From Candidatus Palauibacter scopulicola (lineage in GTDB: Bacteria > Gemmatimonadota > Gemmatimonadetes > Palauibacterales > Palauibacteraceae), in NCBI RefSeq assembly GCF_947581915.1, contig NZ_CANPWG010000066.1:1-50266 (forward strand): a stretch of 50,266 nucleotides of DNA, written 5' to 3'. Shown in pieces: positions 1-50,266 of the stretch. The notes under the pieces were generated by a model, which was given only the letters and a program-made list of their open reading frames with translations, was not told the origin of the DNA and did no database searches. The first letter of the stretch is position 1, and each line of letters opens with the position of its first letter. Both the position numbers and the translations under genes were made by a program.

Positions 1-74
1 CCACCCCCGACCCCTCAACCCCCCAATGATCCCGTAGCCCGGCGACATGGGGGCGGATGGGGCCCCGCGGAAGC

Positions 75-103
75 TTGACAACCACCGGAGTCATACCGAG
101 AAT
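75..103 (+). promoter_or_regulatory. Candidate sigma70-type promoter
   Basis: A perfect -35 hexamer TTGACA (75-80) is followed after 17 bp by GAGAAT (98-103), which matches four of six positions of the -10 consensus. Transcription would start near 110 and run into the intrinsic terminator that ends at 172. No coding start follows, so if active the promoter would drive a very short RNA. Seen in sequence; activity is inferred. Confidence 0.4.
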
Positions 104-109
104 CGAGGT

Positions 110-172
110 GCGGTTGGGAGGGCTGCCCCGGCGGTCCGCTGAGCTGATCAGCTCGCCCGGCCGCTTTTTTTT
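110..172 (+). ncRNA. Possible small RNA between promoter and terminator
   Basis: The roughly 63 nt between the candidate promoter (75-103) and the end of the T-tract would form a transcript consisting of a short G-rich 5' segment and the terminator hairpin. I see no similarity to 6S RNA, tmRNA, RNase P RNA or SRP RNA, and no open reading frame of useful length. It could instead be just the terminator of a transcript entering from left of the window. Inference only. Confidence 0.25.
131..172 (+). terminator. Rho-independent terminator
   Basis: GCGG (131-134) can pair with CCGC (161-164), enclosing the perfect 14-bp palindrome GAGCTGATCAGCTC (141-154). The stem is followed directly by eight T residues (165-172). 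This is the only classical hairpin-plus-T-tract terminator I found in the window and it acts on plus-strand transcription. Confidence 0.6.
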
Positions 173-183
173 CGCCCACCCAG

Positions 184-248
184 GGTCAGCGGCCCGCACC
201 CTTCCCGGTGTCGGCGGATTCTCCCGTCCTGTGCCGCACGTAGCTCTC
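184..248 (-). pseudogene. brnA 3'-end remnant
   Basis: These 65 bp align without gaps to 601-665, the 3' end of the intact brnA gene (603-893), with about eight mismatches. The remaining upstream part of the antitoxin gene and the whole toxin gene are absent: from 250 onward the sequence matches 1185-1202, which lies just upstream of intact brnT. The simplest reading is a second brnTA locus that lost about 520 internal bp. It cannot encode a functional protein. Confidence 0.6.
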
Positions 249-249
249 A

Positions 250-268
250 CAACCGAACGGAAGAGGCC
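250..268. repeat. Copy of brnT upstream flank
   Basis: This 19-bp stretch matches 1185-1202 (upstream of intact brnT) with one extra A. It lies directly after the brnA remnant, which places the left end of the brnTA locus next to its right flank and marks the deletion junction of the decayed copy. Confidence 0.5.
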
Positions 269-349
269 TTCTTCAGGGTCGGCGGACGGCCTGCTCCAGC
301 CCCTGTTGCGGGTGCAGGCGCGTCAGCGTCGTCATAATGCGCGGCAAAT

Positions 350-366
350 TGACGACACCATCGTCA
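350..366. repeat. Short inverted repeat
   Basis: TGACGA (350-355) and TCGTCA (361-366) form a perfect 6-bp inverted repeat around a 5-bp spacer. It lies in about 130 bp (269-400) present in the decayed brnTA copy but absent from the intact one. No gene starts nearby. It could be an operator-like site or chance. Confidence 0.25.
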
Positions 367-400
367 TTCTGTCGACTCACCCCATGCTCCCCTCACATGG

Positions 401-458
401 TCGGCGACTCGGGCGGCCGGGGGAGGACTCGTCCGCGTTCCCGCGGGAACGTCCCCGG
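401..458 (+). repeat. Direct repeat flanking brnTA, left copy
   Basis: About 57 bp closely matching 1219-1275, sharing the core CTCGGGCGGCCGGGG, then GTCCG and the 16-bp palindrome. The two copies bracket the intact brnTA genes (603-1152). They may be flanks of an old tandem duplication rather than the ends of a mobile unit, because the brnA remnant lies outside to the left. Confidence 0.55.
436..451. repeat. 16-bp palindrome, copy 1 of 5
   Basis: Perfect palindrome CGTTCCCGCGGGAACG followed by TCCCCGG. It lies about 150 bp beyond the brnA stop codon. Identical cores occur at 1255-1270, 4719-4734, 38885-38900 and 44332-44347, all between genes. Confidence 0.85.
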
Positions 459-474
459 AAGGTCGAAATAAAAT

Positions 475-500
475 GGGGCCCCGCTCAACGCGGGGACCCC
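475..500. other. GC-rich hairpin
   Basis: GGGGCCCCGC (475-484) pairs with GCGGGG-A-CCCC (490-500) around loop TCAAC, with a single bulged A. There is no T-tract on either side, so it is not a classical terminator. It sits downstream of brnA on the minus strand and could act as a 3' stabilising stem. From 501 to 600 I see no gene or further structure. Confidence 0.4.
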
Positions 501-602
501 AATAACAGGGCCGGAGAGGCCCCAGCCAAAACTCATTGCTGCCAGCGATGTTATGGTCCTGCGTTCGGGCTTCGCAAGATCAGATGCTACCGTCCGCGCC
601 GG

Positions 603-893
603 TCAGGGGCCCGCACTCTCCCCGGTGTCGGCCGATCCCCCGGTCCTGTGCCGCACGTAGCTCTCGAGCACGCGGTTCATTCGCGTCTGGTAGCCCTTCC
701 CCGGAGCCTTGAAATAGGCCAGCACGGAGCGTTTGACGCGCATGGTGATCTGGTCGGTGAGATCGGGCTCGACAAGCTCGGCTCGCTCCCAGAACCCTTC
801 GTCCAGTTCCGGGATGTCGCTGAAGTCGATGCTCTCGTCCTTCACCGCCGCAATCTGCTCGGGCGTGAGCGGCTTATCGTAGCGTCCGCTCAT
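603..893 (-). CDS. brnA: BrnA-family antitoxin
   Basis: Predicted 96-residue antitoxin of the type II BrnT/BrnA family. The C-terminal half carries the diagnostic ribbon-helix-helix segment, beginning ITMRVKRSVLAYFK and continuing through the GYQTRMNRVL helix; the acidic N-terminal half (about residues 20-45) would wrap the toxin. The ATG is preceded by AAGGAG-type Shine-Dalgarno sequence, which supports the start. It overlaps the end of brnT by 20 bp, the usual toxin-first order. By family knowledge the complex represses its own promoter. A degenerate copy of its 3' end lies at 184-248. Confidence 0.88.
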   Translation of the reverse strand: MSGRYDKPLTPEQIAAVKDESIDFSDIPELDEGFWERAELVEPDLTDQITMRVKRSVLAYFKAPGKGYQTRMNRVLESYVRHRTGGSADTGESAGP

Positions 894-1152
894 GGTAGAC
901 TCTCCTTTCCTTCCTCGACGCGGGGCGGGCAGAGATCAGACGGATTCGCCCACGGCGCTCGGTGTGGGTGACCACGATCAGCGCTCCGGGCCCTACCCGG
1001 CCAATGCTGATGCGGCGGTCCTCGCCGTAGTCGCGGCGTCGGTCGAGCGATGTCGCGATGATCCCCTCGAAGATGCGCTTGGCGGTGTCGAACCCGATGC
1101 CGTGCTTGCGGATGTTCGCCTGATTCTTGGCCTCGTCCCACTCGAATTCCAT
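874..1152 (-). CDS. brnT: BrnT-family ribonuclease toxin
   Basis: About 92 residues beginning MEFEWDEAKN, the typical BrnT opening, then IRKHGIGFDTAKRIF, a central acidic and arginine-rich strand (SLDRRRDYGEDRRISIG) and the closing ISARPASRKERRVYHE helix. BrnT toxins have a RelE-like fold and cleave RNA. I chose the ATG at 1152 because the next upstream ATG (1167) lies between the -35 and -10 of a good promoter. That promoter puts the -10 only seven bases before the start codon, so the message is probably leaderless. The gene overlaps brnA by 20 bp. All the usual family landmarks are present and nothing suggests inactivation. Confidence 0.87.
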   Translation of the reverse strand: MEFEWDEAKNQANIRKHGIGFDTAKRIFEGIIATSLDRRRDYGEDRRISIGRVGPGALIVVTHTERRGRIRLISARPASRKERRVYHERTLR

Positions 1153-1158
1153 CGACCT

Positions 1159-1187
1159 ATCATACATATAATTTGTAGTTATAGCAA
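1159..1187 (-). promoter_or_regulatory. brnTA promoter and likely operator
   Basis: On the minus strand, TTGCTA (1187-1182) and TATGAT (1164-1159) are separated by 17 bp. The spacer is AT-rich in an otherwise GC-rich region and holds an imperfect inverted repeat with arms TACA and TGTA, a plausible BrnA binding site. The -10 ends seven bases before the brnT ATG. Confidence 0.6.
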
Positions 1188-1218
1188 CCGAACGGAGAGG
1201 CCCCGGCCGGTCGAGCGG

Positions 1219-1275
1219 GCCGGCGCTCGGGCGGCCGGGGGGAGGATCCGTCCGCGTTCCCGCGGGAACGTCCCG
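1219..1275 (+). repeat. Direct repeat flanking brnTA, right copy
   Basis: Partner of 401-458. It lies between brnT and the stop of the FAD oxidoreductase gene and contains palindrome copy 2. See the left copy for shared segments. Confidence 0.55.
1255..1270. repeat. 16-bp palindrome, copy 2 of 5
   Basis: CGTTCCCGCGGGAACG followed by TCCCGGG, about 70 bp beyond the stop of the FAD oxidoreductase gene and upstream of the brnT promoter. Confidence 0.85.
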
Positions 1276-1338
1276 GGCGTTGGCGTAGCACGCGGAAACG
1301 TGAAGCTTCCGCCTCCGGCGCGGGGTCAGCGGCTGACG

Positions 1339-2892
1339 TCAGGCGTCGCTTGCGAGGTCGAGGAAGCCGGCTCCGACGGTGAGCGCGAGGGCGGCGAGGA
1401 AGTCGGGGAGAGGCGCCGGGTCCGCGCGCCGGTTGTAGGCCTCGTAGATGTCGGGCACCTGGTCGAGCGTTGGTGCCACTTCGACGAGTAGCCGGAGGTC
1501 GACGTTGCGCACGTAGCGCGCGCCGCCCGGCAGCCGCTCCGAGACGAGGTGGGGTTCGAGGGCGATCCGGTCTCCGGCCACGGCGGGGGCCGAGACGATC
1601 TCCAGCCCGGCGGCCGGGCGAAGGCGCACGGACGGGAGCGCGCGGATGGTCTCGTACGCCGCCCGCACCTCCTCGCTTCCGAGGAACGCCTCGGCCCGAT
1701 CCTCCGCGAGCGAGCGCTCTCCGGGCTCCAGCATCCCGGACGCTCCAGACGCTCCGGGCGCGGCCACCGGTTCCCGGATCCCGCCCCCCGCCGCGCGCGC
1801 GGCGTCGAGCCGGGCCTCCCAGAAGGGGTGGTCGTTCGCGGCCGCGGCCTGCTCGAGGAAGGGGACGGACAGCGCCCGGTAGGTGCGGTACACCTCGCGT
1901 TCCCGGTCGTCGTACAACTCGCACGCGGGGCCGGCCATGGCGTCGTCCTCGAGCCCCGTGTGCGCCACGATCGCGGCGAGCCAGGCGGAGGCGAGCGCCT
2001 TCTTGACGCCGTACGAGGAGAGGGGGTCGATGAAGGAGCCGGCGTCGCCGACGAGGAGCAGGCCCGGCCGGCCATGCAGGGTCGCGCCGTAGAGCGACGC
2101 GGGGCATGCCCGCACGGGCCCTTGCAGCCGGCCGCCCTCGAGGCGCCGCCCGAGCCGCGCCGCCTTGGCCAGTTCGGCGCGCCACATGCCGTCGAGGCCC
2201 CGTTCGCGCGCCAGGTGCGTGCGGCGCGGGTCGACCATCGCCGTGACGCAGCGGGTACGCGGCGAGGTCGGCACCGACCAGGCCCACCCGTCGCGGTAGC
2301 TCTCGATCAGCGTACAGCCGGGGTCCGGTGGAGCGTGGCCGCGGTTCGGGGTCCAGCGGCCGACGAGCGCGAGCGTGGCGATCCCGCGTTCGCGCGTCCG
2401 GAGCCCGCGCCGGGCGAGCACCCCGGCCCGTCCGGAGGCGTCGAGCACCCAGCGCCCCCGGTAGCGCGCGCCCGAGGTGCCCACGCGCCAGCCATCCGGC
2501 TCGGCGGCCGTCGCCACCACCGGCCCCTCCGCCACCAGGCGCGCCCCCGCCTCGCGCGCCACCCCCTGGAAGGCGGCCTCCAGCGCCGCCCGCTCCGCAT
2601 GGAAACCGCGCTCGGGCGCCCCGAACCGCTCGTCCCGCCGCGGCTCGCCGGCCCACCACACGGTGTTGCCCTCGTTCGGCACGAGGCCCGCCGCGTCCAG
2701 GGCGTCCAGCGCGCCCACGCGTTCGAGGAGCTTCCGCGCCGAGCCGGGGATGGATTCGGCGAGCCATTTCGCCGGCGGCGCAGGCCGCGTGATCAGCGCG
2801 ACATCGTGCCCGCGCCGCGCCAGCGAAGCCGCGGCCGCGCAGCCCGCCGGCCCGCCGCCGACGATCAGGACATCAAAGAAGGTGTTTGTCAG
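1339..2892 (-). CDS. FAD-dependent oxidoreductase, halogenase-like
   Basis: About 517 residues with an N-terminal FAD-binding Rossmann motif (DVLIVGGGPAGCAAAA, near residues 8-22), a second FAD motif (LLLVGDAGSFIDPLSSYGV) in the middle third, and WAWSVP near residue 203, which fits the WxWxxP signature of flavin-dependent halogenases. The family also includes monooxygenases and geranylgeranyl-reductase-like enzymes, so the substrate is unknown. The only canonical start, GTG at 2718, would delete the Rossmann motif. Between the in-frame stop of the upstream gene (2899-2901) and that motif there is no ATG, GTG or TTG, so I place the start at CTG 2892. It follows the DUF1554 gene by six bases and is probably translationally coupled to it. 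Confidence 0.75.
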   Translation of the reverse strand: MTNTFFDVLIVGGGPAGCAAAASLARRGHDVALITRPAPPAKWLAESIPGSARKLLERVGALDALDAAGLVPNEGNTVWWAGEPRRDERFGAPERGFHAERAALEAAFQGVAREAGARLVAEGPVVATAAEPDGWRVGTSGARYRGRWVLDASGRAGVLARRGLRTRERGIATLALVGRWTPNRGHAPPDPGCTLIESYRDGWAWSVPTSPRTRCVTAMVDPRRTHLARERGLDGMWRAELAKAARLGRRLEGGRLQGPVRACPASLYGATLHGRPGLLLVGDAGSFIDPLSSYGVKKALASAWLAAIVAHTGLEDDAMAGPACELYDDREREVYRTYRALSVPFLEQAAAANDHPFWEARLDAARAAGGGIREPVAAPGASGASGMLEPGERSLAEDRAEAFLGSEEVRAAYETIRALPSVRLRPAAGLEIVSAPAVAGDRIALEPHLVSERLPGGARYVRNVDLRLLVEVAPTLDQVPDIYEAYNRRADPAPLPDFLAALALTVGAGFLDLASDA

Positions 2893-2898
2893 GCGAGC

Positions 2899-3579
2899 TC
2901 AGTTCGCCCGCGGCCGCAGCGCGAACGCCCCCGCGCCGCCCGGCCCGTCCATGGCGAAGCAGTAGAAGCGCCCGTCGCCGCCCGTCCCGCGCAGGTCCTC
3001 GAGGCTGCAGCCCCGCGACCCGTGCGCCTCGTTCCACGAGGTCGGGTTCTGTCCGCCCCCGGTGCGGTCGTGGTGTCCGACCAGCGCGCTGCCCTCGCCG
3101 CCCGACGTCCAGTTGCTGCACGTCGTGTCGCCGTCCGCGCCCGAGGCCATGCCGTTCATCAGCGTCCCGGTGAGGATGTCGTGCTGGTTCGGCTGGTCGC
3201 CGCGCCCGTTCACCTCATCGCCGTTCTCCGTGAGGATCGTGGCCTTGGTCAGGTTCGGGCCGTTGCTGTGCAGGTGCTCGACGTCCCGGGCGATCATCGT
3301 GCCCGCGTGGTTGAACCACGGCCCGTCTCCGATCCGGTCGCGCGCGTTCACGCCGCCCGTGCCCGTCGTGCTGAGGTAGGCCCGCCACATGCGGTCGGGC
3401 AGCCCCGCCGCGTCGGCCAGCGTCGCGCAGTAGGCGTCCGCCCCCTCGAGACCGCCGAGATCCGCGCCGTCCCCCGGATTCGAACTGGTGATGAAGAAGC
3501 TGACGTTCTCGTCCTGTGCCGCCGCCCCGCTCGCGCCGAACGCGAACAGAAGGGCCATGCAACCGATCGTGCGTCTCAT
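2899..3579 (-). CDS. Secreted DUF1554 domain protein
   Basis: 226 residues with a signal peptide (cleavage after about residue 22, AAAQ/D). The rest fits the DUF1554 family known from Leptospira and other Gram-negatives: FFITSS, GGLEGADAYC, WRAYLSTT, a GPWFNHAGTMIA segment, NCxWTS-like TCSNWTSGG, and a closing RFYCFAMD. Conserved cysteines suggest disulfides and an extracytoplasmic location. The fold is probably C-type-lectin-like, but the function is unknown. The ATG is preceded by CGGGAG. It is downstream of an NHL gene (26-bp gap) and upstream of the FAD oxidoreductase, so the three probably form one transcription unit. Confidence 0.82.
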   Translation of the reverse strand: MRRTIGCMALLFAFGASGAAAQDENVSFFITSSNPGDGADLGGLEGADAYCATLADAAGLPDRMWRAYLSTTGTGGVNARDRIGDGPWFNHAGTMIARDVEHLHSNGPNLTKATILTENGDEVNGRGDQPNQHDILTGTLMNGMASGADGDTTCSNWTSGGEGSALVGHHDRTGGGQNPTSWNEAHGSRGCSLEDLRGTGGDGRFYCFAMDGPGGAGAFALRPRAN

Positions 3580-3605
3580 TTTCGACTCCCGTGCTTGGTG
3601 CTGCC

Positions 3606-4631
3606 TTAACGGCGGATGTATTTCCTCATCTGTCGGGGCCCGACCTCGGCCCCGTAGAGGTTGCCGTGCGCGTCGACCGCGATCCCCTCCGCCCCGCTCG
3701 TCCCGGACGCGTCCTGGTTGGGCTCCGGGTCCGGGATGAAGGTCGTCACCCAGCCGGTCGCCGCGTCGCCGATGTAGATGCCGCGGAGCCATCCCTTGTT
3801 GCGGCGCGCGTTCGACTCGGAGTCCGTCGAGTAGAGGACATCCTCCTCGTCGATGAACAGCCCGCTCGGCCGCCCGAACTGGTGCCACGTCTCGAGGTGG
3901 TTCCCCTCCTGGTCGAAGACCTGGACGCGGCTGTTGCCGCGGTCGCCGACGAAGAGGCGTCCCTGCGAGTCCATGGCGAGCGCGTGCGGGTCGCGGAACT
4001 CCCCGTTCGCCGTCCCCGCGCGTCCCCACTCCATGAGGAAGGTGCCGTCCGGCGCGAACTTCACGATGCGGTTGTTGCCGCCCGCGTCGTGCCCGTCCGC
4101 CACGAAGATGCTGCCGTCCGGCGCGATGAGGATGTCCGACGGCTTGTTGAAGTGATGCGGGCCGTCCCCCGCCACGCCCTTCTCGCCCAGCACCATCAGG
4201 ACCTCGCCCTCGGGGCTGAACTTGTAGACGACGTGTCCCCAGCCATCCGGCACGGGCGCGTATCCCACCGCGTCGGCCACCCACACGCTGCCGTCCTCCT
4301 CGACGAACATCCCGTGCGGCCACGCGATGAGCCCCGAGCCGAAGCTCCGCACGACGTTCCCCTCGGTGTCGAAGAGCAGGATCGGGTCGACGTCGCTCTC
4401 GACGCACAGGTTCGCGCCGCAGCGCTCGCCCACCCAGATGTGCTCGCCGTCCGGGGCCGGGTAGACGGCGCTGGTCGCGCCCCACGAACGTCCGTCGGGA
4501 AGCTCCCCCCAGCCGTCCATGGCCCTGTACGGGTTCGGCGCCGTCAACTGCGCCGCGAGCGCGCCGGCGCCCAGGGCGGCCGCCGTGAGCGCGAGTACCG
4601 CGCCGAGTCCCATTCGCCTGAAGCTATGCAT
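3606..4631 (-). CDS. Secreted NHL-repeat beta-propeller protein
   Basis: 341 residues with a Sec signal peptide (about residues 1-28) and then consecutive NHL-type blades, each with a pattern such as PDGSIFVADG, SQGRLFVGDRGNSRVQVF and VDAHGNLYGAE. The arrangement resembles the peptidyl-alpha-hydroxyglycine alpha-amidating lyase-like propellers. I cannot confirm catalytic residues, so an enzymatic role is only possible. The start is supported by AGGAGG eight bases before the ATG. It precedes the DUF1554 gene and follows the HupE-like gene on the same strand. Confidence 0.8.
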   Translation of the reverse strand: MHSFRRMGLGAVLALTAAALGAGALAAQLTAPNPYRAMDGWGELPDGRSWGATSAVYPAPDGEHIWVGERCGANLCVESDVDPILLFDTEGNVVRSFGSGLIAWPHGMFVEEDGSVWVADAVGYAPVPDGWGHVVYKFSPEGEVLMVLGEKGVAGDGPHHFNKPSDILIAPDGSIFVADGHDAGGNNRIVKFAPDGTFLMEWGRAGTANGEFRDPHALAMDSQGRLFVGDRGNSRVQVFDQEGNHLETWHQFGRPSGLFIDEEDVLYSTDSESNARRNKGWLRGIYIGDAATGWVTTFIPDPEPNQDASGTSGAEGIAVDAHGNLYGAEVGPRQMRKYIRR

Positions 4632-4718
4632 CCAGTCCTCCTGTCGGTGCAGTCTGTCGCATCCGTACCGGACGGGTGACGATGGACACGACCGGCGGGA
4701 CCGGCAAGCGCGCCCGGA

Positions 4719-4734
4719 CGTTCCCGCGGGAACG
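4719..4734. repeat. 16-bp palindrome, copy 3 of 5
   Basis: CGTTCCCGCGGGAACG; on the minus strand it is followed by TCCGGGCG. It lies between the HupE-like gene stop (4756) and the NHL gene start (4631). Confidence 0.85.
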
Positions 4735-4755
4735 CGTGGGGCCTCGGCGCGCCGG

Positions 4756-6201
4756 TCAGGTCGGATCCCGTCCGTCCGTGGCACGAGCCGCTGCTCGCGC
4801 CGGTGCCTTCCCGCCGCCCGTCGCTCTGGCGGCCAGCTTGCCGAAGGGTCCGCTGATCGCCCACGCCGCCCCGACGACGATCACCGCCAGCGCCCCCCAC
4901 CGCATGAGCGCCGCACCCAGCGCCCCGTCGAAGGCGGGCCACGTGAAGCGGTAGGCCAGCAGGTCCGAGCCCCGGTCCGTCATCCAGTGCCAGCCCGTGT
5001 GCGCCAGCAGCGCCGACCCGATGATCGTCCCCATCCGCTCCGCCACCACCTTGCGGAACAGCACTTCGACCACCGGCACGGCGACCGCGACCACGACGAG
5101 TTGCCCCAGTTCCACGCCCACGTTGAAGGCGAGCAGGGAGGCGAGCAGGTGTCCGCCCGCGAACTGCAGAGACTCGCTGAGCGCGAACGAAAAGCCGAAC
5201 CCGTGTACGAGCCCGAACCCGAACGCGAGCAGCCAGCGCTTCCGGGGTCTCGCCCCGACGATGTTCTCGAGCGCCATGTAGACGATCGAGAGCGCGATGA
5301 GGGTCTCGATCAGCGGCGGGAACCAGAGCGCGCGCGGCGCGATGCCGAAGGCGGAGGCGATGAGCGTGATCGAGTGCGCGATCGTGAAGGACGTGATGAC
5401 CGGGACCAGACCCCACAGCGTCCGCAGCGGGATGACGAGACAGAGGAGGAAGAGGAGGTGGTCGATCCCGTCCAGGATGTGCGTGAAGCCGAGCGACACG
5501 AAGCGCAGCGCGGCCTGGTGCCAGCGGGGGTCGAGCCGCACGAGGCCCGGGTCGCCGACGTACTGGAAGGCGCGCTCCGGGCGGTCCGGCGGCCGCAGGC
5601 GCAGCACCGTGACCGTGCGCAGGCCGAGGTGCGCGAAGCCGGGGTCGATGGAGAAGCGGGATTCGTCGGACTCGATGTCGTATTCCAGCAGCACGTCGAG
5701 CAGCGCCTGGCGCCACGGAAGCTGCAGCCCGGGGTCGAGCGGCGGGTCGTCGAAGTGCGCCAGCGCCGTCTCGTAGCTGGCGAAGGACCGGTCCGAGGGG
5801 AGGGAGACGCGGGTCGCCACGATGCGGGGCGCGGCCAGGCGCCGGTCCTCCTCGTAGAACGTCACGTAGTCGGCGAGCCAGAGTTGCGCGGCATCGCGGA
5901 GGAAGGGGTCCGCCGCCTCCAGTTCCAGGTACCCGAGTCCGTACGTGGGGAACTCGATGTCCCGCATCGCCTCGAGGGGCGCCCGCACGAGGAAGCGCAG
6001 GCGGGAACCCTCCGGCACGACGAACGCCTGCACCGTGACGTCCGCCGGAATCTCGTGCGGCAAGGCGCCGCCCGCCTCGCCCGCCCGATCCGGCGCCGCC
6101 CGCGCCGCCCCGGCCAGACTCGTCAGCCCGTAAAGCGCGAGCACGCACCCCATCAGGGGCGCCGTGCGCCGGCTTGGATGCCGTGTGTGGCCTCGCTTCA
6201 T
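4756..6201 (-). CDS. HupE/UreJ-family membrane protein
   Basis: 481 residues: signal peptide (about 1-35), an extracytoplasmic domain of roughly 200 residues, then a hydrophobic half (about 230-460) with the HupE/UreJ landmarks FTHILDGIDHLLFLL (H241, D244, D247, H248), FTIAHSITL and LVHGFGFSFAL. In the family these His/Asp residues are linked to nickel or cobalt transport, and HupE/UreJ proteins often accompany hydrogenase or urease genes. Neither is present here, so the metal and role are open. I chose ATG 6201 over an upstream in-frame ATG at 6306 because it gives a normal signal peptide and leaves room for a promoter shared with the divergent gene at 6349. Confidence 0.78.
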   Translation of the reverse strand: MKRGHTRHPSRRTAPLMGCVLALYGLTSLAGAARAAPDRAGEAGGALPHEIPADVTVQAFVVPEGSRLRFLVRAPLEAMRDIEFPTYGLGYLELEAADPFLRDAAQLWLADYVTFYEEDRRLAAPRIVATRVSLPSDRSFASYETALAHFDDPPLDPGLQLPWRQALLDVLLEYDIESDESRFSIDPGFAHLGLRTVTVLRLRPPDRPERAFQYVGDPGLVRLDPRWHQAALRFVSLGFTHILDGIDHLLFLLCLVIPLRTLWGLVPVITSFTIAHSITLIASAFGIAPRALWFPPLIETLIALSIVYMALENIVGARPRKRWLLAFGFGLVHGFGFSFALSESLQFAGGHLLASLLAFNVGVELGQLVVVAVAVPVVEVLFRKVVAERMGTIIGSALLAHTGWHWMTDRGSDLLAYRFTWPAFDGALGAALMRWGALAVIVVGAAWAISGPFGKLAARATGGGKAPARAAARATDGRDPT

Positions 6202-6348
6202 CCGCGATCCCCGAACTTCCTCGAGCGTTCCCGGTCCGCCCGCACGATGGCGCGGCCGGCGCGCGCCGTCGACCCCGGCCGATCTCTGGACGAACGCGAA
6301 CGGCATCGGTAGCGTGAATCACTACACTATTCGCAAGGAGAGACGGCC

Positions 6349-7545
6349 ATGAATGGAAAGCGGCGAACCCTCATCTTCGGCGTGGTTGCGGGCATCGCCC
6401 TCGCGCTGGCGTGCGGCCAGGCGGCCATGGACGACGGGGCCCAGGCCAGCGAGGGACAGGGCGTCGAGGCGCCGATGTTCGAGGTCGATCCGTTCTGGCC
6501 GAAACCGCTGCCGGACCACTGGGTGCTCGGCTCGGCGATCGGCGTGGGCGTCGACTCGCGCGACCACGTCTTCATCGTGCACCGGGGCAACCTCACCGAG
6601 CGCACCGAGGGCGGGGCCGACGCCGACCCGCCGATCGGCGACTGCTGCCGCGCCGCGCCCCCCGTGCTCGAGTTCGATCCCGAAGGGAACCTCGTCAACG
6701 CCTGGGGCGGCCCCTCCGAGGATTACGTGTGGCCGGGCTCGAACCACGGGATCACCGTCGACCACATGGACAACCTGTGGATCGGCGGCAACGGGCCGAA
6801 CGACACGCACATCCTGAAGTTCTCGCGCGACGGCGAGTTCCTCGCCTCCTACGGCGAGCCGGAGGCGGGGCCCGCGGCCGACAGCCACAGCGAGACGCGC
6901 TTCAACCGGGTGGCGAAGCTCGCGTTCGACGCCTCGGCCAACGAGGCCTACCTCGCGGACGGCTACGGCGGCCGCCGCGTCGCGGTGCTCGACGCCTCGA
7001 CCGGCGCCTTCAAGCGCTACTGGGGCGCCTACGGCAACGCGCCCGACGACACGCCCACGCCGCCCTACGACCCGGACGCGCCGCTCATCCAGCAGTTCCG
7101 CACGCCCGTGCACTGCGCCGAGCCCTCGCTCGACGGCCTCGTCTACGTGTGCGACCGTCCCAACGACCGCATCCAGGTCTTCCAGACGGACGGGACGTAC
7201 GTCGATGAGGTGCGGATCGCGCCGCGCACGCTGGGCGACGGGTCGACGTGGGACGTCGCCTTCTCGCGCGACGCGGACCAGAAGTACATGTACGTCGCCG
7301 ACGGCAAGAACATGCGGGTCTACATCATGGACCGCGCCTCGCTCGAGATCCTGACCAGCTTCGGCGACGGCGGCCGTCAGCCGGGCCAGTTCTTCGCCGT
7401 CCACAGCATCGCGACGGACTCGAACGGCAACATCTACACGACGGAGACCTACGAGGGGAAGCGCGTCCAGAAGTTCGTGTACATGGGCTTGGGCCCGGTG
7501 CCGGCCGAGCACCAGGGACCGCCCTGGCCGCGCGGCGACCAGTAG
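6349..7545 (+). CDS. NHL-repeat propeller lipoprotein, copy A
   Basis: 398 residues. The N-terminus is a lipoprotein signal with lipobox LALAC (Cys about residue 22) followed by a polar linker. The mature part is a six-bladed NHL propeller (GITVDHMDNLWIGGNG, YLADGYGGRRVAVLD, YVCDRPNDRIQVFQ, YVADGKNMRVYIMD). A Cys-Cys pair in DCCRAAP and a VHCAEPSLDG cysteine may form disulfides. AAGGAG lies about nine bases before the ATG. It is the upstream member of a tandem pair with the next gene. The ligand or activity is unknown; related propellers are often annotated as peptidyl-alpha-hydroxyglycine lyase-like. Confidence 0.82.
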   Translation: MNGKRRTLIFGVVAGIALALACGQAAMDDGAQASEGQGVEAPMFEVDPFWPKPLPDHWVLGSAIGVGVDSRDHVFIVHRGNLTERTEGGADADPPIGDCCRAAPPVLEFDPEGNLVNAWGGPSEDYVWPGSNHGITVDHMDNLWIGGNGPNDTHILKFSRDGEFLASYGEPEAGPAADSHSETRFNRVAKLAFDASANEAYLADGYGGRRVAVLDASTGAFKRYWGAYGNAPDDTPTPPYDPDAPLIQQFRTPVHCAEPSLDGLVYVCDRPNDRIQVFQTDGTYVDEVRIAPRTLGDGSTWDVAFSRDADQKYMYVADGKNMRVYIMDRASLEILTSFGDGGRQPGQFFAVHSIATDSNGNIYTTETYEGKRVQKFVYMGLGPVPAEHQGPPWPRGDQ

Positions 7546-7601
7546 ACGGAAGGACCGGCCCGAAAGGACCGGCACGGAAGGACCGACGAGGAGGTATGGC
7601 C

Positions 7602-8819
7602 ATGAACGGCAAGCGGCGAGTCGTCATTGGTGGCGTGGTTTCCGGCGCGGTCATCGCGCTCGCCTGCGGGCAGGCCGCGATGGACGACGCGGACTCGACC
7701 GCGGGCTCGGCCGACCCGGGCTCGGGCGGCGCGGGGCAGGGCGTCGAGGCGCCGATGTTCGAGGTCGACCCCTTCTGGCCCAGGCCCCTGCCGGAACACT
7801 GGCTCCTCGGTTCCACGGTCGGGGTCGGCGTGGACTCGCGCGACTACGTGTTCATCATCCATCGCCGCGCCTCCATCAACCCCGGCACGGAACTGGGACT
7901 CGACGCGGATCCGCCGACCAGCGAGTGCTGCCGGGCGGCGCCGGAAGTGCTCGTGTTCGACCCCGAGGGCAACCTCGTGAACTCGTTCGGAGGCCCCTCC
8001 GACGACTACGTGTGGCCCGAGTCGAACCACGGGATCACGGTCGACCACATGGACAACGTGTGGATCGGCGGCAACGGGGCGAGCGACTCGCACATCCTCA
8101 AGTTCTCGCGCGACGGCGAGTTCCTCGCTTCCTACGGGCAGCCGCAGGTGGGGATGGAGCCCGACAGCCACAGCGAGACGCGCTTCAACCGGGTGGCGGA
8201 GGTCGGCTTCGACGCGGAGGCGAACGAAGCCTACGTCGCGGACGGCTACGGCGGCCGCCGCGTCGCCGTGCTGGACGCGTCGACCGGCGCCTTCAAGCGC
8301 TACTGGGGCGCCTACGGCAACGCGCCCGACGACACCCCGCCGCCCCTCTACGACCCGGACGCGCCCCCCTCGCAGCAGTTCCGGACTCCGGTGCACTGCG
8401 CGCAGCCCTCGCTGGACGGTCTGATCTACGTCTGCGACCGCGCGAGCGACCGCATCCAGGTCTTCCAGCGGGACGGGACGTTCGTCGACGAGGCGATGAT
8501 CGCGCCGCGCACGCTGGGCGCCGGCTCGACCTGGGACCTCGCCTTCTCGCGCGATCCGGAGCAGCGGTACATGTACGTCGCCGACGGGTCGAACCACCGC
8601 GTGTACGTCATGGACCGCGCCTCGCTCGAGGTGTTGACGATGTTCGGCGACGGCGGCCGCCAGCCGGGACAGTTCATCGGCGTCCACAGCGTGGCGACCG
8701 ACTCGAGGGGCAACGTCTACACGACCGAGACGTACGACGGAAAGCGCATCCAGAAGTTCGTGTACATGGGCATGGGCCGCGTACCCCCCGAACAGGGCCC
8801 CCTCTGGCCCGGCCGCTAG
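7602..8819 (+). CDS. NHL-repeat propeller lipoprotein, copy B
   Basis: 405 residues, paralogous to the preceding gene along its full length (I judge roughly 80% identical by eye), including the MNGKRR start, the lipobox (IALAC) and all propeller blades. ATG 7602 is chosen over ATG 7596 because GAGGAGG at 7588-7594 is then seven bases away and because copy A begins at the equivalent codon. The linker after the lipid-anchored Cys is longer than in copy A and rich in Gly, Ser and Asp. A 56-bp stretch (8280-8335) is identical to 6997-7052 in copy A. The gene ends 13 bp from the convergent ATPase gene. Confidence 0.82.
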   Translation: MNGKRRVVIGGVVSGAVIALACGQAAMDDADSTAGSADPGSGGAGQGVEAPMFEVDPFWPRPLPEHWLLGSTVGVGVDSRDYVFIIHRRASINPGTELGLDADPPTSECCRAAPEVLVFDPEGNLVNSFGGPSDDYVWPESNHGITVDHMDNVWIGGNGASDSHILKFSRDGEFLASYGQPQVGMEPDSHSETRFNRVAEVGFDAEANEAYVADGYGGRRVAVLDASTGAFKRYWGAYGNAPDDTPPPLYDPDAPPSQQFRTPVHCAQPSLDGLIYVCDRASDRIQVFQRDGTFVDEAMIAPRTLGAGSTWDLAFSRDPEQRYMYVADGSNHRVYVMDRASLEVLTMFGDGGRQPGQFIGVHSVATDSRGNVYTTETYDGKRIQKFVYMGMGRVPPEQGPLWPGR

Positions 8820-8832
8820 TTCGACTGCGCGT

Positions 8833-10080
8833 TCAGCCGTTCTCCGCTTCGTGTTTGACTCTTTGGAGAATTGCTTGATCAACCACGGAACGAACCGTCG
8901 GAGAGACCCCTCTCAGCCGGATCGCGTTCATGAATCGTAGCGCGCCGATCCGCACGAAGAGCTTGCCGAGGAACTCGTCGGCAAAGCTGCTGGAAACGAT
9001 GGATACGCCATCGAAGTCCACGTTGATCGGGTGGGTCGGGTACATGGCCATGAGCTTCTCGATCTTCGTGCGGGTCGATCTCCCCGAGAACCTCGACCCC
9101 ACCGAGCCGGCCTCTTTCCTGACGACGAAGTTGAGAACGTCGTCGGTCGCGTCTTCGTAGCGAAGCTCGACGTAGTCAGCCGAGTCAAGCCGCTCCGGAT
9201 TCTCGAGAGCGCGCCACAATGCCTCGGGCTCCGAGTAGTCCAGCCGGACGACCACGAGTGTGCCGGTGACGGGGATACTTTCGTCGCGGGCGCCGGCATC
9301 TGAACCGATACTGGCGTAGCCGGAGTGGATCTCGAAGTGGCCCGCGCCCACGCTGGAGGCCTGGTGGGTGCCGAACAGACCATGCCCCATTCCCTCGGCG
9401 GTGCTGGTGACTCCGCGCTCGATCGAACGTTCAAGAGCTTCAACGTCGGATAGCTTGGGCATCGTCGTTCTCATCGCGCGTGGGATTCCCCGTCCCCCAT
9501 CGGCGACGACGAACTCCAGTTGCTGTCTCGCCGGATACTGACTCAACTGAACAAGTCCGCCCTGGGAACAATCAGCATGCCGAAGCACGTTGTCCACGAC
9601 CTCGAACACCGTCCAGTCGAAAGCAGCCAGGTCCCGCTTCGTCAGTTCGGCCGAGGAAGAAAGCACCGCGTCATTGATTTGAGATACGATCTCCTCCTGC
9701 TCATCCGGGGACGTAAACCGCCGCGCCGGAAGAACATCGGTGGGTTGCCACGTCGATCTCTCGAATTTCCCTGGAGTTGCCAGGTGCGCCCAGTTGGCGT
9801 TGGTAAACAGGCGTCTCAGCTTACCCTCGGCGGGACGAATCAAAGTGAAGTCTACATCCAGTTCGTCCCGCAGCCGTGCGCATGTGGCCAGGACCGCGAG
9901 CATCGGGCCGGGGAACGCGAGCTTGGCCTCAGAGAAATCCAGCTTAACGTCCGTAAATCCCTTGACGTGCGTAGCTTGGTGCATTGCCGCGAGGACAACC
10001 CGGAACGAACCGAGGACGAGGTCGCCCGCGATCCGAACGTGACCCCCTTCGCGCTCAACATGGAGACTGCCGGGATTCAT
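8833..10080 (-). CDS. STAS-like / HATPase / DUF4325 fusion protein
   Basis: 415 residues in three parts. Residues 1-115 look STAS-like (VKLDFSEAKLAFPGPMLAVL). Residues 120-280 are a GHKL histidine-kinase-type ATPase with N-box FEVVDNVLRHA (E160, N164), G1 box VADGGRGIP (D194) and G2 box GMGHGLFG (230-237). Residues 325-410 match the STAS-like DUF4325 pattern (VDFDGVSIVSSSFADEFLGKL, given here as VDFDGVS then SSSFADE at 363-369). There is no membrane segment and no receiver or HisKA domain. The parts recall anti-sigma kinases and their antagonists fused in one chain, but the target is unknown. Its GC content is visibly lower than that of its neighbours, which suggests horizontal transfer. No partner gene is adjacent. 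Confidence 0.75.
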   Translation of the reverse strand: MNPGSLHVEREGGHVRIAGDLVLGSFRVVLAAMHQATHVKGFTDVKLDFSEAKLAFPGPMLAVLATCARLRDELDVDFTLIRPAEGKLRRLFTNANWAHLATPGKFERSTWQPTDVLPARRFTSPDEQEEIVSQINDAVLSSSAELTKRDLAAFDWTVFEVVDNVLRHADCSQGGLVQLSQYPARQQLEFVVADGGRGIPRAMRTTMPKLSDVEALERSIERGVTSTAEGMGHGLFGTHQASSVGAGHFEIHSGYASIGSDAGARDESIPVTGTLVVVRLDYSEPEALWRALENPERLDSADYVELRYEDATDDVLNFVVRKEAGSVGSRFSGRSTRTKIEKLMAMYPTHPINVDFDGVSIVSSSFADEFLGKLFVRIGALRFMNAIRLRGVSPTVRSVVDQAILQRVKHEAENG

Positions 10081-10154
10081 CGTACTCGTCTCGTGGAACG
10101 GGTGCGCTTTGGCCCGCCAATGCTACCGTTGGCAGACATGTCCAACAAGCTTGA

Positions 10155-12728
10155 TCAGGAGACCTGCAGGCGGGCGTAGAGGTAGCGGCCGTTGAACCCC
10201 ATCGCCGAGAAGGAGCGGTAGGGGAAGATCCCTCCGAACGCGTCCACCCGCGCCGGGAAGGCGTCGAAGAGGTTCTCGCCGCCGACCGTGAGCCGCCACC
10301 CTCCCGCCACGTCGACGTGGACGCGCGCATCGAAGGCGACCTTCGGCTGGAGGAGCCGGATCCTGTGGGGGTGCTCGCCGACGCCGAGCGCGCGCAGTTC
10401 CTCCTGCGCCCCGTAGACGTTCGCCCCGAGGCCGACCTCGAACGCCCCGCTCGTGAAGCTAGTTTCGAACCTGCCGCGCCAGTCCGGCCGCCCCTCCTCG
10501 AGGAAATGGACGTCGAACCCGTCGTAGATCCGGAACGATTCGTCCCGCAGCGCCTCGTTTTCATGCACGCAGACCGCGATGTCGTCCTCCGGGCAGCGCC
10601 CGCGCACCTGCCCCCAGCCCACCGAGGCCCCGAGTTCGAGGCGTGAGGCGTCCCCGAGCCGCCGCCCCCACGTGAGCGCCGCGTCGACGCCGTACGAGCG
10701 CAGGTCGATCGCGTTGGCGAAGAAACGGACCGATTCCGCGGCGAAGTCCGCCAGCAGGTGATCGACCAGGCCGCTGGCGCCTTCCGCGAGCGGGTTGGAG
10801 AGGAGGATGGCGTCGTCGACCTCCGTCGCGTAGCCGTCGATCGTGAAACGCAGGCCATCGGCGGGCGCGAGCGCGAACCCCGCGCTGACGGAGCGCGACT
10901 TCTCCCCCCGGAGGGGCGACGCGCCGACCGCCCCGGCTTCCGGAGCGTCCACCGGGAACGTGCCCGCCTCGAACCCGGCGATCGCGCCCGGCTCGTCCGG
11001 GTCCTCGCGGCGTCCCGCCGTGACGTGTCCGTAGCGGGACTGGCTCAGCGCGGGCGGCCGGAATCCCGTGGAGGCGCTCGCCCGGAAGGCGGCGGCCCCG
11101 GAGAGGGCCAGGCGCAGCCCGAGCTTCCCGGTCAGCGCGCCGCCGACATCGCTGAAGCGCTCGTAGCGTCCGGTCGCGGAGAGCAGGAGCGGCCGCAGGA
11201 GCGGCGCGTCGACCTGGCCGTGGAGGCTGTAGCTCGACCGGTACCAGATCCCGGTCTCCTCGGGCCGGAAGCCGGTGAAGCGCTGGGAGCCCGCCGCCGC
11301 GATGCCGCCGCTCTGGGTCGGGTGGAAGCCGTCCACCCTCGACGCGGGTTCCCCCGCCAGGATGCGGTAGCCGTCGAGGCGGAACGTGGCCCCGAGGGCG
11401 ACGCGTAGCGGCCCCGCGCCGAGTCCCGTCTCGATCCGGCGCCCGATGTCCGCGTTCGCGAGCAACTGGTGGGTCTCGAGCGCGCCCGTGGAGAACCGGG
11501 TCCGGTTCGGAATCCCCGGGTCGTCCGCGGTCCCCGGGATCCCGTCCGCGCCGGGGGCGCACGCCGTGTCGAGACAGGGCCCGAGCGACGGGTTGAGCGT
11601 GTCGAACAGGTCGTGGTCGACCCGGTTCGAGCCGTACTGGGTGCTCAGGTCCCAGCTCCACCCGCGCCCCGCGTCCGCCTCGGAGCCGATCTCGGACCCA
11701 GCCTCGGGGCGGCGCCGGAAGCCGGTGACGAGCGACACGTCGCGGGTGTCGGCGTCGAACTGCGGCAGGAAGCCGAGTGGATGGATCCCCGGCCAGTTAC
11801 GGTCGTCCATCGAGCGCACGAAGAAGCCCGCGTGCCGGTCCCGGCGCCGACTGTAGCCTCCGAAGGCGTAGAACTCGGCCCCGCCGGGGCGCTCGCCCGC
11901 CGCCGCGAGGGGGAGTTCGAAGTTGGCGAACAACATGAAGTTCGAGGACTCGCCATCGCCCCACAGGTGGTTCGGCTGCGCCACCTCGTTGTGCTTGAGG
12001 ATGACGAGACCGCGGTCCACGAAGTCCGCGTCCCCGGGGAGGACCTGGTCGCGGCCGTCGGCCCCCGCGCGGTTCGTCGGCTCCCGCTGGCTGAACGCGC
12101 CCGTGAGGTTCAGGACGCCGCCGCGTCCGACCCCCAGCCCCCAGTGCCCCGAGAAGTCGTAACGCAGCCCGTCGTCATCCCATTCGTCCGGAAAGTGGTG
12201 GCCGACGGAGGCGATGAACTCGGGCGCCGAGACCGCGTTCCGGAGACGCAGGTCGATGACCCCCGCGATCGCGTCGGCGCCGTGCCGCGTCGGGCCCCCG
12301 CCGCGCGCGACCTCCACCCGGTCGATCGCCTGCAGCGGAAAGGCGTTCATGTCCACGCCGCTCGCGCCTGGAAAGGCGCCGGCGCCCCGCGTGTGCACGA
12401 CCGCGGTGGCGTGGCGGCGCTTCCCGTTCACGAGGACGAGCGTGTGGTCCGCCGACAGCCCGCGCAGTTGGAAGGGCCGCACGCCCGACGTAAGGTCCGC
12501 GACCTGCCGGCGCGGGAAGTAGGCCGACGGCAGAAGTTCGTTCAGGACGGAGGCGAGTTCCGCCTGTCCGGCCTCGAGAATCTCCGCCCCCGAGAAGACC
12601 TCGACGGTGTCGGCGCCGCCGCGCTCCGCCTGTCCGGTCTGCGCCGCGGCGGCCCGGGGCGCGGCGGCGGCGTACGCCACGGCGCCGGCAAGGAGCAGCG
12701 TCCCGAGCGCGAACCGCGCGCCGTTCAA
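10155..12728 (-). CDS. TonB-dependent outer-membrane receptor
   Basis: 857 residues with a signal peptide, an N-terminal plug (about 40-165; SAYFPRRQ, then RPFQLRGLSADHTLVLVNGK and DRVEVARGGGPTRHGADAIAGVIDLRL) and a beta-barrel over the remainder, with the TonB receptor landmarks of a barrel (FRPPALSQSRYGH, NLFDAFPA near the C-terminus). It imports an unidentified ligand using TonB energy. The start is TTG at 12728; there is no other canonical start between it and the preceding stop (12741), and no clear Shine-Dalgarno sequence. Translation may be coupled to the plug-only gene, which ends 12 bp upstream. The chain ends in Ser rather than the usual aromatic residue. Confidence 0.85.
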   Translation of the reverse strand: MNGARFALGTLLLAGAVAYAAAAPRAAAAQTGQAERGGADTVEVFSGAEILEAGQAELASVLNELLPSAYFPRRQVADLTSGVRPFQLRGLSADHTLVLVNGKRRHATAVVHTRGAGAFPGASGVDMNAFPLQAIDRVEVARGGGPTRHGADAIAGVIDLRLRNAVSAPEFIASVGHHFPDEWDDDGLRYDFSGHWGLGVGRGGVLNLTGAFSQREPTNRAGADGRDQVLPGDADFVDRGLVILKHNEVAQPNHLWGDGESSNFMLFANFELPLAAAGERPGGAEFYAFGGYSRRRDRHAGFFVRSMDDRNWPGIHPLGFLPQFDADTRDVSLVTGFRRRPEAGSEIGSEADAGRGWSWDLSTQYGSNRVDHDLFDTLNPSLGPCLDTACAPGADGIPGTADDPGIPNRTRFSTGALETHQLLANADIGRRIETGLGAGPLRVALGATFRLDGYRILAGEPASRVDGFHPTQSGGIAAAGSQRFTGFRPEETGIWYRSSYSLHGQVDAPLLRPLLLSATGRYERFSDVGGALTGKLGLRLALSGAAAFRASASTGFRPPALSQSRYGHVTAGRREDPDEPGAIAGFEAGTFPVDAPEAGAVGASPLRGEKSRSVSAGFALAPADGLRFTIDGYATEVDDAILLSNPLAEGASGLVDHLLADFAAESVRFFANAIDLRSYGVDAALTWGRRLGDASRLELGASVGWGQVRGRCPEDDIAVCVHENEALRDESFRIYDGFDVHFLEEGRPDWRGRFETSFTSGAFEVGLGANVYGAQEELRALGVGEHPHRIRLLQPKVAFDARVHVDVAGGWRLTVGGENLFDAFPARVDAFGGIFPYRSFSAMGFNGRYLYARLQVS

Positions 12729-12740
12729 AGACGCGTTCTG

Positions 12741-13541
12741 CTAGCGGTCTCGCGTCGTAATGGCGATCGCGCCGACGAAGCCGTCTCCGCCGTAGCGAGC
12801 GGACGCCTCGGTACGCGACAGGATCTCGATCCGGCGGATCTCATCGATCGACAGGTCGCGGATCGCCCCGATCGCGTCGGGTTCCCGCCGCTCGTTGATC
12901 ATCACCTGGACCGACTGAATCGTGCCGGCGCGGGCGCTCGACGACGTCGCCGCCATGAGGAAGATCACCTCCCCCCTCCCGCTCAGGCGGTCGAACCGCA
13001 GCAGCTGGTGCCGCCGCAGCAGGTCGTACACGCTCATTTCGGGCAGGTCGAGGAGATCGTCGGCGCGGATGATCTCGGAGCTGAACGCCCGCCCGGAGCC
13101 CCCGCTGCCCCCTCCGGAAAGCGACCCGACCTCCTCCCTCACCTCGGGCTCGCCGGTGAGCGAGATGAAGAGGTCCTGCTGGGCGAGCGGCGCCGCCGTC
13201 GCGTACGGGACGGCCTCGCCGCGCCGGTCCCCGAGCAGGGCCCGCAGCGAGACCTCCATCTCCTTCGGCAGACCGCACAGGATGTAGAGGCCTTCGAGGT
13301 TGGTCTGGACTTCGATGCGCTGCCTGGCGTCGTCCTGCACCCAACTGGCGGCGACGGTCGCGCCGGGAACGGGGATTTGCGCCTCGGGATCCGTCAGGTA
13401 GCCCACGACGGCGGCTTGCGTCGCTTCGTCGCCCCCCGGACAGAAATCGACGAACGACTGGGCCGCCGCCGAATTCGCGATGACCAGAAAGATGATCAGA
13501 AACAGGACAGGCCCCGGAAGGCGCTGGAGCAGGTGCCGCAT
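12741..13541 (-). CDS. Barrel-less TonB plug-domain protein
   Basis: 266 residues: signal peptide (1-28), a carboxypeptidase-regulatory-like beta-sandwich (about 40-130; VVGYLTDPEAQIPVPGATV, LEGLYILCGLP), a Gly/Ser linker, then a TonB plug domain (about 150-264) that ends in DEIRRIEILSRTEASARYG followed by FVGAIAITTRDR. The chain stops exactly where a receptor's beta-barrel should begin. The stop is followed immediately by a complete TonB receptor gene in the same direction. It could be a periplasmic accessory to that receptor or a stabilised truncation. GGAGAGAG precedes the ATG. Confidence 0.75.
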   Translation of the reverse strand: MRHLLQRLPGPVLFLIIFLVIANSAAAQSFVDFCPGGDEATQAAVVGYLTDPEAQIPVPGATVAASWVQDDARQRIEVQTNLEGLYILCGLPKEMEVSLRALLGDRRGEAVPYATAAPLAQQDLFISLTGEPEVREEVGSLSGGGSGGSGRAFSSEIIRADDLLDLPEMSVYDLLRRHQLLRFDRLSGRGEVIFLMAATSSSARAGTIQSVQVMINERREPDAIGAIRDLSIDEIRRIEILSRTEASARYGGDGFVGAIAITTRDR

Positions 13542-13698
13542 GTCGATCTCTCTCCTCTCCGATGGTTCTCTCGGCCGCAGGACGCCCGTAGAATACTCCC
13601 CGTCCGATTCGCGTTTAGTCGGGGGCCCGGTCTGAAAGCCGACCGCCCCGATCTCTACTGACCCCGCAACATACCGTGGGTGCCGCCCCGCGCGTCAC

Positions 13699-13711
13699 GG
13701 AGGGACCTCTG
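13699..13711 (+). promoter_or_regulatory. Shine-Dalgarno sequence pointing to a CTG start
   Basis: GGAGGGA (13699-13705) lies four to five bases before CTG 13709, in frame with the PhoX-like gene. The in-frame GTG at 13676 has no such sequence in front of it. Confidence 0.5.
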
Positions 13712-15082
13712 AACAATATCGACCGACGAGACTTCGTGCGCCGCGCCGGACGCTGGGCCGGGACCGCCGCGCTCGCGCCCTCGCTCGCGGGTCTCGCGGC
13801 GCGCGCCCGGCCGGCGGCCGCGTCCACGCGCGGGACGGCTCGCGGATCCGCCGCATATGGACCCCTGCGCCCTGCGGGTCCGGAACTCGCGCTCCCCGAA
13901 GGGTTCTCCTACGCCCTCCTCAGCGTGGAGGGCCGCCCGATGTCCGATGGCCGGCCCACGCCCCGCGCGCACGACGGCATGGGGCTCTTTCCGGTGAGCG
14001 ACGACGTCGTCCGCCTGGTCCGAAACCATGAGGATCAGGACCCGCCCGGCCTCGCGGTCCCGCTCGTGTCCCCCGAACTGGCGTACGATCCCCTCGCGGG
14101 CGGCGGCACGACAACGCTGGAGGTCCGGATCGAGGCGGATGGGCGTGCGGTCCTCGTGCGCGACTTCGTGAGCGCGGGGGGGACGATGATCAACTGCGCC
14201 GGGGGGACGACGCCGTGGCGCAGTTGGCTGACGTGCGAGGAGACGACCTTCGGACAGGGGCGCGGCTGGACCGTGCCGCACGGGTACGTGTTCGAGGTCC
14301 CCGCCGATGCGGACGAGCCGGTCCGGGCCGAGCCGCTGCGGGACATGGGACGGTTCACGCACGAGGCCATCGCGGTGGACCCCGCGACGGGGTTCGTCTA
14401 CGAGACGGAGGACTACAACCGCCGCTCCGGCTTCTATCGCTTTCGGCCGCATACGCCCGGCGTCCTCCGGGACGGGGGCGCGCTGGAAATGCTCGCCGTG
14501 CGGGGGGAGCCGCAGGTGGATCTCCGCACCGGCCAGCGGCCGGGCGAGTGGCGCGGGGTCGAATGGGTGCCGATCGAGAACCCCGACCCGCCCGAGGCCG
14601 AGCGCAACGCGACCACGGTGTGGATGGAGGGGTTCGAGGCGGGCGGGGCCCGGTTCTCCCGGCTCGAGGGCTGCTGGTACGCGGACCGGAGCATCTACTT
14701 CCATGCGACGAACGGTGGCGACACCCAACTGGGCCAGGTGTGGCGGTACGTGCCGGACGAGGAGGCGCTCGCCCTCGTCTTCGAGTCGCCCTCGGAGGAG
14801 GTGCTCTCCGGCCCGGACAACATCACGGTGAGTCCCCGCGGCGGCATCCTCATCTGCGAGGACAACTCGGGCGAGACGCACCTCCACGGGTTGTCGCCCG
14901 AGGGGGAGATCTTTCCCTTCGCCCGGAATATCCTGAACGCGCGCGAGTTCGCGGGCGCGTGCTTCAGTCCCGATGGACGGACGTTGTTCATCAACCTCCA
15001 GGGCGACACGATCTCGATGGGCCCCGGGAATCTCGGCTACACGTTCGCCATCTGGGGGCCCTGGGAGCGGGGGCCGCTCTGA
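13709..15082 (+). CDS. PhoX-like (DUF839) Tat-exported protein
   Basis: 457 residues if started at CTG 13709, 468 from GTG 13676. The start at CTG gives the typical Tat opening NNIDRRDFVRRAG (twin Arg at 6-7), a hydrophobic stretch and an Ala-rich cleavage region. The body matches PhoX/DUF839 proteins: LVRNHEDQ, NCAGGTTPWRSWLTCEE, GRFTHEAIAVDP, VYETEDYN, SGPDNITVSPRGGILICEDN and FAGACFSPDGRTLFINLQG. Known PhoX enzymes are periplasmic calcium/iron-dependent alkaline phosphatases; the conserved acidic and cysteine landmarks make phosphatase activity plausible but unproven. The gene is divergent from the plug-only gene and overlaps rlpA. Confidence 0.8.
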   Translation: MNNIDRRDFVRRAGRWAGTAALAPSLAGLAARARPAAASTRGTARGSAAYGPLRPAGPELALPEGFSYALLSVEGRPMSDGRPTPRAHDGMGLFPVSDDVVRLVRNHEDQDPPGLAVPLVSPELAYDPLAGGGTTTLEVRIEADGRAVLVRDFVSAGGTMINCAGGTTPWRSWLTCEETTFGQGRGWTVPHGYVFEVPADADEPVRAEPLRDMGRFTHEAIAVDPATGFVYETEDYNRRSGFYRFRPHTPGVLRDGGALEMLAVRGEPQVDLRTGQRPGEWRGVEWVPIENPDPPEAERNATTVWMEGFEAGGARFSRLEGCWYADRSIYFHATNGGDTQLGQVWRYVPDEEALALVFESPSEEVLSGPDNITVSPRGGILICEDNSGETHLHGLSPEGEIFPFARNILNAREFAGACFSPDGRTLFINLQGDTISMGPGNLGYTFAIWGPWERGPL

Positions 15083-15735
15083 GCCGGCGCGGGGCGGCGC
15101 TGGGCGTGGCGCTCGCCGGCGCGCTCTCCGCTCAGGCCTGCGTGTGGTCCGTCCCCCTCGCGACGACGCCGTCCGCCGGCCCGACGACGCCCGCCGACCC
15201 GTCGAGCTACGCCGTCGGCTGGACGCAGACCGGCATCGCCTCGTGGTACGGGGAGCCGTTTCACGGCCGGACCACGGCGTCCGGCAACACCTACGACATG
15301 GATGCGATCTCCGCCGCCCACCAGACGATCCCGTTCGGGACCCGGATCCGCGTGGACAACCTCGACAACGGGCGCTCCATCGACCTCGACGTGACCGACC
15401 GCGGCCCCTTCGTGGCCGGCCGCATCCTGGACCTGTCCCGGGGGGCGGCGAGGGAGCTCGAGATGATCGGGCCCGGTACGGCCCGCGTGCGGATCACCGT
15501 CATCGGGACGGCTACCCCGGTCACCGCGCGCGGCGGCTGCGTCGTCGTCCAGGTCGCCTCCTTTCGCGAGCGCGGGAACGCCGAGGCGAAGCGGGACGAA
15601 CTCGTGCGGGCGGGGTTCGAAGCCTCGATCGAGCCGTACGAAAACATGTACCGCGTCGTGGCCGGCCCCTTCGCGGATGAGCCGGCGGCCGGCCGCGCCC
15701 GCGAAACGCTGGGCGGGTTCCTGCGCCGCTGCTGA
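15079..15735 (+). CDS. rlpA: RlpA-like septal lytic transglycosylase, SPOR domain
   Basis: 218 residues: a lipoprotein-type signal (MSRRGAALGVALAG, Cys21), a double-psi beta-barrel RlpA domain (about 50-145) with GIASWYGEPFHGRTTASGN, AAHQTIPFGT and DVTDRGPF (D107), and a C-terminal SPOR domain (about 150-218; VVQVASFRERGNAEAKRDEL) that binds denuded septal peptidoglycan. By family it is a murein lytic transglycosylase acting in cell separation. The start is CTG 15079, overlapping the PhoX-like stop as CTGA; the first canonical in-frame codon, GTG 15106, would remove the arginines of the signal peptide. Confidence 0.82.
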   Translation: MSRRGAALGVALAGALSAQACVWSVPLATTPSAGPTTPADPSSYAVGWTQTGIASWYGEPFHGRTTASGNTYDMDAISAAHQTIPFGTRIRVDNLDNGRSIDLDVTDRGPFVAGRILDLSRGAARELEMIGPGTARVRITVIGTATPVTARGGCVVVQVASFRERGNAEAKRDELVRAGFEASIEPYENMYRVVAGPFADEPAAGRARETLGGFLRRC

Positions 15736-15903
15736 CCGTGACCTCGCCCCCACTTCAGTCGTGCTAGACCGGAATAGCGAAGGTCGGGTGCCTCGGGTAG
15801 CTTTCGACACCCCCTGACTGCTTGCCGTCCGCGTGGCGGCACGGCCCCCCGGGGTCCAGGAACCCGGACGGGCCGAAAGCAGCGGTCTCCTGGTGGAGGA
15901 TGT

Positions 15904-18900
15904 ATGCTTCGCAGAACTCACGCGCTCGCCGCGCTTGCCGCTCTCGCGGTCTTCTCGGGTCCCGCCGCAGCCGCGCTGGAAGGGCAGGCCGGCCGGTATT
16001 TCGGCCGGAACAAGGTCGTCTACGAGTCCTTCGACTTCGAGGTGCTCAAGACGCAGCACTTCGACATCTACTACTACGAGGAGAGCGCCGTCGGCGCGCA
16101 GATGGTCGGCCGCCTGGCCGAGCGCTGGTACGCCCGCCTCTCCCGGGTGCTCAATCACGAGTTCCGCCAGCGCCAGCCGATCATCCTCTACGCCGACCAC
16201 CCGGATTTCGAGCAGACGAACACCTCCGGACAGTTCATCGACGAAGGCACGCAGGGCTTCACGGAGATCCTGAAGCGGCGGCTCGTCATGCCGATGATGG
16301 TGTCGCTCCACGAGACCGATCACCTGCTCGGCCACGAACTCGTGCACGCCTTCCAGTTCGACATGACGGGGCAGGGGACCGGAGGCCCGGGACTGGACGT
16401 TCCCGGCGCGATCCGGCTCCCGCTGTGGTTCATCGAAGGGATGGCCGAGTACCTCTCGATCGGGCCCATCGACCCGTTCACGACGATGTGGATGCGGGAC
16501 GCCCTGGACCTGGAAGACGGGTTCCCGACGATCCCGGAACTCGCCGACCGGCGGTACTTCCCGTACCGCTACGGCCACGCGTTCTGGTCCTACATCGGCG
16601 GCGCGTTCGGGGACGACCGGATCGGCCGGATCCTCAACCTCGCCGCGCGCACGGGGAATGCGCTGGCGGCGATCGAAGCCGTCCTCGAGGTGCCGATCGG
16701 AGAGCTTTCGGACCGCTGGAAGAGCGAACTCGAGACCTACTTCGCGGACGCGCGCCAGGAGACCCGCTCCCCCGACGACTACGGGCGCCGCGTCGTCTAC
16801 GAGCCGCCCGATGAGGGCAAGCTCCACCTGGGCCCGGCTCTGAGTCCCAACGGCCTCGACATGGTCTACGTCTCGCAGAGCGACCTCTTCTCGATCGAGA
16901 TGTTCGGGGCCGACGCGCGCACCGGAGAGGTGAAGCGCCGCCTCACGAACAACGCGGTCGACCCGCACTTCGAGAGCCTCCAGTTCATCCACTCGGCCGG
17001 GGACTGGCACCCGAACGGCCGGCTCTTCGCGGTCGCCGGCATCAAGACGGGCAACCCGTTGCTCACGATCATGGAGGCGGAAAGCGGGAACATCGTCCAT
17101 GAGATCCCGGTCGAGGGGTTTCAGCTGGGCGCGATCTTCACGCCGAGCTGGTCGCCGGACGGGTCGCACATCGCCTTCAGCGGCCACTCCGCCGGGTTCA
17201 CCGACCTGTACGTGATCAACGTCGAGACCGGGCAGCTGAGGCGGCTCACGGAGGACCCGTACGCCGATCTCCAGCCCGCCTGGTCGCCCGACGGCCGGTC
17301 GGTGGCGTTCGCGACGGACCGCTTCACCACCGACCTGGAGTTGCTCGTCCCGGGGACGTACCGGGTCGCGCTGCTGGATCTGGAAAGCGGTGAGATCGAG
17401 CCGCTGCCGGGCTTCGACGACCAGTTCCGGAACTACAATCCGCAGTGGTCCCCGGACGGCGAAAGCCTGTACTTCGTGTCGGACCACGACGGGATCGCCA
17501 ACCTCTACCGGCTCGACCTCGAGACGCGGGAGCGGTACCTGGTCACCGACCTGTGGACCGGCGTGAGCGGACTCACGGCCATCAGCCCGGCCGTGTCCGT
17601 GGCCCGCGGTACGGGCGATGTCGCGTTCAGCGTGAACAAGGGCGGGCCGTTCAGCTACGAGATCTACGTGATCGACGATCCGGAGGTCCTGGCCGGAGTG
17701 CCGGCGCCCGAAATGCTCGTGGGCGTCGACGCCTCGATCATCCCGCCGCGCGAACGGCTGTCGACCGCGCACGCGGAGCTGCTCGACAACGCCCGGCTCG
17801 GCCTCGCCGACCCGATTACCTTCGAGGACGCCGAGTTCCGGTCCCCGCTGTCCCTCGACTTCATCTCGCAGCCCACGATCGCCTTCGGGGCGAGCGACTT
17901 CGGCGTCTTCTTCGCGGGCGGCGCGGCGCTGTTCTTCTCGGATCTGCTCGGCAACCGCACGCTCCAGACCATCCTCCAGGTCAACACCAGCTTCGGGGAT
18001 CTGCTTCAGGGCACGGCGGCCCTCGCGGGTTACGAGAACCGGTCGAGCCGCTGGAACTGGGCCTTCATCGGGGGGCAGGTGCCGTTCGTCACGCGCCAGC
18101 TCGGGCTCCAGCGGGTGACGGTCGGGGGCAGGCCCGTGAACGTCATTCGGGACTTCCGCTGGTTCGAGATCAACCGGGAGCTGACCGGGATCGTCGCCTA
18201 TCCGTTCAACCGGAACTCGCGCGTCGAGTTCTCCGCCTCGGCCCGCCAGATCGACTTCTCCGGCGAGATCGAGGAGATCGCCTTCGACTTCTTCACGGGT
18301 CAGCCTCTGGTCAACGAGGTCACGGACCTGCAGGACTGCGAGGGAGACGTGCTGTCGTTCAGCGCCGGGCCCTGCGCCTTCGCGTCGCTGTACACGGCGA
18401 GCGCAAGCGCGGCCCTCGTATACGACAGTTCGATCTTCGGCGGCACGAGCCCGATCGCCGGACAGCGCTACCGGCTGGAGGTGGAGCCGGCCGTCGGAAC
18501 GCTGAATTTCCTGACGGTGACGGGCGACGTCCGCCGATACGTCCGCGCCGGGCCGTTCACGGTGGCCGGACGGGCGCTTCACTTCGGCCGTTGGGGAGGC
18601 GGTTCGGAGGACCCGCGGCTGGGCCGGCTCTATCTCGGGGTGCCATCCCTCGTTCGCGGGTACGACAACCGGTCCATCGACGTCGCCGAGTGCACCGTCG
18701 CGAGCGGCCAGGCCGGGTTCTTCAGTTGTCCTCTCATCGGGAACCTCATCGGCAACCGCGTGGCGGTGGGCAACGTGGAACTGCGGCTTCCTCTCCTGGG
18801 CGGAATCGGCGTGGTCCGGGCCCCGGGGGTACCGCCGGTCGAGGTCGGCCTCTTCTACGACATGGGCAAGGCGTGGTCGGGCGAGACGCCCCTGAACTGC

Positions 18901-19068
18901 CCGGAAGGAAACTGCGCGTTCGAGGACCGGACCTGGGTGTCGAGCGCCGGCTTCCTGACGAGGGTCAACGTCTTCGGCCTCATGATCGCGGAAATCAATT
19001 TCGTTCGGCCCTTCGATCGCCCCGACAAGGGCTGGATCTGGCAGTTCAACCTGACGCCCGGCTTCTGA
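15904..19068 (+). CDS. Metallopeptidase / TolB propeller / Omp85 barrel fusion
   Basis: 1,054 residues. After a signal peptide (1-24) comes a gluzincin-type domain with HELVH (144-148) and WFIEGMAEY, where E178 is the probable third zinc ligand. Residues about 300-600 hold TolB/WD40-like blades (SWSPDGSHIAFSG, AWSPDGRSVAFATD, QWSPDGESLYFVSDHDG). From about 670 to the end is an Omp85/BamA-type barrel with VRGYDN (RGY at 918-920), ending in Phe. It should sit in the outer membrane with peptidase and propeller in the periplasm. Substrate and role are unknown. GGAGG precedes the ATG. It stands alone after a 168-bp gap in which I see no clear promoter. Confidence 0.82.
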   Translation: MLRRTHALAALAALAVFSGPAAAALEGQAGRYFGRNKVVYESFDFEVLKTQHFDIYYYEESAVGAQMVGRLAERWYARLSRVLNHEFRQRQPIILYADHPDFEQTNTSGQFIDEGTQGFTEILKRRLVMPMMVSLHETDHLLGHELVHAFQFDMTGQGTGGPGLDVPGAIRLPLWFIEGMAEYLSIGPIDPFTTMWMRDALDLEDGFPTIPELADRRYFPYRYGHAFWSYIGGAFGDDRIGRILNLAARTGNALAAIEAVLEVPIGELSDRWKSELETYFADARQETRSPDDYGRRVVYEPPDEGKLHLGPALSPNGLDMVYVSQSDLFSIEMFGADARTGEVKRRLTNNAVDPHFESLQFIHSAGDWHPNGRLFAVAGIKTGNPLLTIMEAESGNIVHEIPVEGFQLGAIFTPSWSPDGSHIAFSGHSAGFTDLYVINVETGQLRRLTEDPYADLQPAWSPDGRSVAFATDRFTTDLELLVPGTYRVALLDLESGEIEPLPGFDDQFRNYNPQWSPDGESLYFVSDHDGIANLYRLDLETRERYLVTDLWTGVSGLTAISPAVSVARGTGDVAFSVNKGGPFSYEIYVIDDPEVLAGVPAPEMLVGVDASIIPPRERLSTAHAELLDNARLGLADPITFEDAEFRSPLSLDFISQPTIAFGASDFGVFFAGGAALFFSDLLGNRTLQTILQVNTSFGDLLQGTAALAGYENRSSRWNWAFIGGQVPFVTRQLGLQRVTVGGRPVNVIRDFRWFEINRELTGIVAYPFNRNSRVEFSASARQIDFSGEIEEIAFDFFTGQPLVNEVTDLQDCEGDVLSFSAGPCAFASLYTASASAALVYDSSIFGGTSPIAGQRYRLEVEPAVGTLNFLTVTGDVRRYVRAGPFTVAGRALHFGRWGGGSEDPRLGRLYLGVPSLVRGYDNRSIDVAECTVASGQAGFFSCPLIGNLIGNRVAVGNVELRLPLLGGIGVVRAPGVPPVEVGLFYDMGKAWSGETPLNCPEGNCAFEDRTWVSSAGFLTRVNVFGLMIAEINFVRPFDRPDKGWIWQFNLTPGF

Positions 19069-19075
19069 CGGATTC

Positions 19076-19426
19076 GTGGGCCTGATCCGGAGCTGGCTCG
19101 TCAACGCGGCGGCGCTGTACGCGACCGCATGGCTCCTCGCCGGGGTCCGGGTCGACAGCCCGCAGGCGCTCATCGGCGGGGCGCTCGCGATCGGTCTCAT
19201 CAACGCGACCGTCCGGCCGGTTCTGCGTCTCGTGACCTTCCCGATCACGGTCCTGACGCTGGGGCTGTTCTACTTCGTCCTCAACGGCCTGATGTTCTAC
19301 CTGGCCGCGTCACTGATCCCGGGGTTCGAACTCGCCGGTCTCGTCACGGCCATCGGCGGCGCGCTCGTCATGTCGATCGTCGCGACCGTGCTGCACGTCT
19401 TCCTCAAGCCGCGCAAGAAGAAGTAG
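19076..19426 (+). CDS. Phage-holin-family-IV-like small membrane protein
   Basis: 116 residues with four hydrophobic segments and the family landmarks GLINATVRPVLRLVTFPITV and LGLFYFVLNGLMFYLAA, ending in a basic tail KPRKKK. Proteins of this group (PF04020-like) are widespread chromosomal inner-membrane proteins; the holin name comes from fold similarity and does not imply a phage. The start is GTG 19076, seven bases after the previous stop, with only a weak ribosome-binding site, so it is probably coupled to the gene before it. Confidence 0.72.
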   Translation: MGLIRSWLVNAAALYATAWLLAGVRVDSPQALIGGALAIGLINATVRPVLRLVTFPITVLTLGLFYFVLNGLMFYLAASLIPGFELAGLVTAIGGALVMSIVATVLHVFLKPRKKK

Positions 19427-19465
19427 CCGACGACGGCGCTCCGGGCAGCGTGTGAGAAATCCGGG

Positions 19466-20062
19466 CTAGGCGTAATACGGATTGCTGCCGGCGGCGTGGT
19501 CGGTCACGTCCTGCACGTCGACGATCTCCGGGGCCGCGTCCCGGATCATCTGCTTGATCCCCTGCGTGAGCGTCACGGAGGCCATGCCGCAGCCCTGGCA
19601 GCCGCCCCCCATCGTCACGTAGACGACGTTGTCGCGGATGTCGACGAGGCGCACGGTCCCGCCATGCGACGCCACCCCGGGGTTGATCTGCTCGTCGATG
19701 ACGCGGCGCACGCGGTCGACGAGCGGCCCGCCCAGCGGCGCGGAGCCGAGCGGCTGGATGTTGGGGTTATTGAAATGAAAGCCCGAGCCCTGGAGCGACT
19801 CCACCCAGTCGATGCGGGTTCCGGAAAGGATGTCCACGCTCTTCGAATCGACGACGACCTCGAAGCCGGGGGTGTCGAACGACTGGTCCTCGGCTTCCCG
19901 CTCGAAGGGTTCGATGAGCGCCATCTCGTACTCCGGCGCGATGGGGCTCGCGTTTTGAACGCTGACCCGTACCGCGAGGCCTTCCGCGGGGTCCTCGCTG
20001 ATGAACGATCGGATCCGCTCGCTGGCGGCGTCCGTGAATGTCAAAAGATCCTTGTCGGACAC
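19466..20062 (-). CDS. nfuA: NfuA-like iron-sulfur cluster scaffold
   Basis: 198 residues: an N-terminal A-type/HesB-like domain (about 5-95) lacking obvious cluster cysteines, and a C-terminal NifU-like domain (about 110-190) with GGGCQGCGMA (C155 and C158), which in NfuA holds a 4Fe-4S cluster shared between two subunits for delivery to target enzymes. The start is GTG 20062. Between it and the nearest AAGGAG lies a run of ten GA dinucleotides, an unusual and possibly unstable leader. It is the last gene of the run unknown gene-fur-pyrE-nfuA. Confidence 0.87.
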   Translation of the reverse strand: MSDKDLLTFTDAASERIRSFISEDPAEGLAVRVSVQNASPIAPEYEMALIEPFEREAEDQSFDTPGFEVVVDSKSVDILSGTRIDWVESLQGSGFHFNNPNIQPLGSAPLGGPLVDRVRRVIDEQINPGVASHGGTVRLVDIRDNVVYVTMGGGCQGCGMASVTLTQGIKQMIRDAAPEIVDVQDVTDHAAGSNPYYA

Positions 20063-20064
20063 GT

Positions 20065-20084
20065 TCTCTCTCTCTCTCTCTCTC
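20065..20084. repeat. (TC)10 dinucleotide tract in nfuA leader
   Basis: Ten TC units on the plus strand, read as (GA)10 in the nfuA mRNA. They lie between AAGGAG (minus strand, 20087-20082) and GTG 20062. Any slippage would change the spacing between ribosome-binding site and start codon. Confidence 0.8.
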
Positions 20085-20113
20085 CTTGGCGGTCTTGGCG
20101 GCGACTGCCGCCC

Positions 20114-20683
20114 TCAGGTCGCCCCCGCGGCCACGGCCGCCCTCAGGTCGCTCGCCGTATAGAGGACCATGGTCCGCAGACCCGCCCCCTCCAGCGTGGC
20201 TTTCCCCCCCTCCTCGCGGTCCACGAGGCCGAGTACCCCGAGCACCTCGCCGCGGGCCCGATTCACCGCCTCGACGGCCTGGAAGGCGGACCCGCCGGTC
20301 GTGATCACGTCCTCCACGACGACGACCCGCGCGCCGGGCTCGAAGCAGCCCTCGATCAACTGTCCCTTGCCGTGTCGCTTGGCGCGCTTGCGGACCGAGA
20401 ACGCGTGGATCGGGTCCCCCGCGCGCCAACTGGCGGCGGCGATGGCGTAGGCCAGCGGGTCCGCGCCCATCGTGAGGCCGCCGACCGCATCCGGCCGCAG
20501 TCCGGCGTCCCGGATGGTCGCGAGGCCGACCTCGCCCATCAGCACCTGGCCGTGCGCGTGCATGGTCGAGGTCCGGCAGTCGATGTAATAGTCGCTCCGG
20601 GCGCCGGAGGCGAGCACGAAATCCCCGAGCCGGAACGAGCGCTCGGCGAGCAGGTTCAGAAGTCTCGTATGGGCGGAACTCAG
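20114..20683 (-). CDS. pyrE: Orotate phosphoribosyltransferase
   Basis: 189 residues. PyrE converts orotate and PRPP to orotidine 5'-phosphate in pyrimidine synthesis. Landmarks: TRLLNLLAERSFRLGDF at the N-terminus, SGARSDYYIDCR, a basic flexible loop RKRAKRHGKG, and the PRPP-binding motif VVVVEDVITTGGSA (E124, D125). The only canonical in-frame start is GTG 20617, which would remove 22 conserved N-terminal residues. CTG 20683 lies five bases after a perfect AGGAGG, and the only in-frame codons upstream back to the fur stop are sense codons without ATG, GTG or TTG. I therefore start it at CTG. It follows fur by 27 bp. Confidence 0.86.
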   Translation of the reverse strand: MSSAHTRLLNLLAERSFRLGDFVLASGARSDYYIDCRTSTMHAHGQVLMGEVGLATIRDAGLRPDAVGGLTMGADPLAYAIAAASWRAGDPIHAFSVRKRAKRHGKGQLIEGCFEPGARVVVVEDVITTGGSAFQAVEAVNRARGEVLGVLGLVDREEGGKATLEGAGLRTMVLYTASDLRAAVAAGAT

Positions 20684-20688
20684 CGGAA

Positions 20689-20694
20689 CCTCCT
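20689..20694 (-). promoter_or_regulatory. Consensus Shine-Dalgarno sequence before CTG of pyrE
   Basis: AGGAGG on the minus strand, five bases from CTG 20683. It is the best ribosome-binding sequence in the fur-pyrE junction and decides the pyrE start. Confidence 0.7.
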
Positions 20695-20710
20695 GGTGTC
20701 GTGTGCCGAA

Positions 20711-21211
20711 CTAGCTGACCTGGCGAAGCGCCTGGCCGGATTCGACTTCGCAGCGGGCACAGAGCCCGTACAGCTTCAGTTGACGGTTCAGTACGTGGAA
20801 ACCGAACTGCCCGGCGACCTCCGTCTGGAGCCGGTTGAGTTCATCGCGCTCGAACTGGACCACGTCGCCGCACGCCGTGCAGATGAGGTGGTCCTGGTGC
20901 GCCCCGCCGATCTTCGCCTCGTACCGCTTGAAGCCCTCGTCGAAGTCGTGCTCCGTGGCGAGGCCGACGCGCACGAGGAGGCCGAGGGTCCGGTAGACCG
21001 TCGCCTTGCCCGCGCGTTCGCCGTCCTCCCGGAGGCGTTCCACGATCTCGTCCGCCGAAAGGCGCTGCCCGGACTCGAACAGGGCGCGGGAGATCGCTTC
21101 CCGCTGATGTGTGACGGGCAGATGATGCTCCTGCAGCGCGGCCCGGAAGAGGCCGAGCATCACGGCGGCGCAGCCGAGAGGCGGTCGGGGGGTGAGGGTG
21201 TCCGTAGTCAT
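20711..21211 (-). CDS. Fur-family metal-dependent repressor
   Basis: 166 residues: winged-helix DNA-binding domain (about 15-90) with recognition helix KATVYRTLGLLV, then a dimerisation domain with HQDH (105-108), CTAC (C111, C114) and CARC (C151, C154), which fits the Fur family's metal and structural zinc sites. Whether it senses iron, zinc or peroxide cannot be decided from the sequence. Its position before pyrE and nfuA in one run makes iron sensing attractive, since NfuA serves iron-sulfur assembly. No Shine-Dalgarno sequence is evident at ATG 21211. Confidence 0.83.
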   Translation of the reverse strand: MTTDTLTPRPPLGCAAVMLGLFRAALQEHHLPVTHQREAISRALFESGQRLSADEIVERLREDGERAGKATVYRTLGLLVRVGLATEHDFDEGFKRYEAKIGGAHQDHLICTACGDVVQFERDELNRLQTEVAGQFGFHVLNRQLKLYGLCARCEVESGQALRQVS

Positions 21212-21259
21212 GGTGCTGGTGGTCGTGTTCTCAACGCGCTGAGAAAATACGCGCGCTCG

Positions 21260-21994
21260 TCACGCCTGCAACCAGCGCGCCTCGAAGTCGTCCACGACCT
21301 GCCTCAACAGCCGGTCGACGGGGGAGGCCGGCCGGGGCGTGAGGTAGCGGTCCGAAAAGCGGTTCAGCGCCACGCGGAGGGCCGTGAAGGCCTTCGCGGC
21401 GTCGCGATAGCAACCGTCGAGTTGCTGGCGGCGGGCGAAGGGGGCGTCGGCGGCCAGCGAGAAGCCGGTCTGGCCCATGGCCTCGTAGTAGCCGAGGTCG
21501 GGTCCCCCTCGGCGTCGCTCCCGCGTGCTGATCCAGTCCGGGAAGAGGCCCGACAGCCAGAGCGCGAAGTTCCCGAGATGCGCGCTGAGGAGAAAGCCGC
21601 GGCGGCCGTCGGATTCGGCGATCTCCGCCACGAGGTCGACGAGATAGCGGTACTCGCAGTCGTCGTATTCGGCGATCCGGTGGGCCCGCGCCTCCCTCGC
21701 GAAGTGAAGGAAGATCGAGGTCACGTAGTCGGCCATGAGGCGGGACTCGACGCCGCCCTCGAGCAGGCTGTGACGCAGCGACACGTAGGAGAAGAGCGCC
21801 AGCGGCAGGGCCGCGAGTCCCGGTTCCGCGGCGAGCGCGCCGGGGGCTTTCGGGTGGTCGAGCAGCGCATCGATTCCCCGCTCCGAGACCAGCGTCTCGA
21901 GGCGGGTCCGGTCCTCGCCCTCGCGCGCGAGCAGGTAGACGAGTCGGGCCGCGTCATCCCGTCCGAAGGAAGCTCTGACATCCGGAAGAATCAT
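21260..21994 (-). CDS. Conserved-looking protein of unknown function
   Basis: 244 residues that I do not recognise. It is predicted cytoplasmic and largely helical, with no signal peptide, and contains an Arg-rich stretch (STRERRRGG) and aromatic-rich segments such as HLGNFALWLSGLFPDW and CEYRYLVDLVAEIAES. The start is well supported by GGGGGAG before the ATG. It is the first gene of the run leading into fur (48-bp gap) and is divergent from the DUF192 gene, so 21995-22126 should contain promoters for both directions. Confidence 0.7.
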   Translation of the reverse strand: MILPDVRASFGRDDAARLVYLLAREGEDRTRLETLVSERGIDALLDHPKAPGALAAEPGLAALPLALFSYVSLRHSLLEGGVESRLMADYVTSIFLHFAREARAHRIAEYDDCEYRYLVDLVAEIAESDGRRGFLLSAHLGNFALWLSGLFPDWISTRERRRGGPDLGYYEAMGQTGFSLAADAPFARRQQLDGCYRDAAKAFTALRVALNRFSDRYLTPRPASPVDRLLRQVVDDFEARWLQA

Positions 21995-22126
21995 GCCGCT
22001 CCCCCTTCCCGTGGTCCCCGTCCCGCCGGCCCCGCCACCTCGTTCCATACCCCAACCTCGCCTGCTAGTTTTGAGTTCGAGAGTGGCAGTCCGCAACGGA
22101 GTCGACCCGAATGACGACGATCTGAC

Positions 22127-22639
22127 ATGCTGAGAAAACGATGGAGAGAGCCCGGATTCGTGTGGCTGGCGGCGCTTGCGGCCGTGTTGCCGGGGTGCGG
22201 CTCGGTGGACGCGGGGGTTCGCGACGCCGGCGCCGCGGCGAATGGCGGGCAGGCCGCCGAAACGGGAACGGGCGCCGTCGCCCAGGCGCTGGAACTGGTC
22301 CCGCTCCGGGTGGGCGGGATCGAGATCCGGGTGGAGATCGCCGACGACGCCGACGAGCGCCAGCAGGGACTGATGTACCGCGAGTCGCTCGAGGAGAACC
22401 AGGGGATGCTGTTCGTCTACCCCGAGCAGCGCACGCTGGGATTCTGGATGAAGAACACGCTCATCCCCCTCGACATCGCCTACATCGACCGCGAAGGCCG
22501 CATCGTCGACATCCAGCAGATGGAACCGCAAACCACGGAGACCCACGACTCGGCCGCGCCCGCCATGTACGCGCTGGAGATGAACCAGGGCTGGTTCGAG
22601 GCCAACGGGATCCGCGTCGGAGACCTCATTGAGTTCTAG
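22127..22639 (+). CDS. DUF192 lipoprotein
   Basis: 170 residues with a lipoprotein signal (lipobox LPGC, Cys about residue 24), a Gly/Ala-rich linker and a DUF192 domain (about 60-168): VEIADDADERQQGLMYRE, MLFVYPEQRTLGFWMKNTLIPLDIAYI (shown by its parts GFWMKNT and PLDIAY) and PAMYALEMNQGWFEANGI. DUF192 proteins are small periplasmic proteins of unsettled function. No clear ribosome-binding site. The stop is one base before the fumC ATG, so the two are probably co-transcribed. Confidence 0.82.
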   Translation: MLRKRWREPGFVWLAALAAVLPGCGSVDAGVRDAGAAANGGQAAETGTGAVAQALELVPLRVGGIEIRVEIADDADERQQGLMYRESLEENQGMLFVYPEQRTLGFWMKNTLIPLDIAYIDREGRIVDIQQMEPQTTETHDSAAPAMYALEMNQGWFEANGIRVGDLIEF

Positions 22640-22640
22640 C

Positions 22641-24029
22641 ATGGACCACCGCATAGAGAAGGACTCCATGGGGGAGATGGCGATCCCCGCCGACCGGCTC
22701 TACGGAGCGCAGACGGAGCGGGCCCGCCAGAACTTCCCCATCTCCGACCTCCGCTTCGGGCGTCGCTTCATCGAGGCGCTCGGCGCGATCAAGCTGGCGG
22801 CTTCCCGCGTGAACCGGGAGCTGGGACTCCTCGAGCCCGACCTCGGCGACGCGATCGAGCGGGCGGCCGGCGAGGCCATGACCGGGGAACTCGATTCCCA
22901 CTTCGTGCTGGACATCTTCCAGACCGGGTCGGGCACGTCGACGAACATGAACGCGAACGAGGTCATCGCGAACCGCGCCATCCAGCTCCTGGGCGGGGTC
23001 GTGGGTTCGCGGAGCCCCGTCCACCCCAACGATCACGTGAACCTGGGGCAGTCGTCGAACGACGTGATCCCCACCGCCACCCACGTCTCGGGACTGGTCG
23101 CGGTCGAGCGCGAGCTGCTGCCCGCGCTGGAGCGGCTGCGCGCGGCGCTCGCGGAGAAGGCGGAGGAGTTCGATCACATCGCCAAGGCGGGGCGCACGCA
23201 CCTGCAGGACGCGACGCCCGTCCGCCTGGGGCAGGAGTTCGGGGGCTACGCCAGCCAGTTGGGGCACGGGATCCGGCGCGTCGAAGCCGTTCGCCCCGCG
23301 CTCGCGGAACTCGCCATCGGCGGGACGGCGGTGGGGACCGGCATCAACACGCCCGCCGACTTCGGCGCGCGGATGTCGGCCGCGCTGAGCGAGATCCTCG
23401 GGGTCGATTTCGTGGAGGCGTCGAACCACTTCGAGGCGCAGTCGGCGCGCGACGCGGTGGTCGAGGCGAGCGGGGCGCTGCGCACGGTCGCCGTGAGCCT
23501 GACCAAGATCGCGAACGATCTGCGCTGGCTGTCATCCGGTCCGCGCACGGGCCTGGGCGAGATCAACCTCCCCGCGGTGCAACCGGGCTCGTCGATCATG
23601 CCGGGCAAGGTGAACCCGGTGATGGCGGAGTCGGTGCTTCAGGTCTGCGCGCAGGTCATCGGCAACGACGCCGCGATCGTCGTGGGCGGGCAGTCGGGAA
23701 ACCTCGAGCTCAACGTCATGATCCCGGTGATGGCCCACAACCTGCTTGAGAGCGTCCGGATCCTCTCCACGGCGAGCGTCGAGTTCGCCGAGCGCTGCGT
23801 CCGGGGGATCACGGCGAACGAGGAGCGCTGCCTGCGGAACGCGGAATCCACCGCGGCGCTCGCCACCGCGCTCGCCCCTGTCATCGGCTACGACAAGGCG
23901 GCCGAACTGGCCAAGCTCAGCCTCGCGGAAGACCGCACGCTGAAGGAACTCGTGCTGGAACAGGGGCTCGTCGCCCCGGCGGAACTCGACCGCATCCTCG
24001 ATTTCCGCGCGATGACCGAGCCCGGCTGA
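22641..24029 (+). CDS. fumC: Class II fumarate hydratase
   Basis: 462 residues, the normal length for FumC, which converts fumarate and malate in the citric acid cycle without an iron-sulfur cluster. Landmarks: IPADRLYGAQTERARQNFPIS, SGTSTNMNANEVIANRA, HPNDHVNLGQSSNDVIPTA, GRTHLQDATPV and the signature GSSIMPGKVN (316-325). The ATG at 22641 is preferred to an upstream in-frame TTG because it directly follows the DUF192 stop. All catalytic landmarks are intact. Confidence 0.94.
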   Translation: MDHRIEKDSMGEMAIPADRLYGAQTERARQNFPISDLRFGRRFIEALGAIKLAASRVNRELGLLEPDLGDAIERAAGEAMTGELDSHFVLDIFQTGSGTSTNMNANEVIANRAIQLLGGVVGSRSPVHPNDHVNLGQSSNDVIPTATHVSGLVAVERELLPALERLRAALAEKAEEFDHIAKAGRTHLQDATPVRLGQEFGGYASQLGHGIRRVEAVRPALAELAIGGTAVGTGINTPADFGARMSAALSEILGVDFVEASNHFEAQSARDAVVEASGALRTVAVSLTKIANDLRWLSSGPRTGLGEINLPAVQPGSSIMPGKVNPVMAESVLQVCAQVIGNDAAIVVGGQSGNLELNVMIPVMAHNLLESVRILSTASVEFAERCVRGITANEERCLRNAESTAALATALAPVIGYDKAAELAKLSLAEDRTLKELVLEQGLVAPAELDRILDFRAMTEPG

Positions 24030-24034
24030 CCCGG

Positions 24035-24985
24035 CTAGCCGCTGCCCGGCTCGCCGTCAGGGGAGGGGACCAGCGCCTCCGGGAGCAGGCGGTCCACCGT
24101 GAGACTTGAGAGCCGGAACGCCTCCGCGCCGTCCGCGAGGCGGGCGACCCAGTCTCCGCGTTCCTCGTCCTCCAACAGGAGGATCGAGAGTTCGAGTTGC
24201 CGGCCCGTCACGTCCGCGGAGCCCTCGGAGAACACCTCGACCCATCCGTCCGGGAGCGTGAAGTCGGCGGCCGCCTCTTCCTCCGCCGTGGGGAAGCCGG
24301 AAGCGGAGACGGAGGGCAGGACGGAGAGGAGCCGCTGCACGAGCGCCGAATCCGCCGGCGCGTCCCCCGCGAGCCATCCCTCGTCGCTCCGGCGCAGCAC
24401 GGCCTCCCGGTCCCCGCGACGCATGAGGACTTCGCGTACGGCGGCGGTGTCCACCGAGGCGATCAGGCGCGGGCGCCAGCCGTCGCGCTCGCGGTTCAGG
24501 TAGCCTCCGGCCGGACCGTCCAGCCGATAGACGACATCGTCGGCGGGAAGGCGCACGAAGTAGCCCCCGGAGCGCGTGTCGCGGTCGCCGAGATGGAACC
24601 GCCGCACCTCGCCGCCGGCCGTCCGCACTTCAATGCGCCGGCCCCCCTCCGCGACGCCCAGGCCGGCGTGATTCGAGGGGTTGCGCGCGACGAGTTCCGA
24701 GGAGGAGAGCTGCCCGATCACGTCCAGCAGGTCGCGGATCTTGGGTTCGTCCGCCACGTAGCCGTCCACCGTCCACCCCGCGTCCGTCCGCGCGAGACGC
24801 ACCGTCCCGGCGCCGTCCGCGAGGACGATGTCCACGCCCGCGATGGAGTCCGTCACCGCGAAGGAGAAGCCGTCCCCGACATCCAGCGTCCCCTCCTCGC
24901 CGCTGCCCCTGAACAGCCGGGGCAGGGTGAGAAGCACCGCCACGCCGAGCACGATCGCGATGACCTTCAACTGCTTCGCGTTCAC
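24035..24985 (-). CDS. DUF4340 protein of the GldG module
   Basis: 316 residues: one N-terminal membrane anchor (about 5-22), then an extracytoplasmic DUF4340 domain with IAGVDIVLADG, RTDAGWTVDGYVADEPKI and a later repeat of the same type (RRSDEGWLAGDAPADSALV). DUF4340 genes commonly follow GldG-like auxiliary subunits. GTG 24985 overlaps the stop of the permease fusion as GTGA and has GGGGGAG eight bases upstream, so translation is coupled. It would complete a three-gene ABC system of unknown substrate. Confidence 0.8.
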   Translation of the reverse strand: MNAKQLKVIAIVLGVAVLLTLPRLFRGSGEEGTLDVGDGFSFAVTDSIAGVDIVLADGAGTVRLARTDAGWTVDGYVADEPKIRDLLDVIGQLSSSELVARNPSNHAGLGVAEGGRRIEVRTAGGEVRRFHLGDRDTRSGGYFVRLPADDVVYRLDGPAGGYLNRERDGWRPRLIASVDTAAVREVLMRRGDREAVLRRSDEGWLAGDAPADSALVQRLLSVLPSVSASGFPTAEEEAAADFTLPDGWVEVFSEGSADVTGRQLELSILLLEDEERGDWVARLADGAEAFRLSSLTVDRLLPEALVPSPDGEPGSG

Positions 24986-27237
24986 AGGAGCGCTCCCCCT
25001 TCGGTGAAGGAACGCTGCTGCACCTGCCGCCGCCGTGCGAGCCGCAGCACGCCGATGAGGACGAAGAGCAGCGGGACGCCGGCCAGGTTCCCGTACCGCG
25101 TCAGGTCCGGAAGCCACTCGTTGGGGAAGAGGAGGAGCGGCGGCGCGCGGTCCTTGGACCGGATCGAGATCAGCGCCTCGTCCTGCGCGAGCCAGTCGAC
25201 CGCGTTCTGGAAGAAGACCATCCCGGCCAGCCCGGCCATCGACTGCGAGAGCGTCTCGTCGTGGATGAACGACGAGGAGCCCGCGAGGACGATGCGGCCG
25301 CCGCCCGGTTGGGTGTATGCGACCGCCAGCGTCTCCATCGCCACGTCTTCCTCGGAGACCCGCCCATCCGGCGCGATGACCGCGTCCCAGTCCTGCATCG
25401 CGTCGATCGAGAGCGGAGTCGCCAATCGTCCGCCTCCGTCCGAGGTCGTGAGCAGCGGGGTGACCAGAGTGCTGTCCTCCACCTCGACGAGGAGCGGGCT
25501 TCCGAACCGGATCGGCACGTTCGCCACGCCGTCCACGATCACGTGCCCGGAGGCCGGCTGGGCGAGCATCCAGAGCGGATACGGCATGACGACGGCTCCG
25601 AGGTTGGACGGGACCTGCACCCGTTCGTGGAGCAAATAGTCGAAGGCCATCGACGGGACGATGCCGAGTCCGCGCGCCTGCAGCAGCGAATCGAGCGCCG
25701 GATCGAAGGTGGGGCCCGCGAAGCGCGCCTGCATGTCCGCCGTCACGCCGGACTTCAGGACGAAGAGGCTCCCGCCGCCGTCGACGAAACGGCTCAGGAT
25801 CTCGCCCGCCGCGGGCTCCAGTGGCATCTGGCCGCCGGCGATCACGATGACGTCGATCGAGTCCGGCACCGCCACGGTCATCGAGTCGACGCGGAACTCC
25901 ATCAGGTCGTACTCCAGGGCGAGGCGGCCGCGCGCGAGCCGCAGCCCCGCGTCCAGGCTCAGTTCGCCGTGCCCGCTCAGGATTCCGATGGTGGGGCGTT
26001 CCGGCCGCGTGAGGGCGCGGATCATCGTGGCGAGACGGTACTCGAGATCCGCCGTCTGCCGGATGAACGGGATCGTCTGGCTCTCGCCGGCGTACTGGAC
26101 CGCGAGCGCGAAGTAGCGCTCCTGGTACGACACCTCGTCGTCGTCGAGGACCTGGAAGGGCACGGGCCGGATGCCGAGCAGTCCCGCCTCCTGCTCGGCA
26201 GCGGGATCCTCGTCGGGATCGAGGCGCACGAGGTTCACGTTGGCGCCGCCGGTCGCGTCGAGATCCCGGAGGAGGTCGTCCACGTCCCGGCCGATGGCCG
26301 CGAGTTGCGCCGGCAGTTCGGCGGACTGGAAGAGCTTGAGCGTGACGAGGTCGTCCACGCCGCGCAGCAGGTCGGCCGTCGGCGGGGACAGCGTGTAGAC
26401 CTTTCCGGGCGTGAGGTCGAGCCGGCCGCGCACCTGCCCGCCCGCCAGCGCGGCGAAGACCGCGATCCCCACCAGGCCGAGCACGCCCACCCGCAGCCGC
26501 CCGTACGCCGGCCGCGCGCGGCTGAGGCGTTCGCGCATGACGGAGAAGTACGTGAGCGAGAGGAACGCCGTCCCGAGGGCCGCGAAGTACAGGATGTCCC
26601 GCAGGTCGATCACGCCGCGCGCCACGTTCGAGAAGTGCCCGAGCACGCCAAGTCGCGCCGCCACCGCCGCGAGCGGGCCGGGGAGGGAGAGGGTGACCGT
26701 GGGGAGCCCGATGAGGTAGAGGGCGAAGCTGACCGTGACCCCGATGATGAACGCGGTCACCTGGTTCCTCGTGAGCGAGGACGCCCACAGGCCGACCGCG
26801 ATGAGGGCCGAGATGAGGAACATCGACCCCAGGTACTGCGAGAAGACGACGCCCCACTGGAGGTCGGCGCCGAGTGCGAGGCCGAGCGGGATGCCGAGCG
26901 TCCCCGCCATCGCGACCAGCAGGAAGAAGAGGACGCCGAGGAACTTGCCGAGCAGGAACTCCACGACCTGGATCGGCTGCGAGAGCACGAGTTCGAGCGT
27001 CCCCGCGTTCCGCTCCTCCGCGAACGACCGCATGCAGACGGCCGGGATGAAGAAGAGCAGGAGCCACGGGAGGAGAGAGAGCATCGGCCGCAGCGACGCC
27101 TCGCCCAGGAGGTAGGCCTCCTGGAAGTAGAAGTAGAAGTTGATCCCGAGGAAGATGACGAGGAGGATGTAGGCGGTCGCGTGGTCGAAGTACCCCGCGA
27201 ACTCCCGCTTCGCGACGGTGAGGACGCGGCCGATCAT
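24982..27237 (-). CDS. Fused ABC-2 permease and GldG-like subunit
   Basis: 751 residues. The first 240 form an ABC-2 permease of the GldF type (KREFAGYFDHATAYILLVIF, CMRSFAEERNAGTLELVLSQP, SQYLGSMFLISALIAVG). After a linking membrane segment near 255, residues about 280-700 form the extracytoplasmic GldG/ABC-transporter-auxiliary domain (DLTPGKVYTLSPPTADLL, TIGILSGHGELSLD, IDVIVIAGGQMP), with a final membrane helix near 720. GldF and GldG are usually separate proteins. Outside gliding Bacteroidota such systems exist without gliding motility. It overlaps its neighbours by 4 bp on both sides. Confidence 0.85.
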   Translation of the reverse strand: MIGRVLTVAKREFAGYFDHATAYILLVIFLGINFYFYFQEAYLLGEASLRPMLSLLPWLLLFFIPAVCMRSFAEERNAGTLELVLSQPIQVVEFLLGKFLGVLFFLLVAMAGTLGIPLGLALGADLQWGVVFSQYLGSMFLISALIAVGLWASSLTRNQVTAFIIGVTVSFALYLIGLPTVTLSLPGPLAAVAARLGVLGHFSNVARGVIDLRDILYFAALGTAFLSLTYFSVMRERLSRARPAYGRLRVGVLGLVGIAVFAALAGGQVRGRLDLTPGKVYTLSPPTADLLRGVDDLVTLKLFQSAELPAQLAAIGRDVDDLLRDLDATGGANVNLVRLDPDEDPAAEQEAGLLGIRPVPFQVLDDDEVSYQERYFALAVQYAGESQTIPFIRQTADLEYRLATMIRALTRPERPTIGILSGHGELSLDAGLRLARGRLALEYDLMEFRVDSMTVAVPDSIDVIVIAGGQMPLEPAAGEILSRFVDGGGSLFVLKSGVTADMQARFAGPTFDPALDSLLQARGLGIVPSMAFDYLLHERVQVPSNLGAVVMPYPLWMLAQPASGHVIVDGVANVPIRFGSPLLVEVEDSTLVTPLLTTSDGGGRLATPLSIDAMQDWDAVIAPDGRVSEEDVAMETLAVAYTQPGGGRIVLAGSSSFIHDETLSQSMAGLAGMVFFQNAVDWLAQDEALISIRSKDRAPPLLLFPNEWLPDLTRYGNLAGVPLLFVLIGVLRLARRRQVQQRSFTEGGALL

Positions 27238-28280
27238 CCCTCCACCTCCTCGCCGGCTTCCGGCGCCTCGTCGCCCGTCGCGTCAGGGGTCTCGCCGCTG
27301 GCTTCGTCGGCCGTCTCGTCGCCCGTCTCGCCGGGCGGTCCCGCGCTCTCGGCGGTGAGCCGGTGGAAGAGATCCTCCAGGCTCGCCTGGGCGAGGTGCA
27401 GTTCCCACAGCGGCCACCCCCGCGCCGCGGCGAGTCGCGAAAGGTCCGGCCGCGGGTCCTGGCCGGGGGCGCCCTCCACCGCGAACCGGGCCCGCCCGCC
27501 GGCATCCGCCTCGACGGCGTCGGCACGCGCGACGGAGGGAAGATCCCCAATGGCCTCCGCTACGGCGTCCGCGGGCGCGTCAAGTTCGACCATCACGCGG
27601 GCGCCGCCATGTCCGGCGACGAGCGCATCGACGGAGCCATCCGCGACGATGCGGCCCTCGTTGATGATGACGACGCGCGAACACGTCTTCCGCACCTCCT
27701 GCATCACGTGGGTGCTCAGGAGGACGGTGCGGTCGGTCCCTACGTCGCGGATGAGGCTGCGGATCTCGACGCGCTGGTTCGGGTCGAGCCCTTCGGTCGG
27801 CTCGTCGAGGATGAGGATCTCCGGCTGCGAGAGGATGGCCTGCGCGAGGCCCACGCGCTGCCGGTATCCCTTCGAGAGCTGGTTGATCGGACGGTAGTAG
27901 ACGGCTTCGATGCCGGTCTGCGCGACGACATCGTCCGTCCGCGCCCGGATCTCCTCGGTGCCCATCCCGCGCAGCCGGCCCATGAACGTGATGTACTCGC
28001 CGGCGAGCATGTCCCGGTACAGGGGGTTCGTCTCGGGCAGATAGCCGATGCGGCGCCGCAGTTCGACCGGGTGATCCTCGATGGACAGGCCATCGATGGA
28101 GATCGTGCCCCCATCGGGTTCGAGATACTGCGTGAGCAGCCGCATCGTCGTCGTCTTGCCCGCGCCGTTCGGCCCGAGGAAGCCCACGACCTCGCCGCGG
28201 TCGATCGAGAACGTCGCGGAATCGACCGCAACGGTCTCGCCGAACCTCTTCACGACATCGGTCAGCGCTACGAGTGACAT
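27234..28280 (-). CDS. ABC transporter ATPase, GldA-like
   Basis: 348 residues: Walker A GPNGAGKT (36-43), signature LSKGYRQRVGLAQA, Walker B ILILDEPTEGLD and the H-loop STHVM, then an extra C-terminal domain (about 225-310). The last 35 residues are an acidic tail rich in Glu, Asp, Thr and Gly (GETGDETADEASGETPD), probably disordered. It powers the permease encoded next, with a 4-bp ATGA overlap. ATG 28280 gives the usual N-terminus. It is divergent from the membrane-protein gene at 28443. Confidence 0.88.
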   Translation of the reverse strand: MSLVALTDVVKRFGETVAVDSATFSIDRGEVVGFLGPNGAGKTTTMRLLTQYLEPDGGTISIDGLSIEDHPVELRRRIGYLPETNPLYRDMLAGEYITFMGRLRGMGTEEIRARTDDVVAQTGIEAVYYRPINQLSKGYRQRVGLAQAILSQPEILILDEPTEGLDPNQRVEIRSLIRDVGTDRTVLLSTHVMQEVRKTCSRVVIINEGRIVADGSVDALVAGHGGARVMVELDAPADAVAEAIGDLPSVARADAVEADAGGRARFAVEGAPGQDPRPDLSRLAAARGWPLWELHLAQASLEDLFHRLTAESAGPPGETGDETADEASGETPDATGDEAPEAGEEVEG

Positions 28281-28442
28281 GCGAGTGACATCGGATCCGG
28301 TTTTGGAGGTCTGCGACGGGGCGCAAAAGGTAGATCGGGCGCGGTGCGAGTCAAGCACCGACCGGGCATTGGACATCCCGCGGCCGTCCTCCACGGGCGG
28401 GGATCGCAGACAGACGGGCGGCGTGCCTGTAGCTTCGTTCGC

Positions 28443-30389
28443 ATGAGCGTGTTCCTCGATGCGGGCCGCCGGGTCCTCGGACTCTGTCTGGTCGTGCTTG
28501 TCACCGCCCCTGTGTTTCTCATCCTCGATCCCACCGGGTCCACCACGCCGCTCGATGTATCCATGCGCCGCGCGGGGTGGGATTACTGGTCGCACACGTG
28601 GGGCGCGTCGACCGGTGTCTGGACTCTCCTCGTGCTTGGAGCCGCCATCCTTGCCGGGTTGCTCGCCAAGGGGAGGGTGTCCCGCGCCCTGTCCCGGACG
28701 GGTCGGGCCATCGCACGTCCGCCAACGTGGTCCGTGGCCGCGTTGATGGGGCTTTTGGGCGCCGCGCTCACCGCCGCGGTGGCGGTGCTGGTCTTCGATG
28801 GACGCGCGCTCTTCAACGACGCGAGCGTGCAACTCGTGCAGGCCCGCTATTTTGCGGGCGGGAAGCTCTCCGGGCCGCCCCTCGCGTTGCCCGAGTTCTG
28901 GACGATTCAGTTCATGGTGCCAACGGCAGCCGGGTGGGTGTCCCAGTATCCGCCGGCCCACGCCCTGTGGCTTGCGGCCGGCTTCAAGCTGGGAGGTCCG
29001 TGGATCGCGGTGGCGGCGACCATGGGAATGCTCGGCGTCTTCTCCGTTCCGTCGTTCGAGCGCCTGCTGCCCGGTCGGATCGCGGCCGCCCGCCTCGGCG
29101 CCCTGCTCGCCGTCACGAGCCCCATGCTGCTGGCCCTCGCCGGGACCTACATGAACCACGCGACGGTCGCGGCCTTCGCCGCGCTCGCCCTCTGGCTGTC
29201 GCTTCGGGCCGAGACGGGCCGGGCCGTGTGGGCGCTGGCGGCGGGCGGCGCGATGGGCGTCATGGTCACGACGCGCCCCATCTCCGGCCTGCTCATCGGC
29301 GCCGCCGTGACGGCCGGCGTGTGGCTCACCGCGCCGCGCCGGGAACCGGGCCTGCACCGGCCGTGGCTTCTGCGCCGCTTCGCCTGGTGGGCGTTGGGCG
29401 GCCTCCCGTTCGCGGTCGGCTTCGGCTGGTTCAACGCCCGCTTCTTCGGCAGCCCGCTCACCCTCGGCTACACGGCCGCCGCCGGCCCCAGCCACGGCCT
29501 CGGCTTCCACATCGACCCCTGGGGCCGCGTCTACGGATTCACGCAGGCGCTCGGCTACACATCGACCGAGCTCATTGCGCTCGGGCGCGAGCTTTTCGGT
29601 ACCGTGCTGCCGGTTGCCGCGCTGATCGGACTCTACCTTCTACTCGCGCGCCGCCTGGAGCGCGGCGAGCGCATCCTCGCCGCGTGGGCGTTGCTACCCG
29701 TTTTGGCGAGCGCGCTGTACTGGCACCACGACCTCATGGTCGGCCCCCGCATGCTCGGCGAAGCCGTCCCCGCCTGGTGCGCGCTCCTCGTGCTGGCGAC
29801 GATCGGCGTCGCGCGCGCCGCGCGTCGCGACTGGCTTTCGGACGCGGTTGCCGTACTCGTCGTCATCGCCATCGGCTATGGTCTCGCAGCGGGAGGGCAG
29901 GGGCGCGTCGTGCGCTTGACGGGCCGTCTCGCGCCCGTTCCCGAGGTCCCGGAGCCCGGCCCGTCGCTCGTGTTCGTGCACGAATCGTGGCAGGACCGGA
30001 TCGGGGCCCGGCTCGCCGCCCGGCCGATGCGCCTCGACAGCGTGCGCGCGCTCATCAACCAGTTCGATCCGTGCCGCCTTGAGGGCGCCCTCGTGGGCGC
30101 GCAGCGGCCGGAAGAGGTCGCGGATCGTTGCCAGCGGGAGATCGGCTCGGATCGGCTCGGCCGTCTCGGCCTCACCGACTACCTGTGGCGTGGCGACCTG
30201 CCCGGGCTCGGCGACTCGGGCGTGCTATGGGCCCGGGATCTCGGTCCCGAAGCGAACGCGCACCTCATCGAGGCCTACCCCGATCGAACGCCGCTCCTCG
30301 CCATGCCCGACCCTCAGCGCAGGGGCGACGGCCTCGTGGTCCCCTACCAGATGGGCGTGAATGCACTCTGGGGCCCCACCCCGCCGTAG
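28443..30389 (+). CDS. Polytopic membrane protein, GT-C glycosyltransferase-like
   Basis: 648 residues with about ten or more hydrophobic segments, mostly before residue 510, and a soluble C-terminal part. After the first few helices comes FNDASVQLVQARYFAGG and SQYPPAHALWLAAGF, a layout like the first luminal loop of GT-C glycosyltransferases of the GT39/83 type, with acidic residues suitable for a lipid-linked sugar donor. I cannot assign a substrate and the similarity is only general. ATG 28443 is chosen for its fit to a normal membrane N-terminus; no ribosome-binding site is visible. A stand-alone gene, divergent from the ABC operon. Confidence 0.65.
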   Translation: MSVFLDAGRRVLGLCLVVLVTAPVFLILDPTGSTTPLDVSMRRAGWDYWSHTWGASTGVWTLLVLGAAILAGLLAKGRVSRALSRTGRAIARPPTWSVAALMGLLGAALTAAVAVLVFDGRALFNDASVQLVQARYFAGGKLSGPPLALPEFWTIQFMVPTAAGWVSQYPPAHALWLAAGFKLGGPWIAVAATMGMLGVFSVPSFERLLPGRIAAARLGALLAVTSPMLLALAGTYMNHATVAAFAALALWLSLRAETGRAVWALAAGGAMGVMVTTRPISGLLIGAAVTAGVWLTAPRREPGLHRPWLLRRFAWWALGGLPFAVGFGWFNARFFGSPLTLGYTAAAGPSHGLGFHIDPWGRVYGFTQALGYTSTELIALGRELFGTVLPVAALIGLYLLLARRLERGERILAAWALLPVLASALYWHHDLMVGPRMLGEAVPAWCALLVLATIGVARAARRDWLSDAVAVLVVIAIGYGLAAGGQGRVVRLTGRLAPVPEVPEPGPSLVFVHESWQDRIGARLAARPMRLDSVRALINQFDPCRLEGALVGAQRPEEVADRCQREIGSDRLGRLGLTDYLWRGDLPGLGDSGVLWARDLGPEANAHLIEAYPDRTPLLAMPDPQRRGDGLVVPYQMGVNALWGPTPP

Positions 30390-30450
30390 CGGCCCGCGAC
30401 ACAGCTCCGCCGTGTTCGGAAGGGGCCTCGATTGGGACGGGGGACCTTGC

Positions 30451-30867
30451 TCAGGCGTGCGATTCCGGCGCCGTCGGAACGACGAGTTCGAGGTCCGTGT
30501 GGCGGGCGATCGTGTCGAAGTCGCGATTCCGGGCCAGCAGCGGGCGCTGCGCATCCAGGGCCGCGGCGGCGACCATGCAGTCTACCGAGGACCGAATCGT
30601 ACGTCCCGCCCGCTGACACGCGCGGTAGATCCGCGCCGCGCTCTGGAACTGGCCCAGCGAGTGCGGGACCAGGATCTCGAAGCGGCCGAGCAGCTTCAAC
30701 AGATCCCGCTCCTCGGTTTCATTGCGACAGCCCGAAAGGAGTTCCATGACCGCGGGAGCGGGCGTGGCGATCGCGCTCCCGGTCCGTACGGCGTGTCTCA
30801 AAGCAAGGTGGACGGGGCTTTCCGTGCAGCGCAGGTACTCGATCCACGCGGACGTGTCGACGATCAC
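30451..30867 (-). CDS. vapC: VapC-family PIN-domain ribonuclease toxin
   Basis: 138 residues forming a complete PIN domain with the four expected acidic residues: D4 ([12 protein letters not shown]), E42 ([10 protein letters not shown]), D96 ([12 protein letters not shown]) and D116 ([10 protein letters not shown]). VapC toxins cleave specific tRNAs or rRNA. GTG 30867 overlaps the vapB stop as GTGA, the usual antitoxin-first coupling. No inactivating change is visible. Confidence 0.88.
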
Positions 30868-31280
30868 AGGGGCTCGATTGTGTTGCCGTCTCGCATCTCA
30901 TCCAGGTCGCCCGCCCAGCCCACACCCTGCATGGCGAGTGCCTCCTCCTTCGTCATCGGGACGAAGGACTGGCGGAACACCGCTTCCTTCACGGCCGCCG
31001 ACCAATTGGTTCGACCGTACCGCTTGCGCACCGCCTCCAGGTGGTGCTCCGGCAACCTCACTTCCAGATCGACGAACCGCAGGCCGGCGGACTCGGCGGC
31101 GCCGTATCGCGGCTCCGCCTCGCGCACGGCGAAGACGGCGCCACCCCTCAACTCGCGTTCCCGCGCCTCCCGCAGCGCCCGCCGCACCCACGCGGACACC
31201 GTGACGCGGTTGCGCCGCGCCGCATCGCGGATCTCATCCAGCTCCGCCTCCGGCATCACCACCTGCAGTCGTTTACTCAT
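30864..31280 (-). CDS. vapB: VapB-type antitoxin with two RHH segments
   Basis: 138 residues, nearly twice the usual length. The first 40 form a CopG-like ribbon-helix-helix ([30 protein letters not shown]). A second strand-helix-helix follows at about 68-105 ([29 protein letters not shown]), and the C-terminus [20 protein letters not shown] is the typical VapB toxin-binding tail. It therefore looks like two RHH modules fused before one toxin-neutralising tail. It should repress its own promoter, whose overlapping inverted repeats abut the start codon. Confidence 0.82.
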
Positions 31281-31300
31281 ATCGTGAGTATGATATACTC
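31274..31300. promoter_or_regulatory. vapBC operator with three half-sites
   Basis: TACTCA (31274-31279), TGAGTA (31285-31290) and ATACTC (31295-31300) are three half-sites in alternating orientation. The first two form an inverted repeat with a 5-bp spacer and the last two (as GAGTAT and ATACTC) one with a 3-bp spacer. They cover the -10 region and the vapB start codon, where a self-repressing RHH protein would bind. Confidence 0.6.
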
Positions 31301-31319
31301 ATCGGGTGTCATCTCGCAA
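31290..31319 (-). promoter_or_regulatory. vapBC promoter
   Basis: Minus-strand TTGCGA (31319-31314) and TATCAT (31295-31290) with an 18-bp spacer; TATATC with a 16-bp spacer is an alternative -10. The -10 lies nine bases before the vapB ATG, so the transcript is nearly leaderless. Confidence 0.5.
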
Positions 31320-31325
31320 CGGTCG

Positions 31326-31356
31326 CCGGGGGTTCGACCCCCTTCGCGGGGCGGAA
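31326..31356. other. GC-rich hairpins between vapB and isomerase gene
   Basis: GGGGG-TTCGA-CCCCC is a 5-bp stem with a 5-base loop, followed by overlapping CCCC-TTCGC-GGGG. There is no T-tract. It lies just past the stop of the minus-strand isomerase gene and may stabilise or end its message. It resembles a tRNA T-arm only superficially. Confidence 0.4.
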
Positions 31357-31357
31357 G

Positions 31358-32362
31358 TCAGTCCTCGGAGAAGGCGGCGTCGAAGGCGGTGGCGGAGGGG
31401 GGGAAGGTGAGGGCCCGGAGCCGTTCGCAGGCTTCGCGGGCGCCGTGTTCGCGGTCCATGCCGCTGTCCTCCCACTCGATCGAGAGGGGGCCGTCGTAGC
31501 CGATCCGGTCGAGGGCGCGCAGTACCTCCTCGAAGTCCACGCGCCCGCGCCCGATGGAGCGGAAGTCCCAGCCGCGGTCGGCGTGCCCGAAGTCGAGGTG
31601 GCCGCCGAAGACGCCGGAGCGGCGCGGGGTGTCGGACCACCACACGTCCTTCATGTGGGCGTGGTGGATGCGGTCGCCGAACTCGAGGATGAAGCCGACG
31701 TAGTCGACGCCCTGGTAGGCGAGGTGGCTGGGGTCGTAGTTGAAGCCGAACGCGGCGTGCCCGGCCACGGCCTCCACGGCCCGCGCCGCGCTGGCGGCGT
31801 CGAAGGCGATCTCCGTGGGATGCACTTCGAGGGCGAACTTCACGCCGGCCGCGTCGAAGGCGTCGAGGATCGGGTTCCAGCGGTCGGCGAAGTCGGCGAA
31901 CCCGGCCTCGACGAAGCGCGGCGGGTGCGGGGGGAAGGCGTAGGCGGCGGCCCAGATCGAGCTGCCGGTGAAGCCGTTCACGACCGGGACGCCGAGCGCA
32001 GCCGCCGCGGCCGCCGACCGGCTCATTTCCGCCGCGGCCCGCCGCCGCACGGCCTCGGGGTCGCCGTCGCCCCACACGCGCTCCGGCAGAATGAGCTGGT
32101 GGCGGGCGTCGATCGGATCGCACACGGCCTGGCCAACGAGATGGTTGGAGATCGCGTGCACCTCGAGGCCGTGGGCCGCCAGCAGGTCCCGCTGCCCGGC
32201 CGCGTAGCCCTCCTCCTCCGTCGCGCGCACGACGTCGAAGTGGTCGCCCCAGCAGGCAAGCTCGAGCCCGTCGTAGCCCCACGCGGCTGCCTTCGCGGCG
32301 AGCGTCGCCAGCGGCATGTCCGCCCACTGGCCGGTAAACAGCGTGATCGGTCGTACACTCAT
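31358..32362 (-). CDS. TIM-barrel sugar isomerase/epimerase
   Basis: 334 residues of the xylose-isomerase-like TIM-barrel family (AP endonuclease 2 fold). Landmarks: [44 protein letters not shown], a metal-binding glutamate in [35 protein letters not shown] and [14 protein letters not shown]. These Glu, Asp and His residues usually bind a divalent metal for ketose/aldose or epimer interconversion. It overlaps the Gfo/Idh/MocA gene by 4 bp (ATGA) and shares an operon with it and a sugar transporter. The substrate is unknown; inositol-type or keto-sugar metabolism is possible. Confidence 0.83.
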
Positions 32363-33573
32363 CGCGTCGGCTCCCCCGGCTCTCCCGACTCCCCGGGCTT
32401 CCCCGGCCCTCCCGGCGGTTCGTAGCGCGCGTCCACCCACGCGCCGCGGCGTCCGCTCTCCACCGCCCGTTCGAGGAAGTGAACCCCGCGGGCCCCGTCC
32501 CACACGGTGGGGAAGTCGAGGTCCGCAGCGTCCGGCGTCCGCCCCTCATCGAGCGCTCCGATGGTCGAGATCACGTTCCGGTACAGGTTCCCGAACCCCT
32601 CGATGAACCCCTCGGGATGCCCCGGCGGGACCCGCGACGCCCGGGCGGCCTCGGGCGAGATCCAGCCGTGTCCCCGGCGCCGCGCCCGCGCCTGCCCGTC
32701 CGGCGTCCGGTGCCACAGCGTCTCCGCGTCGTCGTGCCGCCAGGCGATCGAGCCCTCGCTCCCGAACACGCGGATCGCGAGCCCGTTCTCCTCGCCCGCC
32801 GCCACCTGCGACACCGTGAGCGTTCCCCGCACCCCACCGCTCCAGCGCAGGAGCAGGCTCGCGTCGTCCTCCAGGCGCCGCCCCGGCACGAACGTCGTGA
32901 GCTCGCCGCACAGCGCCTCGACCTCCAGCCCGGTCACGTAGCGGGCCAGGTGGTGCGCGTGCGTCCCGATGTCCCCGAGCGCGCCCGCCACGCCCGCCCG
33001 CGCCGGATCCGTGCGCCACACCGCCTGCGGGTGCCCCGTCTCCTCCAGCGGCGTCGCCAGCCACCCCTGGAAGTATTCGAGTTGAACGCGGCGGATCTCC
33101 CCCAGCGTTCCGCCGCGCACCAGGTGGCGCGCATCCTTGATCATCGGATAGCCGCCGTAGTTGTGCGTGAGGGCGAAGACGCGGTCCCCGCCCGCCACGA
33201 GCCGGCACAGGGCCTCCGCGTCCCCCAACTCGGTCGTCAACGGCTTGTCGCACACCACGTGGAAGCCCGCGTCGAGAAAGGTCCGCGCCACGTCGAAGTG
33301 GAGATGGTTCGGCGTGACCACGATGACGAAGTCCAGCCGGTCCTCTCCGGCGCGCGCCGCCTCGGCCTCCGCCATCTCCGCGTAGCCGCCGTACACGCGC
33401 TCCGGGTCCAGTCCGATCTCGGCCCCCTTGGCCGCCGACCGCTCCGCGTCCGACGAGAAGGCGCCGGCCGCGACCCGCGCGAGACCGTCGAGTTCCGCGG
33501 CCATCCGGTGTACGTCTCCGATGAAGGCGCCGGGTCCGCCCCCCACCATCCCGTAGCTGAGCCGTCGCCTCAT
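32359..33573 (-). CDS. Gfo/Idh/MocA-family oxidoreductase
   Basis: 404 residues: N-terminal NAD(P)-binding Rossmann domain with [15 protein letters not shown] and the family lysine in [10 protein letters not shown] (a variant of EKP), and a C-terminal alpha/beta domain with [15 protein letters not shown]. The enzymes oxidise or reduce sugars and cyclitols. The ATG at 33573 is the third of three ATGs spaced 11 bp apart, the first two opening only four-codon frames. The C-terminus carries a low-complexity stretch of Gly, Pro, Glu and Ser ([15 protein letters not shown]). The next gene overlaps by 4 bp. Confidence 0.86.
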
Positions 33574-33600
33574 CCGTGCCTCATCCGTGCCTCATCCGTC
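33568..33600 (-). repeat. Three 11-bp repeats making an ATGA relay
   Basis: On the minus strand the unit ATGAGGCACGG occurs at 33595 and 33584, followed at 33573 by ATGAGGCGACGG. The first ATG overlaps the MFS stop (ATGA). The first two ATGs each open M-R-H-G-stop, whose TGA overlaps the next ATG. Each unit also supplies GAGG five bases before the next ATG. The third ATG starts the dehydrogenase. Confidence 0.75.
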
Positions 33601-35070
33601 GCCCGACTCCGTCCCGATCCGAACCGCCCGGTACCCGCCGGCCCGACGGTCGCGCGCATGGAGGAAGCCGAAGATGAGAATGAGCGCCCCCGTGAACGGA
33701 AGGATGTACCGGAACGAGACCCGTCCCCCGTAGTTGTCCGCCGGCCCGAGGATGGCGTTGGCCCGCTCCGCCAGCGCCTCATCCCCCCCGGAGTTGATGA
33801 TCGCCCGCAGCGCGTTCGCCGTGACCGACTCCGGCAGCGCGCCGTCCGGCCCCACCCCGGCGAGCGCCTCGCCCGCCGCTTCGCCCGCCGCCGCCAGATC
33901 CGGGGCGGTGCTCTCGTCGGCCCCGGCGAAGGCCGCCGCCGCATCGGCGAAGAGCGCCTGCGTCTCGACCGCCGGGAGCCGCTCGTGCCCCACTTCGTCG
34001 GCGATCCTTCCCATCCACGGCGTCGTCCACAGCCCGACGACCGCCATGCCCGTCGCCCCCATCATCCCCAGCCCCAGCGCGCCGGAACGCGGCACGCGCT
34101 CCGACACGAAGCCGAGCATCGTCGGCCAGAAGTAGCACACGCCGACCGCGAACACGGTGGCCGAGGCGAACGCCATCACGGTCGTCTCCGCGTAGCTCAG
34201 CCACAGCAGCCCCACGACGGAGATCGCCGCGCTCGCCGACAGCACGCCGGTCGGCGAGAGCCGCTCCACCGCGAACCCGGCCCGGTACCGCAGGATCGCC
34301 ATCAAGCCGTTGATCCAGGCCAGCACGAGGATCCCCGGAATCCCGCCCGCCTCCAGCACCGCCGGCACCCAGCGGTTCGGCCCCAGCTCCGTCGAGGCCG
34401 TGATCGCCATGCAGAAGAGCATCAGGATCATCAACGGCGTCATGAACGTGGCCTTGAACATCGCCCCCATGCCGACGCCGGCGCGCACGCCTTCGGTCGG
34501 CGGGAACTCCTCCCGCCACATCAGGTGGCCGTAGATGAGGGTGGGGATGAGGATGAGGCCGATCTTCAACTGCCACGCGGTGAGCCCTGCCCAGTCCAGG
34601 CCGAAGGCGAGCACGGAGCCGATCACGATCCCGCCCGGGAACCAGACGTGGAACTGGTTCAGCTTGACCGTCTTTTGTTCCGGATAGAGCGCCGCCACCA
34701 ACGGGTTGCAGGCGGCCTCGACGAGCCCGTTCCCCAGCGCCAGCGTCAGCGCCCCGGCGAACGCCTGCCAGAAGCCGCCGGCCGTGATGAGCACGGCCGC
34801 CCCCACCAGGTGACACGCGAAGGCGAGCCGCAGAAGGAACCGCATCCCCAGCGTGTCGCAGAACGGCGCGAACACCAGTTGCGACACGGCGAAGCCCCAG
34901 ATCCCGGCGCCCGCGATCCAGCCGATGTCGGAGTTCGTGAGCGTGAATTCGCCCTTCAGCGTGAGCATCACCGCGCTGACCACCGCGAAGGTGACGGAGG
35001 TCGCGATGAGCGACACGCAACTGGCCAGGAAGAGCCGCTGCGGGCGGACGGAGGACGAGGTCGTATCCAC
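33592..35070 (-). CDS. MFS sugar transporter, FHS-like, with large loop
   Basis: 492 residues with about 12 membrane helices in the pattern of fucose/glucose permease-like (FHS) transporters: SDIGWIAGAGIWGFAVSQLV, ALTLALGNGLVEAACNPLVA, LNQFHVWFPGGIVIG and FWPTMLGFVSERVPRSGALG. Between the last two helices is a hydrophilic insertion of about 90-100 residues rich in Ala, Glu and Gly (about 360-455). GTG 35070 has GAGGAG nine bases upstream. It is the first gene of the operon with the dehydrogenase and isomerase, so it probably imports their substrate. Confidence 0.82.
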   Translation of the reverse strand: MDTTSSSVRPQRLFLASCVSLIATSVTFAVVSAVMLTLKGEFTLTNSDIGWIAGAGIWGFAVSQLVFAPFCDTLGMRFLLRLAFACHLVGAAVLITAGGFWQAFAGALTLALGNGLVEAACNPLVAALYPEQKTVKLNQFHVWFPGGIVIGSVLAFGLDWAGLTAWQLKIGLILIPTLIYGHLMWREEFPPTEGVRAGVGMGAMFKATFMTPLMILMLFCMAITASTELGPNRWVPAVLEAGGIPGILVLAWINGLMAILRYRAGFAVERLSPTGVLSASAAISVVGLLWLSYAETTVMAFASATVFAVGVCYFWPTMLGFVSERVPRSGALGLGMMGATGMAVVGLWTTPWMGRIADEVGHERLPAVETQALFADAAAAFAGADESTAPDLAAAGEAAGEALAGVGPDGALPESVTANALRAIINSGGDEALAERANAILGPADNYGGRVSFRYILPFTGALILIFGFLHARDRRAGGYRAVRIGTESGDG

Positions 35071-35248
35071 GGAACACTCCTCGGATGGGGTCGGCGGGCA
35101 CGCTAGCCCCGCCTCGTTCGACTCCGCAACGGCGGCGGCGAGCCCCGCGACCCTACCGGCCGGCGAACGCTTCGGTCTATTCTTCCCGGGCAGTCCATGG
35201 CAGGGCTCCTGCCGCGGGCTGCCAGGTCCGAAAGCCCAGGAGGATCCC

Positions 35249-37618
35249 GTGAAACGCCGCTCGATTCGTCGCCCGTCGCCCGCCGCGCTGGCCGTCCTCG
35301 CGCTCGCCCTCGCCGTCCTCGCGCCTGCCGCGCTCCCGCCGGCCGCCGCCGCCCAGTCCCGGCCCTACCAGCCGGAATCCGTGAGCGCGAGCGAGTACGC
35401 GCGCGCCGAGCAGTTCCTGCCCTGGCACGCGGAGAAGCTCACGTCGGGCGTCACGGTGAACCCCCGCTGGGTCGACGCGAACCGGTTCTGGTATCGCAAC
35501 CAGGTCTTCGGCGGCCACGAGTTCATCATGATCGACGCCGCGGCCCGCACCCGCCGGCCCGTCTTCGACCACGACCGGCTCGCCGCCGCCCTCTCCGAGG
35601 CTTCCGACGCGAGCCACGAGGCGACGGATCTTCCCTTCGAGGAGTTCGAGTTCAACGCGTCCGGCGGGATCCGCTTCTGGACGGACACCCACGAGCGCTG
35701 GGACTGCGACATCGGCGCCTACCGCTGCACCGGTCCGGACTCGGTCGCGCGGGCGACGCATGAAATCGATTCGCCCGATGGCGCGCTCGCCGTCTTCTCG
35801 CGCGACGAGAATCTGTGGGTCCGCGACACCGGTTCCGACGAGGAGCGCCAACTCTCGACGGACGGCGAGCCGCACTGGGGCTACGGCGTCGCGCCGGAGG
35901 GCTGCTGCCAGGAGATCTCGAACCGCCGCCGCGAGTTCAAGCCTCCCCCGGTCGCCGAGTGGTCCCCCGACGGCCGCCGGATCGTGACCCACCGCTACGA
36001 CGAGCGCGACGTCGAGGACCTTCACCTGCTCGAGGCCGCCACCGGGCGCCCGATCCTCCACAGCTACCGCTACGCGCTCCCCGGCGATTCCATCGTCCCC
36101 ACCTGGCAACTCCACATCTTTGACGCGGAGACCGGCGCCCAGGTGCGGGCCGACTACGACCCCGTGGTCGGCTACTTCGGCGGCGCGGACACGACCTGGC
36201 ACGCCGCCCAGTGGACCCCGGACGGCGCCCGCGTCCATTTCTCGCACCATTCGCGCGACTTCAGGAACCAGACGCTCGTCGAGGTCGACGCGGCGACGGG
36301 CGCGTCCCGCAAGGTCATCGTCGAGAGCGGCGACACCTGGGTGGAGCTGAACCAGCTCCGCACCCCCTACAACTGGCGCGTGCTCGACAACGGGAGCGAG
36401 TTCATCTGGTTCTCCGAGCGCGAGGGCTGGGGCCACCTCTACCTGCACGACCTCGCCTCCGGCGAGATGAAGAACCGGATCACGCAGGGGTCCTGGCTCG
36501 TCGTCCAGATGCTCGCCGTCGATGAGGCGGCGCGGCAGGTCTACTTCACCGGCGTGGGCCGCGAGTCCGGGCGCGATCCGTACCGGCACCACCTCTATCG
36601 GGCGTCGCTCGACGGCGGCGGGGTCACGCTCCTCTCGCCGGAGGACGCGCACCACGCGGTCTCCGCCTCCCCCGACGGCCGCTACTTCGTGGACACGTAC
36701 TCCACCCGCTCGACCGCCCCGGTCACGGTCCTCAGGGACAACGCCGGACGATCCGTGATGACGGTCGAGCAGGGCGATATCTCCCCGCTCCTCGAGGCCG
36801 GATGGGAGCCCCCGGTGCGCTTCTCCGCCAAGGCGCGCGACGGGGTGACCGATGTGTACGGCTATCTCTGGCTCCCCCCGAACATGGAGGAGGGGGCCGT
36901 CTATCCCGTCATCGACTACGTCTACCCCGGCCCCCAGATCGGCCCCATCCGCACGCCCGGCTTCACCTCCGGGCCGCGGGGTCAGGGCCACGCGCTCGCC
37001 CAGCTCGGGTTCATCACCTTCGCGGTCGACGCCATGGGCACGCCGTACCGCTCGAAGGCGTTCCACGAGAGCTACTACGGCGACATGCGGGACAACGGGA
37101 TCCCGGATCACGTCTCGGCGCTCAAGGCGCTCGCCCTCCGCTATCCCATCGACATCGAGCGGGTGGGGATCTTCGGCCACTCCGGCGGCGGCTTCTCCTC
37201 GACCGACGCCATCCTGACCTTCCCGGACTTCTTCAAGGTCGCGGTGTCGGGGGCGGGGAACCACGACCAGCGGGGCTATCACTTCCCGTGGGGGGAGAAA
37301 TACCACGGGCTGCTCGAACGGAACCCGGACGGGACGGACAGTTTCGACTCGCAGGCGAACCAGAACATCGCCTCGAACCTCAAGGGGAAGCTGCTGCTCC
37401 ATTACGGGTCGCTGGACGACAACGTGCACCCGAACATGACGCTGCTCGTGGCCGACGCCCTCATCGAGGCGAACAAGACGTTCGACATGCTCGTGTTCCC
37501 GAACCGGAACCACGGTTACGCGCGCGAGCCGTACCTCATCCGGCGCACCTGGGACTACTTCATCGAACACCTCATGGGCGCCCAGCCGCCGGTCGACTAC
37601 CGGATCGTCCAGCCGTAG
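35249..37618 (+). CDS. S9 prolyl oligopeptidase / dipeptidyl peptidase IV-like
   Basis: 789 residues with a signal peptide (1-36). The first two thirds form a DPP IV-type beta-propeller (VAEWSPDGRRIVTHRYDERD, WLVVQMLAVD); the C-terminal third is an alpha/beta-hydrolase with nucleophile S645 in GHSGGG, acid D723/D724 in SLDDNVH and H755 in NRNHGY. Such enzymes remove X-Pro dipeptides or short peptides in the periplasm or outside. GTG 35249 is selected because AGGAGG lies five bases upstream and a signal peptide follows. It is divergent from the sugar operon and followed by a propeller lipoprotein. Confidence 0.9.
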   Translation: MKRRSIRRPSPAALAVLALALAVLAPAALPPAAAAQSRPYQPESVSASEYARAEQFLPWHAEKLTSGVTVNPRWVDANRFWYRNQVFGGHEFIMIDAAARTRRPVFDHDRLAAALSEASDASHEATDLPFEEFEFNASGGIRFWTDTHERWDCDIGAYRCTGPDSVARATHEIDSPDGALAVFSRDENLWVRDTGSDEERQLSTDGEPHWGYGVAPEGCCQEISNRRREFKPPPVAEWSPDGRRIVTHRYDERDVEDLHLLEAATGRPILHSYRYALPGDSIVPTWQLHIFDAETGAQVRADYDPVVGYFGGADTTWHAAQWTPDGARVHFSHHSRDFRNQTLVEVDAATGASRKVIVESGDTWVELNQLRTPYNWRVLDNGSEFIWFSEREGWGHLYLHDLASGEMKNRITQGSWLVVQMLAVDEAARQVYFTGVGRESGRDPYRHHLYRASLDGGGVTLLSPEDAHHAVSASPDGRYFVDTYSTRSTAPVTVLRDNAGRSVMTVEQGDISPLLEAGWEPPVRFSAKARDGVTDVYGYLWLPPNMEEGAVYPVIDYVYPGPQIGPIRTPGFTSGPRGQGHALAQLGFITFAVDAMGTPYRSKAFHESYYGDMRDNGIPDHVSALKALALRYPIDIERVGIFGHSGGGFSSTDAILTFPDFFKVAVSGAGNHDQRGYHFPWGEKYHGLLERNPDGTDSFDSQANQNIASNLKGKLLLHYGSLDDNVHPNMTLLVADALIEANKTFDMLVFPNRNHGYAREPYLIRRTWDYFIEHLMGAQPPVDYRIVQP

Positions 37619-37643
37619 GCGACGCGCGCCAGGCTGGGTACGC

Positions 37644-38876
37644 ATGAAGGCGCGAAGCGAGCACGCTCGGAAACGCCGGCGCGGGAGCGGAACGGCCTTC
37701 GTCCGGTCGCTTCTCCTTCCCGTCCTGCCCTTTCTGCCAGCCTGTCAGGGCAGCGAGGCCGGTCCGCCCCTCGTCGTGCAGCGCGACAGCGCCGGCATCG
37801 AGATCGTCGAGGCCATGCGGCCGCTCTGGGGCGACTCGAGTCTCTGGAGCATCGACCCGGATCCGCTCGTCGACCTCACGCTCTCGGGCAATGGCCCCCA
37901 CCACGAGTTCCATGGGCTCCGCGACATGAAGCAACGCCCGGACGGTTCGCTCATGGTTGCCGACGGGAGTTCCAACGAAGTGCGAGTATTCTCGGCGGCT
38001 GGTGAGTTCCTCGGGTCGTTCGGCGGGAGAGGCGATGGTCCCGGCGAATTCAGAACCCTGCGACGGATCGAGAGCGCGGGCGACACCCTCCTGGCCCTCG
38101 ACCGCGGACGCCTCACCGTGGCCGCCCACGATCTGACGGTGGTCGGGACCTTCGACATCGACCCCTGGACGGTCGACCTGCACTACGTCGACGGGGGCCG
38201 GATCCTGCCGGAGATATCGCGGCCGGTGCTGCCGATGGATGGCCTGACCGGATCGGTGCGGCCTCCGCAGCCCCTCGTGCTCCTCGACCTGAAGGGGGCC
38301 CGGATCGACAGCGTCGGCGAACTGCGGGGCGCCGAGGTGCACGTCCTCGTCCGCGACGGCTCGTACGTCGGGACCGCGCCCCACTTTTTCGGCAAAGCGT
38401 CCCACGTGGCCGCCCTGGGCGGGCACATCCTGCGGGGATCCTCCGACGCGATGCGGCTGGAGGAACTGGACCTGTCCGGAAACCTCGTGCGCATCCTGCG
38501 AATCCCCGGCTATCCCCTGGATCTGAGCGACGCCCTGATCGCCGCCGAGCGGGACTTCCTGCTCGACGGCTTCACGCCCGGACACCCGTTGCGGGCGCCC
38601 TTCGAGGCCGCTCCCGTTTCGGACACCCGACCCGCCTTCACCGACATCCTCGTCGACCCCTCGGGAGCGGTCTGGCTGGAACTTCACCGGGGAAGAACCG
38701 AGCAGGACCAGCCGGAGAAGTGGCTGGTGCTGGACGCCGATGGCACGTGGCTCGGGACCGTCGAGATGCCGGACCGCTTCCGTGTGGCGCAGATCACCAT
38801 GGACGCCGTACTCGGGGTCCGGGAGGACGCCCTCGACATCCAGCACCCCCAGCTCCTCCGCCTGACGAGGAACTGA
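37644..38876 (+). CDS. Six-bladed beta-propeller lipoprotein
   Basis: 410 residues. A basic N-terminus and hydrophobic stretch end in lipobox LPAC (Cys about 34). The mature part fits the 6-bladed propeller proteins of Bacteroidota and Gemmatimonadota: GIEIVEAMRPLWGD, LRDMKQRPDGSLMVADGSSNEVRVF, GEFLGSFGGRGDGPGEFRTL (the gap-filling NHL-like signature, given here by its core GRGDGPGEF) and a late FTDILVDPSGAVWLE. Function unknown; probably outer-membrane anchored. It follows the S9 peptidase by 25 bp and palindrome copy 4 lies just past its stop. Confidence 0.75.
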   Translation: MKARSEHARKRRRGSGTAFVRSLLLPVLPFLPACQGSEAGPPLVVQRDSAGIEIVEAMRPLWGDSSLWSIDPDPLVDLTLSGNGPHHEFHGLRDMKQRPDGSLMVADGSSNEVRVFSAAGEFLGSFGGRGDGPGEFRTLRRIESAGDTLLALDRGRLTVAAHDLTVVGTFDIDPWTVDLHYVDGGRILPEISRPVLPMDGLTGSVRPPQPLVLLDLKGARIDSVGELRGAEVHVLVRDGSYVGTAPHFFGKASHVAALGGHILRGSSDAMRLEELDLSGNLVRILRIPGYPLDLSDALIAAERDFLLDGFTPGHPLRAPFEAAPVSDTRPAFTDILVDPSGAVWLELHRGRTEQDQPEKWLVLDADGTWLGTVEMPDRFRVAQITMDAVLGVREDALDIQHPQLLRLTRN

Positions 38877-38882
38877 CCGGGA

Positions 38883-38902
38883 GACGTTCCCGCGGGAACG
38901 TC
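38883..38902. repeat. 16-bp palindrome, copy 4 of 5 (20-bp version)
   Basis: The core at 38885-38900 is extended here to the perfect 20-bp palindrome GACGTTCCCGCGGGAACGTC. It lies 7-8 bp past the stop of the propeller lipoprotein gene. GCGGGA and TCCCGC at its right edge can form an alternative stem. Confidence 0.85.
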
Positions 38903-38935
38903 CCGCACCCCCGGGTGGGACCTCGGTGGCGGATT

Positions 38936-38944
38936 TGGTATACA
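38936..38944 (+). promoter_or_regulatory. Possible extended -10 promoter
   Basis: TGGTATACA fits an extended -10 element (TGn followed by TATACA). No convincing -35 precedes it. It would give a leader of about 180 bases for the serine hydrolase gene at 39132. Between 38945 and 39131 I see no gene and no clear structure. Confidence 0.3.
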
Positions 38945-39131
38945 TTTTTCTCCACGAGAGACGCCGCGCGACGTTTCGTGGCGACAACCGCGTCGGGGAT
39001 CCCGATCGATCTCACGGTCCGCTGCTTGTCAGGCGCGGTCGCTCTGACCACGTTCCACCCGACGTCCGTGACTCGAAGCCGAGGCCGGGCGTCTGGCAAC
39101 CGACCGTACCCGGATGACCCGGAGGATCCCG

Positions 39132-40706
39132 ATGCGCCGCGCCCTTGATCGAACGTTCGTGACGCACCTCTGCTGTGTGCTTTCCCTCTCCCTGTTCGGC
39201 CTCCTGGCCTGCGCGCCGGAGGACGGTGGCGAGGCCGGCGGCGGGGATGCCGGCGGCGGGGATGCCGGCGGTGGCGAGGCCGGTGCCGACGAAGCCTCCG
39301 GTGAGAGCCTCACGGAGCGCCTGATCGCGCGCGGGGAGTCGCTCGAGCTTCCGACGGAGTGGGATCCGCCCCCGGGCGAGCCCATCGTGCACCACACGGC
39401 GGGCTTCGCGAAGACGCTCTGTTCCGGGACCTTCATCACGGGGCTGGACTGGCGCGACGCGGCGGCCAACGTGGGCGGCTTCACGGCGCCCTTCCAGCAC
39501 CGGGGCGCGGTCGTCGATACGGTCGTCGACATGGAGGCACAGACCGTGAGCCTCACCCTCGGCTCGGGGATCACGCGCACCGCCAAGCTGTACGGCAGCC
39601 AGGGCTGCATCACGCACCCGCTGGGCCAGGACTCGATCTACTTCACGCCGTCCGTCGTCGAGCCGATGACGCCGGATCCGGCGACCACGCCGTGGCCGAT
39701 GGGGGACGTGCTCCCGGACGAGCCGTACCCGCCCGAGATCGACATGGACAAGGTCGGGCAGGCGGTCGAGACCGCGATGGACCAGGAGGGGATGACGCTC
39801 GGCTTCGTCGTCACCTACAAGGGGCGGATCATCGGCGAGGATTACGGCCCCGGCGTCGACATGCACACCCCGTTCGAGAGCTGGTCGAAGGGGAAGTCGC
39901 TCACCGGGACGCTGATGGCCGTCCTCATCCAGCAGGGCGTGTACGAGCTGTGGCAGCGCGCCCCGATCCCGGAATGGCAGGATGACGAGAGGAGGAACAT
40001 CCGCATCGCGGACATCATGCGCATGTCGAGCGGCATCCGGATCGTCGCGCCGCAGGACCCGGACTACACGGAAGAGATGGGGTATCCCGACCACCTCTAT
40101 CTCTACACCGGGGAGAACGCCTTCGAGTGGGCCGCGACCCGCCCGCAGCAGTGGGAACCCAACACGGTGGGACGATACCGGAACACCGACCCGGCGCTGA
40201 CGAACTACCTGGTCCGCCTCGGCGTCGAGGGGCGCGGCGACGACTATCACGCCTTCCCGCAGCGGCACCTGTTCGACAAGCTCGGGATCCGGAACTTCAT
40301 CATGGAGACGGACCCGAACGGCAACTTCCTCACCCAGGGCTACGAGTTCGGCTCCGCCCGCGACTGGGCGCGGCTGGGCAACCTCTACCTGCAGGACGGC
40401 GTGTGGGAGGGCGAGCGCATCCTCCCCGAGGGCTACGTCGACTACGCGATGGAGATCGCCCCCGCCTGGATCGCGGACGGACGGCCGACGTACGGCGGCG
40501 GCTTCCTGTGGAAGGACCTCGGCTTCCCGATCGAGGATGACTACGGCGGCTTCGCGGGCGCCGGCGGCCAGTACACCGTGTTCATCCCCGCGCGCGGTCT
40601 CGTCATCACCCGCCTCGGCAAGTACACGGGGGCCGGCCCCGGCGGAGAGAACCTGAGAGCCGCGATCGCCCTCCTGATGGAGGCCGTCCCCCCGATCGGC
40701 GACTAG
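39132..40706 (+). CDS. Serine hydrolase lipoprotein, class C beta-lactamase fold
   Basis: 524 residues. A lipoprotein signal (lipobox LLAC, Cys about 27) is followed by a linker of repeated GGGDA/GGGEA units. The catalytic domain (about 220-520) has WSKGKS with S252 and K255 as the SxxK pair, and Y349-R-N351 as the YxN motif, typical of class C beta-lactamase-like esterases and 6-aminohexanoate-dimer-hydrolase relatives. ATG 39132 is preferred to ATG 39114 because GGAGG (39121-39125) lies six bases before it. An unassigned domain occupies about 60-200. The stop overlaps the convergent exonuclease stop in CTAG. Confidence 0.83.
   Translation: MRRALDRTFVTHLCCVLSLSLFGLLACAPEDGGEAGGGDAGGGDAGGGEAGADEASGESLTERLIARGESLELPTEWDPPPGEPIVHHTAGFAKTLCSGTFITGLDWRDAAANVGGFTAPFQHRGAVVDTVVDMEAQTVSLTLGSGITRTAKLYGSQGCITHPLGQDSIYFTPSVVEPMTPDPATTPWPMGDVLPDEPYPPEIDMDKVGQAVETAMDQEGMTLGFVVTYKGRIIGEDYGPGVDMHTPFESWSKGKSLTGTLMAVLIQQGVYELWQRAPIPEWQDDERRNIRIADIMRMSSGIRIVAPQDPDYTEEMGYPDHLYLYTGENAFEWAATRPQQWEPNTVGRYRNTDPALTNYLVRLGVEGRGDDYHAFPQRHLFDKLGIRNFIMETDPNGNFLTQGYEFGSARDWARLGNLYLQDGVWEGERILPEGYVDYAMEIAPAWIADGRPTYGGGFLWKDLGFPIEDDYGGFAGAGGQYTVFIPARGLVITRLGKYTGAGPGGENLRAAIALLMEAVPPIGD
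39231..39287 (+). repeat. 15-bp tandem repeat encoding the Gly-rich linker
   Basis: About 3.5 units of roughly GCCGGCGGCGGGGAT encode A-G-G-G-D/E in the serine hydrolase, just after its lipid-anchored cysteine. The unit length keeps the reading frame, so copy-number change would only alter linker length. Confidence 0.6.
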
Positions 40707-41593
40707 CCGGCCGGTTCCCGGCGCGCCGCCGCGAGGCGACCCGCGCGGGAGGGCAGGTCCGGGGCGTCGAGGATTGTGGCGACGAGGTCGAAGTCGTCGC
40801 GGGGGCCCGTCCATTCGAGGTCGTCCACGCTCGCTGACACCGGGGCGTCCCGGACGAGCGTGGCGAGGCGCCGGAAGAGGAGCGCGTCGTCCAGTCCGTT
40901 GCGCAGCGTTTGGGCGAGGCGTTCGGGGCCGCGCACGGCGACGTCCCATTCTCTTCCATCCGAGGGGATGTCCTCGATGCGGCCGTAGCGCGCGAGGACG
41001 GCGGCCGCCGTCTTGGCGCCGAAGCCTCGGATGCCGGGGAATCCGTCCGCGGAGTCTCCCACCAGGGCCAGCCAGTCGGGGATCGCGGCGGGCGGGACCC
41101 CGAACTTCTCGATGACGCCGGCCTCGTCGCGCAGGAGCCGCTGCCGCCGGTCGAACTGCACGATGCGGTCGCCTTCCACGCACTGGGCGAGGTCCTTGTC
41201 CGGCGTGCAGATGAAGACGCGCTCCACGCGCGGGTCCGCGGCGGCCATCGCGGCGCCGGCGGCCATCGCGTCGTCCGCCTCGTGCTCCACCATCGGCCAC
41301 ACGACGAACCCCGCCGAGGCGAGCGCCTCCTCGACGAGCGGGAACTGCGAGAAGAGCGCCGGGTCGATGCCCGAGCCGTCCTTGTAGCCGGGCCACAGCT
41401 CGTTGCGGAAGGATTCAATGACGCGGTCGGTGGCGATGGCGACGTGCGTGGCCCCGCCCTCGAGGAGGCCGAGCATCGAAGCCACGACCCCGCGTGCCGC
41501 TCCGACCTCATGACCCCCGGCGTTCTTCGCCGAGGGCGCGCCGTAGAAGTGCCGGAACAACTCGTAGGTGCCGTCGATGAGGTGGACCTGCAC
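40703..41593 (-). CDS. 5'-3' exonuclease, PolA N-domain-like
   Basis: 296 residues. It matches the stand-alone 5'-3' exonuclease/flap endonuclease family: D7 (HLIDGTYELF), VEHEADDAMAAG (E103, D107, D108), TPDKDLAQ (D132, D134), GDSADGFPG (D180, D183) followed by the helix-three-turn-helix IRGFGAKTAAAVL. These acidic residues bind the two metal ions that cleave 5' flaps or RNA primers. GTG 41593 is used, with GGCGGAG upstream. It is divergent from proB. Confidence 0.87.
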   Translation of the reverse strand: MQVHLIDGTYELFRHFYGAPSAKNAGGHEVGAARGVVASMLGLLEGGATHVAIATDRVIESFRNELWPGYKDGSGIDPALFSQFPLVEEALASAGFVVWPMVEHEADDAMAAGAAMAAADPRVERVFICTPDKDLAQCVEGDRIVQFDRRQRLLRDEAGVIEKFGVPPAAIPDWLALVGDSADGFPGIRGFGAKTAAAVLARYGRIEDIPSDGREWDVAVRGPERLAQTLRNGLDDALLFRRLATLVRDAPVSASVDDLEWTGPRDDFDLVATILDAPDLPSRAGRLAAARREPAG

Positions 41594-41794
41594 GCGAACT
41601 CCGCCTTCCGCTGACGCCCCGCCGCGACCCTCCGCCCCGTCCCGCTCCCGCCTCCGAAGCGTCGTGCGTCAGAGCGCAGTGTGCAACGGCCCGGTCCGGG
41701 GACTGGTGCCGAAGGGGCGCCGGTGTACCTTTGGTGGCCTTCCGCCGGCCCCGCGGCCGGCTGTGGGTCCCGGTCCCGCTGTGAGGCGTTCGAC

Positions 41795-42964
41795 GTGAGC
41801 CAGCTCCAACCAGTTCCGACCCCCGAGGGCGCCGCCGCCGCGCCCCCGCTCACGCGCGAGGCGATCGCGACGGCCGACCGGGTCGTCCTCAAGGTGGGGA
41901 CGGGTGTCGTCACGCATGATGATGGGACGATCGCCCTCTCACGTCTCTTCCGCGTGGTGGAGAGCGCGAGCCGCCTGCGGCAGGAAGGTCGGGAGGTCCT
42001 CATCGTGACTTCGGGAGCGGTGGGCCTGGGACGCGTCGCCCTCCAGCTCCCCGAACCGCCCGAGACGGCCCAACTGAAGCAGACGTGCGCCGCCATCGGC
42101 CAGAGCCGGCTCATGGAACTCTACCAGCAGGGGTTCGCCCGGCTCGGCGTCACCTGCGCGCAGATCCTCATCACGTGGACGGACTTCGACGACCGCGTGC
42201 GCTACCTGAACCTGCACGAGACGCTCCAGAGCCTCTTCCGGCTCGGCGTCGTCCCGGTGGTGAACGAGAACGATGCCATCTCGCTGAACGATCGCGTGTA
42301 CCGGGGGACGGGCAAGCGGCCGATCTTCGACGACAACGACCGGCTGGGGGCGCTGGTCGCGAGCGAACTGGCGGCGGATCTGATCGTGCTTCTCACGGAT
42401 GTGCCGGGGGTCATGACGGCCGACCCCAGGCGCGACCCGGACGCGCGGCTGGTCGCCCGGATCGACCGGCCCGATGAGCACGGACTCGACGTGGACGGCC
42501 GCTCCGGGCTCGGCCGGGGCGGGATGGCGAGCAAGCTGGAGGCGGCCCGCGTCGCGTCGCGCGGGGGCTGCCACACCGTCATCGCGTCGGGGGTCGATCC
42601 GGGCGCGCTCGACCGCGTCCTGGCCGGCGAGGAGGAGGGAACGTGGATCCCGCCGCGCGCCGCCCTCTCCTCGCGCAGCCGCTGGATCGCGTACTGTTCG
42701 CACCCGCGCGGAACGCTGGTCCTGGCGGAGGGGGGTGCCGAGCGTCTCCAGGACGGCGAGCCCGTGAGAGCCGGGGACGTCGCGCGGGCGGAAGGCGAGT
42801 TCCGTCGCGGCGACGTGGTCGAGGTGCGGGCGCTCGACGGATCCCTGGTCGGGCGGGGCGTCGTCGCGCTCGACTCGCGGCTCGTCCTCCAGGCGACCTC
42901 CCACCAGGCGGGGGCCGGCGTCCAGATCGTGGGGCGGGAGCATCTCATCCTCAAGGAATCCTGA
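41795..42964 (+). CDS. proB: Glutamate 5-kinase
   Basis: 389 residues: amino-acid-kinase domain (about 25-285) with VVLKVGTGVVT, LIVTSGAVGLGR, VVPVVNENDAIS, FDDNDRLGALVA, LLTDVPGVMTADPR and GRGGMASKLEAA, then a C-terminal PUA domain (about 295-385). It phosphorylates glutamate, the first and feedback-regulated step of proline synthesis. The start is GTG 41795 with a weak GAGG eight bases before it; an earlier in-frame start would add non-conserved sequence. Its TGA overlaps the proA ATG by one base. Confidence 0.93.
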   Translation: MSQLQPVPTPEGAAAAPPLTREAIATADRVVLKVGTGVVTHDDGTIALSRLFRVVESASRLRQEGREVLIVTSGAVGLGRVALQLPEPPETAQLKQTCAAIGQSRLMELYQQGFARLGVTCAQILITWTDFDDRVRYLNLHETLQSLFRLGVVPVVNENDAISLNDRVYRGTGKRPIFDDNDRLGALVASELAADLIVLLTDVPGVMTADPRRDPDARLVARIDRPDEHGLDVDGRSGLGRGGMASKLEAARVASRGGCHTVIASGVDPGALDRVLAGEEEGTWIPPRAALSSRSRWIAYCSHPRGTLVLAEGGAERLQDGEPVRAGDVARAEGEFRRGDVVEVRALDGSLVGRGVVALDSRLVLQATSHQAGAGVQIVGREHLILKES

Positions 42965-44310
42965 TGGAAGCAACGACGATGGAAGCGACGACACTGAAGC
43001 GGGAAGCGACGGAGCGGGCACCGACGGAGACGCTGAGGAAGCGGGCGGCCGGCGTACGGGCGGCGCAGCGCACCATCGGGAGCGCCGAGGCGGAGCGCAG
43101 GACGGCGGCGCTCCGCGCGCTGAAAGCGGTCCTGGTGCGCTCGCGGGCCGAGATCTCGCGGGCGAACGACGAGGACCTGGCGCGCGCGGCGGAGGAAGGG
43201 CTTTCGGGGTCCCTCCTCCACCGGCTGGGGCTGCCGGACGCGAAGTTCGAGAGCCTGCTCGAAGGGATCGACGCGCTCGTAGACGGCGAGGACCCGATCG
43301 ACCGCGTCCTCACGCGCACGGAGCTCGACGAGGGGCTCGTGCTCGAGCGCGTGCGCAGCCCTCTGGGCGTCCTCCTCATCATCTTCGAGAGCCGGCCCGA
43401 CGCGGTCATCCAGATCGGGTCCCTCGCCATCCGCTCCGGCAACGGCGTCATCATGAAGGGCGGCCGCGAGGCGGCCCGCTCCAACGAGGCGCTCGTCGGC
43501 TGTCTGCGGCAGGCGCTGGAGGAGGCCGGCCTCGATCCCCGCGCCGTCCTCGGCGTCCCGGACCGCCGGGATGTCGACGAACTGCTCGCGCTCGACGACC
43601 TCATCGACCTCGTGATCCCGCGGGGGTCGGGGGCGCTGGTCCGCTCGATCCAGGAGCGGAGCCGGATCCCGGTGCTGGGGCACGCGGAGGGCGTGTGCCA
43701 CCTCTACGTGGACGCGTCGGCGGACCCGGAGATGGCGCTACGGCTCGCCGTGGACGGGAAATGCGACTACCCGGCGGCGTGCAACGCGACCGAGACGCTG
43801 CTCGTCCACGAGGCCTTCCTGCCGCGGCTGGGCCCGGTCGGAGAGGCGCTCCGCGAGCGCGGCGTCGAACTCCGCTGCGACGAACCCTCGCGCCAGGTCC
43901 TGCCGTGGGCCGAGGCCGCGTCCGAGGAGGACTGGGGGCTCGAGTTCGGCGACCTCACGCTGGCGGTGCGGACGGTGGCGGGCCTGGAGGAGGCCGTCGA
44001 CTTCATTCACGCGCACGGGAGCAGCCACACGGACGCGATCGTGGCCGAGGACCCGGCTGTCGCGGAACGGTTCCTGAAGGCCGTGGACGCGGCGAGCGTG
44101 TTCCACAACGCAAGCACCCGCTTCGCGGACGGCTTCCGCTACGGGCTCGGGGCGGAGGTCGGGATCAGCACGGCCCGCATCCACGCACGCGGCCCGGTCG
44201 GCGTCGAGGGCCTCCTCACGACGCGCTGGCTGCTGCGCGGCGAAGGACAGGGCGCCGCGGACTACGGCCCAGGCAAGCGCAGCTTCACCCACCGCCCTCT
44301 GGACGGTTGA
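42964..44310 (+). CDS. proA: Gamma-glutamyl phosphate reductase
   Basis: 448 residues of the aldehyde-dehydrogenase superfamily: LGVLLIIFESRPDAVIQI, NGVIMKGGREAARSN, PVLGHAEGVCHLYVD, the catalytic C273 in PAACNATE, HGSSHTDAI and FHNASTRFADGFRYGLGAEVGIST (core ASTRFADGF). It reduces glutamyl 5-phosphate to the semialdehyde after ProB. The N-terminal 20 residues are irregular and carry a short repeat (MEATTMEATT), so translation might begin at the second ATG. TGATG overlap with proB indicates coupling. Confidence 0.94.
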   Translation: MEATTMEATTLKREATERAPTETLRKRAAGVRAAQRTIGSAEAERRTAALRALKAVLVRSRAEISRANDEDLARAAEEGLSGSLLHRLGLPDAKFESLLEGIDALVDGEDPIDRVLTRTELDEGLVLERVRSPLGVLLIIFESRPDAVIQIGSLAIRSGNGVIMKGGREAARSNEALVGCLRQALEEAGLDPRAVLGVPDRRDVDELLALDDLIDLVIPRGSGALVRSIQERSRIPVLGHAEGVCHLYVDASADPEMALRLAVDGKCDYPAACNATETLLVHEAFLPRLGPVGEALRERGVELRCDEPSRQVLPWAEAASEEDWGLEFGDLTLAVRTVAGLEEAVDFIHAHGSSHTDAIVAEDPAVAERFLKAVDAASVFHNASTRFADGFRYGLGAEVGISTARIHARGPVGVEGLLTTRWLLRGEGQGAADYGPGKRSFTHRPLDG

Positions 44311-44331
44311 ATACGGTCTGAACGCGCGGGA

Positions 44332-44347
44332 CGTTCCCGCGGGAACG
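44332..44347. repeat. 16-bp palindrome, copy 5 of 5
   Basis: CGTTCCCGCGGGAACG; on the minus strand it is followed by TCCCGCGCG. It lies about 22 bp past the proA stop, between proA and the convergent DUF1080 gene, where a bidirectional 3'-end signal would be useful. Confidence 0.85.
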
Positions 44348-44388
44348 CCGCCGACCAGCCGCTGCCGCCGGCCAGCCGCCGCCGGCCG

Positions 44389-45180
44389 CTACGGAATGCG
44401 GCGTACGCGGATGTTGCGGTACCAGACGGGGTCGCCGTGGTCCTGGACGCCGAGATGGCCCTCGTGGTGGCGGCCGTAGTCGGGCCACTCCACGAACTTG
44501 CTCCCCGCCACCAGCGCCTCCCACTCGTCCGAGCCGATTTCGTACTCGACGACCTGAACGCCGTTCAGCCAGTGGACGACCTGGTTGCCGTGGCGGACGA
44601 TCCGGACCTCGTTCCACTCGCCGGCCGGGTTCGAAACGTCCTCCGGCGGCGCGTGCAGGCCGTAGTTCGATCCCGCCGAGGTGAGCGGATTGCCGCCGTC
44701 GTAGTGCCCCGCGTTGTCGAGCACCTGCATCTCCGGGCCCGATTCGAACGCGCGTTCGGTGTTCTCGGAGATGCCGAAGAAGATCCCGCTGTTGCCGCCC
44801 TCGCCGACCTTCCACTCGAGGCGCAGGTCGAAGTCCGCATAGGTTTCACGCGTGATGAGCGTCCCGCCCCCGACGCCCGGCGTGAAGGCGAGCGCGCCCT
44901 CCTTCGCGCTCCAGCCCGCGGGGACGTCATCCATCCGGAACCCCCGCCACGCGTCGAGCGATTCCCCGTCGAAGAGGAGTTCGAAGCCCTCCGCGGCTTC
45001 CTCGGCGGAGAGTCGGTTGGCGGCCATTTGCGCCTCGACATCCGCGTCGGCCGGCGCCGCGTCCCCCGTCTCCGACCCCGCCTCCGCCTGCCCGCACCCG
45101 GCCGCGCCGACCGCGCCGAAGGTCAGGAGGGCCGACGTTGCAGCGGACGACAGCTTGAACGAATCGATACGTCGCTTCAC
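44389..45180 (-). CDS. DUF1080 lipoprotein, 3-keto-disaccharide hydrolase family
   Basis: 263 residues with a lipoprotein signal (lipobox AAGC, Cys about 28) and a concanavalin-like DUF1080 domain: FELLFDGESLDAWRGF, DFDLRLEWKVGEGGNSGIFFG, EMQVLDNAGHYDGGNPLT, GEWNEVRIVRHGNQVVHWLNG and VQDHGDPVWYRNIRVRRIP (shown here as PVWYRNIRVR). Members of this group hydrolyse 3-keto-glucosides or bind carbohydrate. GTG 45180 has GGAG in front and starts the signal peptide. Convergent with proA. Confidence 0.85.
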   Translation of the reverse strand: MKRRIDSFKLSSAATSALLTFGAVGAAGCGQAEAGSETGDAAPADADVEAQMAANRLSAEEAAEGFELLFDGESLDAWRGFRMDDVPAGWSAKEGALAFTPGVGGGTLITRETYADFDLRLEWKVGEGGNSGIFFGISENTERAFESGPEMQVLDNAGHYDGGNPLTSAGSNYGLHAPPEDVSNPAGEWNEVRIVRHGNQVVHWLNGVQVVEYEIGSDEWEALVAGSKFVEWPDYGRHHEGHLGVQDHGDPVWYRNIRVRRIP

Positions 45181-45326
45181 GGATGAACTCCACGTTCCGA
45201 ACCGAATTGAGTGGCTCGCCTCACGGTAGACCCCGCGCCCGACCGCCACAACCACGCGGGCGCCGAAACCGCTAGCTTCCATGGCCAGGGTTCGGTACGC
45301 TGCGCTGGAGTCTGAAGGGGGTTTAC

Positions 45327-45545
45327 ATGTTGTCCATACAGCTTCCAGAAGAGATCGAAGCGCGACTCGACCGTCTCGCAAGGAAGACGGGTCGCACGAA
45401 GAGCGACTATGCGTGTGAAGCCATCCTCGAGAAGATCGAGGATCTGGAAGACGTGTATCTGGCCGAACAGGTTCTGGACCGCATCCAGAAGGGGGAGGAA
45501 GAGGTGGTGAGTGCGGAAGAGATATGGCGTGAGTTGGAGGATTGA
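45327..45545 (+). CDS. Orphan RHH antitoxin, RelB/CopG-like
   Basis: 72 residues: ribbon-helix-helix (about 1-45; MLSIQLPEEIEARLDRLA, TGRTKSDYACEAI) and an acidic tail (EDLEDVYLAEQVLDRI, VSAEEIWRELED) typical of RelB-type antitoxins that neutralise RelE/ParE toxins. No toxin gene follows: only a 16-codon open frame (45548-45598) lies before the convergent MFS gene. GC content is lower than around it, suggesting acquisition. It may be a remnant or act on a toxin elsewhere. Confidence 0.72.
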   Translation: MLSIQLPEEIEARLDRLARKTGRTKSDYACEAILEKIEDLEDVYLAEQVLDRIQKGEEEVVSAEEIWRELED

Positions 45546-45594
45546 ATATGCTCATCGCCGCGACATATACCAGTAGAGGGTACCGCTACAATCG

Positions 45595-46830
45595 CTAGCG
45601 GCGGCCGCCGGCGATGCGGGTGGCTTCGGGGCGGCGGCGCAACGCAAGCATGCTCCAGGTGCCGAGGGCGGGGCCGATGGCGAGGGGGGCGAAGGCCCAC
45701 TCCCAGCCCAGCGCCGCCTCCCACACCGGGACGAGGCGGATGGTGGCGACGGTAAGCAGGAAGCCGATCGCCGTCTGCAGCGTGAGCGCGGTGCCGACGT
45801 ACTCGGGTTCGGCGAGTTCGCTCACGCAGGCGGAGAACTGGGCGGAGTCGGCGACGATCGCGAACCCCCACACGAGACAGATCCCCGCGACCGGCCAGAC
45901 GGGGCCGCCGAACAGGGGCCCGATGGCCAGGCAGCAGGCACCGCTCAGCACCATGCTCCAACTCGTCACGGCGGTCCGCCCCACACGGTCCGCGAGCACG
46001 CCGGCCGCGGCGGCGCCCAGCCCTCCGGCCGCGATCGTCCCGAAGGCCAGGTAGGAGGCGAGGGAGGGGGTCGTGCCCCCGCTCGCGTCCGCCGCGAAGC
46101 TCGCCGCCAGGAAGGCCGGGATCCACGTCCACATGGCGTAGAGTTCCCACATGTGCCCGAAGTAGCCACCGTTGGCGAGCATCGTCGCGCGATCGGCGAT
46201 GATGCGCCGCACGGCCCGGGGGTCGAACGGCGCGGCTGGCGCCTGGTAGGGACCGGTCCGGAGCCCGGTCGCGGCGAGGACCGCCGCCACGACGGCGAGG
46301 CCCGAGGCGAGCAGGAGCACCGGCTGCCAGGCGCCGATCCCTCCGAGCGGACGCAGGAGATGAGGCGTCGCGCTCCCGACCGCGAGGGCGCCGATGAGGA
46401 TCCCGATCGCCGTCCCGCGCCCGCCGCGGAACCATCCCGCGACGATCTTCATGCCCGGCGGATAGACGCCCGCCAGCGCGACCCCCGTCGCGAACCGGAG
46501 CACGACCGCGAGGGCGAGGCCTTCGGCGAAAACCGCGATCGCCGCCGTGGCGGCGGCGCCGAGAAGCGCCGACCCCGCGATGAGCCGGCGCGGGTCCCAC
46601 ACGTCGGACAGCGTGAGCAGCGCGGAGAGGACGGCGCCTGTCGCGAAGCCGAGTTGGACCGAGGTCGTGAGCCACGCGGCCCCCGCATCGTCCAGATCCC
46701 ACGCCTCGCGAAGCTCCGGCACCACCGCGCTGGCCGAGAACCAGAGCCCCATCGCGAGCAACTCGAGCAGCGCGAGCAGGGCAAGCTGTCCTGCCCTCCG
46801 CGAGCCAGGGTCCGGAGAGGGCGGGGTCAT
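45595..46830 (-). CDS. MFS transporter
   Basis: 411 residues with about 12 helices and MFS landmarks: GLWFSASAVVPEL in helix 1, LSDVWDPRRLIAGSALLG (loop 2-3 motif), GVYPPGMKIVAGWF, GRGTAIGILIGALAVG and the second-half loop GVLADRVGRTAVTSW. There is no soluble domain. It might export drugs or import small metabolites; nothing nearby fixes the substrate. It starts ten bases after the acsA stop region on the same strand reading order acsA then this gene, so co-transcription is possible. Confidence 0.8.
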   Translation of the reverse strand: MTPPSPDPGSRRAGQLALLALLELLAMGLWFSASAVVPELREAWDLDDAGAAWLTTSVQLGFATGAVLSALLTLSDVWDPRRLIAGSALLGAAATAAIAVFAEGLALAVVLRFATGVALAGVYPPGMKIVAGWFRGGRGTAIGILIGALAVGSATPHLLRPLGGIGAWQPVLLLASGLAVVAAVLAATGLRTGPYQAPAAPFDPRAVRRIIADRATMLANGGYFGHMWELYAMWTWIPAFLAASFAADASGGTTPSLASYLAFGTIAAGGLGAAAAGVLADRVGRTAVTSWSMVLSGACCLAIGPLFGGPVWPVAGICLVWGFAIVADSAQFSACVSELAEPEYVGTALTLQTAIGFLLTVATIRLVPVWEAALGWEWAFAPLAIGPALGTWSMLALRRRPEATRIAGGRR

Positions 46831-46839
46831 GGGCGTCGG

Positions 46840-48825
46840 CTACGCCTCGCTGTCGGCGAACTGTTGCTGCAGGCTTCGCACGACGGCGGGGTCGGCGAGC
46901 GTCGTCGTGTCGCCCAGCGCCCTTCCCTCCGCCACGTCGCGCAGCAGGCGGCGCATGATCTTCCCGCTCCGCGTCTTCGGCAGTTCGGCGGCGAAGATGA
47001 GGTCGGCCGGCCGCGCGATCGCGCCGATCTGCGCCGCCACGTGCCCCCGCAGCTCCTGGCGCAGCGCCTCGGACGTCTCCGTCCCCTCCACCACGCTCAC
47101 GAACGCGGCCACCGCCTGTCCCTTGATCTCATCCGAACGCCCCACGACCGCGGCTTCCGCCACCGCCCCGTGGTCGACCAGCGCGGACTCCACCTCCATG
47201 GTCCCGATCCGGTGGCCGGCCACGTTCAGCACGTCGTCCACGCGGCCCATGATCCAGTAGTAGCCGTCCTCGTCCACCCGCGCCCCGTCGCCCGGGAAGT
47301 AGATGTCGGGCCATTTCGACCAGTACGTCTCGCGGTAGCGTTCCTCGTCTCCCCACACCCCCCGCAGCATCCCCGGCCACGGCGAGGTGATGGCCAGGTA
47401 GCCGGACTCCGCCGGGTTCCCCTCCTCGTCGAGGATCGCTGCCTCGATGCCGGGGAAGGGGACCGTAGCCGTCCCCGGCTTCGTGGTGATCGCCCCGGGG
47501 AGCGGCGTGATCATGATTCCGCCCGTCTCCGTCTGCCACCACGTGTCGACGATCGGGCAGCGGCCGCCGCCGATGTGGCGGTCGTACCACACCCACGCCT
47601 CGGGGTTGATGGGTTCGCCCACCGTCCCGAGCAGCCGGAGCGCGGAGAGGTCGTAGCCCGCCGGCCAGTCGTCCCCCCACCGCATGAAGGCGCGGATCGC
47701 CGTCGGCGCCGTGTAGAACACCGTCACCGCGTAGCGCTCGCACAGCTCCCAGAAGCGGCCCCGGTCGGGCCAGTCGGGCGATCCCTCGTACATCACCACC
47801 GTCGCCCCGTTCGAGAGCGGGCCGTACACGATGTAGGAGTGGCCCGTCACCCACCCCACGTCCGCCGTGCACCAGTAGATGTCGTCCTCCCGGAGGTCGA
47901 ACACCCACTTCGCGGTCGCGGTCACGTGCGTCATGTAGCCGCCGGTCGTGTGCATCACGCCCTTCGGCTTCCCCGTCGTCCCCGAGGTGTAGAGGATGTA
48001 GAGCAGGTCCTCGGAATCCATCGGCTCGGCGGGGAAATCGGCGTCCGCCGCGGCGATCAGGTCGTGGTACCAGTGGTCCCGGCCCGCGGTCATGTCGCAC
48101 GACGGCGTGTCCACCGCGTCTCCGTGGGGCGCGGCCCTGGGGTCGGTCACCGCGGAACGCCGGACGACGACGACGCTGTTCACGTAGTCGAGACCCTCGA
48201 TGGCCGCGTCCGTGCTCGCCTTGAGCGGGATGATCCCCCCGCGGCGATATCCTCCGTCCGCCGTGATCACGCACGTGGCATGGGCGTCCTCGATCCGGTC
48301 GCGAAGGGACTGCGGCGAAAAGCCTCCGAAGACGACGGAGTGCGGGGCGCCGATGCGCGCGCAGGCGAGCATGGCGACGGCGGCTTCCGGAACCATGGGG
48401 AGATAGATCGCGACCCGGTCTCCCTTCCCGACGCCGAGCCCCTTCAGTGCGTTCGCGAAACGGCACACTTCCTCGTGCAACTCGCGGTAGGTGTAGCGCC
48501 GCACGTCTCCCGGCTCGCCCTCCCAGATCAGCGCCGTCTTCGAGCCGCGCGCCTGGAGGTGGCGGTCGAGACAGTTGTACGCGGCGTTGAGCGTGCCGCC
48601 GACGAACCACTTCGAGAACGGAGGATCCCACTCCAGCACCGTGTCCCAGGGCGTGAACCAGTCGAGCCGTCGCGCCCACGCCTCCCAGTACGCCTCGCGG
48701 TCCCGGCCGGCCTCGTCGTAGGGGCCGCGATCGCCCACATGGGCGGCCGCCACGAAGTCCGCCGAGGGTTCGAAGGTCCTCTGTTCGTCCAGCAGGACGT
48801 CGATTTCCCGGTGCTGTTCTGTCAT
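46840..48825 (-). CDS. acsA: Acetyl-CoA synthetase
   Basis: 661 residues, normal for AMP-forming acetyl-CoA synthetase, which makes acetyl-CoA from acetate, ATP and CoA. Landmarks: [37 protein letters not shown], the P-loop-like [42 protein letters not shown] and [12 protein letters not shown] with K622, the lysine that is acetylated in this family. ATG 48825 gives the expected N-terminus although the ribosome-binding site is weak. The MFS gene follows after 9 bp. Confidence 0.94.
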
Positions 48826-48950
48826 GGAATCGCTCGAATGGGAGGGGAGGAAGGGACGGGCGCGCTTGTCACGGAGCCGCCGGCGACGCCATCTAGTGTC
48901 GACCTTGGTGTGCCGGCCGGGGGCCGCTTGGCGTGACAGTAGACGACGTC

Positions 48951-48997
48951 CGGCGGCGCAGGCAAGCACCCGGCGCCGCAGGCAGGCACCCGGCGAC
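48951..48997. repeat. 20-bp tandem repeat, about 2.3 copies
   Basis: CGGCGGCGCAGGCAAGCACC (48951-48970) is repeated with two changes at 48971-48990 and begins a third time. It lies in the leader of the small membrane protein gene. Confidence 0.6.
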
Positions 48998-49012
48998 GAA
49001 GCACGGAGTTTC

Positions 49013-49330
49013 ATGACGGAAGACACGCTGGTCCTCATCCTGATCATCGCCGGATCGCTGGGCGGGCTCCTCGCCCTCGCCTTCGGCATCTGGGTGGGAC
49101 TCGGCTCTCCGGGGCTCTACGACAAGTACGCGCCGACGGGACGGGCGCCGCGCGAGTCGCCCTGGCGCTGGTTGCTGGGGGGGCGGCAGCGCGCCCGTTC
49201 GAGCCGCTTCGATGCGGTGATGCGGGAGGCGGAAGCCGACGGGGAGGAAGACGGGGAGGACGAGCGGGAAGAGCCCGAGCGGTACTCATCGAAACCGGAC
49301 TTCAGCCGGGGGCGTCGCTTCCAGCGATGA
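49013..49330 (+). CDS. Small single-span membrane protein, unknown function
   Basis: 105 residues. One N-terminal hydrophobic helix (about 6-32; [20 protein letters not shown]) is followed by a soluble part with the segment [27 protein letters not shown] (core WRWLLGG) and a highly acidic then basic tail. GGAG lies five bases before the ATG. I do not recognise a family. It is divergent from acsA and just before the CDF gene (10-bp gap), so it may share a message with it. Confidence 0.6.
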
Positions 49331-49340
49331 GTCCGAAGCG

Positions 49341-50213
49341 GTGAATCTGCCGGCGGACCGTCACGGACGGGTGCGCCGCATACTCCTGTGGGTGCTGCTC
49401 GCGAACGTGGGGGTGATCGCGGCGAAGCTGATCGTGGGGCTGCGCTCGGGGTCGATCGCCGTGCTGGGGGACGCGGCCCACTCGGGCGTGGATGCGATCA
49501 ACAACGTCGTGGGTCTCGTCGCGATGCGCCTCGCGGCCGCCCCCCCGGACGCCGAACATCCCTACGGACACGGCAAGTTCGAGACGCTCGCGGCACTCGC
49601 CGTGGCGGCCTTCCTCTCGGTCACCTGCTTCGAACTCGTTCAGAGCGCCTTCGAGCGTCTCATCCGCGGCGGCGCTCCACCGGATCTCGAACCGGCGATG
49701 ATGATCGTGCTCCTCGCGGCCCTCGTCGTGAACGGGGCGGTCGCCCTCGGCGAGGCGAGGGCGAGCCGGAGGTTGTCGAGCGACATCCTCGCCGCGGACG
49801 CCCGGCACACGGCGTCCGATGTCCTGGTGACGGCGGGAGTTCTGGTCGGGCTCGCGATCACCGACTGGACCGGCTGGGCCCCGGCCGATGCATGGCTCGC
49901 CCTCGCCGTGGCGCTCGTCGTGGCCCGATCCGGATACAAGATCCTCCGCGAAACCATCCCCGTCCTCGTCGACGAACGGGCGGTCGATCCGCGCGAGATC
50001 GAAGACGTGGCGGGCCGGGTGCCCGGCGTGCGCGCCGTGACCCGGGTCCGCTCACGCGGCAAGTCGGTCGGGCGCTTCGCGGAACTCACGATCCGGGTCG
50101 CACCGGAGGAAACGGTCGTCAGCGGCCACGAAATCGCCGATGAAGTGGAGCGGCGGGTCGCGGCCCAGATCGGATTCACCGACGTGACCGTGCACGTCGA
50201 ACCGCACGGCTAG
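49341..50213 (+). CDS. Cation diffusion facilitator metal exporter
   Basis: 290 residues with about six helices and a C-terminal cytoplasmic domain. The metal-site motifs of the family are present: D44 and HSGVD (H47, D51) in helix 2, HPYGHGKFE (H73, H77) after it, and H156/D160 in DARHTASD of helix 5. The pair of D-H/H-D sites is typical for zinc/iron/manganese-exporting CDF proteins using the proton gradient. Start GTG 49341, no strong ribosome-binding site. From 50214 to the window end no gene is visible; the DNA becomes AT-rich. Confidence 0.9.
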   Translation: MNLPADRHGRVRRILLWVLLANVGVIAAKLIVGLRSGSIAVLGDAAHSGVDAINNVVGLVAMRLAAAPPDAEHPYGHGKFETLAALAVAAFLSVTCFELVQSAFERLIRGGAPPDLEPAMMIVLLAALVVNGAVALGEARASRRLSSDILAADARHTASDVLVTAGVLVGLAITDWTGWAPADAWLALAVALVVARSGYKILRETIPVLVDERAVDPREIEDVAGRVPGVRAVTRVRSRGKSVGRFAELTIRVAPEETVVSGHEIADEVERRVAAQIGFTDVTVHVEPHG

Positions 50214-50266
50214 CTAGTTCTCGTCCGCAAACTCGCAAGTTGTTGATGTATTGTTAGATGTATCAC

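Follow-up and report, generated by a model that had tools for sequence, protein, structure and literature searches.

A probable CTG start codon for rlpA at its overlap with phoX, and further conserved CTG starts in Candidatus Palauibacter

The rlpA gene of Candidatus Palauibacter scopulicola probably starts at a CTG codon, most likely CTG 15079, which overlaps the stop codon of the preceding phoX gene. The reading that we hold to be likely is that rlpA is translated from this CUG after termination on phoX, and that it would be one case of a recurrent, lineage-conserved CUG initiation found across the genus. CUG initiation itself is already known; what appears to be new is that a single genus has kept CTG starts in several of its genes. 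The junction is located in a contig stretch of 50,266 nucleotides (the window). The source genus is an uncultured member of the Gemmatimonadota represented by sponge and marine MAGs, and the order that contains it has been described (PMC10469786). Its close relatives include Ca. Palauibacter denitrificans, Ca. P. rhopaloidicola and Gemmatimonadales/Gemmatimonadetes MAGs.

The phoX-rlpA junction

The initial annotation had described a phoX-like gene and an rlpA gene joined by a CTGA overlap, and both the gene identities and the overlap were confirmed. The upstream product matches the PhoX family (PF05787) with 255 bits against a cut-off of 24, and no NCBIfam match was obtained for it in the profile search. 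The downstream product matches DPBB_1 (PF03330) with 82 bits, SPOR (PF05036) with 49 bits and the rlpA model TIGR00413 with 142 bits, where the cut-off is 82. By its DPBB and SPOR domains and its signal this product is assigned to the RlpA family lipoproteins, with a predicted lytic transglycosylase activity at the septum. The final PhoX codon is CTC 15077-15079 followed by the stop TGA 15080-15082, and CTG 15079-15081 lies in the rlpA frame, which ends with a stop at 15733-15735. Stop and start share bases in the NTGA register on the same strand, both in the window and in 13 species. The features are listed in Table 1.

Table 1. Features of the phoX-rlpA junction and of other putative CTG-start genes; positions refer to the window unless a contig is named
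Feature	Position	Strand	Remarks
phoX (PhoX family, PF05787), upstream gene	13676..15082	+	Last codons CCG CTC TGA; profile match, 255 bits
Rival rlpA start, codon -9, inside phoX	15052..15054	+	CTG, but TTG in G015
Rival rlpA start, codon -6, inside phoX	15061..15063	+	CTG in 10 species, GTG in 2, TTG in 1
GGGAG, Shine-Dalgarno-like	15063..15067	+	11 nt before rlpA CTG; also encodes conserved PhoX Trp-Glu; sequence inspection
CTGA overlap, putative rlpA start CTG and phoX stop TGA	15079..15082	+	Identical in 13/13 same-genus species
rlpA (DPBB + SPOR; septal ring lytic transglycosylase RlpA family)	15079..15735	+	218 aa from CTG; profile matches
GTG, first canonical in-frame rlpA start; rejected	15106..15108	+	GGG in G007 and G014; very short uncharged signal
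Lipobox Cys codon (L-S-A-Q-A-C)	15139..15141	+	Residue 21 from CTG, 12 from GTG 15106; sequence
QhpG-like FAD monooxygenase, putative start CTG 2892-2890	1339..2892	-	6 nt after upstream TGA (2899-2901)
pyrE (orotate phosphoribosyltransferase, TIGR00336), putative start CTG 20683-20681	20114..20683	-	
AGGAGG Shine-Dalgarno	20689..20694	-	5 nt before pyrE CTG
pyrH candidate	G000:C8 reverse index 111475	-	
recX candidate	G000:C8 reverse index 45683	-	
alpha/beta hydrolase lipoprotein candidate	G000:C54 reverse index 30762	-	

Read from CTG 15079, the protein begins as (M)SRRGAALGVALAGALSAQA-C21. The first canonical codon in the frame, GTG 15106-15108, lies nine codons downstream, and the protein read from it begins as (M)ALAGALSAQA-C12, a segment that lacks both Lys and Arg. 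It had been claimed that the CTG reading provides a proper lipoprotein signal while the GTG reading leaves a signal without basic residues, and both statements were borne out. From CTG, at least one Arg in the N-terminus and a Cys at residue 20 or 21 were observed in every species. The lipobox has the form L-S-[AG]-Q-A-C, where the Gln at position -2 is unusual. By the PROSITE PS00013 rule, a lipoprotein signal that combines a basic n-region with the Cys is obtained only from CTG or from farther upstream (SRR...LSAQAC).

The junction tetranucleotide was found to be CTGA in all 13 same-genus species with a full junction. The initial annotation had expected ATGA, GTGA or TTGA at this place in relatives; none was observed, and while its codon prediction failed, its proposal of initiation at CTG stands, most likely at 15079. 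Four-nucleotide overlaps of the ordinary kinds are common in the genus, with 59 ATGA, 56 GTGA and 10 TTGA counted over 872 kb in eight contig stretches from seven species. The invariance of CTGA is weak evidence because the last Leu codon of PhoX together with TGA forces most of the tetranucleotide: the Leu codon contributes the C as its third base and the stop supplies the TG, so that CTGA arises cheaply by chance. In the same 13 species, 15 of the 29 conserved Leu columns of PhoX were invariant at codon position 3. As about half of these third bases are invariant, CTGA conservation was rejected as proof of a CTG start. What rises above chance is that the rlpA frame is coding from the CTG onwards and that some relatives have no usable canonical start.

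RlpA lipoproteins (TIGR00413) and PhoX proteins (PF05787) are known families which the two products resemble in the RlpA domains, the lipobox and the PhoX profile match. Unlike in known cases, phoX and rlpA are joined here by a four-nucleotide overlap, which was found only in the 13 species of Candidatus Palauibacter. In the distant genus member G013 the two genes are adjacent with a gap between them; in the rest of the family, phoX does not adjoin rlpA in the contig stretches examined. The phoX gene of G013 ends in TTATGA (L014, G013:C11, 1290-1500), where the frame opened by the ATG stops after 7 codons; rlpA is found farther on, without an obvious canonical start near its signal peptide.

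Competing starts and coupling to phoX

A start at GTG 15106 would give RlpA a short uncharged signal and would make CTGA a chance feature of the Leu and stop codons of PhoX. This codon is the first canonical one downstream and is present in 11 of the 13 species, and the reading gains from the small weight that CTGA conservation carries. However, G007 and G014 have GGG at this codon, and in G014 no in-frame ATG, GTG or TTG was found from codon -153 (inside phoX) to codon +21, past the lipobox Cys. A canonical start in G014 would therefore leave RlpA without an export signal. The Cys as residue 12 with no basic residue before it also speaks against GTG 15106, as do the codons that precede it, which vary like coding sequence. 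The residues from CTG to GTG are conserved as S-[R/P]-R-x-x-[A/G]-[L/F]-G, and G009 carries a 3-base in-frame deletion in this interval. Few changes underlie the pN/pS values of 0.54 for codons 2-9, 0.43 for codons 10-21 and 0.32 for the domains, and likewise the 2, 3 and 6 variable sites between CTG and GTG at codon positions 1, 2 and 3; the interval evolves like weakly constrained coding sequence. Relatives that conserve only the sequence from GTG 15106 onwards, named beforehand as the pattern that would contradict a CTG start, were not observed, as the upstream residues are conserved and the GTG has been lost twice. Conservation, as judged from these alignments, weighs against GTG 15106 and we consider a start there very unlikely.

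The start might instead lie inside phoX at codon -6 (15061) or -9 (15052), which would still be a CTG in most species. Codon -6 is NTG throughout (Table 1) and the signal peptide that it would produce, MGAGAALSRRGAALGV...C27, would remain plausible; both rival codons would yield a signal longer than that from CTG 15079 yet still acceptable. The NTG at both positions is found in every species because it overlaps conserved PhoX Trp codons, and the changes at -6 track third-base variation of a PhoX Pro codon. In addition, neither position has a Shine-Dalgarno motif at a proper distance, and initiation would have to take place within a translated gene instead of at its terminus. We regard these starts as quite unlikely, and CTG 15079 is preferred because it is located at the stop, like the ATGA, GTGA and TTGA starts of the genus. 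Production of RlpA as a fusion, through a -1 frameshift or stop readthrough from phoX, or its initiation at a canonical codon far upstream, would make use of an rlpA frame that extends upstream without a stop for 138 to 350 codons wherever phoX is intact. Yet the canonical codons lie deep in phoX (-153 and -172 being the closest that are shared) with none conserved near the junction, no slippery site is conserved beyond the coding needs of PhoX, and the signal peptide of a fusion would sit inside a large protein. Furthermore, rlpA is still constrained in G001 and G016, where it follows a broken phoX, and such routes seem extremely improbable.

For the preferred start at CTG 15079, we propose that the ribosome that ends phoX would stand on CUGA and restart at the overlapping CUG. 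The ordinary initiator tRNA (anticodon CAU) would read this CUG with a mismatch at the first codon position, and the product would be an fMet-SRR... lipoprotein precursor cleaved before Cys21. Three parts of this scheme are inferred: that ribosomes re-initiate after phoX, which would fit the four-base overlap, that fMet is used, and why CUG is tolerated. The GGGAG that precedes the CTG has a longer spacing than usual and is also fixed by the Trp-Glu of PhoX. The initiator tRNA gene was observed to have the anticodon CAU, a GGG/CCC anticodon stem and a U1-U72 mismatch, and no initiator tRNA with the anticodon CAG was found among the tRNAs read. Loss of IF3 was rejected as an explanation since infC is present in 24 of the 24 genomes searched; a conserved noncanonical start and the presence of IF3 are both found for the CTG genes in the genus.

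A duplication in G001 and G016 bears on the coupling. In these genomes the first copy pairs an intact phoX with an rlpA stub of 55 codons, and the second a broken phoX with the intact rlpA. The rlpA behind the broken phoX shows pN/pS of 0.27 to 0.35 against its neighbours, and a strict dependence of rlpA on an intact phoX is therefore unlikely. The duplicated region was read in G001 (L032, G001:C33, 7041-15730) and in G016 (L033, G016:C32); its second phoX is broken by deletions and frameshifts, and the two junction copies within each genome share private changes, a pattern of concerted evolution.

The junction resembles the four-nucleotide overlap pairs that undergo termination-reinitiation (PMC6728339, PMC10666635) in that the genes are co-directional and their start and stop overlap in the same register. 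It differs from those pairs (ATGA, TGATG) in that the start here would be CTG and the coupling is a proposal; a term search of one of these papers (PMC6728339) returned no CUG or CTG. The phoX-rlpA pair is thus a variant rather than a plain member of this class, because its start would be CTG in 13 of 13 species and not ATG, GTG or TTG.

CTG starts in other genes of the genus

We surveyed CTG-start genes with a simple home-made codon-usage gene finder on contig stretches, followed by ortholog comparison. In four genes beyond rlpA (pyrE, a QhpG-like gene, an MPG glycosylase gene and an FG-GAP lipoprotein gene) no canonical start fits and a CTG is well placed. Sequencing error is an unlikely explanation, given that the MAGs were produced by several independent projects. 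Comparison of the sequences shows that several genes require a noncanonical start and that a CTG codon occupies the right place. The CUG would be used with a Shine-Dalgarno motif in pyrE and the FG-GAP lipoprotein gene, and at or just after an upstream stop in rlpA and the MPG glycosylase and QhpG-like genes.

For pyrE, the start regions in relatives were read from DNA. The CTG lies behind AGGAGG or GGAGG in 15 of the 16 genus species read; G005 has its CTG shifted downstream by a single codon and could also use a canonical start, a GTG located three codons upstream. In other genera of the family and order, pyrE starts with ATG, or in a few cases GTG, within 1-3 codons of the CTG site. PyrE read from CTG, with the N-terminal sequence SSAHTR, gains 12 bits against TIGR00336 over the reading from the first canonical start (GTG 20617), and SSAHTRLLNLLAER is included only when the protein is read from CTG. 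This CTG has its own Shine-Dalgarno motif and no overlap with an upstream stop; CUG would here be used with a Shine-Dalgarno motif as well, and not only at stops.

The QhpG-like gene runs for 58 codons in the window without a canonical start. From CTG, the flavoprotein reads (M)TNTFFDVLIVGGGPAGC and its N-terminal peptide is TNTFFDVLIVGGGPAGCAAAASLAR. In nine species an in-frame TGA or TAA directly precedes the start region, and more than 50 codons of the protein pass before a canonical codon appears. Four species that differ by a one-base shift have a CTGA overlap instead, and the distant G013 has an ATG start. The best match of the window flavoprotein is QhpG, with 229 bits just under the 240-bit cut-off; QhpG is the flavin monooxygenase of quinohemoprotein amine dehydrogenase maturation. 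The MPG glycosylase gene shows CTGA in all 12 species read, and in G014 an in-frame stop is found at codon -9 with the first canonical codon, GTG +25, inside the conserved domain. The FG-GAP lipoprotein gene has ggggagggtggCTGA in 10 species (ggggagggtggCTGAACAC) with the signal MNTRTLLAAALLVSAC; G006 and G010 carry an ATG close to this position.

Further CTGA candidates in the own genome without a canonical start before conserved sequence are pyrH, recX and an alpha/beta hydrolase lipoprotein gene (Table 1), and one more CTG candidate is an ORF on C54. The CTGA of a YwaF-like gene in G046 resembles a frameshift and was set aside. Other unusual codons were also observed. On G000:C8 reverse (L345-L354), index 28446, the only nearby start of a lipoprotein gene is an ATA in an ATAG overlap (MAARGKTRSRLLPAAACAAGLFAGC), and a canonical start is absent for 95 codons; the MPG gene of G005 (L187) may use an ATA in an ATAA overlap. 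On G000:C54 reverse (L363-L369), at index ~70,000 of the reverse complement of the 140-kb stretch, an in-frame TGA occurs in NACRY-TGA-IVHHGEGLRRLL. It takes the place of the second Cys in an AhpD-like CxxC motif and is possibly a selenocysteine codon.

Frequency of CTG starts and start-codon selection

Eight of 685 predicted genes in 863 kb of the own genome pass the scan for a missing canonical start with a CTG candidate, rlpA being additional, so that about 1% of sampled genes are CTG-start candidates. The same kind of scan gave 1 of 455 genes in three other Gemmatimonadota (Fisher p = 0.09), where the two scans used slightly different gene cut-offs, matches were sorted by eye and the partly masked G037 was left uncounted. 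The enrichment is only suggestive. In an annotation-free bulk count, CTG occurs behind Shine-Dalgarno motifs 21 times against 17.4 expected, no clear excess, and CTC 10 times against 19.8 expected. As the bulk excess of CTG is not significant, its use would be confined to a small minority; CTG starts in this genus appear well supported and conserved, in a small minority of genes.

CUG is reported to form 0.024% of bacterial initiation codons (PMC11497404), and figures of this kind rest on annotation, which seldom allows CTG. In E. coli, CUG starts are inefficient at 0.86% of AUG (PMC11497404), and for AUG to CUG a count of 2 of 61,358 is given (PMC5622118). The starts described here resemble this rare bacterial CUG initiation (PMC11497404, PMC5622118) in the codon and, presumably, in the use of fMet-tRNA with a first-position mismatch. 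They differ from the scattered single genes reported in that the CTG is conserved at several loci in 10 to 15 species. A likeness is also seen to infC (ATT) and Streptomyces sigR (GTC) (PMC5472188), which have conserved noncanonical operon starts missed by gene callers limited to ATG, GTG and TTG. Unlike infC and sigR, another codon is involved here in several unrelated genes including pyrE, and repression by IF3 is a feature of infC and sigR.

The infC of Palauibacter differs from the ATT-started genes, as its start is apparently, and most likely, GTG (L255-L262) versus ATT in order-level relatives (L244, L247, L243). The ATT start of E. coli infC lets IF3 regulate itself (PMC5472188), and a genus whose infC starts with GTG may have lost this usual form of control. 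The difference hints at relaxed start selection but does not amount to evidence for it. It is conceivable, if rather doubtful, that start selection in Palauibacter is relaxed through a changed initiation machinery, with CUG (occasionally AUA or AUC) serving 1-2% of genes, essential ones among them, as a routine fourth start; one candidate cause would be an infC that starts with GUG and is no longer autoregulated through a noncanonical codon.

The overlap was observed correctly at the outset, its interpretation as a CTG start is probably right and the coupling to phoX is a proposal. CUG differs from AUG at the first base only, as GUG and UUG do, and the reason for its near-avoidance is unclear (PMC11497404). 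The Palauibacter genes would allow the features that make CUG usable to be tested in a natural setting, with stop overlap in one gene and a strong Shine-Dalgarno motif in another. Gene callers restricted to ATG, GTG and TTG would truncate or miss proteins in Palauibacter: PyrE would lose its first 22 residues, the QhpG-like enzyme the start of its FAD-binding region and RlpA its export signal.
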